NCBI GenBank assembly: GCA_001799675.1
Contig: MGTX01000002.1
Span: 65,878-129,877 of the forward strand
Direction of reading: 5' to 3'
From: Elusimicrobia bacterium GWA2_66_18
Lineage (GTDB): Bacteria > Elusimicrobiota > Elusimicrobia > UBA1565 > UBA9628
Length of the DNA stretch: 64,000 nt
The translations under genes and the position numbers were made by a program. Of this stretch, positions 1 through 64,000 are shown in pieces. Each line of letters starts with the position of its first letter. Positions within the stretch are counted from its first letter, which is position 1. Under the pieces are notes generated by a model that worked only from the letters and a program-made list of their open reading frames with translations, was not told the origin of the DNA and did no database searches.

Positions 1-2
1 TC

Positions 3-1256
3 AAACGCGTGGGCCCCCTGCCTCCCGCCGAGGCCCTGGCCATCATGCGCGAGGTGGTTCTGGCCCTCAAGGCGGCGCACGTCGCGGGCCTCGTCCACCG
101 CGACGTCAAGCCGGCGAACATACTGGTGGATCGCCGCGGGACGGTGAAGCTCGCGGACTTCGGCATTGCGCGCGCGGCGGGCGAGGCCATGGGCGCCGAC
201 GAGCAGGCCTCCGGGTCGTTCCACTTCATGTCTCCGGAGCAGGCGCTGGACAGCCCCCCCGACCCGCGTTCGGACCTTTACGCGGTCGCTTCGAGCTGGA
301 TCTTCGCTCTGACGGGGAGCCCTCCCTTCCCAGGGCCTGCGCTGGACGCCCTCATCAAGCATCGCGAGGAGGAGCGCCCCGACGTGCGGAGGCGATGTCC
401 TCAGGTCACGGAGAAGACCTCGGCGCTCATCAGGCTGCTCATGGAGAAGGACCCCAAGGACCGTCCAGCCGACGCCGACGCCGTTCTGTTCGAGATGTCC
501 TCCGTGGGCATGCTTCTGGATACGGACTCCACGGGCTCGCCTTTCCGCATCCTCCCGCCGCCTCCGCCGGACCCCGCCGCCGTGGCTGCGGCCCCCGTTT
601 CTGTCCAACTCACCCAACCCGTGCCGCCCCCTCCCCCGCCCCAGCTTGCCGCTCTGGGCTCGCGCGGGAGCTTCCTGGCCCTGCTGGCCGCCCTGGCCCT
701 GAGTTCGCTGGTCTGGCCCTGGCGCCGGGCCGTGTTCGAGGATCTCGTCGCCGGCGCCGCGCTCTTCGCGGCGGGACCGGCCTTCCTCACCATCGGTAAG
801 CGCCGTCAGACGTGGCGCAAGGTCCTCGGCGTCCTGCTCTGGCTTGGCGCGATGGCCTGTTTCGGGCGCTTCATCTGGCGCGGGCCGGCTCTCGTCTGGG
901 CGAACCTGGAGGTGCTCATCGTGGCCGGCTTGGGCGCGGTCTGCTCGGGCGGCGTCGCCTATTTGGGGTCGTGGGGGACCGAGAAGGAGGAGATCTTCTG
1001 GGCCCGCCTCTTGGCTCCCTGCGGCGGCCTGCTGCTGGCGGCGGCGGCGGTGACCTGGACGGCCCCCGAGGGCGCCTCGTGGATGGACACGCTCCGCGTC
1101 GAGGGTGCCCGCGTCTGGCAGGTCTGGACGAGGACGGGCGGCGGCTGGCGCTGGGGCGGGCTGGCGGTCCTGGTCGCAACGGCGTCGGCCGTCGGAAGCC
1201 TTAGGATCGCCGATGACTCGAAGGCCGAAGGCCGCAAGCTCAACTGGAACCGCTGA
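3..1256 (+). CDS. Membrane Ser/Thr protein kinase, 5' end cut by window
   Basis: Hanks-type kinase that would phosphorylate Ser/Thr of unknown targets. Visible are the catalytic loop HRDVKPAN (about 30 residues after the GTG at 9), the DFG magnesium motif, the activation-segment end MSPEQ and the DLYAVA helix of the C-lobe. The glycine loop and N-lobe lysine are missing because the frame is already open at base 3; the GTG at 9 is not the true start. After the kinase come a proline-rich linker (about residues 185-215) and roughly five hydrophobic segments (225-400), so the protein is membrane-anchored through its C-terminal half. It ends 4 bases before the converging nuoN stop. The kinase call is secure; the target is unknown. 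Confidence 0.9.
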   Translation, partial: KRVGPLPPAEALAIMREVVLALKAAHVAGLVHRDVKPANILVDRRGTVKLADFGIARAAGEAMGADEQASGSFHFMSPEQALDSPPDPRSDLYAVASSWIFALTGSPPFPGPALDALIKHREEERPDVRRRCPQVTEKTSALIRLLMEKDPKDRPADADAVLFEMSSVGMLLDTDSTGSPFRILPPPPPDPAAVAAAPVSVQLTQPVPPPPPPQLAALGSRGSFLALLAALALSSLVWPWRRAVFEDLVAGAALFAAGPAFLTIGKRRQTWRKVLGVLLWLGAMACFGRFIWRGPALVWANLEVLIVAGLGAVCSGGVAYLGSWGTEKEEIFWARLLAPCGGLLLAAAAVTWTAPEGASWMDTLRVEGARVWQVWTRTGGGWRWGGLAVLVATASAVGSLRIADDSKAEGRKLNWNR

Positions 1257-1259
1257 GGC

Positions 1260-2672
1260 TTAGGGGAGGAGGTGGGCCGATGCGCTCACGCCGGCGATGA
1301 GAGGCTCGGGGTAAACGCCGAAGAAGAGGACTCCCGCGACCGCCACGGCCAGTCCGCCGTAGATGTAGGGTCCCACGCGCAGGGGCGAGCCGTCCGCGCT
1401 CGGGGCGCGGAAGAACATGCGATCCACGATGCGGAAGTAGAAGTACACCGAGGCGACGGAGTTGAGCACGCCCGCGACGGCGAGCCAGTAGCGCCCGGCC
1501 TCGATCGCGGAGGAGAAGATGTACAGCTTGCCCATGAAGCCGGCCAGGGGCGGGATGCCGGCCAGGGAGAGCAGGCAGAAAGTCATGACCAGGGCCAGCC
1601 CCAGGGATCGCTTGGAGAGGCCGTCGAAGGCGTCGAGGCCGTAGCCGCCCTCCTCGCCGACGGCCTGGGTCACGGCGAAGACGCCGATGTTCATGGCGAC
1701 ATAGATGAAGGCGTACAGCATGACGCCTTCAAGGCCCATGGGCGTGCCCACGGCCAAGCCGATGAGCAGGTAGCCCGCCTGCGCGATGGAGGAGTAGGCG
1801 AGCAGGCGCTTGACGTCGTTCTGGAAGAAGGCCGTGAAGTTGCCCACGGTCATGGTCAGGACCGAGATCAGCCCGACGAGGGCCTGAAGCCCGTATTGCG
1901 CGGCCGGAAAGATGGTCCCGTACACGCGCAGGAGGACGGCGAAGGTCGCCAGCTTCGGCGCGATGGAGAGGAAGGTCGTGACCGGGATCGGCGCGCCCTC
2001 GTAGGCGTCCGGCGCCCAGAAGTGCATGGGGGCCAGGGAGGCCTTGAAGCCGAAGCCGAGGAAGATGAGCACGAGAGCCAGGAGGAGCATCGGCCCGGGC
2101 GCGGCCGGGCCGGGGGCGAGCTTGGTGGTCCCGACGGCGCCGAAGTAGAGGGAGATGCCGAAGACCATGATGGCCGAGGAGAAGGCGCCGAACAGGAAGT
2201 ATTTCATCGCGCCTTCGTTCGACTTCGGGTTCGAGCGTTCGAAGCCCGCGAGCACGAAGGAGGAAATGGAGACCAGTTCCAGGGACACGAACACGAGGGT
2301 GAGGTCCGAGGCGGACACCAGGTACATGAGGCCCGCCGTCGAGAAGAGCATGAGGGCGGCGAAGGTCCCGGCGTGGCGCGAGGGCAGAGCCTGGTAGTCC
2401 AGGCTCAGGAGCAGGCAGAGGACGGACGCCAGCAGGGTCGTCATCTTGAAGAACTGCCCGAAGGAGTCCACGACCCAGAGCGAACCCGTGCCGCGGCTGG
2501 CGGGCTGCGCGAGAGCGCAGACGACGAGCGCCAGGACGACGGCGGCCGATATCCAGGCCAGGTGATAGAGCCACCGCGAGCGCGTCGGGGGCAGGACCAT
2601 GTCCGCCAGCATCACCGCCAGGGCGAGACCCGAGAGGATGAGTTCCGGCCGGAGCAGCCCGAGATTCAGCAT
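1260..2672 (-). CDS. nuoN: NADH-quinone oxidoreductase subunit N
   Basis: Antiporter-like proton-pumping membrane subunit of complex I, 470 aa, the family's usual length. It is almost wholly hydrophobic with about 14 predicted helices, and shows the Mrp-type core including FFQNDVKRLLAYSSIAQAGY with its helix lysine. It is the last gene of the nuo operon, one base after nuoM, and converges on the kinase gene. An antisense open frame across most of it is a high-GC shadow. Confidence 0.97.
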   Translation of the reverse strand: MLNLGLLRPELILSGLALAVMLADMVLPPTRSRWLYHLAWISAAVVLALVVCALAQPASRGTGSLWVVDSFGQFFKMTTLLASVLCLLLSLDYQALPSRHAGTFAALMLFSTAGLMYLVSASDLTLVFVSLELVSISSFVLAGFERSNPKSNEGAMKYFLFGAFSSAIMVFGISLYFGAVGTTKLAPGPAAPGPMLLLALVLIFLGFGFKASLAPMHFWAPDAYEGAPIPVTTFLSIAPKLATFAVLLRVYGTIFPAAQYGLQALVGLISVLTMTVGNFTAFFQNDVKRLLAYSSIAQAGYLLIGLAVGTPMGLEGVMLYAFIYVAMNIGVFAVTQAVGEEGGYGLDAFDGLSKRSLGLALVMTFCLLSLAGIPPLAGFMGKLYIFSSAIEAGRYWLAVAGVLNSVASVYFYFRIVDRMFFRAPSADGSPLRVGPYIYGGLAVAVAGVLFFGVYPEPLIAGVSASAHLLP

Positions 2673-2673
2673 C

Positions 2674-4122
2674 TCATTTCCCCAGCATGTGGACGATGGT
2701 CGCGTTGATCAGGTCCAACGGCCACTTCGGGTAGACGCCGAACCAGACGGTGACGAGCGCCAGAGGCACGACGCAGACCAATTCGCGGACCGTCATGTCT
2801 TGCATCCCGGCCCACTTCTCGTTGAAGGCGCCGAGGAAGACCTTCTGCAGCATGCGCAGGAAGAAGGCCGCCGTGGCGATGATGCCCAGGACCGAGACGG
2901 TCGTCTGCCATTTCCAGGCCGGGAAGGCGCCGAGGAAGCACATGAACTCGCTGATGAAGCCCGCCAGGCCGGGCAGGCCGAGCGAGGCGAAGCAGGTCAT
3001 GGCCATGAGTCCCGAGTAAACCGGTAGCTTGACGGCCAGGCCGCCGAAAGCGGAGATGTCGCGGGTGTGGGCGCGGTCGTAGACGACGCCTACGAGGAGG
3101 AAGAGAGCTCCTGTGATGATGCCGTGGTTGACCATCTGGAGCACGGCGCCGGAGAAGCCGGTCGCGCTCATCCCCGCGATGCCGAGCAGGCAGTAGCCCA
3201 TGTGGTTGACCGAGGAGTACGCCACCATCTTCTTCATGTCGGTCTGCGCCATCGCGCAGAGCGCGCCGTAGACGATGTTGATGACGGCGATCGTGATGAG
3301 GGCCGGCAGGAACCAGGCAAAGCCGAGCGGAGTGATGCCGTAGGCGATGCGCATCAGGCCGTAGACGCCCATCTTCAGGAGGACGGCCGCCAGGATGACC
3401 GAGATCGGCGTCGGAGCCTCGACGTGGGCCAGGGGCAGCCAGGTGTGGAACGGGAAGGCCGGGATCTTGATGGCCATGCCGAAGTAGAATCCGAGGAAGA
3501 CCAGGATCTGGAAGCGCGGGTCCCAGGCGGACTGGGTTTTCATCAACTCCAGCATGTCGAAGGTGTGCGGCAGGGACTTGAAGTACACGGCCAGGATCGA
3601 CAGGAGCATGAAGACCGAGCCGGAGAGCGTGTAGAGGAAGAACTTGATCGCCGCGAACTCCTTCTTCGGTCCGCCCCAGACGCCGATGAGGAAGTACATC
3701 GGCACCAGGGTGAGTTCCCAGAACACGTAGAAGAGGACCAGGTCGAGGGCCGCGAAGACCCCGAGCATGCCGGATTCGAGGACCAAAAACCAGAAGAAGT
3801 ACTCCTTGACGCGCTCCTTGATGCCGAGGGATCCGACCAGGGCGATGACGCTCATGAAGGCGGTCAGCAGGACCAGAGGCGATGAGAGGCCGTCGACTCC
3901 CAAGACGTACTGGACGTTGAGCGAGGGGATCCATATCCAGCGCTCGACGAACTGCATCGCGGCCGTGCCGCGGTCGAACGACGCGATCATCGCCAGCGAG
4001 GCGGCCAGCGAGATCGCCGCCGCCAAGAAGGCCGCGGTCTGGATGGTCTGGACCTTCTCCTTCGGCAGCATCAGGATGATCAGCGCTCCGGCGAGGGGCG
4101 CCCAGGTGATCAGGCTCAACAT
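2674..4122 (-). CDS. nuoM: NADH-quinone oxidoreductase subunit M
   Basis: Second antiporter-like subunit of complex I, 482 aa, normal length, polytopic. Typical NuoM signatures are visible: VDGLSSPLVLLTAF, the helix Glu in YVFWELTLVPMYFLIG, and DMKKMVAYSSVNHMGY. It lies between nuoL (18 bases upstream) and nuoN (1 base downstream), which implies co-transcription. Role: proton translocation in the distal membrane arm. Confidence 0.97.
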   Translation of the reverse strand: MLSLITWAPLAGALIILMLPKEKVQTIQTAAFLAAAISLAASLAMIASFDRGTAAMQFVERWIWIPSLNVQYVLGVDGLSSPLVLLTAFMSVIALVGSLGIKERVKEYFFWFLVLESGMLGVFAALDLVLFYVFWELTLVPMYFLIGVWGGPKKEFAAIKFFLYTLSGSVFMLLSILAVYFKSLPHTFDMLELMKTQSAWDPRFQILVFLGFYFGMAIKIPAFPFHTWLPLAHVEAPTPISVILAAVLLKMGVYGLMRIAYGITPLGFAWFLPALITIAVINIVYGALCAMAQTDMKKMVAYSSVNHMGYCLLGIAGMSATGFSGAVLQMVNHGIITGALFLLVGVVYDRAHTRDISAFGGLAVKLPVYSGLMAMTCFASLGLPGLAGFISEFMCFLGAFPAWKWQTTVSVLGIIATAAFFLRMLQKVFLGAFNEKWAGMQDMTVRELVCVVPLALVTVWFGVYPKWPLDLINATIVHMLGK

Positions 4123-4140
4123 TTCGATTCTCCTGCGTGG

Positions 4141-6210
4141 TCAGCGCGTCAGGATCAGGGTCGCGGCGAGGCTGAAGGAGATCGCCGCGTACATCAGATA
4201 CTCTTGGACCTGCCCTTCCTTTACGAGGGAGCGCAGGCCCACTCCCAGGTCATTGCCGAGGCTCCCCACCCCGTCGACGGCGGAGTCGACGAAGATGTTG
4301 TCGAAGGCGTCGCTGATCCGGGCGAAGATGAGCATCAGCAGCCCCCATCCGTCGACGAAGACGCGGTCCACGACGTTTGCGTCGATCCAGAAGGCCAGAG
4401 CGGCGGCTTGGTCCGCGAGCGCGACGAGACCGTAGAAGAAATCGTCGAAGTACCAGCGACGCTCCAGGAGAGTGCAGATCGGGGCGAGGTTCGCCTTGAC
4501 CGCGTCGGCCAGCGCATAGGTCGGCCCGCGATACATGAAGAACGAGAGCGTGATGGAGCACAGCACCAGGGTGATGGCCGTCATGTGCAGCCAGGGCGGC
4601 AGATGGCTTTCATGGCGCTCGCCGCGCCCGGAGGACTCGCCGCGGGCCTCGTGGCCGGCGGTTTCGGCCTTCGCGCCGTCGACGGGAACGGCGACGGCCG
4701 CGGCCGTCGCGCCGGGCATGACCGAGATGGTCGGCTTGGCCAGGAGTTTAGAGACGAGCCCGTCGTGATCGAGCCCCGCGCCCGCCAGCGCGGAGAACAC
4801 GGCCAGAATGACGAGGGGGCCGGTGATGAGGACCGGGGACTCGTGGGCGTGGGAGAACTTCTCGTGATCGCGGTCGTCGCCCCAGAAGGCGAGAAAGAAA
4901 AGCCGGAACATGTAGAAGGCGGTCATCAACGCCGTGAAGAGGAGTATCCAGAACATCGCATGATCGTGGTTCCAGACGTCTGCCAGGATCAGGTCCTTGG
5001 AGTAGTAGCCGGAAAGTCCGGGTACGCCCGAGATCGCCAGGACGGCGATGAGCATGGTCAGGAAGGTGAGGGGCATCTTCTTGGAAAGCCCGCCCATCCG
5101 GCGCAGGTCGTTGGTGTGCACCGCGTGGATGACGGATCCGGCGCCGAGGAAGAGGAGGGCTTTGAAGAAGGCGTGCGTGGTCAGGTGGAAGAGTCCGGAG
5201 GTGAAGCCGCCCACGCCGAGCGCGCACATCATGAAGCCCAGTTGGGAGACCGTCGAGAAGGCCAGCACGCGCTTGATGTCAAAGCTGACGAGCGCCATCG
5301 AGGCCGCGAGGAACGCGGTGATGAGGCCCATCCAGCCCGCCGCTTCCATCGCCGACGGCGAGGCGAGAAAGACGAAGTAGGTCTTGGAGACGAGCAGGAT
5401 GCCCGCGGCCACCATGGTCGCGGCGTGGATGAGCGCCGAGCCCGGGGTAGGGCCTTCCATGGCGTCCGGCAGCCAGATGAAGAGGGGGGCCTGCGCCGAC
5501 TTGCCGGCGGCGCCCACGAGGATGCCGACGGCGATGACGGTCGCGACCGTCGCCGGCATGAATCCGTTGTCGAAGAACTGCTGGATCTGCGAGAGCTGGA
5601 AGGACCCCACCTTCGCGTAGATGAGGAGCAGGGCCAGGTAGAGGCCGCTGTCGCCCAGCTTGGTCGTCATGAAGGCCTTCTTCTGGGCCTCGCAGGGGCC
5701 CTCGCGCTCGAACCAGAAACCGATGAGGAGGTAGGAGGACAGGCCCATCAACTCCCAGCAGGCGAAGGTCACGAGCAGGCTGCTCGAGACGACCAGGCCC
5801 AGCATCGCGGCCGTGAAGAAAGACACGAAGGCGAAGTAGCGCTTGAAGCGGGTGTCGCCGTGCATGTAAACGACCGAGTAGATCTGGACCATGAGGCTGA
5901 CCAGGGTCACGACGACGAGGGTGACCGCCGCGGGGCCGTCGATGAGCGTGCCCACGGACATGTCGACGATGAAGGATTTCCCTCCGATCGAGGCGGCCAA
6001 TGAGAACCAGCGCCAGTTGCGTTCGTAGGGCAGGACGCCGCCGCCGAAGGCCGCGCTCCAGAAGATGGAGACGGCGATGGTCAGGCACGCGGTCATCGCC
6101 CCGATGCCCAGCCAGGGCAGGGGCGAGCGGGGGTCTTCCTTGCCCGCGAAGAGCATGACAAGAGAGGCGAAGAACGCGATGAGCGGCAGGAGGTAGGCGT
6201 GCTCGATCAT
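4141..6210 (-). CDS. nuoL: NADH-quinone oxidoreductase subunit L
   Basis: Largest antiporter-like subunit, 689 aa. The N-terminal two thirds contain the conserved core (CWELMGLSSYLLIGFW, the histidine-bearing GPTPGSALIHAATMV, and FDIKRVLAFSTVSQLG). A charged, less conserved linker (about residues 500-545, with H/E/R runs) precedes the final helices that include the long lateral helix of the family. It begins 2 bases after the nuoK stop. The linker is somewhat longer and more charged than in E. coli NuoL. Confidence 0.97.
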   Translation of the reverse strand: MIEHAYLLPLIAFFASLVMLFAGKEDPRSPLPWLGIGAMTACLTIAVSIFWSAAFGGGVLPYERNWRWFSLAASIGGKSFIVDMSVGTLIDGPAAVTLVVVTLVSLMVQIYSVVYMHGDTRFKRYFAFVSFFTAAMLGLVVSSSLLVTFACWELMGLSSYLLIGFWFEREGPCEAQKKAFMTTKLGDSGLYLALLLIYAKVGSFQLSQIQQFFDNGFMPATVATVIAVGILVGAAGKSAQAPLFIWLPDAMEGPTPGSALIHAATMVAAGILLVSKTYFVFLASPSAMEAAGWMGLITAFLAASMALVSFDIKRVLAFSTVSQLGFMMCALGVGGFTSGLFHLTTHAFFKALLFLGAGSVIHAVHTNDLRRMGGLSKKMPLTFLTMLIAVLAISGVPGLSGYYSKDLILADVWNHDHAMFWILLFTALMTAFYMFRLFFLAFWGDDRDHEKFSHAHESPVLITGPLVILAVFSALAGAGLDHDGLVSKLLAKPTISVMPGATAAAVAVPVDGAKAETAGHEARGESSGRGERHESHLPPWLHMTAITLVLCSITLSFFMYRGPTYALADAVKANLAPICTLLERRWYFDDFFYGLVALADQAAALAFWIDANVVDRVFVDGWGLLMLIFARISDAFDNIFVDSAVDGVGSLGNDLGVGLRSLVKEGQVQEYLMYAAISFSLAATLILTR

Positions 6211-6212
6211 GG

Positions 6213-6518
6213 TCAGCCCTTGAGGAGGTTGAAGTCCTCCACGTACGCGGTGCCTAGGTTGCGATGGATGGCCATCAGGAGGGCGAGGCCGACGACGACC
6301 TCGGCTGCGGCCACGGTTATAATCAGGAGCGCCAGCGTCGTCCCGGCCACGCCTTCAGGGTGCAGGAAGCGGTCGAAGGCGGCGAGGTTGACGTTGGCCG
6401 CGTTGAACATCAACTCGATGGACATCAGAATGCCGATGACGTTGCGGCGCGTCAAGACCCCGAAGAGGCCGATGAGGAAAAGTAGGGCGGCGACGGTCAG
6501 GTAGTGGGCGAGGGTCAC
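6213..6518 (-). CDS. nuoK: NADH-quinone oxidoreductase subunit K
   Basis: Small three-helix subunit, 101 aa, the family's usual size. I start it at GTG 6518 because this overlaps the nuoJ stop as GTGA, the pattern used throughout this operon, and because the protein then begins directly with the first helix (TLAHYLTVAALLF). The conserved membrane glutamates are present in GILMSIELMFNAANV and TVAAAEVVVGLAL. A longer open frame back to 6740 overlaps nuoJ and is rejected. Confidence 0.95.
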   Translation of the reverse strand: MTLAHYLTVAALLFLIGLFGVLTRRNVIGILMSIELMFNAANVNLAAFDRFLHPEGVAGTTLALLIITVAAAEVVVGLALLMAIHRNLGTAYVEDFNLLKG

Positions 6519-7009
6519 CGGGAGGCCTCCGAGCGGGAGAAGAAGATCGCGCCAAGAAGGGCGGCCATGAGCACGAGAGAGACGAGCTCGAAAGGGATCA
6601 TCCATTCGCCCAGGAAGAGACGGCCGATGTCGCGGGTCGCGGGCTTGGCGGCGGTCGTCGCCAGGGTTCCGGAGAAGAAGCGCGCGATCTTGAGCAAACC
6701 CTCGCTCGAGACGGCGCAGATGAGCAGCGCCGCCATCCACTGGTCGTTGACTTGCCGCAGGTGCAGGTCGCTGGCGCGTCCCAGGAGCATCACGGTGAAG
6801 ATGATGAGGACCGCGATGCCGCTGACGTAGACCATCACCTGGGCGGCGAAGAGGAAGTCCGCGCCGAGCGAGGCGAAGAGCCCCGCCAATCCGGCCAGGC
6901 AGAGGCCGAGGCAGAGCGCGGAGTGCACGGTGTTGCGCATGGTCACCACGCCGATCGCGCAGACGAGGACGAGGGTCGACAGCGAGTAGAAGACGATATG
7001 TTCGAGCAT
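6515..7009 (-). CDS. nuoJ: NADH-quinone oxidoreductase subunit J
   Basis: Membrane subunit of complex I, 164 aa with five hydrophobic helices. The family's conserved stretch appears as FLFAAQVMVYVSGIAVLIIF (the pi-bulge helix in other complex I structures). It sits 2 bases after nuoI and overlaps nuoK by four bases, so translation is probably coupled. Confidence 0.95.
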   Translation of the reverse strand: MLEHIVFYSLSTLVLVCAIGVVTMRNTVHSALCLGLCLAGLAGLFASLGADFLFAAQVMVYVSGIAVLIIFTVMLLGRASDLHLRQVNDQWMAALLICAVSSEGLLKIARFFSGTLATTAAKPATRDIGRLFLGEWMIPFELVSLVLMAALLGAIFFSRSEASR

Positions 7010-7011
7010 GT

Positions 7012-7524
7012 TCAGTTCCGGCGCGGCGCGACTTCGTGGATGCGCACCTGCCCTTCAGGGTCTTTGAAGTCCTGGGTTCCGCGGTCGAAATACCTGCCGA
7101 TGAACGGGAAATCTTTTTTCCAGCAGCGGACCATCTCGTCGCGTTTGGTGAAGATGACCTCGTAGTCGAGGGAATGCCAGACGGACTTGGGCTTGGTCGG
7201 GCAGGCTTCCTCGCAGAGGCGGCAGAAGTTGCACTTACCGAAGTCGATGGAATACCAGGCGACCTTGGCGACCTTCTTGCCGGCCTCGTTGATCGCGTTC
7301 TCGAGCGCGATGCAGTTCGACGGGCAGGCCTTGACGCACATGCTGCAGGAGATGCAGGCGCCCGCGTCGAAGAGGAGCGCGCCGCGGAAGCGCTCGTAGG
7401 GGACCAGCTTCTCGGTCGGATAGTGGACCGTGACCGACGGTTTGAGCATGTATTTGAGGGTGATCCAATGCCCGCGCAAGATCGCCGCCGCCGCCCGGCA
7501 GACCTTCGAGAAATAGTCGATCAT
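7012..7524 (-). CDS. nuoI: NADH-quinone oxidoreductase subunit I, 2x[4Fe-4S]
   Basis: Peripheral-arm ferredoxin-like subunit, 170 aa, carrying clusters N6a and N6b. Both ligand sets are visible: CISCSMCVKACP and CNFCRLCEEACP, each followed by proline as in 8Fe ferredoxins. It passes electrons to NuoB. With NuoE/F/G missing, this subunit is the likely entry point for the electron donor (inference). It sits between nuoH (7 bases upstream) and nuoJ. Confidence 0.96.
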   Translation of the reverse strand: MIDYFSKVCRAAAAILRGHWITLKYMLKPSVTVHYPTEKLVPYERFRGALLFDAGACISCSMCVKACPSNCIALENAINEAGKKVAKVAWYSIDFGKCNFCRLCEEACPTKPKSVWHSLDYEVIFTKRDEMVRCWKKDFPFIGRYFDRGTQDFKDPEGQVRIHEVAPRRN

Positions 7525-7531
7525 GGCGTCC

Positions 7532-8824
7532 TCACTTGAGCCAGAACGCGAGATAGAGACCCGCGAGCGCGATGTTGGCGAAGCTCCACGGCAGCAGGAA
7601 CTTCCAATTGACGTCCATTAACTGGTCCACGCGCAAGCGCGGCAGGGTCCAGCGCACCCACAGGAAGACGAACATCATGAGCATGGCCTTAGCGAGCATC
7701 CAGACCCAGCTGGGGACCAGAGTGAAGGGCGTCCAGGGCAAGGGGGAGCCTCCTCCGCCCAGGAAGAAGGTCGCCAGGAGAAATGATCCGAGCAGGACGT
7801 AGGCGTACTCGGCCAGGAAGAAGACGGACCACTTCATGCCCGAGTACTCGGTGTGGAATCCCCCCACCAGTTCGGACTCCGCTTCGGGTATGTCGAAGGG
7901 CGTGCGGTTGGTCTCGGCGATGGAGGCGATCAGGAAGATGAGGAAGGCGACCTGGCCCACCACGGGGTAGAAGACGAACCAGCGCGGCGCCATGCCCCAC
8001 CAGAACCCCGACTGGGCCGAGACGATGACGGAGAGGTCCAGGGAGCCCGCGAACATGATCACGGGCACCACGGAGAACCCGCGGGGCAGCTCATAGCTGA
8101 CGATCTGCGCGGCGGCGCGCAGGCCGCCCAGCAGGGAGTACTTGTTGCCGGAGGCCCAGCCCGCCATGACCACGCCGATGACCGAGATGCCGGCGAAGGC
8201 GAAGATATACAGCGCGCCGACGTCGAGGCGGGCCGCCGCGAGCTCCGAGCCGAAGAGGACGGGGGCGAAGGCCGCGATGCAGGGGGCGATGACTATGGCG
8301 GGCGCCAAGGCATGGACCCATTGGTCGGCGGCGGCCGGCGTGATGTCCTCCTTCAGGAACAGCTTGACGCCGTCCAGGATGGTCTGCGCCCAGCCGTGGA
8401 AGCCGCCGGCGTAGGTCGGGCCGACGCGGGACTGGATGTGCGCGGAGATCTTGCGCTCCCACCAGATGGACCAGAGGCCGTTGAGGAGGATGACGTGGAG
8501 GACGATCAGGACCTTGATGGCGATCCAGACGGCTTCCACGGCGACCGTCGAGATCCCCTTCGCCGCGGCGAAAGAGCCCATCAGGGCGTAAAGCCTGTCC
8601 CCCCACTTGGAGAGTTCTCCGATGAGGGCGCCGCCCGCGAGAATGCCCAGCACGATTCCCGCCAGCATCATGGCGCCGTTGCGATAGCCGGGCAAGGACC
8701 AAGGGCGCGCCCACTGCTCGATGGGCCAACGGCGGTTCGTCATGAGGATTCCGTTCTTGTCGTTGAGCACGGGTTCCGGCAGGGACGCCTTCACCGACGC
8801 GGGCTTGGGCGAGGAAGACGTCAT
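7532..8824 (-). CDS. nuoH: NADH-quinone oxidoreductase subunit H, N-terminally extended
   Basis: Quinone-channel membrane subunit. The core is clear: SRVGPTYAGGFHGWAQTILD, KLFLKEDITP, and the acidic quinone-loop region NRTPFDIPEAESELVGGFHTEY split across adjacent helices. At 430 aa it is about 80-100 residues longer than typical NuoH; the extra part is a hydrophilic head plus one added hydrophobic helix (about residues 50-70). The start at 8824 is supported by the ATGA overlap with the nuoD stop, so the extension looks real. Confidence 0.95.
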   Translation of the reverse strand: MTSSSPKPASVKASLPEPVLNDKNGILMTNRRWPIEQWARPWSLPGYRNGAMMLAGIVLGILAGGALIGELSKWGDRLYALMGSFAAAKGISTVAVEAVWIAIKVLIVLHVILLNGLWSIWWERKISAHIQSRVGPTYAGGFHGWAQTILDGVKLFLKEDITPAAADQWVHALAPAIVIAPCIAAFAPVLFGSELAAARLDVGALYIFAFAGISVIGVVMAGWASGNKYSLLGGLRAAAQIVSYELPRGFSVVPVIMFAGSLDLSVIVSAQSGFWWGMAPRWFVFYPVVGQVAFLIFLIASIAETNRTPFDIPEAESELVGGFHTEYSGMKWSVFFLAEYAYVLLGSFLLATFFLGGGGSPLPWTPFTLVPSWVWMLAKAMLMMFVFLWVRWTLPRLRVDQLMDVNWKFLLPWSFANIALAGLYLAFWLK

Positions 8825-9930
8825 CGGTCCACCTCTCCGAGGACGATGTCAATGGAGCCCAGGAACGCGATCACGTCGGAGATCTTCATGCCGACGAGCT
8901 TCTCCTGCAGGATGGCCAAGTTGAGGAAGGAAGGCGCCCTCACGTGCATGCGGAAGGGAGACATGCCGCCGTCGCTGACGAGGTGGATGCCGAGGTCGCC
9001 GCGCGCGGCCTCCACATGGGCGTAAGCTTCGCCGGCCGGAGGTTTTGGCACCTTGGCGACGCCGCTCGCCATCACGGGGCCTTCGGGGAGCCTGGCCAGG
9101 ACCTGCTCGATGATGCGCACGGACTGGCGCATCTCGAGCACGCGGCAGAAGTAGCGGTCCCAGCAGGAGCCTTCCTTGCCGACCACGACGTCGAACTCGT
9201 AGTTCTCGTAGCCGCAGTAGGGGTCGGCCTTGCGCGCGTCGTAGGCTACGCCGGAGCCTCGCAGGTTGGGGCCGGAGAGAGCCCAGGAGACGGCTTCCTC
9301 GGGCGTGACGAGGCCCACGCCCTGGGTGCGGGCCATGAAGATGGGGTTAAAAGAAAGGAGTTGATCGTATTCGTCCAGCTTCGGCTTGAAGTATTCGAGG
9401 AACTCCTTAAGCTTGGAGGTCCAGTCCGCAGGCACGTCGATCATCACGCCGCCAAGGCGAATGTAGTTGTAGGTCAGGCGGGCGCCGCAGAGCATCTCGA
9501 AAAGGTCCAGGACCATCTCGCGCTCGCGGAAAGCGTACAGGAAAGGAGTAAACGCGCCGATATCGATGCCGTAGGTGCCCACGAAGAGCAGGTGGCTGGC
9601 CACGCGATTGAGCTCGCACATCATCACGCGCAGGGCGTCGGCGCGCGCCGGGGCCTTGATGCCCAGGAGCTTCTCGGTCGCCAGGCAGAAGACCAGGTTG
9701 TTGGGCATCGCCGCGACGTAGTCCCAGCGGTCGGTCAGGACCACGCAGTGATGGTAGCTGCGAACCTCGGCGAGCTTCTCGGTGCCGCGATGGAGGTAGC
9801 CGATGTCGGGGACGGCCTTGACGATGACTTCACCCTCGATGGTGAGGCCGACCCGGAGGACGCCGTGCGTGGAGGGATGCTGGGGTCCGAGGTTGATGAA
9901 GAGCCGGTCGGACGTCGCCGCGCTACTCAT
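8821..9930 (-). CDS. nuoD: NADH-quinone oxidoreductase subunit D (49 kDa)
   Basis: Quinone-site subunit, 369 aa. The start at ATG 9930 gives MSSAATSDRLFINLGPQHP and an 8-base overlap with nuoC; the longer frame to 10026 runs inside nuoC and is rejected. The GPQHPSTHG loop carries the quinone-site His22, IGYLHRGTEK carries Arg48, and the protein ends in the canonical GEVDR. Arg48 aligns with the arginine that NDUFAF7 dimethylates in mammalian NDUFS2, notable because a MidA/NDUFAF7 homologue opens this operon. nuoC and nuoD are separate genes here. Confidence 0.97.
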   Translation of the reverse strand: MSSAATSDRLFINLGPQHPSTHGVLRVGLTIEGEVIVKAVPDIGYLHRGTEKLAEVRSYHHCVVLTDRWDYVAAMPNNLVFCLATEKLLGIKAPARADALRVMMCELNRVASHLLFVGTYGIDIGAFTPFLYAFREREMVLDLFEMLCGARLTYNYIRLGGVMIDVPADWTSKLKEFLEYFKPKLDEYDQLLSFNPIFMARTQGVGLVTPEEAVSWALSGPNLRGSGVAYDARKADPYCGYENYEFDVVVGKEGSCWDRYFCRVLEMRQSVRIIEQVLARLPEGPVMASGVAKVPKPPAGEAYAHVEAARGDLGIHLVSDGGMSPFRMHVRAPSFLNLAILQEKLVGMKISDVIAFLGSIDIVLGEVDR

Positions 9931-10489
9931 CGTAGCGGTCCTTGACGTGGACGTAGTCTTTGCGCAGGGGGTGTCCCTGGAGGAAATCCGGGGTGAGGAT
10001 CTTGAGCAGGTTGGGGTGGCCCTCATAGCGCACGCCCAGCAGGTCGAAGTTCTCGCGCTCCTGCCAGTCCGCGGACTTGAAGAGGCCGACGAGGCTGGGG
10101 GCCGAAGCCGCGTCGCGCGGGACCTCGAGCTTCAGGAATACCCGAGCCCGGTCCGTGCGGGAGACGACGGACCAGACGAACTCGATGACGGGCCGGTACG
10201 GATACCCCGCCGCCGCGGCCGACTCGACCTCGATTTTCGCGCCGCCGGGCAGGAACGCATTGAAGTTGGGTTGGCGGATGTAGCCCTTCATGTTCACCGG
10301 GCCGAGATAGTCGACGGCGGTCGCCATCTCGAGATAGTCAAATCCTTCTTTCTTGAGCCACGCGGCCATCGGGATCAGGTCGTCCTTGGACGCAAGCTTG
10401 ACCGTCAGATAGTCTTTCACTTGGACGGCGGCCTTCTCGATTTTTGGGAACTCGGCTTGAATTTTGGAGAGGATGTCGTCTTGGGTCAT
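9923..10489 (-). CDS. nuoC: NADH-quinone oxidoreductase subunit C (30 kDa)
   Basis: Peripheral-arm subunit, 188 aa, a scaffold beside NuoD. The 30-kDa signature is visible as ERENFDLLGVRYEGHPNL followed by the C-terminal GHPLRKDY. It starts 4 bases after the nuoB stop and overlaps nuoD by 8 bases. It is a stand-alone NuoC, not the fused NuoCD seen in enterobacteria. Confidence 0.95.
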   Translation of the reverse strand: MTQDDILSKIQAEFPKIEKAAVQVKDYLTVKLASKDDLIPMAAWLKKEGFDYLEMATAVDYLGPVNMKGYIRQPNFNAFLPGGAKIEVESAAAAGYPYRPVIEFVWSVVSRTDRARVFLKLEVPRDAASAPSLVGLFKSADWQERENFDLLGVRYEGHPNLLKILTPDFLQGHPLRKDYVHVKDRYDE

Positions 10490-10493
10490 GGGA

Positions 10494-11042
10494 TTATGCC
10501 GCGACGTCCCGGCTCCCTTTTTCCTGCTGAGGAGTCGCCAAGCCGCGTTTCAACGACATCTTTGCGATCTTCTCCTGGAGCTTGACTACGGCATACTGCA
10601 GCGCCTCGGGGCGAGGCGGGCATCCCGCGATGTAGACGTCCACGGGGACGATGCGGTCGACGCCCTTCACGACGGAGTAGGAATCGTAGTAGGGGCCGCC
10701 GCAGTTGGCGCAAGAGCCCATGGAGATCACGAACCGGGGTTCCGGCATCTGGTGATAGATCTCGAGGATCGGTGCGGCCATCTTCTTGACCACGGTGCCG
10801 GCGACGATCATGACGTCGGCCTGCCGGGGGCTGGCGCGCGGGATGACCCCCATGCGGTCGAAGTCGAATCGGGAGGCGTAGGAGCCCATCATCTCGATGG
10901 CGCAGCAAGCCAGGCCGAAGGTCATAGGCCAGAGCGACTGCTTGCGCCCGAGGTTGATGAGGGCGTCTGCGGTCGTAAGCACCAATTCGCCGCCCGGCAT
11001 TCCCTTGGCGAGTCCCGGCAGTCTCTCGAGGATCATGCCCAT
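10494..11042 (-). CDS. nuoB: NADH-quinone oxidoreductase subunit B, cluster N2
   Basis: Carries the terminal [4Fe-4S] cluster N2 that reduces quinone, 182 aa. All four ligand cysteines are recognisable: the tandem pair in [10 protein letters not shown], one in [14 protein letters not shown], and one in [10 protein letters not shown]. It starts 4 bases after the nuoA stop. Length and motifs are normal. Confidence 0.97.
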
Positions 11043-11046
11043 GGTC

Positions 11047-11403
11047 TTACTCCCAGCTCAGAGCGCCTTTGCGCCAAGCGAAGGCTAGTCCTAGGAAAAG
11101 GACGGCCAGAAAGGCGCCCATCTCCAGCAACGCAACGCGTCCCAGCTCCCGGGCGGCGACCGCCCAAGGATAAACGTAGAGGAGCTCGACGTCGAAGAGA
11201 ACGAAGAGCAGGGCGAAGGCGTGGAAGCGAATGTTGAGCTTCACCTCGCTTGAGCCCACCGCCGGAATGCCGCACTCGTAGGTGCTCTCCTTGCGGGCGT
11301 AGGGGACGCTGGGGCGAAAGACCTTCGCGGCGATCAAGACGACGGCCGCGAAGCCCGCGCCCATCAGGGCGAAGGCGTAGACCGCGGCGTAGGCGCTCAT
11401 CAT
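11047..11403 (-). CDS. nuoA: NADH-quinone oxidoreductase subunit A
   Basis: Three-helix membrane subunit, 118 aa. The TM1-TM2 loop shows the family motif YECGIP and the following [20 protein letters not shown] with conserved acidic residues. Its ATG at 11403 overlaps the stop of the upstream methyltransferase gene as ATGA, which ties the two together translationally. Confidence 0.96.
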
Positions 11404-12404
11404 ATGGATTTCCTCTGGATCAAGACCTTGAAGGACTCTCCCATTCCTTCAGGGTGGACAAGGGTCTTGATCTGGGCGCGTTCCTTGTAAAGAGAAGCCA
11501 TGTCGCCGCTCGCCGCGGCCAGCCAGGCGTCGATGCCCCCCTCCATCAGGAAGCGAGACAGGCTCTGGTAGGACTCAAGCTCGAGCCCGGCCTGCTCGCC
11601 CGTCCGGACGAGGGCTTCGAAGTCCGCCGGCAAGGTGATGTCCTTTTGGCCGGGTTCACTGGAGAGTTCCGTCTCGATGGAGTGGCGGCGGTAGGCTCGG
11701 GGAGGGTTGGGCGAGTCGGGGGCGAAACGCTTGCCGTAGTCCACGCTCAGAACGAAGCCGGCGGCGAGGCGCGCGGAGACTTCGCCGATCCAGGCGCGCG
11801 CCTCGAGCGACACCCCATGGCGTTCGCCTTCGCTTAGAGCCTCGGCGATGGCGCCGGCGACGCGCTCCAGTTCCGGACGGGAGAGCGGACCGAGCGTCTC
11901 CCGGCCGGAGCGGTCGACGTACACTTCCCGCACCTCGCCCTCTTCCTTTTGAAGGAGATGCGCAGGAAGCGCGTCGATCAGTTCGTTGGAGTAAAGGACT
12001 CCCGTAAAGCGCGGCAGACGATCCAGGCCCGTGCAGGCGTCGACCTGCAGACCGAAGGCGGTGAGCATGCGGGCGGCGTCTGTCAAATCCCGGCGCGTCC
12101 TGTCTACGAGCGCGAATCTCAATCCTTTGCAGAGTTGGGGATGCTTCTCGCGCAGGCGGCGCGCCACCTGGCAGGCGAGCGTGCCGTCCCCGCAGCCCGC
12201 CTCGACGAGGCATAAGCCTTCGCCGGGTCTCGCCGATCTTACACGCTCCAGTAAGGAAGCAATGCGGTCGGCGAGTACGGCGCCGAAGGCAGGGTGGAGT
12301 TCGGGGGCTGTGTAGAAATCGGCCGTCCGGGCGCGCGCGCAATAAAAGCCTGACTCAGGATCGTAAAGCGCCGACTCCATGTGGTCCCTGAACGTGCGTA
12401 TCAC
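11400..12404 (-). CDS. MidA/NDUFAF7-family SAM-dependent methyltransferase
   Basis: Class I methyltransferase of the MidA (DUF185) family, about 334 aa. The family opening is visible (FRDHMESALYDPESGFYCA, then DFYTAPELHPAFG), followed by the SAM-binding loop LVEAGCGDGTLACQ, LYSNELIDALPAH and FVLSVDYGK. I choose GTG 12404; ATG 12380 is the alternative, and the open frame back to 12761 runs through the histone gene in another frame. The mitochondrial relative NDUFAF7 dimethylates an arginine of the NuoD homologue during complex I assembly. The four-base overlap with nuoA suggests the same job here (inference). Confidence 0.88.
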   Translation of the reverse strand: MIRTFRDHMESALYDPESGFYCARARTADFYTAPELHPAFGAVLADRIASLLERVRSARPGEGLCLVEAGCGDGTLACQVARRLREKHPQLCKGLRFALVDRTRRDLTDAARMLTAFGLQVDACTGLDRLPRFTGVLYSNELIDALPAHLLQKEEGEVREVYVDRSGRETLGPLSRPELERVAGAIAEALSEGERHGVSLEARAWIGEVSARLAAGFVLSVDYGKRFAPDSPNPPRAYRRHSIETELSSEPGQKDITLPADFEALVRTGEQAGLELESYQSLSRFLMEGGIDAWLAAASGDMASLYKERAQIKTLVHPEGMGESFKVLIQRKSI

Positions 12405-12430
12405 CCGAACCGTTGTTTCCCCCGCGGCGC

Positions 12431-12613
12431 TCAGACGAGATCTTCGGCTCCGAGGGTCTTCTTCTTCCCCTCGGTCTGGACTTTCTGCACGGACGCTTTC
12501 ACGACAGCCTCGATCTTTGCGGACAGGGCGGCCATGTAATCGCCGCCGGTGCGCAACCCTGATTCCTTCACCATTTTCTTGATCTTGCTGACGACGACGA
12601 GAGTCTCGGCCAT
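12431..12613 (-). CDS. Bacterial histone-fold protein (single-domain)
   Basis: Small basic protein of 60 aa that reads as one histone fold: short helix 1 (VVSKIKKMVKES), loop, long helix 2 (GGDYMAALSAKIEAVVKASVQKV), then the loop GKKKTLGAEDLV, which matches the R/K-K-T-x-x-x-E-D signature before helix 3 in archaeal and Bdellovibrio-type histones. The start at ATG 12613 has a strong GGGAGGG about nine bases upstream; the longer frame to 12709 runs into the hairpin and is rejected. It lies 26 bases before the methyltransferase gene, at the head of the complex I gene train. Function: probably DNA binding or compaction. Confidence 0.85.
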   Translation of the reverse strand: MAETLVVVSKIKKMVKESGLRTGGDYMAALSAKIEAVVKASVQKVQTEGKKKTLGAEDLV

Positions 12614-12683
12614 TTTCAAGTCCCTCCCGCGCGGGTCGCGCGAAGCTATGTCTGAAGACGTGAAACGATTTAAACAGAAAAGA

Positions 12684-12721
12684 GGACCCCGGACATTGAC
12701 CTGGATCAATGTCCGGGGTCC
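12684..12721 (-). terminator. Perfect 16-bp hairpin, probable tRNA-Met terminator
   Basis: Arms at 12684-12699 and 12706-12721 are exactly complementary with a 6-base loop. On the minus strand the hairpin follows the tRNA-Met gene by ten bases and is followed by CTCTTTTCTG, a short T-rich tract. A Rho-independent terminator is the simplest reading; the length and perfection of the stem are unusual. Confidence 0.7.
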
Positions 12722-12731
12722 TTGCGAATTT

Positions 12732-12803
12732 TGGCGCCGGGGGGAATCGAACCACCGACATGACGCTTATGAAACGTCCGCTCTGCCACTGAGCTACGGC
12801 GCC
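12732..12803 (-). tRNA. tRNA-Met (CAT)
   Basis: 72-nt cloverleaf: 7-bp acceptor GGCGCCG/CGGCGCC, D-stem GCTC/GAGC, anticodon stem GACGT/GCGTC around loop TTCATAA, anticodon CAT, and a T-arm with one mismatch around TTCGATT. No CCA is encoded. It has full 1-72 pairing and no three-GC anticodon stem, so it is not the initiator; it may be elongator Met or an Ile2 whose C34 becomes lysidine. Confidence 0.93.
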
Positions 12804-12822
12804 GCTTGCCGCGTCGCGTGCG

Positions 12823-12828
12823 ATTATA
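12823..12828 (-). promoter_or_regulatory. -10 box of tRNA-Met promoter
   Basis: A perfect TATAAT on the minus strand lies about 20 bases upstream of the tRNA 5' end. The -35 region is only weakly recognisable (GGTTAA at about 17 bases spacing). Confidence 0.6.
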
Positions 12829-12924
12829 GCAAGATGCTCTGGGATTTAACCAGACACAGACCGGGCGTGCTGCGGCGCGCTGAAATGATGTAGTATGGCG
12901 GTATATTCGGCTCAGGAGGCAATT

Positions 12925-13608
12925 TTGGCCAAAGCGAACTCCGCTTCCAGAAAGATCACAGTCGTCATCGCGGACGACCAGACTCTTTTCCGCGAGGGCA
13001 TCAAGGACCTGCTCGAGAATGAGAAAAACATCCAGGTCATCGGCGAGGCGGCCGACGGGCGCGAGGCCCTGCGTCTCGTCAAGAAGCTCAAGCCCAACGT
13101 GGTTCTCCTCGACATTAAGCTGCCGCACATGGACGGCATCGAGGCGACGCGTCAGATCCACAAGGACTGCCCCACCACGAACGTCCTCATCCTGTCGGGC
13201 TACGAGGATGAGGCTCACGTCATGGAGGCGATCCAGGCCGGCGCCAACGGGTATCTCTCGAAGATGCTTCCCGCCTCCGAGCTCGTCAATGCGCTGAAGA
13301 CCTTCGCCAACCAGGGCGTCATGATTCCCCAGCCGCTCATGAGCAAGCTCATCGAGGGGCTGCGCAGCATGGGCAACACGAACTCAGAGGCTTCGCTCGT
13401 CGCGCTCACCAAGACTGAGATCAAGGTCCTCGCGCTCCTTGGTCGAGGCCAGTCCAACAAGGAGATCGCCGCCTCGCTGGCCTGCAGCGTCAAAACGATC
13501 AAGAACCACCTCAACAGCATGTTCCAGAAGCTCAACGTCTCCAACCGCACCGAGGCCGTGGTTAAGGGCATCGATCTCGGCCTTATCTCCTCGGAGAAGC
13601 CTGACTAA
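12925..13608 (+). CDS. NarL/FixJ-family response regulator
   Basis: Two-component transcription regulator. The receiver domain shows the acidic pair in VVIADDQTLFREG, the phospho-acceptor Asp in VVLLDIKLPHMDG, and the switch lysine in GYLSKMLP. The C-terminal LuxR-type HTH reads LTKTEIKVLALLGRGQSNKE through VKTIKNHLNSMFQKL. I start at TTG 12925 because AGGAGG at 12914-12919 sits five bases before it; ATG 12895 is in frame but has no ribosome-binding site. No histidine kinase lies next to it. It overlaps the converging acyl-CoA dehydrogenase by a few bases. Confidence 0.93.
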   Translation: MAKANSASRKITVVIADDQTLFREGIKDLLENEKNIQVIGEAADGREALRLVKKLKPNVVLLDIKLPHMDGIEATRQIHKDCPTTNVLILSGYEDEAHVMEAIQAGANGYLSKMLPASELVNALKTFANQGVMIPQPLMSKLIEGLRSMGNTNSEASLVALTKTEIKVLALLGRGQSNKEIAASLACSVKTIKNHLNSMFQKLNVSNRTEAVVKGIDLGLISSEKPD

Positions 13609-14858
13609 GTCCGCACGCTCGCCTGGGCCTTGGCGGCGGAAGCGTATTCCCTGATCATCATCATCGCCACTTCGTTGCGCTGAATCTGGTTGGTGCCCTC
13701 ATAAATCTGCGTGATCTTGGCGTCGCGCATGAACTTTTCGACGGGGAAGTCGCGCATGTAGCCGATGCCGCCGCACATCTGCACGCAGTCCGTGGTCACC
13801 TTCATTGCGACGTCCGAGCAATAGAACTTGGACATCGCCGATTCCTTCGTCCAACGTTTGACGTCCATCGTATTATTGAGGACGTCGTAGACGATCGCCT
13901 TGTCCGAGATCGCCTTCTCGTAGACGGGCTTCATCGCCTTGTCCATCGCCTTGGCCGTGGCGTAGAGGAGAGCGCGTGCGGCTTCGGTCTGGGTGGCGTT
14001 GTCGGCCATCATGTGCTGGATGACCTGGAAGCTTGAGATCGGCTGGCCGAACTGTTTGCGCTGGCGGATGTAGGCCATCGTCTCGTCCATGGCGCCCGTC
14101 GCGATGCCGAGAGCTTGCGCGGCCACGCCGGGGCGAGAACAGTCGAACGTCGTTTGGGCGGTGAAGAGCCCGAAACCTTCCTTATAAAGGAGATTCTTCT
14201 TCGGGATGCGGCAGTTTTGGAAGACGAGTTCGTAGGTCGGGTTGGCCCGGATGCCCATCTTGCGTTCCTTTTTTCCGAAGCCGAAGCCGGGGGTGGACTT
14301 CTCGACGATGAACGCGGAGATGCCGCGGGCGCCGCGGGACGGGTTCGTGCTCGCGAAGACCACGTAGGTTTCGGCGGCCTCGCCGTTGGAGACGAAGGTC
14401 TTGGTGCCATTGAGAACGTAGTGTTCCCCGTCGGGCTTGGCGGTGCACTTCTGAGCCGTCGCGTCGGAGCCGGCCTCGGGCTCGGTGATCGAGAAGGCCG
14501 CCAGCTTCTTTCCAGAGGCAAGGTCCGGGATATACTTCTCGCGCTGCTCGGCGGTGCCGAGGAGCATGATGGGGAGCACGCCGAGGCCCGAGCCGGCGAA
14601 GCAGAGGGCGATGCCTCCGCAGACGCGGGAGAGCTGCTCGATGACGAGCACCTGCTCCATCAGGCCGCCGCCCAACCCGCCGTAGGCCTCCGGAAGATAG
14701 ACGCCGAAGAGGTCGGCCGCGGCCATCTTCTTGACCGCGTCCCAGGGAAATTTCTCCTCCTCATCGTGCTTCTCGCGGATCGGCTTGAGGTCCCTCAAGG
14801 CCACCTGATAGGCGAGGTCGCGGATATCCGTCTGCTGTTCGGAAAGATCGTAGTCCAT
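13605..14858 (-). CDS. Acyl-CoA dehydrogenase
   Basis: FAD enzyme for the first step of beta-oxidation or a related acyl-CoA oxidation, 417 aa, standard length. Visible are the flavin/substrate stretch FSITEPEAGSDA, the middle beta-domain, and the C-terminal catalytic-base motif IYEGTNQIQRNE, where Glu is in the position used by short/medium-chain enzymes. It is the last gene of the lipid operon, 1 base after rnc. Substrate length cannot be read from the sequence. Confidence 0.92.
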   Translation of the reverse strand: MDYDLSEQQTDIRDLAYQVALRDLKPIREKHDEEEKFPWDAVKKMAAADLFGVYLPEAYGGLGGGLMEQVLVIEQLSRVCGGIALCFAGSGLGVLPIMLLGTAEQREKYIPDLASGKKLAAFSITEPEAGSDATAQKCTAKPDGEHYVLNGTKTFVSNGEAAETYVVFASTNPSRGARGISAFIVEKSTPGFGFGKKERKMGIRANPTYELVFQNCRIPKKNLLYKEGFGLFTAQTTFDCSRPGVAAQALGIATGAMDETMAYIRQRKQFGQPISSFQVIQHMMADNATQTEAARALLYATAKAMDKAMKPVYEKAISDKAIVYDVLNNTMDVKRWTKESAMSKFYCSDVAMKVTTDCVQMCGGIGYMRDFPVEKFMRDAKITQIYEGTNQIQRNEVAMMMIREYASAAKAQASVRT

Positions 14859-14859
14859 G

Positions 14860-15534
14860 TCAGTCCTCCACCTTCTGCGTCCTGCTCAGAGCGTCGCGCG
14901 CGGAGGCCTGCTCAGCCTCTTTCTTGCTCTTCCCGGCCCCTTTCCCGAGGATTCTCGCGCCGATCCGGACCGTGACCGAGAAAGTCTTGTCATGGTCAGG
15001 ACCGGCGGACGAGGAGAGTTCGTAGGTCGGGGGCATCTTGTACTTCTTTTGCAGGATCTCCTGGAGACGGCTCTTGTGGTCCGTCTCCGAGAGATTCCCG
15101 TGTCGCCGTGCGCACCATTCCCGCACGAACGCGGCCGCAGCGTCGAAGCCGCCATCGAGATACATGGCCCCTATGAGCGCCTCTAACGCGTTGGCGAGGA
15201 GGCTCCGGCGGGTGCGCCCGCCGGTCGTTTCTTCTCCCACCCCGAGGTAGAGATGGTTTCCGAGCCCGATCTCCTCGGCCCAAACCGTGAGGCTGGGACG
15301 CGAAACGAGAAAGGACTTCTTTTTCGAGAGGCTCCCCTCGGACTCATCGGGATAGTCCTCGAAGAGCTGGTGCGCGACGACCGCCGCCAGGACGCTGTCT
15401 CCCAGGAACTCCAACCGCTCATTGCAATCGCCCATCCCGCTCTCGCTGGCGAAAGACTTGTGCGTCATCGCCTGCTTGAGCAGCAATGGGTCTTTGAAGC
15501 GGTATCTGACGATCTCCTCGAGAGGCGCGGCCAC
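14860..15534 (-). CDS. rnc: Ribonuclease III
   Basis: Double-strand RNA endonuclease for rRNA and mRNA processing, 224 aa, normal length. The signature NERLEFLGDSVL and the second acidic site ALIGAMYLDGG form the metal centre; the C-terminal 70 residues are a dsRNA-binding domain ending in GKSKKEAEQASARDAL. The start is GTG 15534. Placement after acpP is common in bacteria. Confidence 0.96.
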   Translation of the reverse strand: MAAPLEEIVRYRFKDPLLLKQAMTHKSFASESGMGDCNERLEFLGDSVLAAVVAHQLFEDYPDESEGSLSKKKSFLVSRPSLTVWAEEIGLGNHLYLGVGEETTGGRTRRSLLANALEALIGAMYLDGGFDAAAAFVREWCARRHGNLSETDHKSRLQEILQKKYKMPPTYELSSSAGPDHDKTFSVTVRIGARILGKGAGKSKKEAEQASARDALSRTQKVED

Positions 15535-15545
15535 GGCCGACGGCC

Positions 15546-15791
15546 TTACTTCTTCGAGTGGGCCTGGATGTAGTCGATCGCCTGTCCCACGGTCTGGATC
15601 TTCTCTGCTTGCTCGTCGGGGATCTCGGTGTCGAATTCTTCCTCGAGGGCCATGACCAACTCGACGGTGTCGAGCGAGTCGGCGCCGAGATCGTTGACGA
15701 AATGGGCCGTCGGCGTCACTTCGGCGGCATCTACGCCGAGCTGCTCTACGATGATCTGCTTCACGCGGTCTGCTATGTTGTCATCAGACAT
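15546..15791 (-). CDS. acpP: Acyl carrier protein
   Basis: 81-aa acidic carrier of growing acyl chains in fatty acid synthesis. The phosphopantetheine site is the Ser of [15 protein letters not shown] 15791 has GGGAGAA about eight bases upstream, so the longer frame to 15836 (overlapping fabG) is not used. It lies between fabG and rnc in the operon. Confidence 0.97.
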
Positions 15792-15819
15792 GATGTCGTT
15801 CTCCCTTTTGCTCCTTGTT

Positions 15820-16602
15820 TCACATGTACCCGCCACCGTTTACGTTCAGCACGTGTCCGGTGACGTACGCCGACTCGTCCGACGAAAGGAACAGCACGGC
15901 TCGGGCGATGTCTATGGGGTCGCCCATCCGACCCAAAAGGATCTTCTCGAGGAGCTTCTTCTTCGCGTCTTCCGGGATCGCGTCCGTCATGCGCGTCTTA
16001 ATGAAACCTGGTGCGACGGCATTGGCGTTGATGTTGCGCGATGCAAACTCGCGCGCGATCGATTTCGTCATCGCGATAAGACCGCCTTTCGAGGCGGCGT
16101 AGTTGGCCTGTCCTGCGGCGCCTTCCTGGCCGACGATGGAGGCGATGTTGACGATCTTGCCGTAATGCGCCTTCATCATGGGCTTGATGCATGCCTTGGT
16201 GAAGTTGAAAGCCCCCTTCAAGTTGACGTCGAGCACGAGATCCCAATCAGTCTCGGACATTCTCATGATCAGATTATCCTTCGTGATGCCCGCGTTGTTG
16301 ACCAATATATCAATTTTGCCCCACTTCTCAAGCACGGCCTTGACTGCGGCGTCGCATTGGTCGGACTTGGTGACGTCGCACGCCATGCCGAAGACCCCGC
16401 CCTTGCCTGCGTCGAGGGCCTTGGCGGAGGCGTCGCACTTCGCGGCGTCCACGTCGACGATGAGGAGTTTGGCTCCTTCGGCCGCGAAAAGCTCGGCCGT
16501 GGCGTAGCCGATTCCTTGTGCGGAGCCGGTGATAATGGCCGTTTTGTCCTTGAGGCGCAGGCCCGTGGTCGGGGCGGTTTGCGCCGCCGTGTCTGTGCTC
16601 AT
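15820..16602 (-). CDS. fabG: 3-oxoacyl-ACP reductase
   Basis: SDR-family NADPH reductase of fatty acid elongation, 260 aa. Visible are the cofactor loop [12 protein letters not shown], the catalytic Ser in NIASIVGQ, and Tyr/Lys in ANYAASKGG; the C-terminus [12 protein letters not shown] is typical of FabG. ATG 16602 is preceded by AAGGAG six bases away, so it is preferred to ATG 16635. It has about 15 extra residues before the Rossmann fold. It is flanked by plsX and acpP, supporting FabG over a general SDR. Confidence 0.94.
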
Positions 16603-16631
16603 GTCATTCTCCTTGTCGAGTTGTGCGGCAT

Positions 16632-17654
16632 TCAAGCCGGGACCGTCTCATCGCAGGCGTCGGCGCGGGCGACGGCTTCCTTCATGGCCGCGACAAGTCC
16701 CGATTCGGCGGTCCGGGCCGCGGCGCGCACGGCGTGGGCAATGGCCCGCGCATTTGAAGAGCCGTGGCAGGACACCACGATCCCGTTGACGCCGACGAGG
16801 AGCGCTCCGCCGTACTCTTCGCAGCTCATCTTGCGTTTGAGCCGTGTGAAAGGTCCCTTGAGAAGTATTCCTGCCAGGCGGCGCCTCCAAGTCGCTAGGA
16901 TCTCGGATTTGAGCATTCCCATGACCGCCAGCGCGGCGCCTTCCATGGTCTTGACCACGACGCTGCCGACGAAGCCGTCGCAGACGACCACGTCGGTCTT
17001 GCCGGCGGGCACATCGCGGCCTTCGACGGCGCCGCAGAATTCCAGGCCGGCGCTCTTCAGGCGCGGGAAGGTTTCTCTGACCAAGTCGTTGCCCTTGCCT
17101 TCCTCCTTGTCGATGGTGAGCAGTCCCACCGTCGCGTTCTGTCTGCCGTGGAGGTGGCGGAAGATGATGGTCCCCATCAAGGCGAATTGGACGAGATGCC
17201 AAGGCTTGCAGTCCATGTTGGCCCCGCCATCCAGGACGAGGGTCACGCCCCGCGCCGTGGGCACGGGGACGGCGATGGCGGGGCGCAGGACTCCGGGGAT
17301 GCGCTTGAGATGCCAGAGAGCAGCGACCATGGTGGCCCCGGGGTGACCTGCGGAGACGAGACCGTCTGCGTGCCCCTGCGCGACCAGCTCTGCGGCGACG
17401 AGGATGGAGGCGCGGGGCTTGGCGCGGCAGGCGACAGCCGGGTCCTCGTCCATCCCGATGAGTTCCGGGGCGTCTACGACCTCGAAGCGAGTGTCATCCG
17501 GGGCCACTCCGCGAGCCGTCAACTCGGAACGGACTCGCTCGGCCGGGCCCACCAGGACGACTTTCATGCCCCAGGCGTTGGCTGCCTGGACGGCTCCGTC
17601 GATGTTCGATGTAAATTCATCATCGCCGCCCGCGGTGTCAAGAGCTATTTTCAC
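16632..17654 (-). CDS. plsX: Phosphate acyltransferase PlsX
   Basis: Makes acyl-phosphate from acyl-ACP for membrane lipid synthesis, 340 aa. Recognisable family segments are MKIALDTAGGDD at the start, SAGHPGATM, LDGGANMDCKP, DKEEGKGNDLVRE and VVCDGFVGSVVVK. It lies between rpmF and fabG, the conserved order in many bacteria; fabH and fabD, often found here, are absent. Confidence 0.94.
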   Translation of the reverse strand: MKIALDTAGGDDEFTSNIDGAVQAANAWGMKVVLVGPAERVRSELTARGVAPDDTRFEVVDAPELIGMDEDPAVACRAKPRASILVAAELVAQGHADGLVSAGHPGATMVAALWHLKRIPGVLRPAIAVPVPTARGVTLVLDGGANMDCKPWHLVQFALMGTIIFRHLHGRQNATVGLLTIDKEEGKGNDLVRETFPRLKSAGLEFCGAVEGRDVPAGKTDVVVCDGFVGSVVVKTMEGAALAVMGMLKSEILATWRRRLAGILLKGPFTRLKRKMSCEEYGGALLVGVNGIVVSCHGSSNARAIAHAVRAAARTAESGLVAAMKEAVARADACDETVPA

Positions 17655-17668
17655 TCGGAGCTTCGCTC

Positions 17669-17872
17669 CTATTTGCCGCCCGGCCCAGCTTTCTTCTTCG
17701 TCTTGGGCGGGCGCACGAGCACCCCGTTGTAGAAGCCGTCGGGGCTGATGGTGTGCGGGCGATGCCAGCGGCCGTCTTTGTCCTTGCTCAAAGGCACGGA
17801 CTCCAGCTTCCAGTTGGCGGCCCGGCGGCTGTCGCGGCGAGATCTGGTGTGCTTGCGCTTAGGATTGGGCAT
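17669..17872 (-). CDS. rpmF: Large ribosomal subunit protein bL32
   Basis: 67-aa basic ribosomal protein. The N-terminus MPNPKRKHTRSRRDSRR is diagnostic. The zinc-binding cysteines found in many L32 proteins are absent; the equivalent region reads WHRPHTISPDGFYNG, so this is the zinc-free form also found in E. coli. It sits 34 bases after yceD, the usual pairing. Confidence 0.95.
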   Translation of the reverse strand: MPNPKRKHTRSRRDSRRAANWKLESVPLSKDKDGRWHRPHTISPDGFYNGVLVRPPKTKKKAGPGGK

Positions 17873-17906
17873 GTGTTCCTCTTGGTTATGTGGGAGAAGC
17901 AGGATT

Positions 17907-18380
17907 TTAGTTTTTATCGGGCCGAATGGTCAATCGGGGACGCGTCGACGAACTGGGGCCCTCGCCGACATGCCCGCAATCGGCTAGGTTGCGGTTTTTG
18001 CGGCAGGCCGTACACAGGCCCTTGCAGTCGGGCCTGCAGAGGGTCTTCATCGGCTGGGCGAGGGAGATCGATTGGCGCATCTCATCGGTCAGGTCCAGCG
18101 GACCTGCGTCGATGGGAGCCTGCGCTTCGACCGAGGCGACCCACTTCGTCTCGACCGGGGCCAGGCAGCGCACGCACTCGAAGCGCCAGCGACCTTCGGC
18201 CTTTCCCTCGAAGGCGGCGATGTCGTCGATGCGGCGGATGACTCCTTTGACGGCGACGGGTCCGACCAGGGCCCCCTCGCTCAGGGCGTCGGGAAAGAGT
18301 TCCGCAGGCGCTGCGGAATCGACCGGCAGTTCTCCTTTTTCTTTGAGGTCCGTCAACGCGAAACGCAGAGGGGAGCTCAT
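17907..18380 (-). CDS. yceD: YceD/DUF177-family protein
   Basis: 157-aa member of the DUF177 family that almost always precedes rpmF and is linked to 23S rRNA or ribosome maturation in other organisms. The conserved cysteines are visible in FECVRCLAPV and in the C-terminal CRPDCKGLCTACRKN. The ATG at 18380 overlaps the stop of the upstream glycosyltransferase by four bases. A much longer open frame through that gene is a shadow extension. Confidence 0.9.
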   Translation of the reverse strand: MSSPLRFALTDLKEKGELPVDSAAPAELFPDALSEGALVGPVAVKGVIRRIDDIAAFEGKAEGRWRFECVRCLAPVETKWVASVEAQAPIDAGPLDLTDEMRQSISLAQPMKTLCRPDCKGLCTACRKNRNLADCGHVGEGPSSSTRPRLTIRPDKN

Positions 18381-19351
18381 AGCGCTTCCGGCGGGGACCC
18401 GAACCCGGACGTTTCGCGCACGAAGTACGGTCTCATGTCTTTGAGGTCGTAGTAGATGCGGACCAGGATCTCGGCTAGAAGGCCGATGAGCACCATCTGG
18501 AAGCCGATGAGCAGGCAGAAGATGGCGACTTGGAAGAGGGGCTGATCCTTGACGAAGATGCCTAGGTGGAATTTCTTGTAGAGCGTGTCGAACGTAAAGG
18601 CCGCGCCGAGCAGTCCCATGGCGACTCCCCCCCCGCCGAAGAGGTAGATGGGCTTGCCGAGGTAGCTGTCCATGAACTTGACCGTCAACAAGTCGAGCAG
18701 GACCTTGAAGGTTCGCGTGATGCCGTATTTCGACACCCCGCGCGTGCGCGCGCGATGGTTGACCGGCACCTCGGCCACCCGCGCCCCCAAAAATCCCGCC
18801 AGCGCCGGCACGAAGCGGTGCATCTCCCCGTAGAGCCGCAGGGGCTTCAAGTACTGCGCCTTGTAGAGTTTGAGCGTGCAGCCGTAGTCGTGGAGCTTGA
18901 CGCCCGTCACCCGGGAGATGAAGCTGTTGGCGATCATCGAGGGGAGCTTGCGGTCGAGGAAACGGTCCTGCCGGTCCTTGCGCCAGCCGCTGACGCAATC
19001 GTAGCCCTCCTCCATCTTGGCGATGAGCTTGGGCACGTCGCGCGCGTCGTTCTGCATGTCGGCGTCGAGGCAAACGATCACCTCGCCCGTCGCGTGCTGG
19101 ATGCCCGCCAGCATCGCGGCCGTCTGACCCGCGTTGCGCCCCAGCCGCACCGTCTTAAATCCCGGGTATTGCTTGACGAGCTTGAGGATCTCTTCGAAAG
19201 AGCGGTCTTGGGAGCCGTCGTCGACGAGGATGACCTCGTAGGGCTTGCCGAGCGCGCCCAGCGCCGCCGAGACTTCCTCGCCCAGCGCCGGGAGGTTCTC
19301 TTCCTCGTTGTAGACCGGGATCAGAGCCGACAGGTAGGGGCGAGCGGTCAT
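18377..19351 (-). CDS. Family 2 glycosyltransferase, DPM1/GtrB-like, membrane-bound
   Basis: 324 aa. An N-terminal GT-A domain shows ALIPVYNEEENLP, VDDGSQDRS, the metal motif CLDADMQND and the HRARTRGVSKYG loop. Two C-terminal hydrophobic helices (about 228-255 and 270-300) match dolichol/undecaprenyl-phosphate sugar synthases. The likely reaction is sugar transfer from a nucleotide sugar to undecaprenyl phosphate. It is the first gene of the minus-strand yceD-rpmF-plsX operon, an unusual leader gene for that cluster. Confidence 0.9.
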   Translation of the reverse strand: MTARPYLSALIPVYNEEENLPALGEEVSAALGALGKPYEVILVDDGSQDRSFEEILKLVKQYPGFKTVRLGRNAGQTAAMLAGIQHATGEVIVCLDADMQNDARDVPKLIAKMEEGYDCVSGWRKDRQDRFLDRKLPSMIANSFISRVTGVKLHDYGCTLKLYKAQYLKPLRLYGEMHRFVPALAGFLGARVAEVPVNHRARTRGVSKYGITRTFKVLLDLLTVKFMDSYLGKPIYLFGGGGVAMGLLGAAFTFDTLYKKFHLGIFVKDQPLFQVAIFCLLIGFQMVLIGLLAEILVRIYYDLKDMRPYFVRETSGFGSPPEAL

Positions 19352-19380
19352 CTGCGCGGCATTCTATCGTTTTACGGCCT

Positions 19381-19420
19381 AAAACGAAAGGCCGGCGCCG
19401 TTTCCAGCGGCGCCGGCCTT
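19381..19420 (-). terminator. Rho-independent terminator of icd
   Basis: A perfect 13-bp GC-rich stem, arms 19388-19400 and 19408-19420 with a 7-base loop, is followed on the minus strand by TTTCGTTTTAGG. It begins about 16 bases after the icd stop and separates icd from the glycosyltransferase operon. Confidence 0.88.
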
Positions 19421-19435
19421 CGCTTTTGAGAAGTT

Positions 19436-20794
<1,359 letters not shown>

Positions 20795-20824
20795 GGGGTT
20801 CTCCTCCTGTAAATCTTGTCTCAG

Positions 20825-20830
20825 ACTATA
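20825..20830 (-). promoter_or_regulatory. Possible -10 box for icd
   Basis: TATAGT on the minus strand 31 bases before the icd ATG; the matching -35 is poor (TTACCC). It lies beside the end of the patatin gene, consistent with icd being transcribed separately. Confidence 0.35.
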
Positions 20831-20836
20831 GCTCAT

Positions 20837-21691
20837 CTACGCGGCCCGGGTAAAGCGCGGCGCGAGGAAGGCCCGGGCGTCGGCCGCGCCGAGATCCATC
20901 ATCTCGCGCAGGCCCGCGGCGCGGAAGTCGAGCACGATCGGCGTCAGTCGCCGCGACGGCGCCAGCCGATGGACCCGGGGAGGGCGGGCGGCGCCCAGGA
21001 GCGGGGCGAGACCTTCATCGATGAGCCTGCGGCCGGCTTCCCGCCCCGCCTGGTCGAGGAGACGGCAGGGGGTCCAGACGCGTCGGCCGACCTCGTCGGC
21101 GCGGACCATTTCCAGGATCATGACGGTCGCGCAGGCGGCCAAGGGCGAGAGGTCGAGAGGTTTCGCCATAGGCACGCCGGCGTCGATGAGACGCACGCGG
21201 CGGCCGCGATAGTCGAGGTCCACGGGCGGAAAGACGAGAGGGATGGCGCAGCTGGCGATTGCGTGTTCCACGAGCGGAGCGTCCCAGCCGGCGGAGCCTG
21301 CCGGGGAGAAGCGCGCGTTGATGGGCGCTCCCTCGGCCGGGCAGGATGAGACCACGGTGAAGTCGCAGAGGATCGAGCCCTTGGCTGAGGCGTCGTCTGG
21401 CTGCGTGTCCAGGAAGGAGCGCAGGGGCTGAGTCGAGAAGAAGGACAAAGGGCTCAGGCTCAAGCGAGGCCGCAGGGCCCAGGCGCCGAGTCCGCGCCAG
21501 CGCGCCAAGGCCTCGGGCAGTCGTCCGAAAGCGAGAGCCGCACCGTTGAGGGTGCCTATGCTGTAGCCCATCACCGCGTCGAAGCGCAATCCCGCGGCGT
21601 CGAGGACATCGAGAGCGCCGGCCTGCCAGGCGCCCAGAGAGCCGCCTCCCTGTAGGAATAATCCCAGGGGACGTTCAAAGGCATCAGTCAC
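20837..21691 (-). CDS. Patatin-like phospholipase (RssA/NTE type)
   Basis: 284-aa lipid acyl hydrolase. The oxyanion loop GGGSLGAWQAG, nucleophile elbow GYSIGTLN (Ser of GxSxG) and the second dyad residue in LIDAGVP (DGG replaced by DAG, as in many family members) are all visible. No signal peptide, so likely cytoplasmic or membrane-associated. It overlaps the upstream glycosyltransferase by 8 bases. Substrate unknown. Confidence 0.9.
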   Translation of the reverse strand: MTDAFERPLGLFLQGGGSLGAWQAGALDVLDAAGLRFDAVMGYSIGTLNGAALAFGRLPEALARWRGLGAWALRPRLSLSPLSFFSTQPLRSFLDTQPDDASAKGSILCDFTVVSSCPAEGAPINARFSPAGSAGWDAPLVEHAIASCAIPLVFPPVDLDYRGRRVRLIDAGVPMAKPLDLSPLAACATVMILEMVRADEVGRRVWTPCRLLDQAGREAGRRLIDEGLAPLLGAARPPRVHRLAPSRRLTPIVLDFRAAGLREMMDLGAADARAFLAPRFTRAA

Positions 21692-22835
21692 GGCGCCGCC
21701 TGAGGAGGCGGTCGTAGAGCGTCTCCTGCGAGCGGACCATCCCGTCGATGTCGAACTCCGGGCCGATGGAACGCGCGGCCGCGGCTCCCAGGCGGCGGCG
21801 CAGGTCCTCGTCTTGGAGCAGGCGCGCGAGGCGCTCGGCGAAGAGCTCCGTGTTCGCGGGCTCGACGAGGAAGCCGTTCTCCGCGTCCCTGATGAGGTCT
21901 ACGACTCCGTCGACGGCGTAGCAGATCGGCGGCAGACCGGTCTTCATGGCTTCGACGAGCGAGCGCGGCAGTCCTTCCCAGAGCGAGGTCAGGGCGAAGA
22001 CGTCGGCGGCGGCCAGCCACTGCGCGCCGTCGCGGCGCCAGCCTAGGAAGAGGAGCTTGCCCTCCAGACCCAGCGCGAAGGCCTTCGCTTCGAGTTCGCG
22101 TCTCAGGGGGCCATCGCCGATGAAGACGAAGCGCGCCTCGGGGACGCGTGCCGCGACTTTCGCCGCGACGGCCACGAAATCCCCTGCGTTCTTCTGGGGC
22201 TTGAGGTTTCCAATGGAGATGACGAGCGGCTGGCGACGGCCGATTCCAGCCGAGGTTTTGAGCGTCGCTGCGTCGACCTTCGCCGGGAAGTCGGCCAAGC
22301 GCACGCCGGAGCGGAGGACGACGCCCTCTGCCGCTCCGCGGATGCCGTGGCGCGCGGCGTAATCCGCGTTGGCGCGAGAGACGAAAACCAGTCTCGTCGT
22401 GACCAAGGCGCAGAGGCGCTCCAGCAAGACGTAGACGGCCTTCACGCACGGGCTCTGACGGTCATGGAAGCCGAAGCCGTGATAGGTATGGACGATCACC
22501 GGTACGCCGGCCAGCGCCGCGGCCAGACGCCCGAGGATCCCGGCCTTGGAACTATGGGTGTGCACGACGTCCGGACGTTCGGCGGCGAAGAGGCGGCGCA
22601 GTTCCAGGAGGGCCAGGAGATCTCGCGGCAAAGAGACCTCTCGTACCAGCGAGTCGAGGAAGATCGTCCGAACCTCCCGGTCGTGGCGGACTTCCTCGTC
22701 GAAATAGCCCCCCTCCCCGCAGACGAGGAGGGCCTCGAAACGGACCGGGTCTAGATGTCGGACCGTGTACAGGGTGTTTTGTTGGGCTCCGCCCATGTCG
22801 AGACGCGTGACCACATGGGCCACTTTGACGCGCAT
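21684..22835 (-). CDS. Family 4 glycosyltransferase (GT-B fold)
   Basis: 383 aa. The acceptor domain opens with VAHVVTRLDMGGAQQ; the donor domain shows ISIGNLKPQKN, FIGDGPLR, and the EX7E-type segment SLWEGLPRSLVEAM for the nucleotide-sugar donor. It resembles transferases of polysaccharide or glycolipid clusters, but no cluster surrounds it. It starts 9 bases before the end of the SpoIID-like gene, in the same direction. Confidence 0.9.
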   Translation of the reverse strand: MRVKVAHVVTRLDMGGAQQNTLYTVRHLDPVRFEALLVCGEGGYFDEEVRHDREVRTIFLDSLVREVSLPRDLLALLELRRLFAAERPDVVHTHSSKAGILGRLAAALAGVPVIVHTYHGFGFHDRQSPCVKAVYVLLERLCALVTTRLVFVSRANADYAARHGIRGAAEGVVLRSGVRLADFPAKVDAATLKTSAGIGRRQPLVISIGNLKPQKNAGDFVAVAAKVAARVPEARFVFIGDGPLRRELEAKAFALGLEGKLLFLGWRRDGAQWLAAADVFALTSLWEGLPRSLVEAMKTGLPPICYAVDGVVDLIRDAENGFLVEPANTELFAERLARLLQDEDLRRRLGAAAARSIGPEFDIDGMVRSQETLYDRLLRRRRD

Positions 22836-22844
22836 GGTTCGATT

Positions 22845-25004
22845 CTACTTCTTCGGACGCCGGAAGTTCAGCGTACGCTGGTAGGGCCCCACCGCGCTCT
22901 TGGAGCGGGCTGCGGCGGCCGGGACCGGGGGATGATCGAGATCCCGCACTTCATGGCGCGGGAAGTAGGTCTTGAGGATCGAGCGCCAGGGGCGGCCCAA
23001 TGCCGCCTGGCCGGCCGCGCCCGCGCGGGGCAGGCCCAATCCGGAGCCGGTTCCGGCGCCCCAGACGACGAGCCGCGCGAGGTCCTTGCCGTCGTAGAGG
23101 GGTTGGAGGACGAAGAGGGTGGAGCGCAGGCTTCCCGGGGAGAGAACCGACTGGATCTCGCCTCGCCCAACGTACGTGACGCGACCGCGGGAGCCGACGA
23201 TCTCGATCTCCTTGACCCGGCCGGTCGCGCTGCGTGCCGCCACGCGGATATGGCGCAGGGGGCCGATGTCCTTGCGGCGCTCCACGCGGCCGCGGAGATC
23301 CTTGGCCGTCATGACCCGAATCCAGCGCGCGGAGGCGGGACTGGGGGTCGGCGCCGCGTCGCCGAAGAGTCCCTCGGGCGGCGCTTCGCGCGCGAAACGC
23401 TCCAGGTCGAGAGGCGTCTGCCAAGACGCGAGCGGCTTGGCGGAGTCATCAACGGAGACGAACCCTTCCATCCCCGGCTCGCCTAAATCCCGGCCGTTCT
23501 CGGTGCGGCCGCCGCTGTCCTCGTGCTGGAGCGCGCGGGCGACCTGGCCGGCCTCCGCCATGACCAGCGCTTGCGTGGCGGCGACGCCCTCCGCGGCGGA
23601 GTGGAGCTCGCCGCTGACGCCTATGGTCCGCTGGAGACCTGCGTCATCGAGCAGGTCGAAGCGCTCGAGGGAGTCGGATCTGTGCCCGATGGACCATGCC
23701 GCGGCGGTGCGCGAGACCACGGCCTGCGCCCGGTAGGCCTCCGGTGGGCTGCCCTGCGGCAGAGCCAGGGAAACGACCCCGTAGAGATAGAGTTCCAGAG
23801 GGACTTCCTCGACGAGGCGGAAGCCCCAGGGGTTCGGGATGACCTCCACGGCGCCGCGGACCTCGCGGTCGCCGACGTCGACTCCCAGAGGGTCCGTGAC
23901 CCGAGCGCTCTTGATAAGCACGGAACCGCGGCGTGCGTCCGGAACGATCTTGAAGGGCTGCTTGGCCACGAAGAGGATGTTGCGCGCCGCGTCGCGGACC
24001 TCGACGACGCCGGCTTCTGAGCGGTACTCGACCTCCCATTGATCGAAGGCCCTGCCGTTGTCGCGTAGGGTGCCGTAGAAGACGGAGGTCGCTTTGAAGG
24101 CGGAGTTCGCCATGAGATAGCAACGCGTCATGATCGCCGGGCGTGCGTCTGGAGCGCCGTAGAGGCCGACGCGGATCGAGCGCGTCGATGCGGGCAGAGG
24201 AGGCTCGGAGGCCTCGGGGTCCAGGACGGGGCGCGAAAGGCGGCGGGCGCCGGAAGCGGAATCCGGGTCGCCGACGATGTACTCGGCGTTGCGTTGGAGG
24301 ATTTTGCGCCCGGCCGGGTCGGAGGGATCCATGGAGAGCAGTCGCCGAGCCGAGCGCCAGGCCGCGCGGTTGTCGCCGATGCGGTCGAGCAGGACGGTCA
24401 GGCCGCGCAGGGCTTCCAGGTCGAGGGGGTCCACCTCGAGGGCTTGGCGGAAGTACGTCAGAGCGGCCTGCTTGTCGCCGAGCGCCAACGAGGTCTCGGC
24501 GGTGAGCTGTGCTGAGGCCGCGATGGCGTAGGGTCCTGCGACCGCCGCGCGGCGCAGGGACTCGAGGGCGGCGCGGGGCTTGGCGTCCGTGAGCGCGACC
24601 AGCCCCAGCCCTAGGTGCGCCTCGGCCTGAGTGGCCGTAGTCGAGGACCGGTCCAAGGCCTTCTCGAAGGACTCGCGCGCCTCGCGCAGGCGGCCCTGGG
24701 AAAGGTAGGCCCAGGCGCGCTGGTTCCAGATGAAGCCGTCGGCGCCCTCCGTGAGGGAGGCCTTGATCCAGAGGGGAAGGGAGGACTCCGGGGCGCCGGC
24801 CTCGCGCAGGACCAGGGCCTGATTGGCCTCGGGTGGGGGCGTCGAGACGCCCAACTCGGAGAGGTAGCGCCAGCCGCTGGCGGAGTCCTCGTAGCGGCCC
24901 TGGAGGTAGGCGCCGTAAGAGCCGCGCACGGTTTCGGCGACGTTCGCTGCGCGCGCCGTCGAGGCGAGGCAGAGCAGGAGGACTGCGAGCGCGCGTGCGA
25001 TCAT
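22845..25004 (-). CDS. TPR protein with degenerate SpoIID/LytB domain
   Basis: 719 aa with a signal peptide (first 19 residues). Residues about 25-240 are TPR-like repeats; residues about 275-690 match the SpoIID amidase-enhancer/lytic transglycosylase family through VPLELYLYGVV, AYRAQAVVSRTAA and a C-terminal ILKTYFP. Two family landmarks are altered: the glutamate of the GVVxSEMP motif reads as alanine in GVVSLALP, and the C-terminal GHGxGMSQxGA region reads as GAGTGSGLGLPRAGA. It may bind rather than cleave peptidoglycan (inference). Its start overlaps the upstream stop by four bases. Confidence 0.8.
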   Translation of the reverse strand: MIARALAVLLLCLASTARAANVAETVRGSYGAYLQGRYEDSASGWRYLSELGVSTPPPEANQALVLREAGAPESSLPLWIKASLTEGADGFIWNQRAWAYLSQGRLREARESFEKALDRSSTTATQAEAHLGLGLVALTDAKPRAALESLRRAAVAGPYAIAASAQLTAETSLALGDKQAALTYFRQALEVDPLDLEALRGLTVLLDRIGDNRAAWRSARRLLSMDPSDPAGRKILQRNAEYIVGDPDSASGARRLSRPVLDPEASEPPLPASTRSIRVGLYGAPDARPAIMTRCYLMANSAFKATSVFYGTLRDNGRAFDQWEVEYRSEAGVVEVRDAARNILFVAKQPFKIVPDARRGSVLIKSARVTDPLGVDVGDREVRGAVEVIPNPWGFRLVEEVPLELYLYGVVSLALPQGSPPEAYRAQAVVSRTAAAWSIGHRSDSLERFDLLDDAGLQRTIGVSGELHSAAEGVAATQALVMAEAGQVARALQHEDSGGRTENGRDLGEPGMEGFVSVDDSAKPLASWQTPLDLERFAREAPPEGLFGDAAPTPSPASARWIRVMTAKDLRGRVERRKDIGPLRHIRVAARSATGRVKEIEIVGSRGRVTYVGRGEIQSVLSPGSLRSTLFVLQPLYDGKDLARLVVWGAGTGSGLGLPRAGAAGQAALGRPWRSILKTYFPRHEVRDLDHPPVPAAAARSKSAVGPYQRTLNFRRPKK

Positions 25005-25468
25005 GGGCGTTTCTGCGCGCCTGCCGCGTGCTTGGTCCGGGGGGGCGGGAAATCTTCAGGGTCGTCCTCGTCACGGGCGACGCGCATCTTCAACGGTTTT
25101 CGCGGGATGGCCAGACGAAGCTTCTGCAGGCGCTCCATGGCTGCCGCGCGATAACGCGGGCTGTCGAGGCCTAACGCCGAGTCTGCTGCGCGCTGGATCT
25201 TGTCCACCTCGAAGCCCTCCTCGCGGGCGATGGCGATCTCCGCGCTCACATCGCGGTGGAGGGTCTTTAGGCGCAGGGATTTGCGAGCTTCGAGGTCGCC
25301 AACGATGTCCCGGCCGAGGATGGATTTCTCGGTCTGCGGTGGATAACGCCAGGAGCGATGCCAGCGGCGGGGATATTCCTGCAGGAGATCGGCGGCGAAG
25401 ACCGCCGCCGAGAGCGCGGCGATGACCGCGAAGGTTCGCGCGTTGAGCCAGTCGAGCGGGGTCTCCAT
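25001..25468 (-). CDS. Hypothetical membrane-anchored protein
   Basis: 155 aa with no family I recognise. One N-terminal hydrophobic helix (about residues 12-30) is followed by a basic, largely helical domain and an acidic-then-basic tail. It probably works with the exported SpoIID-like protein, whose start overlaps this stop as ATGA. It lies 7 bases after the next upstream gene. Confidence 0.7.
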   Translation of the reverse strand: METPLDWLNARTFAVIAALSAAVFAADLLQEYPRRWHRSWRYPPQTEKSILGRDIVGDLEARKSLRLKTLHRDVSAEIAIAREEGFEVDKIQRAADSALGLDSPRYRAAAMERLQKLRLAIPRKPLKMRVARDEDDPEDFPPPRTKHAAGAQKRP

Positions 25469-25475
25469 GGGACCG

Positions 25476-26006
25476 TCAGCTCTTGGGAGGCTCGCCGGGC
25501 GGGGCTGCGGCGGGCGTAGGGGTGCTTGTGATGATGATGATTTTGTTCGCCGCGGAGGGCAGTCCCTGTCCCTTCATGACCAGTTCCTCGATCTCTTGGG
25601 CGAGGTACCAGGCCTCGATCTTGAGGTCGGCGGAACGCAGGTGCTGATGCGCGAGGATGGCGGTGTCGTGCAATCCGCGCAAGGTCTGGGAGATTCGCAC
25701 GGACAGGCGCATCACGACCTGCGCATACTTGACGGCCCGTTCGTCATAGGCGGCGGTTCGTTCGATTGAGCCGAGCAGGACCGGAAGTCCCGAGATTTCC
25801 GTCGAGAAGGTGCGCACGTCTCGACGGAAATGCTGGAGGTCGTAGCCGAACATTGTATCGGGGTTGAGCATGCCGTTCTTTTGGGAGTTGGCGATGCGTT
25901 GGGCGCGCCATAGCAGGTCTTCGAGCTTCGCCTTGAGCGCCAGCACTTTGTCGCCGACGAGGCCGAACTGTCCTTCGAGCTGTTTGAGTCCAGCGAGGGT
26001 CTCCAT
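25476..26006 (-). CDS. Hypothetical helical protein
   Basis: 176 aa with no recognised domain. It is predicted mainly alpha-helical (heptad-like leucines in the first 45 and again around 100-135) with a Ser/Thr/Pro-rich tail (TSTPTPAAAPPGEPP). No signal peptide or membrane helix. It is spaced one base after the GYF/coiled-coil gene and clearly belongs to the same operon. Confidence 0.7.
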   Translation of the reverse strand: METLAGLKQLEGQFGLVGDKVLALKAKLEDLLWRAQRIANSQKNGMLNPDTMFGYDLQHFRRDVRTFSTEISGLPVLLGSIERTAAYDERAVKYAQVVMRLSVRISQTLRGLHDTAILAHQHLRSADLKIEAWYLAQEIEELVMKGQGLPSAANKIIIITSTPTPAAAPPGEPPKS

Positions 26007-26007
26007 C

Positions 26008-27771
26008 TCATTCCTTAAGGAGGTCGTCGAGGAGGGCTTCGTCGGCGGCCTTGCTCTTCGATTTGGACCCCGCCTTTGCCGCGCGCTTGGCGGGCGATGG
26101 GTTGGCTGGCTTGGCGGAGCCGTCCGCAGGCGAGCCCTGGGGCGCCATGCTGGGTTCGCCGAGCAGCGAGTCGAGGCTCTCTGCCTGCGTCGGCGGCGGA
26201 GCGGCCGTTTTGGCCTTGACTCTGACGGGCTTAGGCTTTGGGGGAGCCGGGGGCGCTGCGGCCTTGCCGGCGAGCACCGCTTTCGCGGCGGCGTTGCGGC
26301 CGGTCACTCTCTTAGCCGCCAGATCCGCCTCGAACTCGTAGGCCACGGTGGGCGCGCCCAGCGCGGCAGAGCGGGCGAAATAGTTGACCTGGACGCGCCC
26401 GTCCGAGAGGGGCTCGGCCATCCACGGCGAGAGGTTTCCTCCTGCCGGAGCGAGCGTCTCGAGGAGCGTTGAGATCGAGCGGCCGTCCTTGAGCTCCCAG
26501 TGCTTGACGAAATCGATCGCGCTCGGGCGTGGGTCTGAGGCAGGTTCGGGGGCGGGAGCCGGCTCGGGCGCAGACGGAGGCGGAGGCGGGGGCATGGGGG
26601 GCGAGTCTGCCAAGGGGATCGCTTTGTTTTTCATCCCCGGCAGTCGTTCGGAGAAGAAGGCCACCGCAGCCAGGACCGCCAGCCCTAAGACTCCTGCGAT
26701 GAGGAGAGAGTGTTTGCGTCTGGGCGGTGCGGGCTGGGGTGCGGCGGCGTCGTAGACGACGGCCTCGGGCGCCGGCGTCGCGGAGGGCTGTGGGGAGAGG
26801 GGATCGAAGGCGACCATCGCCGCGGGCCCGGGATTCGCCGCGAAGAAGGGCAGAGGCATGGTCTGCTCTAAGGTGGGCAGCTGCGAGAGTTCGGTCACGG
26901 GCGCGGGCGACAAAGACGGCGCGACCGCGGGCATGACCATCTCGGGCGTGGGCGACAAAGACGGCGCGACCGCGGGCATGACCATCTCGGGCGCGGGCGA
27001 CAAAGACGGCGCGACCGCGGGCATGACCATCTCGGGCGCGGGCGAGATCGGCGGCAGCTCTCCCGGATCGGGCAGTCTGGCCGAGGCGGTGACGGACACC
27101 GAGGCGAGGCGGTCGCGCATCTGCGCACGCAGGGACTCGATCTCGCCGGCCAGTTCGGTAAGGGTCGCGCCCTGGAGTTCGACGTCGTGCTCTACGTGCT
27201 TCTCGGCTTCGACGGCCTTGTCGATGATCTCACTGAGACGGCCAACCGCGGTGACGCGCTCCTCGATCTCGGACATCTTGAGCTTGAAGTCCGCTGCTTC
27301 GACCTTCAGGACTTCGGCCTCGCGGCGCCGCAGTTCGGTTTCACACTTGAGCTGGTCGGCCTCGCGCCGCAGTTCGGAGGACTCCTTCCCCTTGCCCGCC
27401 AGTTCCTCGTGGAGGCCTGCCAGTTCGGCGTCCTTGAGGCGCAAGCCCTCCTGGAGCTGGAGTACGACATCCTCCATGAGGGCCATCTTCTCCTGAAGAC
27501 TGCCCAGCACGGCGAGGTCCTTGAGAGTCGGCTCAGGAGGCAGCCCGACCAGGGTCGCGACCGGGTCCTTGGCGCTGTGCGCCTGAGCGGCCCGGACGAG
27601 TGCTACGGAGAGGTCGGGCACCATTCCCGCCCTCTGCCAGTCGCCCATGACCGTACCCTTTCGTCCCTCGGGGCAGACCAGGCTCTCGGCGCTGAAGGAA
27701 GGAAGATGGCTCAAATCCTCTGAATCGTAGGGGCCGAGGACCTGATTGCTCTGGAAGATCCAATATTTCAT
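26008..27771 (-). CDS. GYF_2-type, coiled-coil, single-pass membrane protein
   Basis: 587 aa from ATG 27771. Order: N-terminal GYF_2-like domain (MKYWIFQSNQVLGPYDSEDL and a following W), coiled coil about 90-225, three perfect or near-perfect 15-residue Pro/Ala repeats, a Pro-rich stretch, one membrane helix about 355-375, another Pro-rich stretch, and a C-terminal domain beginning DFVKHWELKDGRSI. A Lys/Ala/Pro-rich region leads to a final acidic ALLDDLLKE. GYF_2 domains often sit in bacterial membrane proteins as peptide-binding modules. No SD precedes the start; a perfect TATAAT lies ten bases upstream, so the mRNA may be leaderless. Confidence 0.75.
   Translation of the reverse strand: MKYWIFQSNQVLGPYDSEDLSHLPSFSAESLVCPEGRKGTVMGDWQRAGMVPDLSVALVRAAQAHSAKDPVATLVGLPPEPTLKDLAVLGSLQEKMALMEDVVLQLQEGLRLKDAELAGLHEELAGKGKESSELRREADQLKCETELRRREAEVLKVEAADFKLKMSEIEERVTAVGRLSEIIDKAVEAEKHVEHDVELQGATLTELAGEIESLRAQMRDRLASVSVTASARLPDPGELPPISPAPEMVMPAVAPSLSPAPEMVMPAVAPSLSPTPEMVMPAVAPSLSPAPVTELSQLPTLEQTMPLPFFAANPGPAAMVAFDPLSPQPSATPAPEAVVYDAAAPQPAPPRRKHSLLIAGVLGLAVLAAVAFFSERLPGMKNKAIPLADSPPMPPPPPPSAPEPAPAPEPASDPRPSAIDFVKHWELKDGRSISTLLETLAPAGGNLSPWMAEPLSDGRVQVNYFARSAALGAPTVAYEFEADLAAKRVTGRNAAAKAVLAGKAAAPPAPPKPKPVRVKAKTAAPPPTQAESLDSLLGEPSMAPQGSPADGSAKPANPSPAKRAAKAGSKSKSKAADEALLDDLLKE
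26901..27045 (-). repeat. 45-bp tandem repeat, three full copies
   Basis: Copies begin at 26901, 26946 and 26991, with a partial fourth from 27036. They differ by one base and encode the 15-residue unit PAPEMVMPAVAPSLS inside the GYF/coiled-coil protein. The near-identity points to recent expansion. Confidence 0.92.
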
Positions 27772-27780
27772 GGCGAGACC

Positions 27781-27786
27781 ATTATA
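27781..27786 (-). promoter_or_regulatory. TATAAT -10 box upstream of the GYF operon
   Basis: Perfect -10 hexamer, preceded by TAT, ten bases before the ATG at 27771. No good -35 at 16-18 bases. The expected transcription start would be about three bases before the ATG. Confidence 0.5.
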
Positions 27787-27861
27787 ATAGGAGGGACGCC
27801 GGATGCCGATGTCATAAATGTTAAGACCCTCCAAAAGAATAGCGGCCCGGAGCGCCCGCGT

Positions 27862-27919
27862 CAAGAGGTATTCAACAAGAGGTATTCATCTTGCGCGGCT
27901 GAGGCGGATTTGCTATAAA
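27862..27919 (+). promoter_or_regulatory. tRNA-Lys promoter with upstream 13-bp direct repeat
   Basis: TTGCGC (27891-27896) and TATAAA (27914-27919) are separated by 17 bases, and the tRNA begins 8 bases after the -10. Just upstream lie two copies of CAAGAGGTATTCA at 27862-27874 and 27876-27888, one helical turn and a bit apart. Confidence 0.75.
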
Positions 27920-27927
27920 TACATAAC

Positions 27928-28001
27928 GGGCCATTAGCTCAATTGGTTAGAGCAGATCCCTCTTAAGGATAAGGTTCTCGGTTCGATTCCGAGATGGCCC
28001 A
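27928..28001 (+). tRNA. tRNA-Lys (CTT)
   Basis: 74-nt cloverleaf: acceptor GGGCCAT/ATGGCCC, D-stem GCTC/GAGC, anticodon loop CTCTTAA with anticodon CTT, and a perfect T-arm CTCGG-TTCGATT-CCGAG. The outermost anticodon-stem pair is mismatched. No encoded CCA. Confidence 0.94.
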
Positions 28002-28021
28002 CACGATCTAGAGACGGATGC

Positions 28022-28051
28022 GGACCGAGAATCCCTCGGTCCTGTTTTATT
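28022..28051 (+). terminator. Hairpin plus T-rich tract between two tRNA genes
   Basis: An 8-bp stem GGACCGAG/CTCGGTCC (28022-28029, 28035-28042) is followed by TGTTTTATT. It looks like a terminator for tRNA-Lys, yet tRNA-Leu starts only four bases later without a visible promoter of its own, so readthrough or processing is possible. Confidence 0.6.
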
Positions 28052-28054
28052 AAG

Positions 28055-28135
28055 GGGCGGGTGGCGGAACGGCAGACGCGCGCGGCTTAGGACCGCGTGC
28101 CGAAAGGCGTGGGGGTTCGAGTCCCCCCCCGCCCA
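28055..28135 (+). tRNA. tRNA-Leu (TAG)
   Basis: 81-nt type II tRNA: acceptor GGGCGGG/CCCGCCC, anticodon stem CGCGG/CCGCG around CTTAGGA (anticodon TAG), long variable arm TGCCGAAAGGCG and T-arm GGGGG-TTCGAGT-CCCCC. No encoded CCA. The gene lies 24 bases before the tig start. Confidence 0.95.
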
Positions 28136-28159
28136 GCCCCTCGCCCCGCCGGAGGCAAC

Positions 28160-29431
28160 ATGGGTCTTTTCTCGCTGAAGTCCGACAAGCCGAAGTTCAA
28201 GAAGCTCAAGGAGGAGGGCTGTGTCGTCACCCTTTCCCTCGAGATCCCGTCTGCCGAGATCGAGGAGCACACGCAGAATGCTCTCGTGCGCGTCCAACAG
28301 CGCGCCCGCCTGCCGGGCTTCCGTCCCGGCAAGGCTCCTCTCGACATGGTCAAACGGCATTTTTCAGGTCACGCGCGCGAGGAGGCCTTGGACGCCGCCA
28401 TCCGCAAACACGTTCCGGTCGCCATCTCGGAACTCAAACTGCGCGTCGTGGAGACCCCGTCGGTCGAGGACGTGAAGTGGGAGGAGGGTGAGCCCCTCAC
28501 CCTCCAGGTCCGCGTCGAGGTGGCCCCCGCTCCGACCGCCAAGGACTATGTCAAGATCCCCGTCGTGCGCAAAACCCACGTCGCCGACGCGCAGACCGTG
28601 GACAAGCGGCTCGAGGATCTGCGCGAGGCGCACGCGCGGCTAGAGGCCGCCAAGGAAGAGACCGTCGGCGCGAGGCACTTCGTTGTCATCGATTTCACGG
28701 CCTCGCGCGACGGCAAGCCATTGCCCAACGCCAAGGGGACTTCGGAACTGGTGGACATGTCGGCCGAGCAGTCGGTCGAGGGCCTGACGAAGGGCGTTCT
28801 AGGCATGAAGCGCGGAGAGACCAAGGTATTCAAGGTCATGCTCGGAGGCAAGGACGCCGACCTTGAGGTTGCGGTCAAGGAGATTAAGGTCAAGATCCTT
28901 CCCGCCGTGGACGCCGAGTTCGCCAAGGATCTGGGCTTTGCGACCGTCGAGGAGATCAAGGCCAAGTTGAAGGAGGTCCTGGACCGAGAGGCCGCCTCGG
29001 CGGCCGACTTCGAGCTGGTCCGCCAGATTGAGGAAGCTCTCGTCAAAGCCAACCAGTTTCCCCTGCCTCCCGCCATGGTCGCGCGCCAACTCGAAGGTAT
29101 GATGGAGCGCATGGGCCGCCAACTCGCAGGTGCGGGCAAACTCCCTCAGAAGACCCTCGCGGACCTGCGCGCCAAACTCCAGCCCAAAGCGGAGGATGAA
29201 GTGCGTCTGGCCTTCGTTCTGAGTGCGGTCGCCGAGAAGGAGAAGATCGAGGTCGCCGACGCCGAACTCGAGGCCGAACTCGAGGCCGGCATCAAGGATG
29301 CCGAGGACGACGCCAAGAAGAAAGAATTGCGCGCCATCTTCGAGAAGCGCAAGGATCAGATCACCCGCATGATCCTTGAGCGCAAGACGATGGCGTTCCT
29401 GAAGGAGAAAGCCGTTTACAAGGACGCGTAA
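28160..29431 (+). CDS. tig: Trigger factor chaperone
   Basis: Ribosome-bound chaperone and prolyl isomerase, 423 aa. The ribosome-docking signature LPGFRPGKAP is present near residue 60, followed by a PPIase-like middle domain (ARHFVVIDFTASRDGKPL) and the long helical C-terminal arms. ATG 28160 has GGAGG four bases upstream; the open frame back to 28097 runs through tRNA-Leu and is rejected. It heads the tig-clpP-lon group. Confidence 0.95.
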   Translation: MGLFSLKSDKPKFKKLKEEGCVVTLSLEIPSAEIEEHTQNALVRVQQRARLPGFRPGKAPLDMVKRHFSGHAREEALDAAIRKHVPVAISELKLRVVETPSVEDVKWEEGEPLTLQVRVEVAPAPTAKDYVKIPVVRKTHVADAQTVDKRLEDLREAHARLEAAKEETVGARHFVVIDFTASRDGKPLPNAKGTSELVDMSAEQSVEGLTKGVLGMKRGETKVFKVMLGGKDADLEVAVKEIKVKILPAVDAEFAKDLGFATVEEIKAKLKEVLDREAASAADFELVRQIEEALVKANQFPLPPAMVARQLEGMMERMGRQLAGAGKLPQKTLADLRAKLQPKAEDEVRLAFVLSAVAEKEKIEVADAELEAELEAGIKDAEDDAKKKELRAIFEKRKDQITRMILERKTMAFLKEKAVYKDA

Positions 29432-29506
29432 GCCTGCCGCCGCGGCGGATGCAAGCGGGCACGGCAGCCTTGAGAGCGTGCCTGCAAAGAGGTATCCTTT
29501 TTTCCA

Positions 29507-30115
29507 ATGCCCTCAATACTTCCCATTGTCCTTGAACGCTGGCCCCACGGCTCGGCCGTCGGCTGCGATATCTTCTCGCGCCTCCTCAAGGATCGGATCA
29601 TCTTCTTCGGAGGCGACGAGGGCGAGGTCACGACGGACTCCGCCAACCTTCTCATCTCCCAGATTCTCTACCTGGACGGCGAGGACCACGAGAAGGACAT
29701 CCATCTCTATATCAACTCCCCCGGCGGCATGGTGAGCGCGGGCTTGGCGGTCTACGACACGATGCAGTTCGTGCGCGCTCCCATCTCGACTCTGTGCATG
29801 GGAATGGCCATGTCCTTCGGCGCGGTCCTGCTCGCGGCCGGCGCCAAGGGCAAACGGCACATCCTGTCCAACGCCCGCGTGATGATCCATCAGCCCCTCA
29901 TCGGCCGCGGCCGGGGCGGGCAGGAGACCGACGTGCGCATCCAGAGCGGGGAGATGACCAAGACCCGCCGGCGCCTCTCGGAGATACTGGCCCTGCACAG
30001 CGGCCAGACCTATGAGAAGGTGGACGCCGACTGCGAACGCAACTTCTATCTTTCCGCTCAAGAGTCCCTGGCCTACGGCCTGGTCGACAAGATCGTGCCC
30101 GCGAGCAAGCCATGA
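29507..30115 (+). CDS. clpP: ClpP peptidase with predicted Ser-His-Asn triad
   Basis: Proteolytic chamber subunit, 202 aa, normal length. The nucleophile Ser103 lies in CMGMAMSFGAVLLAAG and His128 in VMIHQP. Aligning the C-terminal region to B. subtilis ClpP (DTDRDNFKSA against DCERNFYLSA) puts Asn179 where the catalytic Asp172 belongs, as in Listeria ClpP1. There are also two extra residues after the histidine (LIGRGRGG). It is followed at once by lon (ATGA overlap); clpX, which usually sits between, is not in the window. Confidence 0.93.
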   Translation: MPSILPIVLERWPHGSAVGCDIFSRLLKDRIIFFGGDEGEVTTDSANLLISQILYLDGEDHEKDIHLYINSPGGMVSAGLAVYDTMQFVRAPISTLCMGMAMSFGAVLLAAGAKGKRHILSNARVMIHQPLIGRGRGGQETDVRIQSGEMTKTRRRLSEILALHSGQTYEKVDADCERNFYLSAQESLAYGLVDKIVPASKP

Positions 30116-32520
30116 GCGATCCCAGGAAGGCCCCGGCGCGCCTGCCGCTCTTGGCCGTGCGCGACGTCGTCGTCTTCCCGCATATGGTCCTGCCTCTTTC
30201 CGTCGGGCGGCCCAAGTCGGTCAAGGCCATCGAGACCGCGATGCAGAAGCACGACAAGCTCTTGGTCGTAGTCGCCCAGAAAGACGTGGCCGTCGAAGAC
30301 CCCATGCAAGACGACGTCTACCGGATGGGCGTGCTCGTCGAGGTCGTCCAGTACCTCAAGATGCCGGACGGCACCCTCAAGGTCTTCCTTCAGGGCCTGA
30401 GGCGCGCCGCGCTCGGCGAGATGGAGTTCTCCGCCGCCGCCGGGCACTGGTCGGCGCCCCTCTCCTATCCCGAGGATCCCGTCAAGCTCACGTCCGAGAT
30501 CAAGGCCATGATGCGCCACACTCTGGATATCTGCGAGGAGCACGGCAAGCTGACGCGCCGCTCCCCGGCCGAGTTGGCCGCCCTGCCGCAGGTCGAGGAC
30601 CCCTCCGAACTCGCCGACAAGGCGGCCTCCGTGGTCGTCGTCAAGGCCGCCGACCGGCAGTCCCTGCTCGAACTGACGGACCCGAAAGCTCGCCTCGAGA
30701 AGCTGGTCGTGCTGGTCAAGGCGGACATCGAGATCCTGAACCTCGAGAGAAAGATCCACTCCCGGGTCAAGTCGCAGATCGAGAAGACCCAGAAGGAGTA
30801 CTACCTCAACGAGCAGATGAAGGCGATCCAGAAGGAACTGCGCCAGAAGGACGAGTTCGCAGTCGAGATCGAGGAACTCAGGAAGGCCGTCAAGGACGCC
30901 AAGATGCCGGAGACGGCCGAGGCCGCGGCGATGAAGGAGGTCGCGCGCCTGGAGAAGATGATGCCCTTCTCGCCGGAGTCCACCGTCTCGCGGACCTACC
31001 TCGACTGGATGACCCACCTGCCGTGGTCCAAGCGCACGCGCGACGTCATCGACCTCGAGAAGGCGCAGAAGATCCTGGACGAGGACCACTCCGGCCTGCC
31101 CAAGGCCAAGGAGCGCGTCCTGGAGTATCTGGCCGTCACCAAGCTGACCAAGGGCCTGCGCGGCCCCATCCTCTGCTTCGTAGGCCCCCCCGGCGTGGGC
31201 AAGACCTCCCTGGGCAAGTCGATCGCCCGAGCCCTGGGGCGCAAATTCGTGCGCATGTCGCTGGGCGGCGTGCGCGACGAGGCCGAGATCCGGGGGCACC
31301 GCCGCACCTACATAGGATCGCTGCCGGGCCGGCTCATCCAGAACCTGCGAAAGGCCGGAACGCGAAACCCCGTCATCCTGCTCGACGAGGTCGATAAGAT
31401 GGGGATGGACTGGCGAGGAGACCCATCCGCCGCGCTCCTTGAGGTCCTTGACCCCGAGCAGAATTCGACCTTCATGGACCATTATATCGACATCGAGTTC
31501 GACCTCTCGCAGGTGATGTTCATCTGCACCGCCAACGAGCTCGACGCCGTCCCAGGCACGCTGCGCGACCGCCTCGAGATCGTCCGCTTCGGCGGCTACA
31601 CCCCGGCCGAGAAGAAGGCCATCGCCCTCTCGCATCTCCTGCCTAAGGCCCTGGAAGCCCACGGACTCAAGAAGGGGCAGTTCGAGATTTCCGACGCGGC
31701 GCTCGACCGCGTCATCGAGGAGTACACCCGCGAGGCGGGCGTGCGGCATCTCGAGCGCGAAATATCCGCCCTTTGCCGCAAAGCCGCGCGCCGCGTCCTC
31801 GCCGAGAAGGCCGAGAAGGTCCAGGTCGGCGAGACCGACATCCCCAAGATGCTCGGCCCATCCAAGTTCCCGCGTGAGAGAAACTCCCACAACACCGTGG
31901 GCGTCTCCACGGGGTTGGCCTGGACCGAGACCGGCGGTTCGACGCTGGCCATCGAGGCGGTCTCGGTTCACGGACGCGGCGAGGTCAAGATCACCGGTCG
32001 GCTCGGATCGGTCATGACCGAGTCCGCGCAGACGGCCCTCTCCCACGTGAAGTCCGTCGCTCACGAGTTGGGCATCCCGCTAGAAGCCTTCCGCCGACGG
32101 GACTTCCACCTCCATTTCCCCGAGGGCGCGGTCCCCAAGGACGGTCCTTCGGCCGGCATCGCCATCGCCACCGCGCTGGCCAGCCTCCTCAGCGGACGCC
32201 GCGTCGTCGACCTCCTCGCCATGACGGGGGAGATCACCCTGCGCGGGCGAGTGCTGGGCATCGGCGGGTTGAAAGAGAAGGTCCTGGCCGCCGACCGCGA
32301 GGGCATCAAAACGATCCTCTTCCCCGACTCCAACATGGGCGACCTCGAGGAGATTCCCGTCGAGGTCCGCGAGCGCGTCAAGCTCGTGCCGGTCAAGCAT
32401 TTTCGCGAGGTCGCGGCCCTGGCCCTAGCCGCCGCGTCCGAACCGCTCGCCGCGGGCAAGCCCGTGTGGATCGCTCCCGGCGCGCCGTCCGCCGCGCCCA
32501 GCCCTCCGAGGCCCTCATGA
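30112..32520 (+). CDS. lon: ATP-dependent protease Lon
   Basis: 802-aa AAA+ protease for damaged and regulatory proteins, normal length. Order: N-terminal substrate domain ([19 protein letters not shown]), coiled coil ([15 protein letters not shown]), Walker [16 protein letters not shown], Walker [11 protein letters not shown], and the Ser/Lys dyad in [10 protein letters not shown] and [12 protein letters not shown] short Ala/Pro-rich tail follows the protease domain. Starts overlapping clpP and ends overlapping the aminotransferase gene (ATGA each time). Confidence 0.97.
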
Positions 32521-33608
32521 GAGATCGAAACATCATGCTCACGCCGGGACCGACCCCCCTGCCCCCGCAGGTGCTTGAGGCGATGTCGCGTCCTCTCTTC
32601 CACCATCGCACGGAGAAGTTCGGACGTCTCTTCGCGCAGGTCATCTCGGACATGAAGTGGGTCTATCGCACCTCGGGCTCGGTGCTGATGATGACCAGCT
32701 CCGGTACCGGGGCCATGGAGTCCGCGGTCGTCAACCTCCTCTCCCCAGGCGACGCGACGCTCGTCTGCACGACGGGCGTCTTCGGCGACCGCTTCGTAGC
32801 CATCCACAAGGCCTACGGGCTCGCCCCGGAGGTACTGCCGTCCGAGTGGGGCCGCGCCGTGGACCCCGACGCTCTGCGCCGGACCCTGAAGGGCAAGCCC
32901 GGACTGAAGGCCGTCTTCTTTCAGCATACGGACACTTCGACGGGAGTGCTCAACGACATCAAGACCCTGGCGAGGATCGTTCGCGAGGAGTCGGGCGCCC
33001 TGGTGGTGGTGGACTCGGTCTCAGGACTGGCCTGCGAGCCTCTGGAGACAGACGCCTGGGGCCTAGACGCTGTTCTCACGGGCTCCCAAAAAGGGCTCAT
33101 GAACGCCCCGGGGCTTGGGTTTGCCGCCGTGGGAGAGCGCGCCCGGAAGGCCAGCGACGAGGCCAAACTGCCGCGCTTCAATTTCGACTGGCGCCTGATG
33201 CAGAAGTCCCTCGCGGATCGAGAGACGCCGTGGACCCCCGCGATCTCCATCGTCGCGGGCCAGGCCGCCGCGCTCCAGCTCCTGCGAGCCGAAGGCATGG
33301 AGAACGTTTGGAAGCGGCACGTCGGCCTGGCCGCCCACGCCCGCAGGCTCCTCCAGGAGAAGTTGGGCCTTCCCTTCTACGCGAAGGACCCCGCGAACAT
33401 CCTGACCGGCGTCGTGTTGCCGCAGGGCGTGGACGGCGTCAAGCTTCTCGCCGACATCCTGCGCGAGGACGGCATCTCCATCGCCGGCGGCCAGCTCGGC
33501 CTCAAGGGGAAAATCTTCCGTCTGGCGCACATGGGCTACATCTCCAAGGCCGACATCGACGCCGGAGTCGACGCCCTGGCGCGGCGCCTCGTCGGCGCCA
33601 AAGCCTGA
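32517..33608 (+). CDS. Class V aminotransferase (serine-pyruvate/alanine-glyoxylate type)
   Basis: PLP enzyme, 363 aa, opening MLTPGPTPLPPQVLEAMSRP, with the cofactor-aspartate region VVVDSVSGLACE and PLP lysine in TGSQKGLMNAPG. This subgroup makes or uses serine, glyoxylate or phosphohydroxypyruvate. Sitting 2 bases before serA, it probably fills the SerC role in serine synthesis (inference). The ATG at 32517 overlaps the lon stop; the longer frame to 32466 lies inside lon. Confidence 0.88.
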   Translation: MRDRNIMLTPGPTPLPPQVLEAMSRPLFHHRTEKFGRLFAQVISDMKWVYRTSGSVLMMTSSGTGAMESAVVNLLSPGDATLVCTTGVFGDRFVAIHKAYGLAPEVLPSEWGRAVDPDALRRTLKGKPGLKAVFFQHTDTSTGVLNDIKTLARIVREESGALVVVDSVSGLACEPLETDAWGLDAVLTGSQKGLMNAPGLGFAAVGERARKASDEAKLPRFNFDWRLMQKSLADRETPWTPAISIVAGQAAALQLLRAEGMENVWKRHVGLAAHARRLLQEKLGLPFYAKDPANILTGVVLPQGVDGVKLLADILREDGISIAGGQLGLKGKIFRLAHMGYISKADIDAGVDALARRLVGAKA

Positions 33609-33610
33609 CC

Positions 33611-35209
33611 ATGTCCAAGCTCAAGGTCCTCGTCACCGACAAGATCGACCCCGAAGGTCTCAAGTCCCTAGCGGCCCATCCCGGCATCGAACTGCGTTAT
33701 GAAATCGCCCCGCAGCCCGAGGCGCTCGAGAAAGCCCTGTCCGGCGTCGGCGTCTGGCTCGTTCGCTCCGAAACCAAGGTCACCGCGGACTGGATCGGCA
33801 AGGCCTCGGCTCTTCGCCTGATCGGCCGCGCGGGAGTCGGCGTCGACAACATCGACCTGGCCGCGGCCACCCGCCGCGGTGTGGCTGTCATCAACGCTCC
33901 GGCGGCCAACGCCCTGGCCGCGGCGGAGCACACTCTCGCTCTCATGCTGGCCCTGGCCCGCCATGTCCCCCAGGCCGACGCTTCCGTCAAGGCCGGCAAG
34001 TGGGAGCGCTCCAAGTTCATGGGCGCCGAGCTTCACGGAAAGACCCTCGGCGTGGTCGGCCTCGGACGCATCGGCCGCGAGGTCCTTCGCCGCGCCCAGT
34101 CCTTCGGCATGAAGGTCATCGGCCACGATCCGTTCGTCACCGATGCATTGGCGCGAGAACTGGGCGTCGAGCCCGTATCGGTCGAGGCCCTCTTGGCGCA
34201 GTCCGATTTCGTCACCCTGCACGTGCCGGGCGGCGACAAGACCAAGCACCTCATCTCGCAGTCGGCCCTGCGGGGCGTCAAGAGGGGCCTGCGCCTAATC
34301 AACTGCGCGCGGGGCGATCTCATCGACGAGGCTGCTCTGGCCGAGGCGCTCAAGGACGGCCGCGTGGGCGCAGCGGCCCTGGATGTCTTCTCCACCGAGC
34401 CGCTGGCGTTGGACAGTCCGCTTCGCGGATTGCCCAACGTCATTCTCACCCCCCACCTCGGGGCCTCCACGGCCGAGGCGCAGAATCGCGTCGCCACGGA
34501 GCTGGCCGCGGCCGTGGTGGATTTTCATGAGAGGGGAATGGCCCCCAACGCGCTGAACCTCCCGGGCTTCGATCAGGCGACGGTCAGCGCACTCGGGGAG
34601 TGGCTGGGTCTGGCCGAGGCGTTGGGACGCTTCCTAACCCAGATTCTGGAAGGCGGCGTGCGCGAGTTCACCTGCGCTTTTGAGGGAGAGTTCCAGGCTT
34701 CCGAGCGCCGGCCTCTCGGGGTCTGCGCGCTCAAGGGGCTGCTCACACCCATCGTGGGCGAGACCGCCGTGAGCTGGATCTCGGCGCCCGCCATGGCTGC
34801 GGAGCGCGGCATCCGCGTCGGCGAGACCTCGGACCCGCGCTGCGGCGAAGGCGTGCGGCGCCTGCTGACCCTCACGGCGCAGACGGATGCGGGGCCGGCT
34901 TCGGTCTCCGGGGCGCTCCTGGCCCCGGGCGAGCCGCGCGTGCTGCGCCTAGGCTCCCTGAGCGTGGACCTGCGCCCGACGGGCAAGATGATCGTGCTCA
35001 CCAACATCGATGCTCCGGGCGTCATCGGGCGCGTGGGCACCCTGCTGGGCAAGGCCGGCGTCAACATCGCCGACATGCGCGTAGGCCGACGTTCCCCGCA
35101 CGGGAAGGCCGTCATGGTCCTCAACGTGGACGCCCCCGTCGCCTCGGAGATCCGATCGAAGCTGGGGCGTCTGGAGGGCGTTCGGCGCGTGCACTGGGTG
35201 GAACTCTGA
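33611..35209 (+). CDS. serA: D-3-phosphoglycerate dehydrogenase
   Basis: First enzyme of the phosphorylated serine pathway, 532 aa, the long form with substrate, NAD, intervening and ACT domains. NAD-binding GVVGLGRIGREV, catalytic region NCARGDLIDE, TPHLGAST, and a C-terminal ACT domain (IVLTNIDAPGVIGRVGTLL) that would sense serine. ATG 33611 follows the aminotransferase stop by two bases. A frame open far upstream is a shadow of that gene. Confidence 0.95.
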   Translation: MSKLKVLVTDKIDPEGLKSLAAHPGIELRYEIAPQPEALEKALSGVGVWLVRSETKVTADWIGKASALRLIGRAGVGVDNIDLAAATRRGVAVINAPAANALAAAEHTLALMLALARHVPQADASVKAGKWERSKFMGAELHGKTLGVVGLGRIGREVLRRAQSFGMKVIGHDPFVTDALARELGVEPVSVEALLAQSDFVTLHVPGGDKTKHLISQSALRGVKRGLRLINCARGDLIDEAALAEALKDGRVGAAALDVFSTEPLALDSPLRGLPNVILTPHLGASTAEAQNRVATELAAAVVDFHERGMAPNALNLPGFDQATVSALGEWLGLAEALGRFLTQILEGGVREFTCAFEGEFQASERRPLGVCALKGLLTPIVGETAVSWISAPAMAAERGIRVGETSDPRCGEGVRRLLTLTAQTDAGPASVSGALLAPGEPRVLRLGSLSVDLRPTGKMIVLTNIDAPGVIGRVGTLLGKAGVNIADMRVGRRSPHGKAVMVLNVDAPVASEIRSKLGRLEGVRRVHWVEL

Positions 35210-35213
35210 CGCC

Positions 35214-35969
35214 ATGACTCCGGAGCAATGCCCGGACTGCGGAGCCAAGCTCGAGCCGGATATGCAGGCCTGTCCCAACTGCCCTCGCTCTTTCCCGGAG
35301 GACGAGCCGAGTTCCGGCGTCCATCCCCTCAAGCAGACCAAGGCCTACGCCTTCTTGATGCCGACGCTCTTCTTTGCGACCCTGGGAGCGGCCGTCTGGT
35401 ATCTCGGGATGGGCCTCTTCCATCTCGGCGAGGAGAACGCCGTCGTCGAGGTCGCCCCCTTCCTGCGGGGTGGGCAGCCTGCGCCGGTCTCATCGTCGTC
35501 GGCGCCGCCCGCCGAGGCCAAGGCCGAGGCGGCCGTGGAGGAGCCCCCTTCTTCGGCGGTCGTCAGCATCGTGTCCTCGGAAGCCCCGAAGCGCAAGGCG
35601 CCCAAGGAGTGGCGCCTGCGCGGGACCGTCTACGACCTCCGGACCCTCAAGCCCGTCGCCGGGTGCGCCCTGCACTTCGTGGATGTGCGAACGAACCGCC
35701 GCATAGAGACGCGCTCCGACGCGAAGGGGTTCTACCGTTTGGTGGCGCCGCCTCTGCCGGAGCGCGGCTACCTGGTCTCGATCGCGAAGGACGGCTACTC
35801 GCCGTCTTATCTCGATCCCGGGACCGAGGGCGTGCGCGAGATGCCAGAGGACAGGCGCCAGGAGATCGTCAACGACCTATCGTCCCTGCTTACGGCCAAC
35901 CCGGCGTCCGTGCAGGCGTACGACACGCAACCCCTCATCACCGACTTCTATCTCGCCCCGCGTCGCTAA
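35214..35969 (+). CDS. Zinc-ribbon membrane protein with carboxypeptidase-regulatory-like domain
   Basis: 251 aa. N-terminal zinc ribbon CPDCGAKL...CPNC, then one membrane helix (about 45-68), an Ala/Ser/Pro-rich linker, and a beta-rich domain (about 130-200) with LRGTVYDLRTLKPVAGCALHFVD and TRSDAKGFYRL, typical of CarboxypepD_reg-like (transthyretin-like) folds. Topology would put the ribbon in the cytoplasm and the beta domain outside. It is 4 bases after serA but its role is unknown. Confidence 0.75.
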   Translation: MTPEQCPDCGAKLEPDMQACPNCPRSFPEDEPSSGVHPLKQTKAYAFLMPTLFFATLGAAVWYLGMGLFHLGEENAVVEVAPFLRGGQPAPVSSSSAPPAEAKAEAAVEEPPSSAVVSIVSSEAPKRKAPKEWRLRGTVYDLRTLKPVAGCALHFVDVRTNRRIETRSDAKGFYRLVAPPLPERGYLVSIAKDGYSPSYLDPGTEGVREMPEDRRQEIVNDLSSLLTANPASVQAYDTQPLITDFYLAPRR

Positions 35970-35984
35970 GCGACCAGGCGGGCG

Positions 35985-37094
35985 CTAGACCAGAGTCTCA
36001 AGCTCAACGGATTTCTCTCCGAGCGATTGCGCGACGGCGGCGTGGGTGACCTTGCCGCGGTAGCAGTTGACGCCCCTGCGCAGGGCCTCGTCGCGGCGCA
36101 CGGCCTCCTCGAGGCCGTGGCGGGCGATGTCTCGCGCGTACTTGAGCGTCACGTTGGTGAGAGCGTAGGTCGAGGTGTGGCTGACGGCGCCCGGGATGTT
36201 GGGGACCGCGTAGTGGAGCACTCCGTGCTTGAGCAGGATGGGCTGGTCGTGGCTGGTGACCTCGGCGGTCTCGACGCATCCGCCCTGGTCGACGGCGACG
36301 TCTACGATGACCGAGCCGGGCTTCATCTTCTTGACCATCTCCTCGGTGACGAGGCTCGGCGCCTTGGCGCCCGGGATGAGGACCGCGCCGATGACGAGGT
36401 CCGAGCCGACGACCGCGTTATGGATGTTCTCGTCGTGGCTCATGAGCGTCGTGACGGAGTTGCCGAACACGTCGTCGAGGTAGGCCAGGCGCGAGGCTGA
36501 GACGTCGAGGATATTCACGCGCGCGCCCATGCCGATGGCGATCTTGGCCGCGTTGATGCCGACGACGCCGCCGCCGATGATGGTGACGACGCCGCGGTTG
36601 ACGCCGGGGACTCCCCCGAGCAGGACGCCGCGCCCGCCGTGGTGTTTCTCTAGGAACTGGGCTCCCAGCTGAACCGACATCTTTCCCGCGACCTCGCTCA
36701 TGGGCGTCAGGAGCGGTAAAGCGCCGTCGCGCGTCTGGATGGTCTCGTAGGCGACGGCCTTGATCTTGGCCTTCAGGAGCGCTTTCGTCAGCGCCGGGGC
36801 GGGGGCCAGATGCAGATAGGTGTAGAGGACCTGATCCTCGCGGAAGAGGACGTATTCCTCAGCGAGGGGCTCCTTGACCTTGATGATCATGTCGGCATCG
36901 GCGAAGAGGCGCTGCTTGTCGACGATGGTCGCGCCCGCGGTCTTGTACTCCTCATCCGTGATCCCGGACCCCAGGCCCGCGCTCTTCTCGATCATGACCT
37001 GGTGGCCGTCCTTGACGAGGGCGCGCACGCCTCCGGGAACCAAGCCCACTCGGTGCTCTCGATTCTTGATCTCCTTTGGAACTCCGATCTTCAT
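35985..37094 (-). CDS. ald: Alanine dehydrogenase
   Basis: NAD-dependent interconversion of alanine with pyruvate and ammonia, 369 aa, normal length. Visible are [20 protein letters not shown], the lysine-bearing [12 protein letters not shown], the Rossmann segment [16 protein letters not shown], and catalytic-region [13 protein letters not shown] 37094 is preceded by GGAGAGAGG. Converges with the upstream plus-strand gene. It could use or supply ammonia for amino acid balance. Confidence 0.96.
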
Positions 37095-37113
37095 GGTCCT
37101 CTCTCCGGGGGAT

Positions 37114-37584
37114 TCAGAGCAGCCCGAGCGCGTCGGCGAGCGCGGACGCGCTGGCCGTCTTGGGGAAGCCGTTGATGACGCGCAGGACCTTCCCGTTGCT
37201 GTCGCTGACGAGGAAGAGGGGCACGCCCCGGGGATGAAAGGCCCCTTCCGGGTCCAGCAGGGAGTCCGGTCCGAATTCGGCGGCGAATTCCCGGATGGGT
37301 CCGATCTCGGCCAAGCCGACGACCACGCGGCTGGCCACGCCAGTCGTGTCGAGGAAGCGGCGCAGCCTCAGGATGTCGGGCGCGGCCATGTGGCAGATTC
37401 CGCACCAGGGGGCCACCACGATCGTCAGGCATTTCTCGGTCGGGCAGGTCGAGAGCGAGGGCCCCACGGTGCCTGCCAGCGTGTGCAGGCGCGCGTCCGG
37501 CAGGCGCCGCGCCACGGCCGCGTCAGGGTTCGAGCAGGCGGCCAGCGCGGCGGCGAAAGCCAGCGCGGCGGTCATTGCCCTCAT
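37114..37584 (-). CDS. Thioredoxin-like lipoprotein
   Basis: 156 aa with a lipoprotein signal ending in LAAC (Cys about residue 17). The mature part holds [12 protein letters not shown], a thioredoxin-type CxxC, and the cis-proline region [14 protein letters not shown]. It is likely an envelope thiol-disulfide protein of the TlpA/DsbE kind; substrate unknown. The gene lies 19 bases before ald in the same direction, which may be coincidence. Confidence 0.8.
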
Positions 37585-37668
37585 GGCTTAATTTTAGCAA
37601 ACAAACAGCCCCCCGCCGTGGGAGGGCGCGAGATATTTTACTTGCTAGCGAAGCAACCAGTCGGCCGA

Positions 37669-38076
37669 TCACCGCCACAAAAGCGTCTGATTGAGCTGAG
37701 TGAGTTCAAACCCGCGGTAGACGCCATCTCTAAACACAACGTTCAGCATGAAGCCGCGCTGTCTTCCACGGCCGACAGAGATCGGCAACGGAACTCCTAG
37801 CACCACGTTCACAATGGACTGATAGATGTAAACGGTCAGACCGTCCATGGATTTATGCACGATGTTCTCGGGCTTGCCGAGCGTCTGTTCGACCTGTTCC
37901 GCGGTGGTTTCCCCTGGCTTAAAGGACGATAGCTTTTCAATCGGAACGCGATGTCCGGTCCAGGTCGCCATGCAGCCTGTAAGCGACAAGAGGCTTAATA
38001 TGAGCAAGATCCACGGAATCCGCGTGGTGGCGCCGAGTTGATCTGCGGGCGGCTCGGGCGGTTCGGTGAAGTTCAT
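37669..38076 (-). CDS. BamE/SmpA-like lipoprotein
   Basis: 135 aa with an unusually long hydrophilic head (about 20 residues) before a hydrophobic helix and lipobox LTGC. The mature domain shows FKPGETTAEQVEQTLGKPENI, the turn-and-helix pattern of BamE/OmlA domains, then strands with YIYQS. In BamE the fold helps outer-membrane protein insertion; many stand-alone members have unknown roles. The long head may mean a later start. Confidence 0.7.
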   Translation of the reverse strand: MNFTEPPEPPADQLGATTRIPWILLILSLLSLTGCMATWTGHRVPIEKLSSFKPGETTAEQVEQTLGKPENIVHKSMDGLTVYIYQSIVNVVLGVPLPISVGRGRQRGFMLNVVFRDGVYRGFELTQLNQTLLWR

Positions 38077-38122
38077 CGCAATGTAAAAGTATAGGTTTGC
38101 CGTGAACCGGCGGACGACGCCT

Positions 38123-38581
38123 CTAGCGCCTCGAAGCCGCGAGCGCCCTCAGCAGGTCCATCGAGGTGACGATGCCGCAGAGCTTGCCCTTGCGTGTGAT
38201 CAAGAGCCGGTGGATGCGTTGTTTGAGAAGCATCTGCGCGAGATCCTTAACGGGAGCGTTCTCATCGGCCGAGAGGACGGCGGGGGTCATGATGTCGATC
38301 ACATGGTTGAATTTCGGAATTTCCGGGATCACGGAGGTTTTTTCGCCCCCCTCCTCCTCCGAGGCCTTGCGGTAAAAGGAATGGGCTTTCCTCCCCCGGG
38401 GAGCGCTGCCGCGGTCGCGGCGCGCCATGTCCGTCAGCGAAACCACCCCGAGGATCTTTCCACCCTCTACGACGGGAGCCCCGGTGATGCGGCGGTCGGT
38501 GAAAAGGCGCGCGAGCGCCTGGATCGTCATCTCCGGACCCACCGTGATGACCTTGCGGGACATGATTTCCTTCGCTAGCAT
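38123..38581 (-). CDS. CBS-domain pair protein
   Basis: 152 aa consisting of two CBS motifs and little else: residues about 1-60 (EIMSRKVITVGPEMTIQALARLF...GAPVVEGGKILGVVSLTD) and about 95-150 (DIMTPAVLSADENAPVKDLAQML...LCGIVTSMDLLRAL). Such pairs bind adenine nucleotides and act as energy or redox sensors. An excellent GGAGGAACC precedes the ATG. No partner enzyme is adjacent. Confidence 0.88.
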   Translation of the reverse strand: MLAKEIMSRKVITVGPEMTIQALARLFTDRRITGAPVVEGGKILGVVSLTDMARRDRGSAPRGRKAHSFYRKASEEEGGEKTSVIPEIPKFNHVIDIMTPAVLSADENAPVKDLAQMLLKQRIHRLLITRKGKLCGIVTSMDLLRALAASRR

Positions 38582-38681
38582 GGTTCCTCCATCCTAGTTC
38601 ACTATAGCAACGAAACCTTCATCTCTGCCATAGGGGGCCAACGGCAGGTAGGCGTTGGAAAAGACCTCAAGCGGAACAGCA

Positions 38682-39899
38682 CTACTTCTCCGCGGCCGCA
38701 TTCTGTCTACGCCCGGAACCAGCCTCTGCGCGCAATAGAGCCGTCCCGATACGGTCCACCAGGCAGCGGATCCCGGCATACCCCAGATACGGCATCTCTC
38801 TGACCGGATGTTCTACATAATTAGGATACCCAATAGGGACATGCGCCGCATCGGCCCGGAAATCATATCCGGTGTGCGTCAAATAGACTCGACATCGGTC
38901 TTGCCGCTCCGTCCCCGGCTCCACCACCCGCATGCCCAATTCCCCGCACAACTCGCTGAGCCGGGCTTGGAGCTGCGCATCCTCCTGTTTCACCTCGGCC
39001 TCTCTCCCGGTGATGAACCTGAGTACGTGGGACTGCGTATCCCGGATTGCGGCCGCGCCCTCCCGAGCGATGACTCGCTTGGCCTGGGCCGCTCGTCCGA
39101 CGCTCCTCGCTATTTCCAATAAGAACCGTTCAGTGGCGACCAAACCCAACGGCAATTCCGTCTCGCATAGCCGTATGTGCAAACGCCGGGAGAGTATGCG
39201 CGCCGCCTTTCGGGCATAGGGCAAAGACACTATAAGACTGGCGCGCGCCGCCGCTTCTAGTTCGCGCCGACCCCCACCGGACAGCCATATTGATACCGTG
39301 CGTAGCCCCAACGCCGCCAGAAGCCGCCGCAGTTCGCGCCGATTGCCGACGTGATCAGGCTCGTCTCGATCCTGTAGATAGCCCACCACCGCCACGCTGT
39401 CCCGCTCTCTCTGTCCGGACTCCAGGGGGATCCCTCTGGCCAACGCCTCGCAGGCAAGCGCATACCCGTCCAGCCAGTCTCCCCCCAGGGAACGAGAAGG
39501 CACATGGCATACCGGGACCCGGGAGCTTTGCGCTTGTCGCCTGGCGATCTCCCGCAAGGGGAATCCCTGCAACTCATTGAAATCAAAGGATGTCGCCAAC
39601 ACCACTTGGGCATCGGGCCGGGAACATATCCTGGCGAATATCCCCGCCACGCGCGCGGTGCGGTCCGTGCTCAGACTCTGCACCTCCTCCCGGGCCGGTC
39701 CCCGGCCGGTATGGACTATCCGGCGATGCCCCAACTGCGGCAACAGCCTACAGCGCAAGTTATGACAATATTGGATCTCCGCCTTGGTGAAAGTGCAGTA
39801 AGGCCCATCCACTATAAGATAGGCGCCCTCAATAGCATCGACCGCGATGTAAACCCCGTTAAGGAACGGCCAGGGTTGAGCCGGAGGGTTCATAGCCAA
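38682..39899 (-). CDS. Nitrogenase component 1-like protein, smaller subunit
   Basis: 405 aa. It keeps the general layout of the NifD/NifK/BchN/BchB superfamily: an early GAYLIVDGPYC segment (matching the HGPxGC loop), three close cysteines (35, 45, 50), then QVVLATSFDFNELQGFP and SLGGDWLDGYALACEAL, which parallel the TCxxELIGDD and later Gly-rich segments. The second ligand cysteine of NifD/NifK is not conserved (FDFNEL). It overlaps the larger partner gene by 10 bases, mirroring nifDK or bchNB organisation. No NifH-like ATPase is in the window. Function unknown. Confidence 0.6.
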   Translation of the reverse strand: MAMNPPAQPWPFLNGVYIAVDAIEGAYLIVDGPYCTFTKAEIQYCHNLRCRLLPQLGHRRIVHTGRGPAREEVQSLSTDRTARVAGIFARICSRPDAQVVLATSFDFNELQGFPLREIARRQAQSSRVPVCHVPSRSLGGDWLDGYALACEALARGIPLESGQRERDSVAVVGYLQDRDEPDHVGNRRELRRLLAALGLRTVSIWLSGGGRRELEAAARASLIVSLPYARKAARILSRRLHIRLCETELPLGLVATERFLLEIARSVGRAAQAKRVIAREGAAAIRDTQSHVLRFITGREAEVKQEDAQLQARLSELCGELGMRVVEPGTERQDRCRVYLTHTGYDFRADAAHVPIGYPNYVEHPVREMPYLGYAGIRCLVDRIGTALLRAEAGSGRRQNAAAEK

Positions 39900-41572
39900 G
39901 ACTTAAGCCCCCCGCGACGCCCGAGGAATGGGCGCATGGCGCATCTCTCCGACAAGATTTTTCCGGAACGCAGCAACCCGTCCATCCCCACCTCCAGGTC
40001 CTTCTCCGTGAAGCCTCGTAGCCCATGGGCCTCCAGCCTGGGGTCATGGTTGAAATGGGAGAATACGAGGTCCGCTCCCCGCGCGAGCTCTTGATCCAAC
40101 TGCCCTCGGGACGCGAAAGGCACGAATTCCAGCGTGCCTGCCCCTTGCGCGGTCCGAGCCGCCCTGGCGCCGTCCCCTCCATTGAACACCAGACAACGCA
40201 CGTTGCAACCCAATTCGCATAACAGCGCTGCCAACGAGAACCCGAACATCTCCCGCTGGGAAGTAAGGTATCCGATATCCGTCATGTCCCCCGCGAGCGC
40301 GACCGTCCGATCTCGTAATTCTTTTTGGATGTCTGCCAACCGACTTTTGCGCGCCGCCAGTTCCTCGGCATAGACTTGGTCCGCCCCGCGGCCTCCCAAA
40401 ACAGAGGCTGTGCGTTCCAGCCAAGCCTTGGTCCCCGCCAGTCCGAATGGCGGATGGTATCTGACCACTTTAAATCCACAGTCCAAGAACGCGGCGTCCC
40501 CGACCTTTTCCCATCCGATAGGATTCCACCAGACCACGGCGCTCGCTTCTCCCAATTCCGGGACCTGCCGGAAATCCAAGGACGGCAGCAAGGTCCCGAC
40601 CACGCGCAATCCCAAGCCGGCGCATAATTCTTTGGCCTCGAGCTGAGCCGCTTGCGAAGCAGATCCACAGAGCAGCACGGCCCGCGGATCGCGCCGAGAT
40701 GCGAATTTGGTCTTGGCCAAAGAACGACGCAGCCATGCCTCGCAGGCGCTGGCCGACGGCCGCGTCTTGGACGTCCAAAACACCGGGATCCCCAAGCGGC
40801 TCTCTATGCTCTTTATGAACGCGGCTGGATTATCTCCGATGAGTTCAGGCAGACAGGTAGTGCGCAGGTGTATGGCGACCGGTCTATGCTCCCGGGCGAC
40901 TCTATCCAAGGTGCGCCCCAAGAGGTCCTGCGTCCGCCCGGCCAATACATCCGCCTCGGTGATGCCCGTGCTTAAATACACATCCCCCTCGCCCGGATCC
41001 TGCGCCACTTCATCCGCGAAATAGCGCAGCGCCGCCACTGAGACATTCGGCGTCATCACTTCGCATTCCCGAGTCCCATGATGTATGCGCGCACAGCGCT
41101 CGCCCAAACGCGCTTGGCTGTCCAAGAACGGATGCTGCGGATAAAAGAACTTCCAAAAATCCGGGGTGTGGTCGCATCTCTCGTAATAACTGTCCTGACG
41201 CGAGGGCCCCTGATTGCCGCGAGGATCGCAATAAAGCAGGCTATCCCTGCCCAGACGGGAGATAAGGGCAACGAAATCGATACGCGCGAATCCTGCGGTT
41301 ATCGCGGCCAATATTCCGCTTTCCGCTGGGGTGGGTCTCCCCGGGCGGTTGAGTTGTCGGATGTCTATTCCCACCGCGCCCCCATTATGAGAGCGGCCCA
41401 GGCGGGGCACGGCAGCCAACTCCAAATGCGTGGCCCCGTCGATCAAAGCAAACTGGAGCTCTAGACTGGTAAAAGACGCTGATTCCAATCTCCAGCCCTT
41501 GGCCGTGCCGTCTATCAGGCGGCGCAAAAAAACCAGCCCCTCCCGCCCCAATCGTTGACTCGATGATCCCAT
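39890..41572 (-). CDS. Nitrogenase component 1-like protein, larger subunit
   Basis: 560 aa. The superfamily hallmark is at about residues 234-248 (AIHLRTTCLPELIGDNPA, Cys240), preceded by STGITEADVLAGR; the third subdomain shows VALAGDMTDIGYLTSQREMFGF. The first 110 residues form an extra domain not found in NifD/NifK. Residues 115-170 are Cys/His-rich (YCDPRGN, YYERCDH, ERCARIHH, RECEV) and may hold a cluster. The start at 41572 has no strong ribosome-binding site; a later start after GGGAGGGG near 41543 is possible. Partner of the overlapping gene downstream. Confidence 0.65.
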   Translation of the reverse strand: MGSSSQRLGREGLVFLRRLIDGTAKGWRLESASFTSLELQFALIDGATHLELAAVPRLGRSHNGGAVGIDIRQLNRPGRPTPAESGILAAITAGFARIDFVALISRLGRDSLLYCDPRGNQGPSRQDSYYERCDHTPDFWKFFYPQHPFLDSQARLGERCARIHHGTRECEVMTPNVSVAALRYFADEVAQDPGEGDVYLSTGITEADVLAGRTQDLLGRTLDRVAREHRPVAIHLRTTCLPELIGDNPAAFIKSIESRLGIPVFWTSKTRPSASACEAWLRRSLAKTKFASRRDPRAVLLCGSASQAAQLEAKELCAGLGLRVVGTLLPSLDFRQVPELGEASAVVWWNPIGWEKVGDAAFLDCGFKVVRYHPPFGLAGTKAWLERTASVLGGRGADQVYAEELAARKSRLADIQKELRDRTVALAGDMTDIGYLTSQREMFGFSLAALLCELGCNVRCLVFNGGDGARAARTAQGAGTLEFVPFASRGQLDQELARGADLVFSHFNHDPRLEAHGLRGFTEKDLEVGMDGLLRSGKILSERCAMRPFLGRRGGLKSWL

Positions 41573-41765
41573 AGGATTATCCGACGATCCCAGTGTATCT
41601 ATCTTAGCATCATAGAAGCCTGGCGTCGCAGCACGGCTCTGTACGGCTCTAAAAAAAATAATATTGTTGAGGTTCAGCGCCTGATGGAATTTTCAGCCGT
41701 TTGGATTCATTAGTATAGGTCGGGTGTCGAGAAACTCAAGAAGGAGAACGCCGCGGGGAGAACAC

Positions 41766-42908
41766 GTGAAGTTCTCGCCCGAAAAGAAGATGAAACTGTC
41801 GAGGATCTCGCGATTGAAAAAATCGTTGAAAGTGCGATTTGTGTTCGTCAGCTGCATAGTCGCCGCAACTGTGCTTTTGTTCATTCTACTGGAAATCGTT
41901 TCTTTTGGACTCAATGCCAGCTTCAGCAGGGCGACTCCTCCGTTTCTCATTGACACCGGCGTGCTGCGCGGCGCAAAAGAAGGGAGAAGCCTCAACTATC
42001 TGGACCCGCTGCTCGGTGTTGCGCATAACCCCTTCACGCTGAAGACGCTCGGCCATCGAACTTTCCATGGCTTCGAAGTCCACGGCGATCCCGACGACAG
42101 GCAAGCCCTTCGCATTATCACGCTGGGCGGCTCAACGACAGAGTGCTTTGTCGGCAACTGGCCAAGGGCCCTCTACGAAGAATGCAAAAAGAGGAAGATT
42201 CCGGTGGTCTTGTTCAATGGCGGAGTCTCCAGCTACGGTTCGGGACAGGAGCTATTCAAGCTCATCCGCGACGGAATCATATTGCGCCCCCACGTGGTGG
42301 TCTCCTATGACGGCGTCAACGACCGCGGCAGAGGCAACAGCGGCGGCAACGAGGGAAGCCATAGGTTGCTTCATCCCGTCCACTATCGCATCTACTCCCA
42401 ACTCCTATGGGGAGGCCCATCCCCTTTATTGCCAAACACCGTTGCCGCCCTGCGCCGAACCCTTTTCTCCAAAAATTCAATCGAGGGGATTGAGTGGGGC
42501 CTGCCATTCACCATGACATCGGCAGCTGGGTGGCTGCTGAATGTCCGCACGATGAATGCTGTGGCCTCTGAGTTCGGATTTCATTATGTTGACTTCCTTC
42601 AGCCGGCATTCGGCGTGGGAGACTACCGCCCGTCCCGTGAAGAATACGCCAGGGTGCGCGTTCCCGACAACGACCGCAAGGAACTCGACAAGTTCTACAG
42701 AGAGGCATTGCGCTTTTCCTCTGATCAAGAATATATCGTCGACCTCACGAACGTGTTCGCGGGCCGCAACGGTTTCTTTCGTGATTATTGCCACCTAGAT
42801 GAGGAAGGCAATCGCCTCGTGGGCCATGCCGTGTTTCGCGAGCTCGAGTCACGACGGTGGCTGGATCGCTTTCCGTCGCCTGCTGCGGAGCGGCGCAGGC
42901 AGCGGTAG
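41766..42908 (+). CDS. Membrane-anchored SGNH/GDSL-family hydrolase
   Basis: About 380 aa. One N-terminal membrane helix (about 24-46), then an SGNH domain with TLGGSTTECF (catalytic Ser123), SYDGVNDRGRG (Asn of block III) and DYCHLDEEGN (Asp and His of block V). Such proteins deacylate or acylate cell-surface glycans. I prefer GTG 41766 for its GGGGAG; GTG 41724 and ATG 41790 are alternatives. The preceding roughly 190 bases are AT-rich and probably hold divergent promoters for this gene and the nitrogenase-like pair. Confidence 0.8.
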   Translation: MKFSPEKKMKLSRISRLKKSLKVRFVFVSCIVAATVLLFILLEIVSFGLNASFSRATPPFLIDTGVLRGAKEGRSLNYLDPLLGVAHNPFTLKTLGHRTFHGFEVHGDPDDRQALRIITLGGSTTECFVGNWPRALYEECKKRKIPVVLFNGGVSSYGSGQELFKLIRDGIILRPHVVVSYDGVNDRGRGNSGGNEGSHRLLHPVHYRIYSQLLWGGPSPLLPNTVAALRRTLFSKNSIEGIEWGLPFTMTSAAGWLLNVRTMNAVASEFGFHYVDFLQPAFGVGDYRPSREEYARVRVPDNDRKELDKFYREALRFSSDQEYIVDLTNVFAGRNGFFRDYCHLDEEGNRLVGHAVFRELESRRWLDRFPSPAAERRRQR

Positions 42909-43020
42909 TTCAAGATCAGCTTAAACTGTTTCCCTGCATCGCGCGACCCAAAACCTCAATTCCGATGTGGTACCTTGTACATTGTGCGCATTGTTCATTC
43001 ACGCATCGACCTGTGATCGA

Positions 43021-44517
43021 ATGAAGACTGTGTCTCCTGGACGCGGCGGCCCCATCAGACTGATGCTCGTCGAGTTGACGCTCGATGAGCCGGAGCGCCA
43101 GAACGGCGTCGAGGCCTATCCTCTTCTGATGGGCCTGGGGTCAATGCTCGGCTGGCGCGTGTCGTGGTGCACTCTGGGCGTGCGGTACGACCCCACCCTT
43201 CGCTACCGTCTGCCTCCGCGGGACCTCGGTGCGCTGCTCGCCGAGATCTCCCGCCGTAAGCCTCGGATCATCGTGATTAACGAGCATCTGCAGGAAGACC
43301 AGTGGACGCGGGTGAAGGCGACCAGAGCGCGACTGGTCCACTCTTCCCTCGACGAAGGAACCCTCGACCATTTCGCCGACTTCGTGCGGCAGGAGATCCC
43401 TGAGGCCGCAGGGGCCGATCTCGATAGCCCGCGCCTCTTCGACCGGATCCAGCCCGAGTTTCGCCGAACGATCCTCAACAAGACTCCATGGGCGAAGCTT
43501 TCGATCATCCGTGTGGTCACAGGGATGCGATGTTCCTACCGCACGCACGTCGCGCAGAACCCTTACTACCGCGGCATCGTGCCTTCCGCGAAGACCATGC
43601 GCTGCTCTTTCTGCGACCTGCGCCGCATGGCCATGCCCTTACGCGACGAAGTGTCCTTCGCTGTGCGCCTCATCGAGGCCGCCTGCCGGCAGCGCCGAGT
43701 CGAGAAGGGCCGCGAGTACCGTTTCGAGACGCTGGGCTGCCGGCTGTGGCGCAGATTGGGGGAGTTCGTCGAAACCTTGACGCGGCGGGGAGTGCGCTCC
43801 GCGGAACTCAACTTCATGCCGCGGTTCGACGAGCTCCTATCGGCGCGCGAGATGATCTCCCGCTGCCTTCCCCTGATGGCGCGCGGCGGCCTCGCCATGC
43901 GCCTCTACGGCATGGGAGTGGAGAATTTCTCGCCGGCAGAGAACATGCGTCTCAACAAGGGGGTCACGGCCGATCAGGTCCACGAGGCCACCCGTTTCAT
44001 GAAGGAGATGGCCGCACGCTGGCCGGGCACGTTCCGTCTGCCGCCGGGCGGCTTCAGCATGATCCTGTTCACCCCGTGGACAACGATCGAGGACTTGCGC
44101 ATTAACGTCAACAACATCAAGCGTTGCCCGATGATTGATCCCGCCTTTGCGCTCGGCAGGCGTCTACAACTCTTTCCCGGCCTGCCCGTCACAGCTTTGG
44201 CCGAGAAGGACGGTCTCGTCGCGGCCGAAGGGAGCGGCCTCTTCTATAATTCGGGCTGCATTGCGAAGGTTGACCGCCAGGAAATCCCCTGGCGCTTCCA
44301 GCATCCGGAAGTCGATATTCTATGGCGCCTCGCCCTCAGGATATCCTCCGGCCATGTCTTCCTGGAGGGCGCGCGGAGTTCTCCGCCGAGGGAGATGCTC
44401 GATCCTCTGTCGCTATTCCGACGCGCCATCGAGCGCGCCGCGGCGTCAGCACCGTGTCGAGAGAGTCCTACTGCTTCGAGGGCGACTGGAGCGGTTCGAA
44501 GACGTCCCGCCGGATGA
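43021..44517 (+). CDS. B12-binding-like radical SAM protein with split cysteine motif
   Basis: 498 aa. The first 130 residues have a Rossmann-like pattern as in cobalamin-binding radical SAM enzymes (NGVEAYPLLMGLGSMLGW, PRIIVINEHLQ). The cluster cysteines appear as Cys171, Cys195 and Cys198 (GMRCSYRTH ... TMRCSFCDL): the first is separated by 23 residues instead of three. Later segments (RFETLGCRLW, FMPRFDELL, MRLYGMGVENFSPAENMRLNKG, GGFSMILFTPWTTIEDL) fit a TIM-barrel with the SAM-binding strand order. ATG 43021 is a choice over 42967. Substrate unknown. Confidence 0.7.
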   Translation: MKTVSPGRGGPIRLMLVELTLDEPERQNGVEAYPLLMGLGSMLGWRVSWCTLGVRYDPTLRYRLPPRDLGALLAEISRRKPRIIVINEHLQEDQWTRVKATRARLVHSSLDEGTLDHFADFVRQEIPEAAGADLDSPRLFDRIQPEFRRTILNKTPWAKLSIIRVVTGMRCSYRTHVAQNPYYRGIVPSAKTMRCSFCDLRRMAMPLRDEVSFAVRLIEAACRQRRVEKGREYRFETLGCRLWRRLGEFVETLTRRGVRSAELNFMPRFDELLSAREMISRCLPLMARGGLAMRLYGMGVENFSPAENMRLNKGVTADQVHEATRFMKEMAARWPGTFRLPPGGFSMILFTPWTTIEDLRINVNNIKRCPMIDPAFALGRRLQLFPGLPVTALAEKDGLVAAEGSGLFYNSGCIAKVDRQEIPWRFQHPEVDILWRLALRISSGHVFLEGARSSPPREMLDPLSLFRRAIERAAASAPCRESPTASRATGAVRRRPAG

Positions 44518-44548
44518 GACCAAGGCGCTGATTGCAAGCAATGATAAA

Positions 44549-46615
44549 ATGGGCCGGATGAACACGTTGACGATTTTTAGAACCCGTATCGACCTCCTGA
44601 GGACATATCTCGCTCGTCGCGTCGGACCGAAGCTTCTCCCTATTTTATGTGTTGGCTCGATGATCGGCGCCGTGTGCCTTTTCATCTGGCAGTCCCACCA
44701 TATGGATTCAGCCCACTTTCCCATCCGGTTACTCCTGAATTTCGATGCCTGGGGCTATTCCGACGAGGGCGAGTCTCTTCTCCATGGAATCAGTTCGGGT
44801 TGGAGTCCGATCCGAATGCCTCTGTCCAGCGTGCTGGCCGCCCTATTCTTTCGCCACTGGGGGTTTTCCCCATCAGATTGGGGGATTCTTTCCGTCGGTC
44901 TTAAATTTGGCCTCCTCTTTGCCCTCAGCGGGATGCTTCTCCCGGGTATTTTCCCAGTCTGTCTGGCCCTGGGCACACTGATCCTGGCCGATGAGAACAT
45001 TTTTTTAACCAGTTATATGGAATCGGGTTCTTCCATATTTTTGCTGATTGTGGCGGGACTGCTGGTTTGGCGCGAACAGGCCTTGTCGTACAGACAGAGC
45101 TTCCTGCTTTCCTTCGCCATCGGGACCAGCCTCTTGTTTCGCTCTCCCCTTGTGTTTTTTCCGCCCCTTCTGGCTCTATTCGAGGGGCAACGCGCTCCAT
45201 CGATCCGGTCGTACTGGAAGCACGCGCTGATCCTCTGCATCGTCCCGTATCTTTTTCTGATCCCCTGGGTTCGGATGAACTGGGCCCTCCATAATCGGTT
45301 CATCCCATTGGAATATGACGCGGCCAACGTGAACATCGCCGCGGGAGCGCTGGGGTTTGTAACCTCCATGGACGGAGACTGGCGCCAAATTGTTGGGCCT
45401 ACGGGTCCCGACAAGTTTTGGACAATCTGGAGGTGGGCGGCCAGCGAGATCGGGCGTCACCCCCTTCGCTATCTGAAGGCTTACGCACAACGAATCGAAT
45501 ACGTCGTGACCCTCCACCCGGCGCTCTTCCTGGCAGCATTCTTGACGCTGTGTCTCTATCGCCAAAAACGGGAATTCCAGGTCTTGGGCCTTATGGTTCT
45601 CTACTACGTAGGCATCTATTGCTCCATGGCCGTGGTGTCACGCTCTTTTGATCCCCTCGTGCCGGTGCTGGCCGTTCTAGCCGCCTGTGGCCCGTTCGCC
45701 CTGCTCAAGACGAAAGCCATCGTCCCGGGACATCGCCAGCTGGCGAGATACGTCATCAGCTTGTTGCTCGCGATCGTGACGGCATGTGCCCTCTATGCGG
45801 CAGCGAAGGTCTCCCTGTACGCGGCCCAAATCACCCAGACTTCCGCCTCCAGCAGGGAATTGCTGGATGACGCCATCCGCACTCAGCCACAGCATGCATG
45901 GCTTCTTTTCGCACGGGGCAGAAGACACCTTGACGCCGGGAATATCCCCGAAGCGATCTCGGATTTGTCTCGAGCCGCAGCAATGAGCCCGCGCGATCCG
46001 GGATGCAGGTTAAGACTGGCTTGGGCTCGCATGATGCGGGGCAATCCCCAATCCCTGCTGGCATGGCCGATCCTTCCCAATGGGCGCAACAACAATCTCA
46101 ATGTAGACGCCCATCTTTTCAAAGCGCATGCGTATTTGAGGATGGGGCGGCCCTCCGCCGCACATCACGAGCTGAAAGACGCAATGGAAAGCGAGCTTCT
46201 GATGACAGCTCTGAACGAGGCAGGGACGCCTCGGGAACGGGGGATTATCGAGCAGATGCGATCTGCTCACGCCGGGTTTATCAATAAAGCATCGCACCTC
46301 TTGACGAATCGCCCCGCCCGGGAGCAACTCGCCATGCTCGGCGAGCTGGCGAAGTTGGCTCCGCGAGACGACGTTCTCACGCTCCGGCGCGTGGATCTTA
46401 TGCTGGAAGTGGGCCAGATTCGCAGGGCACGGGAACTCTTGGAGCACGCCGGGGCCGGAGTGGACGCCCAGCGTGAGGGGCTCCGCAGGGTCGCGCGGAG
46501 CTATCAGATGAAGGGGGACTGCAAGAGCGCCCTCCGGTTATGGGACATGATCCTCCAAGACCCTCATCACCAGGCCAAAGATTTCAGCGATCAATCCGTC
46601 TGCGAGGTGCAATAA
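44549..46615 (+). CDS. GT-C-like membrane glycosyltransferase with TPR-like tail
   Basis: 688 aa. About eleven hydrophobic helices span residues 25-430, with an early periplasmic acidic motif FDAWGYSDEGESLL like the catalytic Asp/Glu loop of GT39/GT83 enzymes. After about residue 450 comes a soluble helical-repeat domain (LLFARGRRHLDAGNIPEAISDLSRAAAM and similar) with TPR spacing. It probably uses a polyprenyl-linked sugar donor. ATG 44549 and 44558 are both possible; neither has a strong SD. Confidence 0.7.
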   Translation: MGRMNTLTIFRTRIDLLRTYLARRVGPKLLPILCVGSMIGAVCLFIWQSHHMDSAHFPIRLLLNFDAWGYSDEGESLLHGISSGWSPIRMPLSSVLAALFFRHWGFSPSDWGILSVGLKFGLLFALSGMLLPGIFPVCLALGTLILADENIFLTSYMESGSSIFLLIVAGLLVWREQALSYRQSFLLSFAIGTSLLFRSPLVFFPPLLALFEGQRAPSIRSYWKHALILCIVPYLFLIPWVRMNWALHNRFIPLEYDAANVNIAAGALGFVTSMDGDWRQIVGPTGPDKFWTIWRWAASEIGRHPLRYLKAYAQRIEYVVTLHPALFLAAFLTLCLYRQKREFQVLGLMVLYYVGIYCSMAVVSRSFDPLVPVLAVLAACGPFALLKTKAIVPGHRQLARYVISLLLAIVTACALYAAAKVSLYAAQITQTSASSRELLDDAIRTQPQHAWLLFARGRRHLDAGNIPEAISDLSRAAAMSPRDPGCRLRLAWARMMRGNPQSLLAWPILPNGRNNNLNVDAHLFKAHAYLRMGRPSAAHHELKDAMESELLMTALNEAGTPRERGIIEQMRSAHAGFINKASHLLTNRPAREQLAMLGELAKLAPRDDVLTLRRVDLMLEVGQIRRARELLEHAGAGVDAQREGLRRVARSYQMKGDCKSALRLWDMILQDPHHQAKDFSDQSVCEVQ

Positions 46616-46729
46616 CTCTCTCCTGGTCCGAAAAACGCAATTGGAACGCCGGACATGCAGATCGCGGGCAACGGATCGACGGCGGGACTCCTGCGCTGGT
46701 ACATCGACCGCAGCACTCCGGAATTTGGG

Positions 46730-48442
46730 CTAGGGCTCGTTGACCGTCACGACGCGGTCCGCGGCCACCGCCTTGAGAGACCGCTTTCGGCCGGAAGGCC
46801 ATACCACGTCCAGTCGATCCACGCTTTCCCAAGATCCCAGTCCGAAATGGCAGAGAAGGCTGTTGCCGGAGAGATAGCTGCCCCCGGCCGTGACCAGGCA
46901 GGTCTGGGACCTTCCGTCGGACATGGCCGCGGTGACCCTGGCCCCCACGGAGTCCCAGTTGCCGCGCGTTGCTGCCAGCCCGACCTCCAGCCAGTGGTTC
47001 CCATTCGGCACGAGGTTGCGCAGCAGAAGGGCGCGTCCCCCGTTGACGTTGATCGCCACGTCCACCCGCCCGTCCCTGTCGTAGTCAGCGAAGGCTGCTC
47101 CCCGAGCATTCAGGGGGGTCTGGAAGGCGGGCCCGGCGCTAGCGCTGACGTCGCTGAACGTGCCGTTTCCGTTGTTGTGAAAGAGCTGCATCCTCTGCGG
47201 GACCAGGCGCTCCGGATGATCCCTGTCCTCGAAGGTGGAGCCGTTGACGATCAAGAGGTCCAGGAGCCCGTCGTTATCGTAGTCGAGGAAGCCCACCCCC
47301 CAGCCGACATAGTCGAGGGTCGCTTCCCCTAGCCCCGCCGCGGCGTTGCCGTCGGCGAAATGAAGCCTCCGGCCCGGAATGTCCTTGTCCCGGCGCTCGC
47401 GCAGAAGATTAATGTAGAGGCTTTTCTCGTGGGCGATCCACTCCGTGACAGCCAAGTCCTGGTCTCCGTCTCGGTCGAAATCCCCGAGAGCGATCCCCAT
47501 GGAGCTCTTGACGTCCCCGAGCCAAGCCGAACTGGTCACGTCGGCGAACCTGCGACCGTCGGTGTTTCGGTAGAGGATATCCGGGCTCACGTCGTCTGCC
47601 ACATAAAGGTCAGGCCGGCCGTCCTCGTCGAGATCGGCGAAGAGGCACTGCATTCCTTTGCCTTCCCCGTTGGCCACGCCAGCCTCGCTCGTAACGTTGC
47701 GAAAGCGTGCCGCTCCTTCGTTATGATAGAGCGCGCCGCTCTCGGGAGGGTAGGCAAACGGGCTCAAGGTCGTGGGGATGCTGAAGCCTCCCCGCTCCAC
47801 AGCGGAGCTCCGAAGCCTCCCGCCGGGCCTGTCCTCGAAGCGGATATAGTGGGGCACGTAGATATCCAGCCTGCCGTCGTTGTCATAATCGCCGAGACAG
47901 GCTCCCGTCGCCCAGCGCGTGTCGGAGAGGCCGGACTCGCGCGTGATCTCGGTGAACTTCCAGCCTCCATCGTTGCGGTAAAAAATGTTTCCCCCATAAC
48001 CGGTCACGAACAGGTCGTGCCGGCCGCTGTTGTTGAAGTCGCCGAAGACGCAGCCCATGCCCAGGCCGCGCCCGTGCACGCTCGCCTTCTCCGTCACGTC
48101 CTCGAAGGTTCCGTCGCCGCGGCTGCGGTAGAGGGCGTTGCGCGGGCGCGAACCGGACTCGGCCTTCTTGGGGTCAAGCGGAGCGGCGTTGAGCAGGTAG
48201 AGATCCAGATTACCGTCTCCGTCGACGTCGCCCCAGCAGGCCCCCGAGCCCATATCCTCGGGCAGCAACGACGAGCGCCGGCCTTGGAAGTGGCGGAAGT
48301 CAATGCCGGCGCGGCTGGAGACATCCTCGAAAATAGCAGGCGCGGCGGCAGGCTTCGGCGGCGGCGCACGCCTCAGCCAGGAGACCCCTACCGCGAGCAG
48401 CGCCGAGAGAGCTGCTCCCGCCCAGAGCGCGCCTTTGCTCAT
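46730..48442 (-). CDS. ASPIC/UnbV (CRTAC-type) FG-GAP repeat protein
   Basis: 570 aa, exported or anchored by an N-terminal helix (ALWAGAALSALLAVGVSW). The body is a beta-propeller of FG-GAP/VCBS repeats with calcium-loop motifs such as DVDGDGNLDLYLL, DYDNDGRLDIYV, DLDEDGRPDLYV and DYDNDGLLDLLIV. The C-terminal ASPIC/UnbV domain shows GNHWLEVGL and VDVVWPSG-like VDRLDVVWPSGRKRSL. ATG 48442 overlaps the cytochrome gene stop by four bases; the frame to 48604 is rejected. Likely binds surface polymers or partner proteins. Confidence 0.88.
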   Translation of the reverse strand: MSKGALWAGAALSALLAVGVSWLRRAPPPKPAAAPAIFEDVSSRAGIDFRHFQGRRSSLLPEDMGSGACWGDVDGDGNLDLYLLNAAPLDPKKAESGSRPRNALYRSRGDGTFEDVTEKASVHGRGLGMGCVFGDFNNSGRHDLFVTGYGGNIFYRNDGGWKFTEITRESGLSDTRWATGACLGDYDNDGRLDIYVPHYIRFEDRPGGRLRSSAVERGGFSIPTTLSPFAYPPESGALYHNEGAARFRNVTSEAGVANGEGKGMQCLFADLDEDGRPDLYVADDVSPDILYRNTDGRRFADVTSSAWLGDVKSSMGIALGDFDRDGDQDLAVTEWIAHEKSLYINLLRERRDKDIPGRRLHFADGNAAAGLGEATLDYVGWGVGFLDYDNDGLLDLLIVNGSTFEDRDHPERLVPQRMQLFHNNGNGTFSDVSASAGPAFQTPLNARGAAFADYDRDGRVDVAINVNGGRALLLRNLVPNGNHWLEVGLAATRGNWDSVGARVTAAMSDGRSQTCLVTAGGSYLSGNSLLCHFGLGSWESVDRLDVVWPSGRKRSLKAVAADRVVTVNEP

Positions 48443-50403
48443 CTGAGCACGTCGACTTTGGCTTGATCCTCGGATAGGTCGGTGACCGGGAAGGTGGTCC
48501 CGTTGTTGCCGGTGGCCAGGTCGGCGATGAACTGATTGAACTTGCGATAGCGCAGGCGCGCGGTGATCGTCAGCGGCCCGCGGGTCCCCTGGGGCAGGGC
48601 ACACTCGTAGGGCGCGGCGTCGGAATAGCCGACGAAGATCGCCCGCTTAGTCTTCTGGCCGACCATGTCCCACAGGTTATGGCGGTCGATGAGAGCTCCG
48701 TTCTCGTCGACACCCCGGGATCGGAAGAAGAACGCGCCCTTGTCGACGTAGTTCTTGGCGTCAAGTTTTCCCGACACGAAGATCGTCTTGCCGTCTGCGT
48801 CTAAGACCTTCACCTCAAGCCACGTCTCTATGATGTCGAGCGGCCCCGTGGGCACGCCATGGCCGGCCTTGTTGTTTGTGACGATGACCTGCCACTTGAG
48901 CCGTCCGGAGGTTTTTTGCGGCGCGTCGATATGGATCGGCACGGCCGCCCCTTTGGCCCAACGGCTTTGGATCTCGGGGACGACGGAGCGACCCTTCAGC
49001 CACTCCTCGGTGAGCTTGAACTGCTCGGCGTCCTTGTTCAGCCAGGGGATGGCCTGGTTGGCGCCGATGAAGCGGTGGGAGCGGTGCTTGCCGTCGGCGC
49101 CGCGCGAGGGGTCGTTGAGGCGGCCGCGGGCCGGGTCTTGGGAGACAACCAGGCGCATGTGGCAGTCCTTGCAGGCCAGCGTCTTCTCCGGGTGGCCTTC
49201 GACGTGATAGCGGCCCTTGCGCCAGTCGTCGTACTGGTTCTGAAGCTGGACCCAGCCGAAGTGGTTGATCTCCTTGTCGATAAACTGTTTGTGGCAGGCC
49301 GAGCAGAGCTCCGGCTGGCCGTGAAAGTCCTTGGCCAGGTCCTCCGTGTGGGCGCGGGGCAAAGCACGCAGCAGGAAGTAGTTGACCTTCTTGCCCACGC
49401 GTCCGGGATAGCCCGCGAAAAGGTAGTCTCGCGGCGGGGCGAAGACATAGTTGCCGTTACCCTCGGTCTTGCCGTTGAGTCCGCGGATGCCGTGGCAGGC
49501 CACGCAGGATGAGCCCTCGTCGCTGCCGGGGCTATCGAGGCTTGAGCCCGGGGTGTTGGCTCCGGACAGGAGCGCCACCGGATCGTGGCAGGCGGCGCAA
49601 TAGCGGGTGGCCTCCTGGCCGCTCTTCTTGATCATCATGTTCTCAACCGCGCGGTAGACGAGGTCGGTGGAGGACCAATGGTGGGCGTTGGCCTTCCATT
49701 CGTCGTAGATCTGGCGGTGGCAGTCGCCGCAGCCCTGGGAGCCGGAGAGTCGGCGCGAGTCGATGATCCCGCCGGAGGCCGTTGTCGCGTTGCTGGGCGC
49801 AAACGGCTTGGGGCCGAAGCGGAAGCTGTAGCCCGCCGGCGGCCCGTCTTTGTAGATCGTGGGCTGATAGGCGGCGGCCAAGGCCAAGGTCATCACGACG
49901 AGCATCCCGCAGCCGGCTCCGGCCCAGGCCAGGAGCGTGCGCGTCGATGACGGCCAGAGCGCCGCCCCGCTCAACCGTAGGATCGATTTGGCGAGGTGGT
50001 AGACAACCAGCGCGGCTGCCGCGTAGCTGCTCCAGCGATGGAGCCAGCGCGCGACATCGGGCAGCAGTTCGCCGAAAGCGGCGGTCCAAGCCGCCCACAG
50101 TCCGGTGAGTCCCGACAGAGAGACTGCGGCCAGCGCCGCGTAACCGATCCAGACCATCAGCCTTTCAGAGGAGTTGTTGGCGCGCCAGGCATGGGTCCAG
50201 GCGTAGACGGCGAAGGGAGCGATGAAGACCAGACCCAGCGCCGTATGCAGCAGCACGCCGAACTGCAGCCAGGCGCTCAGGCCTGGCCAAAGCGTGACGA
50301 CCGCGCCTGACAGAAGCTCATACAGGAACAGCCCGATCCCGATCCCCAACAGCGGTGAAGCCAATCTTCCGGCCTTGCGCTCAAAATCTTCTTCACCAAA
50401 CAT
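48439..50403 (-). CDS. Five-haem membrane cytochrome c
   Basis: 654 aa. About five hydrophobic helices (residues 15-180) with histidines in LLHTALGLVF and LHRWSSYAAAALVVYHLAK suggest a cytochrome b-like quinol-facing domain. A periplasmic part follows with five CxxCH sites: CGDCH, CAACH, CVACH, CSACH, CKDCH. A beta-rich C-terminal domain (about 470-654) has VTNNKAGHGVPTG. It would move electrons between quinone and periplasm. It is embedded among ASPIC/UnbV genes, with four-base overlap to the next one. Confidence 0.88.
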   Translation of the reverse strand: MFGEEDFERKAGRLASPLLGIGIGLFLYELLSGAVVTLWPGLSAWLQFGVLLHTALGLVFIAPFAVYAWTHAWRANNSSERLMVWIGYAALAAVSLSGLTGLWAAWTAAFGELLPDVARWLHRWSSYAAAALVVYHLAKSILRLSGAALWPSSTRTLLAWAGAGCGMLVVMTLALAAAYQPTIYKDGPPAGYSFRFGPKPFAPSNATTASGGIIDSRRLSGSQGCGDCHRQIYDEWKANAHHWSSTDLVYRAVENMMIKKSGQEATRYCAACHDPVALLSGANTPGSSLDSPGSDEGSSCVACHGIRGLNGKTEGNGNYVFAPPRDYLFAGYPGRVGKKVNYFLLRALPRAHTEDLAKDFHGQPELCSACHKQFIDKEINHFGWVQLQNQYDDWRKGRYHVEGHPEKTLACKDCHMRLVVSQDPARGRLNDPSRGADGKHRSHRFIGANQAIPWLNKDAEQFKLTEEWLKGRSVVPEIQSRWAKGAAVPIHIDAPQKTSGRLKWQVIVTNNKAGHGVPTGPLDIIETWLEVKVLDADGKTIFVSGKLDAKNYVDKGAFFFRSRGVDENGALIDRHNLWDMVGQKTKRAIFVGYSDAAPYECALPQGTRGPLTITARLRYRKFNQFIADLATGNNGTTFPVTDLSEDQAKVDVLR

Positions 50404-51328
50404 GGGCGCCGACCTCCTTGATGACGATTTCCCGGCCCGAGGGAACGTCTATCCTATAAGAATGCCGGCCGTCCGGCCAATCCACGCGGATGGCGTCGAC
50501 GCGCTTGACTGCGCCCAGAGACAGCCGCAGAACGCCGGCTGGGACCGCCTGCCGCCGCGTCCGCCGCCCTGAGAAGATCGTGACCACCGCGCGCGCATCC
50601 TCGCGCTCCGGCACGACATCCACTTTCAGCCAGTGAAGGCCGCCCGTCTCGGGCAGCGGTAAAGGGGACGGTTCAAGCGGGTCGTCGTAGGGGGAGCGTT
50701 CGGCCTGCGTCCGCTGTCTCTTTTTTAGAGCGGAGAAACGGTCCAGAAGGAGCCGCGCCTCTTCAGACTGCCCCCGGGATTCCAGGGACCGGGCCAACCG
50801 GTAGAGAGCCGGCCCGTGGTCGGGCCGCAAAACGAGGACGCGGCGCAGGGCTTTCTCGGCCTCCGCGGTCCGACCAAGCGCCGACAGAGACTCCGATGCC
50901 CCCAGCGGAAAGGCGGGCTCCCCCGGGTCCAGCACAGCCGCGAGCTCGAAGCGCTGCACCGCCTCGGTCTCCAGATTCAGACCGGTCAGGCAGCGGCCGA
51001 AAAGATACTGGACGCGCGGGCTGTTGGGCGTCCGGATCTCGGTTTCTTTAAGCTCCCGCAGCGACTCGTCGTAATGGCGCCGGGCCAGCAGCACCATCGC
51101 CAGGTTGAGGCGGAAGGCGACCACCTTTGGATACGCGGAGGAAATCGACTCCAGATCGCGCGCGGCAGTCTCATACATCCCCATCCCCCAATGGGCGATG
51201 GCGCGGTTGTGAGCCGAGAAGGCGTCTTCGGGGGCGCCCTCCCAGAGGGTCGAATCCGTCTCGGATGCCCCGACGAAAGCGGCCGACGACGATCCAAGGA
51301 TAACCACGAGGACAAGGAGGCGGATCAT
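50393..51328 (-). CDS. Secreted TPR protein with ASPIC/UnbV-like end
   Basis: 311 aa with a signal peptide (MIRLLVLVVILGSSSAAFVGA). Residues about 35-215 are TPR repeats (AHNRAIAHWGMGMYETAARDL and later units); the C-terminal 80 residues resemble the ASPIC/UnbV domain (HWLKVDVV, RVDAIRVDWPDGRHSYR, REIVIKE). ATG 51328 overlaps the upstream stop by four bases; the longer frame to 51676 is a shadow extension. Overlaps the cytochrome start by 11 bases. Confidence 0.82.
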   Translation of the reverse strand: MIRLLVLVVILGSSSAAFVGASETDSTLWEGAPEDAFSAHNRAIAHWGMGMYETAARDLESISSAYPKVVAFRLNLAMVLLARRHYDESLRELKETEIRTPNSPRVQYLFGRCLTGLNLETEAVQRFELAAVLDPGEPAFPLGASESLSALGRTAEAEKALRRVLVLRPDHGPALYRLARSLESRGQSEEARLLLDRFSALKKRQRTQAERSPYDDPLEPSPLPLPETGGLHWLKVDVVPEREDARAVVTIFSGRRTRRQAVPAGVLRLSLGAVKRVDAIRVDWPDGRHSYRIDVPSGREIVIKEVGAHVW

Positions 51329-54130
51329 ATTCCTTCTTCCGTTTCTTCGCGGATGAGCAGGACCTGGTCGGTTGCAACCCCGCGCAGGACCTGCCGGGTC
51401 CCGCTCGGCCAGCGCACCTCGACGCTGTCCACCCGGTCTTCTCGTCCCAGGCCGAAATGGAGCGAGCGCAGGAGGCTGTTCTGGAACCCCCCGCCTTGGG
51501 GCCCCATCTCGGCCGTTTGCGCCCCCGAACCCGCCTGCACCGTTATCCGCGCTCCGATACCGTCCCGGTTGGAACGCGTCCCCTCCAGACGGACCTCGAG
51601 CCAGTGGTTGGATTCTGGGCAGCGGCCCTGGAGAAGGGTCAGGGGATGGAAGCCGGCTACGATCAGATCGAGGCAACCGTCCCCATCCAAGTCGGCGTAG
51701 GCGCTCACCCGCGAATTGCCTGTGAATGAGGCCCCACTCTCCTCGGATCGGTCCACGAAACGCTTCTTATGAGGTTCGTAGCTCCAGAAGACCTTCGTCT
51801 CCCGATCGAACCAGGGGCGGAACGGCCACCATCCGTTGACTTGATAGATGTCCAGCCAGCCGCGATTGCCCGCGTCCAAGAACATGCCGTTCCAACCCGT
51901 CAGCTTGATTATCCCCTCGACCGTGATGCCCGCGATTGCCCGCGTCCAAGAACATGCCGTTCCAACCCCACCCCGTCGGCACGTCCTCGACCAAGGAGGG
52001 ATAGGCGTCCGTGAAAGTGCCGTCCCCGTTGTTGCGCAGGAGGCAGTTCCTCTGGGCATACTCGATCGTTCTCGTCCTGATCCTGGGATGAGCATCCGGG
52101 AAGAGCCTCCGCACAGGGGGCCTGTAGTCTCCAACGTAGGTTATGAAGAGGTCCGGCCAGCCGTTCCTGTCGAAGTCGGCGACCGAGACGCCCATCCCGA
52201 ATCCGGCGCAGGTAATTCCCGCCTCACGCGAGACATCACGGAACGTCCCGTCGCCCAGATTGCGGAAGAGAACGCTCCGGCCGAAATCGTTGACGACGAA
52301 GAGGTCGGCCCAGCCGTCCCTGTCGTAATCGAAGGCCGCCGCCCCCAGGCTCCAGCCGACATCCGCGACTCCTGCCGCCGAAGAGACGTCCTCGAATCGC
52401 GCGCCGAGATTGCGGTAGAGGCGGTTGGGCGTGCCGTCCCTGGCGTTGCCCGGAGGCGGTATGCGGCCGAACATAAAGTCTCCGTACTCGGCGAGGTAGA
52501 GGTCCAGTCGGCCGTCGTTGTCATAGTCGAGCCAGACGACGGAGGCCGTCTGCAGCGCCGCGGTGGATATCCCGACTTGCTCGCTGACGTCCACGAACTG
52601 GCCCTGCGCGTTGCGATAGAGCCGATCTCGTCCATCGTGCCCGTGCAGAGTCAACAGATCGGCCCAGCCGTCGTTGTCGTAATCCGCGGAACTGGCCCCA
52701 TGTCTGCAAGTCGCACCGGCCAGGCCCGTCGCGGCGGTGACGTCCTCGAAGCGCAAGCCCCCCCGGTTGCGGAACAGCCGGGACTGGGCAAAGTCGCAGA
52801 GGAACACGTCGGGGCGGCCGTCGCGGTCGTAATCGAGCAGCGCCATGCCTCCCGGCATCTGGTCCGTGTCGAACTCGCTGATCGGCGCCTCGGGGGTCGT
52901 CATCTTGATGCCGGCGTCTCCGGGATCGATCCTCCCGAAGAAATCCTTATTTTCCTGCGGGGGAGATTCCGGCGGCACAAGCGAGAACCGCCCCTCCCAT
53001 ATCGAGCCGGCGCGCCGCAGGTCCTCCAGCCCAATAGTTCTCTTTCCCGCCGCATGCGCGGTTTCTTGCGCCCGTTGGATGGCGATGGCCGACATCACGC
53101 AAACCATCTCCACCAGCGCCTGCATCGCATGGGGGGAAAGCAGCGCCAGATTCGCGCCCGTTCCGGGGTCCATCAACGCCGCGATGATCTCCCAGGGCTC
53201 AGCGGCGCGGCGCACGGCCTCCCCGGCGGCCTCCGGACAATGGAATCGGGCGCCACCCGACATGAACTCCGCGCAAATCCCGTCGCGCCTCCTCGGGTAG
53301 AGCTTCTCGATGGTCTCATCCATCAACTCCCCGGAGATTGACCTGAAAAGCGGATCTGCCTGCGCATCCGCCTTGCGCCAGATGATCTCGACGTGCCGGT
53401 TCATGAATTCCCGGACGAAAGCGTCCATCTCCTGCCCGGCCGCCCCCCGGCCGGCCAGCTTCCTCCACACTTGCCCCCCGTCGCCGCGTCTCGCCGCGGC
53501 CTGGGCGCGCGCGAATACAAGGTTTTGGGCCCAGCTTTGGTCGATCTTCATCACCCCCGCTTCCATTGCTCCGGGATGCAGCATCTCGGCGGCCTGGCGG
53601 GCGCAATCGGGCCTTGACGACGCACGGCGGCACTGCGTCTCGAGACGGTCGGCGAGAACCTTGAATAGAGCCAATGCACGACCCAATTCGTCGCAGTTGT
53701 GGCGCGTAAGACCGCTCGCCATGGCGCGCGTGGAAGTCATTCCCAGCGCGAGCTCGCATCCCGTCCCCTGACCGAGGGAAGCGCGGATATCCTGCTCCGA
53801 GACGGCGATGTGGGACATGTCGGGCATCCATGCCTCCAGCCCCCCCTCCCGGAACATCCCGTCACCATCGCTCCTGTTGATATTTTTGATCTGGAAGCCG
53901 GCGACTTGCCTCATGGCCTCATCAAGATGAGCGGAGAAGTCCTCCCGAGGCTTCATCCGCTCGAAGACACGGATGCGCGCCATCAGATCGGCCGCAAAGG
54001 ATTCCAGTTCCCGGCCGGCCGGGGCGGCCGCCGCGGCCGGATGGCCTAGACCGAGGACCACCAAACAGACGGGAACAAGCGCGCTCATCTTCCAGGCATC
54101 CACTCGACCGGGTATAAGATTGCTTGACAT
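51325..54130 (-). pseudogene. Large ASPIC/UnbV FG-GAP protein, frameshifted by a 70-bp insertion
   Basis: Two frames make one protein: the N-terminal part stops at 51767 and the C-terminal part continues from about 51930 in another frame to 51325. Removing 70 bases (51861-51930 or the equivalent copy) joins them into a 911-residue protein. It has a signal peptide (MSALVPVCLVVLGLGHPAAAAA), a 330-residue Cys-containing helical region, FG-GAP repeats (DYDRDGRPDVFLC, DYDNDGWADLLTL, DYDNDGRLDLYLA) and a C-terminal ASPIC/UnbV domain (NHWLEVRL, VDSVEVRWPSG). Start 54130 or 54088. Either a real broken gene or an assembly error. Confidence 0.75.
51861..51968. repeat. 38-bp direct repeat, copies 70 bp apart
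   Basis: Identical 38-base copies at 51861-51898 and 51931-51968 flank 32 bases of unique sequence. The repeat encodes WNGMFLDAGNR in the ASPIC gene. The offset of 70 is not a multiple of three and exactly accounts for the frameshift. Confidence 0.93.
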
Positions 54131-54360
54131 GTTGGAAGTATAGCTTCTCAAGCGCGCGGCCTGGGAGATTCTAGATGGTTCCGTCGCCAGAACCGATATT
54201 GAAGCTCCGCGCCGTTCCATCCATTGCCGGAGTTGCCATTGATCTGGGGCTTCCTCGATCTAGCCTTGAGTCGTTTTGCGCCCGCTGGGCGTGCTGCCGG
54301 TTATCTCGTTTCAATGGTCGCGGGGTTGTGTTTTTTCAATTTTAGGGCCATACTTCATGC

Positions 54361-55413
54361 ATGCCTCAGTTAGAACGTCTGCTCGCCGTATTGAAGGACC
54401 CTGAGATCATTGAGTTTATCATCAACGACGACGGCTCCGTCTATGTCGAGCGCGGGAGCACGGTCTTGGACAAGCTTGACTTCCACGCGTCTCCAGAAGA
54501 CATTTCTGCCTTGCTCTGCGTGTTGGGAGGGCCCGGCCTCAACATCGGTCCGGCGCGCCCATACGCGGAACTCTCCGCTCCGGACGGTTCTCGTGTCCAC
54601 GTCCTTGCCTTTCCGATAGTGCGCGGGTCCTTCGCCGTCACGATTCGAAAACGTCCATCTCATAGACCGTCGATTAAAGAACTTGCTCTGGGCGCGACGT
54701 TGACGCCGGCCTGCGCTGCCTTCCTCGATTGCGCGGTTCAACAGCATAAGAACATTCTCATCGTTGGGGGTGCGAGTTCAGGAAAGACGACGCTGCTCAA
54801 TGGTCTTTGCGGATTGATCGGCGAGACGAATCGCATTCTTGTTATTGAGGACATACCGGAGTTGTCACTTCCTCAGCCGCACGTCGTCTATATCAAGACG
54901 CGCATGCGTGACCCCGACGGTCTTGTTGACGTCAGCCTGCGCGACCTCGTGCGCAACACGCTGCGCATGAGGCCGGACCGGATTGTCGTAGGGGAGGTGG
55001 CCGGTCCCGAGGCCCTGGATATGCTTCAGGCTATGAATCTCGGCCAGGAAGGGGTGATGGCGACACTCCACGCCAACTCCTGCCGCGAGGCGCTTCAGAG
55101 GCTCGAGACTCTTGTCTTGATGGCGGGCTTAGACATGCCGCTCAGGGCTGTGCGCGGAAACGTGGCTTTAGCCGTCGACTTGATCGTCTTTCTGGCCAGG
55201 CTCTCCGATGGAACGCGCCGCGTCGCGCAAGTAGCCGAGGTCACAGGCCTCGAGATTGAAAACATTCTGATGATTGATCTGTTTAAAATGGAGTCGAGAA
55301 AATCGTCTGGCGGACAAACCTTTGCGTTACGGCCAACTGGCACTGTCCCGAGATTCTACGACCAAATGAGGGAGCAGGGCTTTGAGCCTCCGCTGGAGTT
55401 CTTTCGTGCATGA
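54361..55413 (+). CDS. CpaF/VirB11-family secretion ATPase, orphan
   Basis: 350 aa. N-terminal domain (YAELSAPDGSRVHVLAFP, FAVTIRKRP) and ATPase core with Walker A GGASSGKTT (136-144), the Asp box VIEDIPEL, Walker B region RPDRIVVGEVAGPEALDML, and the His box MATLHANS. This is the arrangement of Tad-pilus CpaF and type IV secretion VirB11 hexamers. No pilin, TadB/C or secretion gene lies nearby. The upstream 230 bases hold no gene I can see. Confidence 0.88.
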   Translation: MPQLERLLAVLKDPEIIEFIINDDGSVYVERGSTVLDKLDFHASPEDISALLCVLGGPGLNIGPARPYAELSAPDGSRVHVLAFPIVRGSFAVTIRKRPSHRPSIKELALGATLTPACAAFLDCAVQQHKNILIVGGASSGKTTLLNGLCGLIGETNRILVIEDIPELSLPQPHVVYIKTRMRDPDGLVDVSLRDLVRNTLRMRPDRIVVGEVAGPEALDMLQAMNLGQEGVMATLHANSCREALQRLETLVLMAGLDMPLRAVRGNVALAVDLIVFLARLSDGTRRVAQVAEVTGLEIENILMIDLFKMESRKSSGGQTFALRPTGTVPRFYDQMREQGFEPPLEFFRA

Positions 55414-55490
55414 TCAGTGAATAAGTGAAAACCTGGTCGTGTCGCGCACTATTGAGTTGCAGCGCCTAGAGGAAGAGAAGCTGGAGCAGG

Positions 55491-55583
55491 ATGGCGAGGT
55501 TGCGAGTGGGAACGACTGCCGCGGCTATTTCCTGTTTTACGGTTTTGGCCGCGATTGTTTTCTCGCGAACCGCAAAACGCTAG
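55491..55583 (+). CDS. Possible 30-aa single-helix membrane peptide
   Basis: ATG preceded by GGAGCAGG encodes a 30-residue peptide with a basic start (MARLRVG), one hydrophobic helix through AAAISCFTVLAAIVF and a basic end (SRTAKR). Size and charge pattern fit a small membrane protein, but short open frames with this look occur by chance. It lies between the ATPase and the metallopeptidase-like gene. Confidence 0.3.
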   Translation: MARLRVGTTAAAISCFTVLAAIVFSRTAKR

Positions 55584-55592
55584 AATAAGGGC

Positions 55593-57194
55593 GTGCTCTG
55601 CGGCGCGATCCTTTCTCTGGTTCTGATCCTCGAGGGCTCGCTTTCCCCATCGCAGGCGGCCGGCTCAGACGAGCGCGGGCAAACGGCCGCGCGTCTGAGC
55701 GCGTTGTATCAAAGCCTGCCCGCTCCCGAGGGAAACGCGAAGACCGAGAACACGGATTACATGCTCCTTGATTCCCTGAGCGCCGTTTATCTTTCCTACG
55801 ACGCAAAGCGCCTCCCCGGACCTAAAGACTGGCTCACCTCGCGCGGAACGCGCGTGCCCGTGGATGCGTTAATGGCGTCGGTTGCGGCGATCTCCGACGC
55901 TTACCGTGAATTCGGCGTCGATGAGGCCTTTGCCTATGAGTTCGCCTTCCGCGTCCAAAAGGAGATCGTGGAGGCCCTCCCTGCCGATTGGGAGGATTAC
56001 CAGAAATTCTTTCTGCCCTTGCTTGAAAAAAGCGGACTGCATTTTCCGGACGGCAGGATACTCTCCGACCAGCGGCTCCTGGAGGGACTGCGTCAGGTCC
56101 AGCAGATAGTCGAGCTTTACCAGGAATACGACATCCCCTACCTCGCGGGCTACTCCCAAGAGAACCCCAAAAGAATTTACATCGACCGCGGCCTCATCGC
56201 CCAAAGCGCGGCGCCTTTTTTGATTATCCATGAGGTGACCGAGAAGCTTCTTATCGACGCTCTCGGCCCGCAGGACCAGCTCTACGTCCACACCCATCAG
56301 TACGCCCAACGCCTGGAGCGCGAATGCGTCATCGCCTCGGGCCTTCCCTGGCGCCAATATCAGGACGTGGATATGCAGCGAGAGATCAAGCGCGCCGAGG
56401 ACCCTCAACGGGTCTACAAGCAGACCCCCGCCGACCTGGACCTCACGCCCTATCTGGAATACAAGGATGTCGAGACCCTCGCGAAGCTGCGCGCGTCCGC
56501 GAAAGCCGTTCCTCAAGGAAAGCAACCGGGAATGAAGCTGGGGATGATCCGCCCGGGAATCCTGCACGTCTACTTCGACAGCGGATTGGAGATGGCTAAG
56601 ACGCTCTTGAGATTCCAGGAGTTCTACGAATCCCCCGAGTTCCGAGGAAAGTATTTCACCTTGGAGCAGTTCATCAATTGGCACACAGAAAAAAACGGAA
56701 AATTCGACTACTACCAAGCCTGGGGAGGCGAGGCAGGCAACGGCTTCAACCTGCCCAGCCGCGTGCTTGAGCCGTTCTTCGCGGGTCAATTCGATCCCCT
56801 GTCTCCGCGGGAAGCCGGCTTCCTTGAATTATTCCGGCACCGCAGGCACGCCGATTTCTACGTCATCGTGACGGCGAGCAACTCCGGAGAAGAAATCAAG
56901 CACGAGATGGCTCACGCGCTTTTCCACTCGGTCCCCGGCTATAAGAAAGAAGTCCTCGCCATCTTGAAAGCCTACCGGACCGGAGCGTTGGAACGCTTCC
57001 TTGTGGAAAAATACGGATACAACGTCTCAGTCGCCAGCGACGAGGCCCACGCCTGGATTATGACGGATACCGAGACTCTGCGCAAAGACGGCTTCGACCT
57101 TCGCCCCCTTTCCAAGGCCGCAGATGAGCTAAAGGTCGTCTACGGCAGATACTTCCAGTCTTTCGACACTCCCATCGTCACCCGCGATCCGTAG
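55593..57194 (+). CDS. Secreted metallopeptidase-like protein
   Basis: 533 aa with a signal peptide (first about 23 residues). The C-terminal domain holds HEMAHALFH (His437, Glu438, His441), the gluzincin zinc motif, and DEAHAW at 483-488, whose Glu484 could be the third ligand. A second H-E site, IIHEVTEKLL (His213-Glu214), followed by YVHTHQYAQRLERE, suggests a related earlier domain. I do not recognise a named family. GTG 55593 start; converges with the RND fragment and overlaps it by 17 bases. Confidence 0.6.
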   Translation: MLCGAILSLVLILEGSLSPSQAAGSDERGQTAARLSALYQSLPAPEGNAKTENTDYMLLDSLSAVYLSYDAKRLPGPKDWLTSRGTRVPVDALMASVAAISDAYREFGVDEAFAYEFAFRVQKEIVEALPADWEDYQKFFLPLLEKSGLHFPDGRILSDQRLLEGLRQVQQIVELYQEYDIPYLAGYSQENPKRIYIDRGLIAQSAAPFLIIHEVTEKLLIDALGPQDQLYVHTHQYAQRLERECVIASGLPWRQYQDVDMQREIKRAEDPQRVYKQTPADLDLTPYLEYKDVETLAKLRASAKAVPQGKQPGMKLGMIRPGILHVYFDSGLEMAKTLLRFQEFYESPEFRGKYFTLEQFINWHTEKNGKFDYYQAWGGEAGNGFNLPSRVLEPFFAGQFDPLSPREAGFLELFRHRRHADFYVIVTASNSGEEIKHEMAHALFHSVPGYKKEVLAILKAYRTGALERFLVEKYGYNVSVASDEAHAWIMTDTETLRKDGFDLRPLSKAADELKVVYGRYFQSFDTPIVTRDP

Positions 57195-57441
57195 CATTGC
57201 TGGTCCCCGTGTGCTTGGCGACTACGATCATGTCCTCATAGAGACCGAAAGTCTTCTCCACGGCGTCATTGGCGACCCGGACCTCCGCGGTGGGGGGAAG
57301 CATGTTCTTGGGATTGGTGTCCGTACGGACCTTGGGAAACTGAGTCAAGGATCCCAAGGTGATGAGAACCGTCAGGAACACGACCCAGCGGGGGTGTTCG
57401 ACGGAGAACTCGACCAGGGAGAAGCTTCTCAACTTATTCAT
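57178..57441 (-). pseudogene. Truncated N-terminus of an RND/MMPL-family exporter
   Basis: 87 residues: amphipathic start, one membrane helix (PRWVVFLTVLITLGSL), then TDTNPKNMLPPTAEVRVANDAVEKTFG, the usual opening of hydrophobe/amphiphile RND exporters of 700-900 aa. It stops before the rest of the protein, inside the end of the neighbouring gene. ATG 57441 has GAGGA seven bases upstream. It overlaps the ArsR gene end, so it was part of an ArsR-controlled exporter operon that has lost its remainder. Confidence 0.75.
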
Positions 57442-57784
57442 GGCATTTTCCTCGAATTCGGGCCGCCACATCTCCCTGTTCCTGAAGGCGCTCGATTAGC
57501 ACCTGCCTTAGAAGATCGTAAGCTTTGAGCATTTTGGGAAAGGCTAAACGGTAGTAGATGCGCTGGCCCTCGCGCCGCGCCGTCAGGATTCCCTTGTCCC
57601 GCAGAATGGTCAGTTGCTGGGAAACGTTGGTTTTGGGGATTCCCATCTCCTTGGTCAAGTCGCCGGCTGTTTTTTCGCCCTCACGGAGCAAGTGGATGAT
57701 CTCAAGGCGCTTGGCGTTGGAAAATACGGAACAAACCTGCGCATGCATCTCGTAGATCAGCCTTTCGGCTTCCTTTCTTGCCAC
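57434..57784 (-). CDS. ArsR-family winged-helix repressor
   Basis: 116 aa. The HTH reads LEIIHLLREGEKTAGDLTKEMGIPKTNVSQQLTILRDKG and the wing ARREGQRIYYRLA. No CxC metal site in the recognition helix, and few cysteines (Cys18, Cys114), so sensing may be of another kind, for instance sulfur or redox (inference). GTG 57784 has AAGGAG six bases upstream. It is transcribed from the promoter at 57826-57855 and precedes the exporter fragment. Confidence 0.9.
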   Translation of the reverse strand: MARKEAERLIYEMHAQVCSVFSNAKRLEIIHLLREGEKTAGDLTKEMGIPKTNVSQQLTILRDKGILTARREGQRIYYRLAFPKMLKAYDLLRQVLIERLQEQGDVAARIRGKCHE

Positions 57785-57804
57785 GGGGACTCCTTATTTA
57801 TGTG

Positions 57805-57855
57805 GTTGCGAAATAACGCAACTACATTATAAGCATGGCGCAATCCCTCTGTCAA
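57805..57855 (-). promoter_or_regulatory. ArsR promoter with overlapping inverted-repeat operator
   Basis: Consensus TTGACA (57850-57855) and TATAAT (57826-57831) are 18 bases apart. Immediately downstream of the -10 lies GTTGCG-AAATAA-CGCAAC (57805-57822), a perfect 6+6 inverted repeat covering the transcription start. This is the standard autorepression layout for ArsR proteins. Confidence 0.88.
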
Positions 57856-57950
57856 GGTTTTCGCTTCTAGCAGCGGGCTGTTCGGCCGGTGGGCGCCGCC
57901 TGCGCGGGTAATGGAATCGTCTGATTGCTCGGCGCAGCCAAGATGAAAGA

Positions 57951-57984
57951 AGGCCGGAGCCCTTGACAAACTGGGCTCCGGCCT
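57951..57984 (-). terminator. Rho-independent terminator of tRNA-Asn
   Basis: A perfect 12-bp stem (57951-57962 with 57973-57984, 10-base loop) is followed on the minus strand by TCTTTCATCTT. It lies 24 bases after the tRNA. Confidence 0.82.
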
Positions 57985-58008
57985 CTTGAGACGTCAACGG
58001 ACTAAATG

Positions 58009-58080
58009 CTCCGGGCTCAGGACTCGAACCTGAAACCTTGCCGTTAACAGCGGCCTGCTCCACCATTGAGCTAGCCCGGA
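58009..58080 (-). tRNA. tRNA-Asn (GTT)
   Basis: 72-nt cloverleaf: acceptor TCCGGGC/GCCCGGA, D-stem GCTC/GAGC, anticodon loop CTGTTAA with anticodon GTT, T-arm TCAGG-TTCGAGT-CCTGA. The outermost anticodon pair is mismatched, as in the tRNA-Lys of this window. No encoded CCA. Confidence 0.95.
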
Positions 58081-58088
58081 ATGAGGTT

Positions 58089-58117
58089 AGTCTAGCAAAG
58101 AGCGCAAGCGCGGTCAA
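58089..58117 (-). promoter_or_regulatory. tRNA-Asn promoter
   Basis: TTGACC (58112-58117) and TAGACT (58089-58094) on the minus strand with a 17-base spacer; the tRNA starts 8 bases after the -10. Confidence 0.8.
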
Positions 58118-58205
58118 AGAACCCTCGGGCGTGCGAATGTTTTTGCCTGGATTTGATCTGGAAGGGCCTTGATTTTCTCCCGTCTTCAGTCTATCCTTGC
58201 GCGGT

Positions 58206-59264
58206 ATGGCTGACATCGTGAACCTGCCGACCCTGCTGACCGACGTGGTCTCTCGAGGGGGCTCAGACCTCCACCTCCTCCACTCCCTCCCCCCAGTCGC
58301 CCGCATCGCAGGCGAGATCGGAGCCCTCCCCTACGCGGCAATGAGTTCGGACGAAATCTATCGCCTCATTGATCCCTATCTGATGGACATTCACCGCGCC
58401 ACCTTCAAGACTGAGATGCGCCTGAACTTCTCGCATACCATTCCCGAGGTGGGGCGCTTCCGTTTCAACGTGTACATGGCGCTCGGCACGGTGGGCGTCA
58501 CCTTGCGCGTCATCCCCACCAAGACCTATCCCATCTCCTCGCTCGGCCTGCCGCCCGTGGTGGGCAATCTCGCGCACCGGCGCTCGGGTATCATCTTCGT
58601 GACCGGCGCCACGGGTTCCGGCAAGAGCACGACGATGGCGGCGATGCTCGAGTGGATCAACCAGACGGGGCGCCCCGGCAAGATCATCACCATTGAAGAT
58701 CCCATCGAAACCCTCTTCAAACCCTGTCGCTCCATTTTCGTCCAGCGCGAGGTCGGAGTCGACACCGCCTCCTTCGACGTCGGCATCATGGACGCCCTGC
58801 GTCAGGATCCGGACATTCTCTGCATCGGCGAGATGCGCGATGCCCCGTCCATCCGCGCGGCCTTGCTCGCCGCCGAGATGGGACACCTGGTGCTGACCAC
58901 CCTGCACACGCGAGACGCCTCGAAGACGGCCCAGCGCATCATCGCCGCTGTGCCCAACTCGGACCAGGAGGCCCTGCGCGACCAGTTGGCCTCCACGCTC
59001 GAGGCCGTCATCTCCCAAGAGTTTCTTCCCCGGGCCGACGGCAAGAGCCAGGTCGTGGCCTGCGAGATACTCATCGCCACCTCGGCCGTGCGCCAGCTTA
59101 TCCGCGAGAACAAGGTCGAGGCGATCAGCGACGCCATTCAGGCAGGCGGGAAAATCGGCATGATCTCCAAGGACGCATCCATAAAGAACCTCTTCTTAAA
59201 GCAGTTGATTTCCAAGGAGACCGCTCTCGAGCACATGCGCAATCCCGAGATTCTCTCTCACTGA
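58206..59264 (+). CDS. PilT-like twitching/retraction ATPase
   Basis: 352-aa hexameric ATPase that would drive type IV pilus retraction. Walker A GATGSGKS (134-141), Asp box TIEDPIET, Walker B region LRQDPDILCIGEMRD, His box LTTLHTRD and a C-terminal AVRQLIREN that parallels the PilT AIRNLIRE motif. Length fits PilT rather than PilB. No other pilus genes are adjacent. ATG 58206 preferred over TTG 58197. Confidence 0.92.
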   Translation: MADIVNLPTLLTDVVSRGGSDLHLLHSLPPVARIAGEIGALPYAAMSSDEIYRLIDPYLMDIHRATFKTEMRLNFSHTIPEVGRFRFNVYMALGTVGVTLRVIPTKTYPISSLGLPPVVGNLAHRRSGIIFVTGATGSGKSTTMAAMLEWINQTGRPGKIITIEDPIETLFKPCRSIFVQREVGVDTASFDVGIMDALRQDPDILCIGEMRDAPSIRAALLAAEMGHLVLTTLHTRDASKTAQRIIAAVPNSDQEALRDQLASTLEAVISQEFLPRADGKSQVVACEILIATSAVRQLIRENKVEAISDAIQAGGKIGMISKDASIKNLFLKQLISKETALEHMRNPEILSH

Positions 59265-59265
59265 G

Positions 59266-59919
59266 ATGTCCGGTCTCTCGTTCGCCTTGCGCCGGGCGCT
59301 GCTAGTCGTCCTCGTCCTGCCCGCGGGCGTCTTCGTGATCGCCGCGGATGACGTCAAGGAGAAGGGCTTGGGCGGCGTGGCGGGCCCCAAGGGCTTCTCC
59401 GTCGCTCCGCGATGTCCGCGGGGTACGATCCCCGTCGCCGCGGGCGCCCTCCAGCCCTACCGCTGCGTGAGAATCGCGGCAGGCGAGGGCGTCTACGCGA
59501 ACTTCTTCCTCCCCCGTGAGATGACCTTCGAGTACCCGCGAACCTTCCGCATTCAGGACGCCTGGAAGGAAGATATCCCCACGCTCTACCTGACGCTCGA
59601 CGACGACTCTCCGGGCAAACCCGTCAGCATCACGGTGACCAAGTACGAACATGGACAGGCGACCTATCAGGAACTCGACGACGCCATCGCGCGTGACATC
59701 GAATGGCAGCGGGCCAAGGATGGGGGTGTGCTGCCGGTGGCCGGCCTCAAGGCTCGCGTGACCTACGTGCCGGGAGACACGCGCAGCGTCTACCTCCCCC
59801 TGGACAAGGACTCCTACTATTCCTTCGTCTACAGCGCGCCCACGCACGCCTATGAGGCCCATCTGCCGGCCTTCCAGCGTCTCCTTGAGGGGCTGCGTCT
59901 GACCCGAGAGAGGCCGTGA
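59266..59919 (+). CDS. Secreted protein of unknown function
   Basis: 217 aa with a signal peptide (LRRALLVVLVLPAGVFVIA). The mature part is mixed alpha/beta with two cysteines (CPRGTIP, YRCVRI) that may pair. A PsbP/DUF1795-like pattern is possible (YPRTFRIQDAWKED, ... HAYEAHLPAFQRLLEGLRL), but I cannot name a family with confidence. One base after the PilT-like gene and overlapping the next start as GTGA. Confidence 0.7.
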   Translation: MSGLSFALRRALLVVLVLPAGVFVIAADDVKEKGLGGVAGPKGFSVAPRCPRGTIPVAAGALQPYRCVRIAAGEGVYANFFLPREMTFEYPRTFRIQDAWKEDIPTLYLTLDDDSPGKPVSITVTKYEHGQATYQELDDAIARDIEWQRAKDGGVLPVAGLKARVTYVPGDTRSVYLPLDKDSYYSFVYSAPTHAYEAHLPAFQRLLEGLRLTRERP

Positions 59920-60686
59920 GCGCTCTCAAGATTCGAGACGAGGGCCCCGTCCGAGTCCTCACGCTGTCGCGCCCCCCGGGAAACACCCTCGACCTGGCGA
60001 TTCTGGCGGACCTGCGCGCGGCCGCGCGCGAAGCCGGTCGGGTCGCGTCCGTGCGGGCCCTGGTCCTGGAATCGGACGTCCCGCGCTACTTCTCGAGCGG
60101 CCTCGACCTCGCGGAGCTGGCCGCCCTGCCGGCGGCACGGCGCCGCGAGCCCTTCGAGTCCCTGATCGCGGCCTATCGCGCCCTGCTCTCGCTGCCCAAG
60201 CCCGCCGTGGCTTCGATGTCGGGCTCCGGGCTGCTGGGCGGCTGGATCCTGGCCATGGCCTGCGACTGGCGACTGCTGGCCGAGAACGGCAAGGTCTCCC
60301 TGGCCGAGATCCGCGCGGCTCTCACCCCGACCACGGCCCTGGTCTCTCGCCTGCGCGAACTCTCCTCGGACCCGCGCGCGGTCAAGGAAATGATCCTGCG
60401 AGGCAAGGCCCTCGGCGCGAACGAGGCCCTGGCGGCCGCCCTCGTCGACGAGGTCCTGCCGGAGTCCGAGGTCCGCGAGGCCGGTCTCGCCTTGGCGCGC
60501 CGTCTGGCCAAGTCGCCGCCGCGCGCGTACGCCGCGGTCAAGCGCGCCCTCGGTCGGGCGGCGGCGGACGACGCCCGTTGGGCGCGCGCCCTCGAGGAGT
60601 TCTCCGAGTCCTTCGAGGCGGAGGAAGGCCGCGAGGGTCTCGAGGCCTTGCGGGCAAAACGCCGGCCGCGCTGGGAGGGGCCCTGA
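59916..60686 (+). CDS. Enoyl-CoA delta-isomerase-like crotonase
   Basis: 256 aa, crotonase fold: FSSGLDLAEL (oxyanion loop), GSGLLGGWILAMACDWRLLAEN and VSLAEIRAALTP. The first hydratase Glu (GGxxE) is Ile here while the second (in LAEI) is kept, the pattern of delta3,delta2-enoyl-CoA isomerases such as mitochondrial ECI1, to which the surrounding residues are also close. It would shift cis/trans-3 double bonds for beta-oxidation. Starts at GTG 59916, coupled to the next gene, a dienoyl-CoA reductase. Confidence 0.85.
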   Translation: MSALKIRDEGPVRVLTLSRPPGNTLDLAILADLRAAAREAGRVASVRALVLESDVPRYFSSGLDLAELAALPAARRREPFESLIAAYRALLSLPKPAVASMSGSGLLGGWILAMACDWRLLAENGKVSLAEIRAALTPTTALVSRLRELSSDPRAVKEMILRGKALGANEALAAALVDEVLPESEVREAGLALARRLAKSPPRAYAAVKRALGRAAADDARWARALEEFSESFEAEEGREGLEALRAKRRPRWEGP

Positions 60687-61552
60687 CCTACGCCGAAGAC
60701 CTTCTGTCCGGGCGCGTGGCCGTGGTGACGGGAGGCGGCACGGGCCTCGGCCTCTTCACGGCACGGGAGTTGGCCTCGCACGGCGCCGACGTGGCGCTCG
60801 CCTCGCGCGGCGAAGCAAGGCTTGCCGCCGCAGCCGCCGAGATCAGAGCGGCGACGGGCCGCAAGGTCCTCGCGATCGGCGCGGACGTTTCGGACTACGC
60901 CTGCGTCAAGAAGCTCTTCCAGCGGGTGGACGAGACTTTCGGCCGCGTGGACATCCTGGTCAACGGCGCCTCCGCCAACTTCGTGCGTCCCTCCGAGACG
61001 CTGACCTCGGTGCGCTGGCGGAAAGTCGTAGACATCGTGCTCAATGGGACCTTCCACTGCTCGGTGGAAGCCGGTCGGCGGATGCTGGCCCGAGGCGAGG
61101 GCGCGATCATCAATCTCGTCGCTTCCTACGCATGGACGGGCGCGCCCGGTTTTGCCCCCTCGGCCTCGGCAAAGGCCGGGGTCGTGGCCCTGACCCGCAC
61201 GCTCGGCGTGGAGTGGGCCGCCCGCGGCGTACGCGTCAACGCCGTCTGCCCGGGGCTCATCGACACCCAGCAGTCGCGCGAGCGGCTCTGGCCCGAGGAG
61301 TGGATGCGCAAGGCCCTGCTGGAAAGCGTGCCGGCGCGTCGCTTCGGACGAGAGAAGGACGTCTCGGACGCCGTCCTCTATCTCTGCGCGCCGGACACTC
61401 GCTACGCGGCCGGGGAGGTCCTCACCGTGGACGGAGGCGCCGCCACCGGCGGCGTGCCCTACCTGCGCTTCCTGGAGAAGACCGGAATCGTGCGGCGCGT
61501 TCGCTCCCGGAAAGACTCAAAAAAGCCCCCCCCCGCGGGGAACCCTCTCTGA
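60683..61552 (+). CDS. 2,4-dienoyl-CoA reductase (SDR type), CTG start
   Basis: 289 aa. NADPH loop VTGGGTGLGLF, NGASANFVRP, VDIVLNGTFH and PSASAKAG with upstream Tyr (ASYAWTG) reproduce the DECR-type active site, which lacks the usual YxxxK order. It removes the extra double bond of dienoyl-CoA in unsaturated fatty acid breakdown. No ATG/GTG/TTG fits before the Rossmann fold; CTG 60683 has GGGAGGGG just upstream and forms CTGA with the previous stop. The tail (about 265-289) is basic. Confidence 0.85.
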   Translation: MTYAEDLLSGRVAVVTGGGTGLGLFTARELASHGADVALASRGEARLAAAAAEIRAATGRKVLAIGADVSDYACVKKLFQRVDETFGRVDILVNGASANFVRPSETLTSVRWRKVVDIVLNGTFHCSVEAGRRMLARGEGAIINLVASYAWTGAPGFAPSASAKAGVVALTRTLGVEWAARGVRVNAVCPGLIDTQQSRERLWPEEWMRKALLESVPARRFGREKDVSDAVLYLCAPDTRYAAGEVLTVDGGAATGGVPYLRFLEKTGIVRRVRSRKDSKKPPPAGNPL

Positions 61553-61573
61553 TCAGCCAATTGCGTTCCGACC

Positions 61574-61852
61574 TCAGGCGGCGATATTGTCGTGGTGCTT
61601 GGCGTTGACCTCGGCATAGGTCGACTTGGCGGCCTTGGCGGCGGCGACGAACGCCTCCTTCTTGGCCAGAGACTCATCCTTCACCTTGTGCAGGAACTCC
61701 GTGCCCTTCTCTCGGCGCTCCTTGAGCCAGTCTCCCAGTTCCTCGCGCGTTTCGCGTCCCGAGCGCGGCGCCAGCAGCACACCGAGCGCGGCGCCGACCG
61801 CGGCGCCCGTCAGAAAATAAAAAATCCCGTTGCCTCTCTCGTCGTTAGCCAT
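61574..61852 (-). CDS. YtxH-like envelope stress protein
   Basis: 92 aa. An N-terminal Gly/Ala membrane helix (FYFLTGAAVGAALGVLLAPRSGRETR) and a charged amphipathic helix (about 40-92) are the YtxH/gas-vesicle-like pattern. ATG 61852 has AAGGAGG seven bases upstream; the frame to 61906 is not used. Function in other bacteria: general stress, poorly understood. Converges with the reductase gene, separated by 21 bases. Confidence 0.85.
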   Translation of the reverse strand: MANDERGNGIFYFLTGAAVGAALGVLLAPRSGRETREELGDWLKERREKGTEFLHKVKDESLAKKEAFVAAAKAAKSTYAEVNAKHHDNIAA

Positions 61853-61912
61853 GACGTCCTCCTTGATGATAGGCCCAAGATGACACTTCGCCGCAAGGTC
61901 TGTCAAGAGACC

Positions 61913-63994
61913 TCAGGAGGGTTTTTTGAGCCGGGAGAGTTCGGCCTGGTATTCCTGTATCTTGAGGTGCAGTTCCTCCTCCAGGCGCAGCTCCTTGGCG
62001 TCCAGGGCGCGGGCGCGTTCGCTGAGGGAGGACTCCAGCGCGCGCTTGCGCGCCGACAGGGACTTCTCCATTTCCGCCATGCGCTCGGTGAAGGCGAGGG
62101 CGCGCTGGCGCTCGGCCTCTTCCAGGGCTTTGGCGGTCTCGCCGGAGGCGAGGAGGCGGCACTCCTCGAGGGTGCGCGCGCTGTCGAGCTCGCGCAGGCG
62201 ATCTCGCTCGGCCAATTGTGCGCGCAGGCAGGCGCTGTCTCGCTCGCGCGCGCAGGCCTCGTCGGCCAGGGCGCTGCGGTCCTTCTCGGCCGCCGCCAGG
62301 CGCGTCTCGAGATCCTTGATGCGCGCGGCGTCCGTGAGGGTCTTGCGCTCGCTCTCCGCGTGCAACGAGTGGAGGCGTTCCTGCAGGCGGGCGGTCTCAT
62401 CCCGGAGTCCGGCGCGTTCGCGGACAAGGTCCTCGAAGGCCTTTTCACGAGCGAGACGCAGGGCCTCGTCATGATGCTGGCGCATCTCTCCCAGACGCGA
62501 TTCGTGCGCGGTCATGCGCTGGGCGGCGTCGCGCGCGTGGGCGTCTCGCAGATCCGCCAGGCCACGGTCGAAATCCGCGCGCAAGGCCTGCTCCCGGCGC
62601 AGGGCCTCTTCCTCGCCGCGGCGGCGGGCGATCTCCGCCTGATCGCGGGTCCGCGCGTGCTCGGCCGCGAAGGTCCGTCGCTGTTCGTCGAGGGCCGTCT
62701 CATATTTACGCACGAGCTCGGCCTCGCGCGAAGACCAACGCGCGTCTAGATCCTTCTCCTTGCGGAGGTATTCCTCGCGCAGTCCGGCCTTCCACCCCTC
62801 GTACTGCTCGGCCAGGGCGCGCGCGGAGCGATCGCACTCCGCGACCTTGCCTCGGTGCTCCTCGTCGAGGGTCTTTTGCCGCTGGTCGAAGGCCGCGGAG
62901 AGGGCGGAGGTCTCGGCCGAGGCCGCGCGGCGGTGCTCCTCCAGGAGCTCGACGCGGCGACGCTCGTGCTCCGTTGTGAGCGCGGCCTGGCGCGCGAGGA
63001 AGTCGTCCTGGCGCTGCTCTTCGCGGGCGCGGGCTTCCTCCTCCAGGGCGCGGCGGCGCTCGGAGAGTTCCGCCAGGCGCTCCTCGCGCTCCTTTTGAAA
63101 TTCGGACGACTTCAGGGAGACAAACTCATCCTGTGCGCGCACGCGCTCGGCGTCCTTGCGAGCGGCCTCCTCGAGGAGGCGCTGGCTCTTGTGCTTCAGT
63201 TCGGTCTCCGCCTGTACGCGCAGGACGTCGAGCGTGCGCAGGCGTTCGCCATGCTCGGTCTCGAGGGCCTTGCCGCGGGCGAGCCACTCGGCCTGCAGGG
63301 CTTGGCGCTCGGCATCCAGGTCGGCGCGGGCGCCGGCTCCGAGGCGCCGCTCTTTCTCGGCCCAACCGTCGATGAGGCGGCGTTCGCTGTCGGCGTAGCG
63401 GGCCTCTGCCTCTGTGCAGCGGCGCTTGAAGTCCTCATCGAGCTCGGCGCGCCGCGAGAGCAGGAGCTCCTCGATCTCCTTGGAACGGTCGGCCAGTTGC
63501 CGCGAACGCTCCTCGAACTGCTTGGTGACGGCGCTGTCGAGTTGGGCGCGAGATTGCTTGGCCTTAGCCCACAGCCCCTGCTCCAGTTCCGACCACTGCG
63601 CCTGGAGCTCGGTCTCGCGGCGCTGGTAGCGCTCCACGAGATCCTTCTCCTTGAGTTGGTGGGCCTTGACCAGCAGTTCCTCGCGGGCCTTGAGCCTCTG
63701 CTCCTGGTCCTTGGCGACGGCGCCGAGAGTGCGTTGGGCCTCGTCGTTGGCGCGCTTGAGGGACTCGATCTCGCCCTCGCGGTCCTGGAGTTCAAGCTCG
63801 CGCGAACGCACGGAGGCCGCGATCTCCCGGTCGCGGGCGCTGCGCAACTGCTCGACCATGTCGAGCTCGTGGCGGGCGCGTGCAAGGGCCTCATCCTTGG
63901 CGCGGCGCAAATCCGCCATCTCGGCGTCGCGCTTCTCGAGTTCCGCGCGGAGCTGTGACCAGGCCTGCTCCTTGTCCTGCTGGGTCTTGGCCAT
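61913..63994 (-). CDS. Long coiled-coil protein, possibly cut at its 5' end
   Basis: At least 693 aa, almost entirely charged helix rich in Glu, Arg, Ala and Leu with heptad spacing, no hydrophobic membrane segment and no proline breaks: a continuous coiled coil of roughly 100 nm if extended. ATG 63994 is 6 bases from the window edge and the frame stays open upstream, so the true start may lie outside. It could be a cytoskeletal or scaffold filament (inference). The antisense frames across it are shadows. Confidence 0.8.
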   Translation of the reverse strand: MAKTQQDKEQAWSQLRAELEKRDAEMADLRRAKDEALARARHELDMVEQLRSARDREIAASVRSRELELQDREGEIESLKRANDEAQRTLGAVAKDQEQRLKAREELLVKAHQLKEKDLVERYQRRETELQAQWSELEQGLWAKAKQSRAQLDSAVTKQFEERSRQLADRSKEIEELLLSRRAELDEDFKRRCTEAEARYADSERRLIDGWAEKERRLGAGARADLDAERQALQAEWLARGKALETEHGERLRTLDVLRVQAETELKHKSQRLLEEAARKDAERVRAQDEFVSLKSSEFQKEREERLAELSERRRALEEEARAREEQRQDDFLARQAALTTEHERRRVELLEEHRRAASAETSALSAAFDQRQKTLDEEHRGKVAECDRSARALAEQYEGWKAGLREEYLRKEKDLDARWSSREAELVRKYETALDEQRRTFAAEHARTRDQAEIARRRGEEEALRREQALRADFDRGLADLRDAHARDAAQRMTAHESRLGEMRQHHDEALRLAREKAFEDLVRERAGLRDETARLQERLHSLHAESERKTLTDAARIKDLETRLAAAEKDRSALADEACARERDSACLRAQLAERDRLRELDSARTLEECRLLASGETAKALEEAERQRALAFTERMAEMEKSLSARKRALESSLSERARALDAKELRLEEELHLKIQEYQAELSRLKKPS

Positions 63995-64000
63995 GGCGGA

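Follow-up and report, generated by a model that had tools for sequence, protein, structure and literature searches.

Within the window, the whole 64,000-nucleotide stretch analysed here, an uncultured Elusimicrobiota bacterium carries two nitrogenase component-1-type genes on the reverse strand at 38682-41572, one K-like and one D-like (Table 1). Both open reading frames lie at the place and on the strand recorded by the first-pass annotation, with frames intact and coupled by ATGA, and the motifs quoted there are present, TTCLPELIGDN containing Cys240 of D and DGPYC containing Cys35 of K. Because the D stop and the K start overlap as ATGA, K most likely begins at the ATG at 39893 rather than at the upstream TTG. 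Window D keeps 103 of the 111 residues that 13 relatives hold invariant, and window K 107 of the 113 held invariant by 11 relatives, the window sequences being excluded from the count of invariant residues.

Table 1. The gene pair, its candidate ligand residues and its neighbours, in window positions
Feature	Position	Strand	Remarks
D-like subunit	39890..41572	-	nitrogenase component-1 type, 560 aa
N-terminal accessory domain of D-like subunit	41228..41572	-	residues 1-115; NifD has no counterpart
D-Cys170	codon 41063-41065	-	conserved cluster cysteine of D-like subunit
D-Cys240	codon 40853-40855	-	conserved cluster cysteine of D-like subunit, within TTCLPELIGDN
D-Asn350			in D-like subunit, at NifD's FeMoco cysteine position
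K-like subunit	38682..39893	-	component-1 type; 403 aa from ATG, 405 from TTG at 39899
K-Cys35	codon 39795-39797	-	numbered from TTG; within DGPYC
K-Cys45	codon 39765-39767	-	numbered from TTG
K-Asp106	codon 39582-39584	-	numbered from TTG
K-Asn108	codon 39576-39578	-	numbered from TTG
SGNH/GDSL-hydrolase-like gene	41724..42908	+	between pair and SYR gene; PF13472 27.8 bits, below cut-off 32.9
SYR radical-SAM-like protein	43054..44517	+	ORF open from 42967, true start near 43054-43063

Membership of the component-1 superfamily, proposed from a few motifs, is borne out by PF00148, which matches K with 101.4 bits and D with 94.5 bits (cut-off 28.6), and by the predicted single-subunit models, for both of which nitrogenase-family structures head the Foldseek matches. 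The K model (pLDDT 79.5, pTM 0.82) matches 4wes_B best (E 3.2e-16). The D model (pLDDT 79.2) matches methylthio-alkane reductase 9d9u_A best (E 5.4e-18), its fit to known structures being moderate (query TM 0.43-0.50 among the 50 matches listed), and MarD of that enzyme is the closest solved structure to D by profile (83 bits) as well as by fold. The pair had also been judged too divergent to be NifDK, NifEN or BchNB, and all equivalog scores do fall far under their cut-offs: at best 13.3 versus 653.6 bits for nifD (TIGR01282) and 20.1 versus 427.3 for nifK (TIGR01286), 35.4 versus 505 for nifE and 10.6 versus 327 for nifN (TIGR01283, TIGR01285), and 37.9 versus 490 for BchB and 51.9 versus 324 for BchN. 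NifDK was rejected on its ligands too, since three of the six P-cluster cysteines are present on our reading of the alignment, the FeMoco cysteine position is Asn and the His442 region has no His. The pair is a distant relative of nitrogenase, and is probably unable to fix nitrogen.

The extra N-terminal domain of about 110 residues noted in D is real and common to at least the D2 and D6 groups encoded on contig C16 of the same genome. A profile of the window-type domain only, run against 344 proteins, gives i-E values from 2e-4 to 0.02 for D2 members; of the three D6 members, two score 0.006-0.007 and the third 0.39. D7, at 0.28-0.38, is not significant alone, and D5 was not found by this search. 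An hhalign comparison of the window-type domain with the D2/D5/D6/D7 accessory domain gives 90.3%. A likeness of this domain to radical-SAM enzymes was first suggested by eye. None of three candidate relatives was supported by hhalign: the C-terminal tails of SYR (2.7%, reversed control 0.8%), C16:82103-84145 (0.1%) and a carbamoyltransferase fusion (0.2%, reversed control 0.2%). The Cys/His-rich stretch that had been singled out in D proved to be mostly unconserved; only His135 and Cys170 among its Cys and His residues are kept in all 14 family members.

Which residues could hold a metal cluster? In our ligand census, both D cysteines occur in 25 of 25 D-type sequences, NifD and NifE among them, and the NifD FeMoco cysteine position is Asn or Asp in all 16 window-type D proteins. 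K-Cys35 is present in 18 of 19 K-like proteins. Cys35 and Cys45 of the three-Cys head ascribed to K are conserved (12/12 and 11/12 family members, respectively), while Cys50 is variable. Both MAFFT and hhalign align Cys45, not Cys35, to the NifK ligand cysteine in HGSQGC. We nevertheless prefer Cys35 as the putative K ligand, because it lies in the DGPYC motif and at a strand-helix turn in the model, and because the Cys45 position is Gly in six K-like proteins of C16. The fourth ligand is uncertain; the sequences make K-Asp106 the putative one, which lies near the third cluster-cysteine position and is found in 12 of 12 window-type K proteins. The third NifK cysteine aligns at K 106 by MAFFT and, with a gap, at 104 by hhalign. 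Position 108 is Asn in window K, His in 11 of 12 window-type K proteins and Cys in six C16 K-like proteins.

The description of the pair as lacking a reductase holds for the window neighbourhood but not for the genome. A single radical-SAM-rich cluster on contig C16 holds another 15 component-1-like genes together with four NifH-like domains, each of the four having the P-loop and both cluster-cysteine motifs. It includes a D-K pair 51% identical to the window pair, followed by two NifH genes. Genes of C16 and of the related loci were called by a purpose-written codon-usage gene finder that did not call the window pair because its codon use is atypical, and these gene lists may miss others. 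The known roles of nitrogenase-type chemistry include fixing nitrogen, making chlorophyll and F430, and cleaving C-S bonds. With 17 component-1-like genes altogether, four NifH-like domains, and no match to NifD at E<=1e-60 or to NifB at E<=1e-10 in the genome, the chemistry here therefore serves something else.

A radical SAM gene had been placed 1.4 kb away on the other strand. Its position is correct; the protein, assigned here to the SYR family, matches no Pfam family at E<=1. Its cysteine motif is stretched to C-X23-C-X2-C, and C-X22-28-C-X2-C is found in 23 of 26 SYR-family sequences. We rejected SYR as a clear radical-SAM member, given its departure from CX3CX2C and from PF04055, which 3 of 18 SYR members match, the best at 2.6e-4 and under the cut-off. 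The SYR profile scores 5.7% against eight canonical radical-SAM proteins, and a comparison with PDB sequences gave no convincing match (best E 0.36). Going by its sequence, SYR is a probable radical-SAM enzyme. The family occurs at five places in the genome, four in C16 and one beside the window pair. Of 16 related D genes, 10 have a SYR-family gene no more than 5 kb away. In two of these 10, SYR and D form one fused ORF, 1114 aa long in one case and 1022 aa in the other. The 1022-aa ORF, truncated at a contig end, unites relatives of window SYR (52.6%) and window D (52.7%). These fusions and the co-location in C16 uphold the suggestion that the neighbour belongs to the same system. Whether the GDSL-like gene belongs to it is uncertain; a comparison of 344 genes turned up no homologue of this gene. 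The best relative of a neighbouring CBS gene is 52% identical.

What, then, does the pair do? Most likely it is a reductase of an organic substrate, of the DPOR/CfbCD type, with a trans-acting NifH. We favour, with some reserve, the fuller reading in which it supplies the catalysis in a two-component reductase, nitrogenase-like and driven by ATP, that acts on an organic substrate with NifH in trans and SYR as its partner. D and K would assemble as DK, probably (DK)2, and each DK would hold one bridging [4Fe-4S] cluster through D-Cys170, D-Cys240, K-Cys35 and the oxygen ligand K-Asp106. A NifH-like ATPase from C16 would dock in trans and hydrolyse ATP. The best candidate is C16:56169-57026, a relative of which lies directly 3' of K in 8 of 10 related D-K operons (H3w directly following K, with one of the eight cut by a contig end). 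Electrons would pass via the bridging cluster to the substrate, bound in what is the FeMoco cavity of nitrogenase, and a substrate double bond would be reduced, as by DPOR and CfbCD. The SYR enzyme would act on the same substrate directly before or after this step; the SYR-D fusion suggests which two enzymes have a common substrate. The window locus may thus be an outlying extra step, or an alternative branch, of a large C16 pathway leading to a cofactor or natural product. More tentatively, about eight nitrogenase-type reductases and new stretched-motif radical enzymes might form a reductive assembly line for a product of a novel kind, with the window pair as a free-standing, Asp-ligated station that has its own radical partner.

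A tetrapyrrole substrate, as a specific form of the organic-substrate reading, is conceivable, and we consider it rather improbable. HemB is present in the genome, C16 carries a TP_methylase-family gene (C16:45026-45703, PF00590 40.3 bits), and the absence of the FeMoco cysteine is what one would expect of an enzyme with a substrate cavity; moreover, a passage of PMC9391474, citing Meheust, ties group VI nitrogenase paralogues to 'putative tetrapyrrole cofactor biosynthesis genes'. Against this stand the lack of a genomic match to uroporphyrinogen-III methyltransferase (TIGR01469, E<=1e-5), which counts against a sirohydrochlorin-type substrate, and a total of just two TP_methylase matches in a genome 94.7% complete; the one in C16 best matches an RsmI rRNA methylase model (58.7 bits versus a cut-off of 167.9). 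Nothing therefore points to a branch towards sirohydrochlorin, B12 or F430, and a haem-branch tetrapyrrole is a possible substrate. The missing methylase narrows the published tetrapyrrole guess and, with the fusion, makes the function of the pair testable.

Could the pair instead be a non-catalytic or decaying paralogue, a scaffold or a gene set near loss? This we regard as unlikely. No NifH lies nearby, and His108 has become Asn in window K. Losses at otherwise invariant positions (8 of 111 in D, 6 of 113 in K) are above those of most relatives and below those of some. The GC3 of the pair, 0.68-0.69, is the lowest among 103 called genes, a ranking that leaves aside uncalled genes, the GDSL-like and TPR neighbours among them, and two uncalled neighbours are equally low (0.673 and 0.683). 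Orphan D-K pairs may be prone to decay, since of two NifH-less pairs among 10 others, one (G027:C110) is broken by an in-frame TAG. No terminal branch of either tree is longer than that of the window protein (0.65 for D; 0.49, tied, for K); both are below the tool's long-branch flag. Against decay, both window frames are intact and coupled, and both D cysteines, K-Cys35, K-Cys45 and K-Asp106 are retained. In the trees, window K is sister to eight K proteins, that of C16 included, all followed by NifH (support 96/92), and window D is placed deep without a closer partner; the pair is accordingly neither a degenerate copy of recent origin nor a recent duplicate of the C16 pair. An enzyme with a FeMoco-type or [Fe8S9C]-type cluster, be it nitrogenase, methylthio-alkane reductase or isethionate reductase, is very improbable. 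D does resemble MarD, and PMC11423573 describes radical-SAM genes next to such enzymes as well, but half of the P-cluster cysteines are missing on the alignment reading, all 16 proteins have Asn or Asp at the Cys270/Cys275 position, and NifB is unmatched. The lack of a His at the NifD place does not decide the matter, since PMC12552129 places the cluster His of MarD in another loop.

The reductase reading can be set beside four known systems. Methylthio-alkane reductase MarDK (PDB 9FMG, 9D9U) resembles the pair in being the closest solved relative of D, in its NifH-like reductase and in its radical-SAM partner gene. It differs in having a P-cluster and [Fe8S9C]: PMC12552129 gives six P-cluster cysteines, Cys270 on the [Fe8S9C] cluster and His429 of MarD among the ligands, and judged on cysteines the pair does not match this set, missing three of the six and the [Fe8S9C] cysteine. 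As for CfbCD, one C16 NifH scores 276.7 bits for CfbC versus 276.1 for NifH, both under cut-off, and FeMoco is likely absent in both systems. CfbD, by its description, stands apart: it is a homodimer, and its substrate is Ni-sirohydrochlorin a,c-diamide, while this genome gave no uroporphyrinogen-III methyltransferase match. The NCBIfam matches of the pair included no CfbD model. DPOR (BchNB/ChlNB) shares with the pair a component-1 fold and the lack of FeMoco. Its bridging cluster is held by three Cys and one Asp, and the residues of the window pair are compatible with such a three-Cys, one-Asp [4Fe-4S], given the alignment ambiguity between Cys35 and Cys45 and between 106 and 108; in the cluster proposed here, unlike that of DPOR, D would contribute two Cys and K a single one.

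The fourth system is group VI. Meheust et al. reportedly described in 2020 (ISME J 14:2907) a nitrogenase paralogue of groundwater Elusimicrobia with NifHDK-like genes and an extensive radical-SAM suite, and we take the C16 cluster and its relatives to fit such a definition of group VI (NifHDK-like, many radical-SAM genes, Elusimicrobiota). The link to groundwater Elusimicrobiota made in the first-pass annotation is consistent with this, as Elusimicrobia or Elusimicrobiota stands in the titles of 10 of the 11 named loci, five of them NC_groundwater; a scan of viral contigs with the D alignment found no viral carriers. Phylum, radical-SAM-rich setting and NifH/D/K-like components are probably shared with the 2020 loci. 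The pair is thus not undescribed in kind, which was reported in 2020 for groundwater Elusimicrobia (group VI, in a passage of PMC9391474). The window differs in being a second locus without NifH, with an Asp-variant K and a link to the stretched-motif SYR family, and these subfamily features are probably new here: a window-type subfamily in 11 of 340 genomes of the phylum, with an invariant K Asp, no FeMoco cysteine, a genome that matches neither NifD nor NifB and, in two relatives, fusion of D to the adjacent SYR family.

The first-pass annotation had placed D and K, the D-like and K-like proteins of the window, in the nitrogenase component-1 superfamily, and that assignment stands, having passed the refutation test set for it. 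Both match PF00148 well over its cut-off, and nitrogenase-family structures rank first for both AlphaFold models (pLDDT 79.2 for D and 79.5 for K). The best structural match is the methylthio-alkane reductase MarD for D (E 5.4e-18, query TM 0.46) and NifK for K (E 3.2e-16, query TM 0.71). Sequence profiles likewise put MarD closest to D (83 bits), with NifE second (48 bits), and NifK (47.7) and MarK (42.2) about equally near to K. The NCBIfam equivalog cut-offs for NifD, NifK, NifE, NifN, BchN and BchB were missed widely by both proteins.

Coordinates of the window pair, its SYR neighbour and the TP_methylase-family gene
Feature	Coordinates	Strand	Description
D	39890-41572	minus	560 aa, upstream gene of pair
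K	39893 (ATG) to 38682	minus	403 aa, downstream gene of pair
D and K together	38682-41572	minus	genes overlap in ATGA
SYR gene	43054-44517	+	radical-SAM-like family member beside the pair
TP_methylase-family gene	C16:45026-45703 (L015:5027-5704)		in C16 cluster

Where is the reductase? The annotation's claim that the pair lacks one is correct for the window locus but not for the genome, since NifH-like genes are present in the C16 cluster, a radical-SAM-rich cluster on another contig. The genome (2.79 Mb, 34 contigs, 94.7% complete, with the window in contig C2) matches PF00148 at 18 places: two are the window pair and 16 lie on contig C16, spanning 46 to 104 kb and amounting to 15 genes (one hit as two pieces). 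These comprise seven pairs, of which one has an interrupted K, plus a lone K gene. Of six matches to PF00142 (NifH), two are short (38-42 residues) and lie on contigs other than C16. The four long ones (~260 residues) all fall within the C16 cluster and all carry the P-loop and both cluster-cysteine motifs; two form fusions with D proteins, and the other two, encoded as separate genes, reach 207-277 bits against the NifH and CfbC models, under both cut-offs. Two NifH genes directly follow the C16 pair nearest to the window pair (identity 51% for D, 62% for K).

The C16 cluster also carries many radical-SAM genes, carbamoyltransferase genes and one TP_methylase gene. It may be mosaic, as a Mutator-family transposase (PF00872, 228 bits; C16:87940-89097, L017:7941-9098) lies inside it and the genes called at 89.1 to 105.2 kb have a GC of 70-77%, above most others called there. 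One fused NifH-D protein has an interrupted K as its partner (C16:74261-75582; L016:14262-15583), with two TGA stops within the PF00148 match; this K is either a pseudogene or an assembly error. By eye, a 1181-aa protein (C16:78502-82047) seems to combine a carbamoyltransferase with a ferredoxin-like segment and a putative radical-SAM domain; a 1159-aa relative (64.5%) adjoins window-type D-K-H genes in genome G027 (L051:12616-16095).

A search of 340 genomes from the phylum with the D alignment gave matches in 30 at E<=1e-20. Long window-type matches (718 bits or more) occur in at least 11 of these, at no fewer than 18 places, lower bounds because at most four candidates were scored per genome. 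They form one family, the next best match dropping to 146 bits, and an edge fragment occurs in a twelfth genome, G043. The same alignment found 11 loci in genome_contigs, ten with Elusimicrobia or Elusimicrobiota in the title and the eleventh titled 'bacterium', and no locus in viral_contigs. By the threshold used, K adjoins D in 10 of 16 related D genes examined; an eleventh K runs off its contig. H3w, a NifH-like type, directly follows K in eight of these ten pairs (one of the eight is cut), and the other two have no NifH within 5 kb, which puts the window pair among a minority of orphans. Two orphan D-K pairs of other genomes (L061:7620-10504 and L062:11380-14300) cluster together in both trees (98/99), and one is broken by TAG; the same kind of gene, putatively PIN/PhoH-like by eye, lies near both. 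No account of the subfamily was recognisable from titles and the starts of abstracts, a negative that is no proof of novelty because the key paper, Meheust et al. 2020, lay outside the literature searched; background came from PMC11423573, PMC12552129, PMC9391474, PMC9147875, PMC10117432, PMC12057145 and PMC7242693.

Is the orphan pair still under constraint? Counting columns invariant among the relatives alone, window D keeps 103/111 (92.8%; 13 relatives) and window K 107/113 (94.7%; 11 relatives), the losses in K including two His residues, one of them His108. Taken one at a time, the other relatives retain 87-100% (D) and 88-100% (K), which places the window towards the lower end but not lowest. 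Its end branches are the longest (D 0.65; K 0.49, tied), and neither was flagged as long. Window K is sister to eight K proteins that precede NifH (96/92), and D holds a deep, unresolved place. GC3 of D and K (0.681 and 0.688) is the lowest among 103 called genes longer than 450 bases, drawn from the window and from 20-110 kb of C16 (median 0.853); two uncalled window neighbours, GDSL-like (0.673) and TPR (0.683), are equally low. The pair could be either an ancient paralogue or an acquisition from a relative.

The SYR family, radical-SAM-like with a stretched cysteine motif, occurs at five places in the genome, four on C16 and one in the window, and within 5 kb of 10/16 related D genes. The best evidence that SYR and D act together is their fusion in one open frame in two relatives, L057:6033-9377 (1114 aa) and L052:4915-7981 (1022 aa, truncated at the edge of its contig), the latter joining a 52.6% relative of window SYR to a 52.7% relative of window D. 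Each of three cysteines is present in 25 of 26 aligned sequences, and the spacing C-X22-28-C-X2-C was found in 23. The matches that would assign SYR to radical SAM enzymes are weak: the window member hits NCBIfam models at E 0.0024 and 0.0064, PF04055 is matched by 3 of the 18 members of the family alignment (best 2.6e-4, under cut-off), and a profile comparison gives 5.7%. A large TPR protein ORF (44135-46615), whose true start is probably later, overlaps the end of the SYR gene; a relative in the G017 cluster adjoins a radical-SAM gene (L058:1610-4744).

What might the system reduce? The genome has no match to NifD at E<=1e-60 or to NifB at E<=1e-10, which makes nitrogen fixation very unlikely on gene content. 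The published guess, given in PMC9391474, is a tetrapyrrole substrate. HemB is present. Uroporphyrinogen-III methyltransferase has no match in the genome, by a search positive in 13 of 14 control genomes; TP_methylase has two matches only, and the C16 one looks RsmI-like, the RsmI rRNA methylase model being best yet far under its cut-off. This makes a substrate derived from sirohydrochlorin unlikely, unless the cell imports it or its genes lie in the missing 5% of the genome. The tetrapyrrole idea has a thin basis if it derives from a gene of the C16 type. What the data show are the genes, residues, fusions and co-occurrence; beyond these we infer, as the best reading, that D and K form an ATP-driven, nitrogenase-like reductase of an organic substrate. 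A NifH-like protein from C16 would supply electrons, these would run via a [4Fe-4S] cluster, and the SYR enzyme would act on the same substrate.

To compare cluster ligands, window-type proteins were aligned to the NifD, NifE and NifK sequences of Elusimicrobiota genomes. For MarDK, PMC12552129 gives six P-cluster cysteines, Cys270 and His429 as ligands, the His lying in a different loop. The NifD FeMoco cysteine position is Asn or Asp in 16/16 window-type D proteins, and all 15 that reach the NifD His442 region lack a His there; the absent cysteine weighs more, because the MarD His sits elsewhere. D-Cys170 and D-Cys240 are Cys in 25/25 sequences, and by eye nothing in the alignment corresponds to the first P-cluster cysteine of NifD. 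In K (numbered from TTG at 39899), MAFFT and hhalign both pair Cys45 with the NifK ligand Cys in HGSQGC and Cys35 with a non-ligand Cys. Cys45 is kept in 11/12 window-type K proteins and is Gly in six C16 types (K1, K2, K4, K5, K6, K7); Cys35 is Cys in 18/19 K-like proteins. In our judgement Cys35 is the ligand, because of its DGPYC motif, its position just after a strand of the model and its wider conservation. At the third NifK cysteine MAFFT places Asp106, in 12/12 window-type K proteins, unlike hhalign, which places Ser104 and a gap; aligning K with D pairs Asp106 with Cys240. Two residues on stands His in 11/12 window-type K proteins, Asn in the window and Cys in the same six types. DPOR uses an Asp as a cluster ligand, and three cysteines plus Asp in the window pair would resemble its ligand set.
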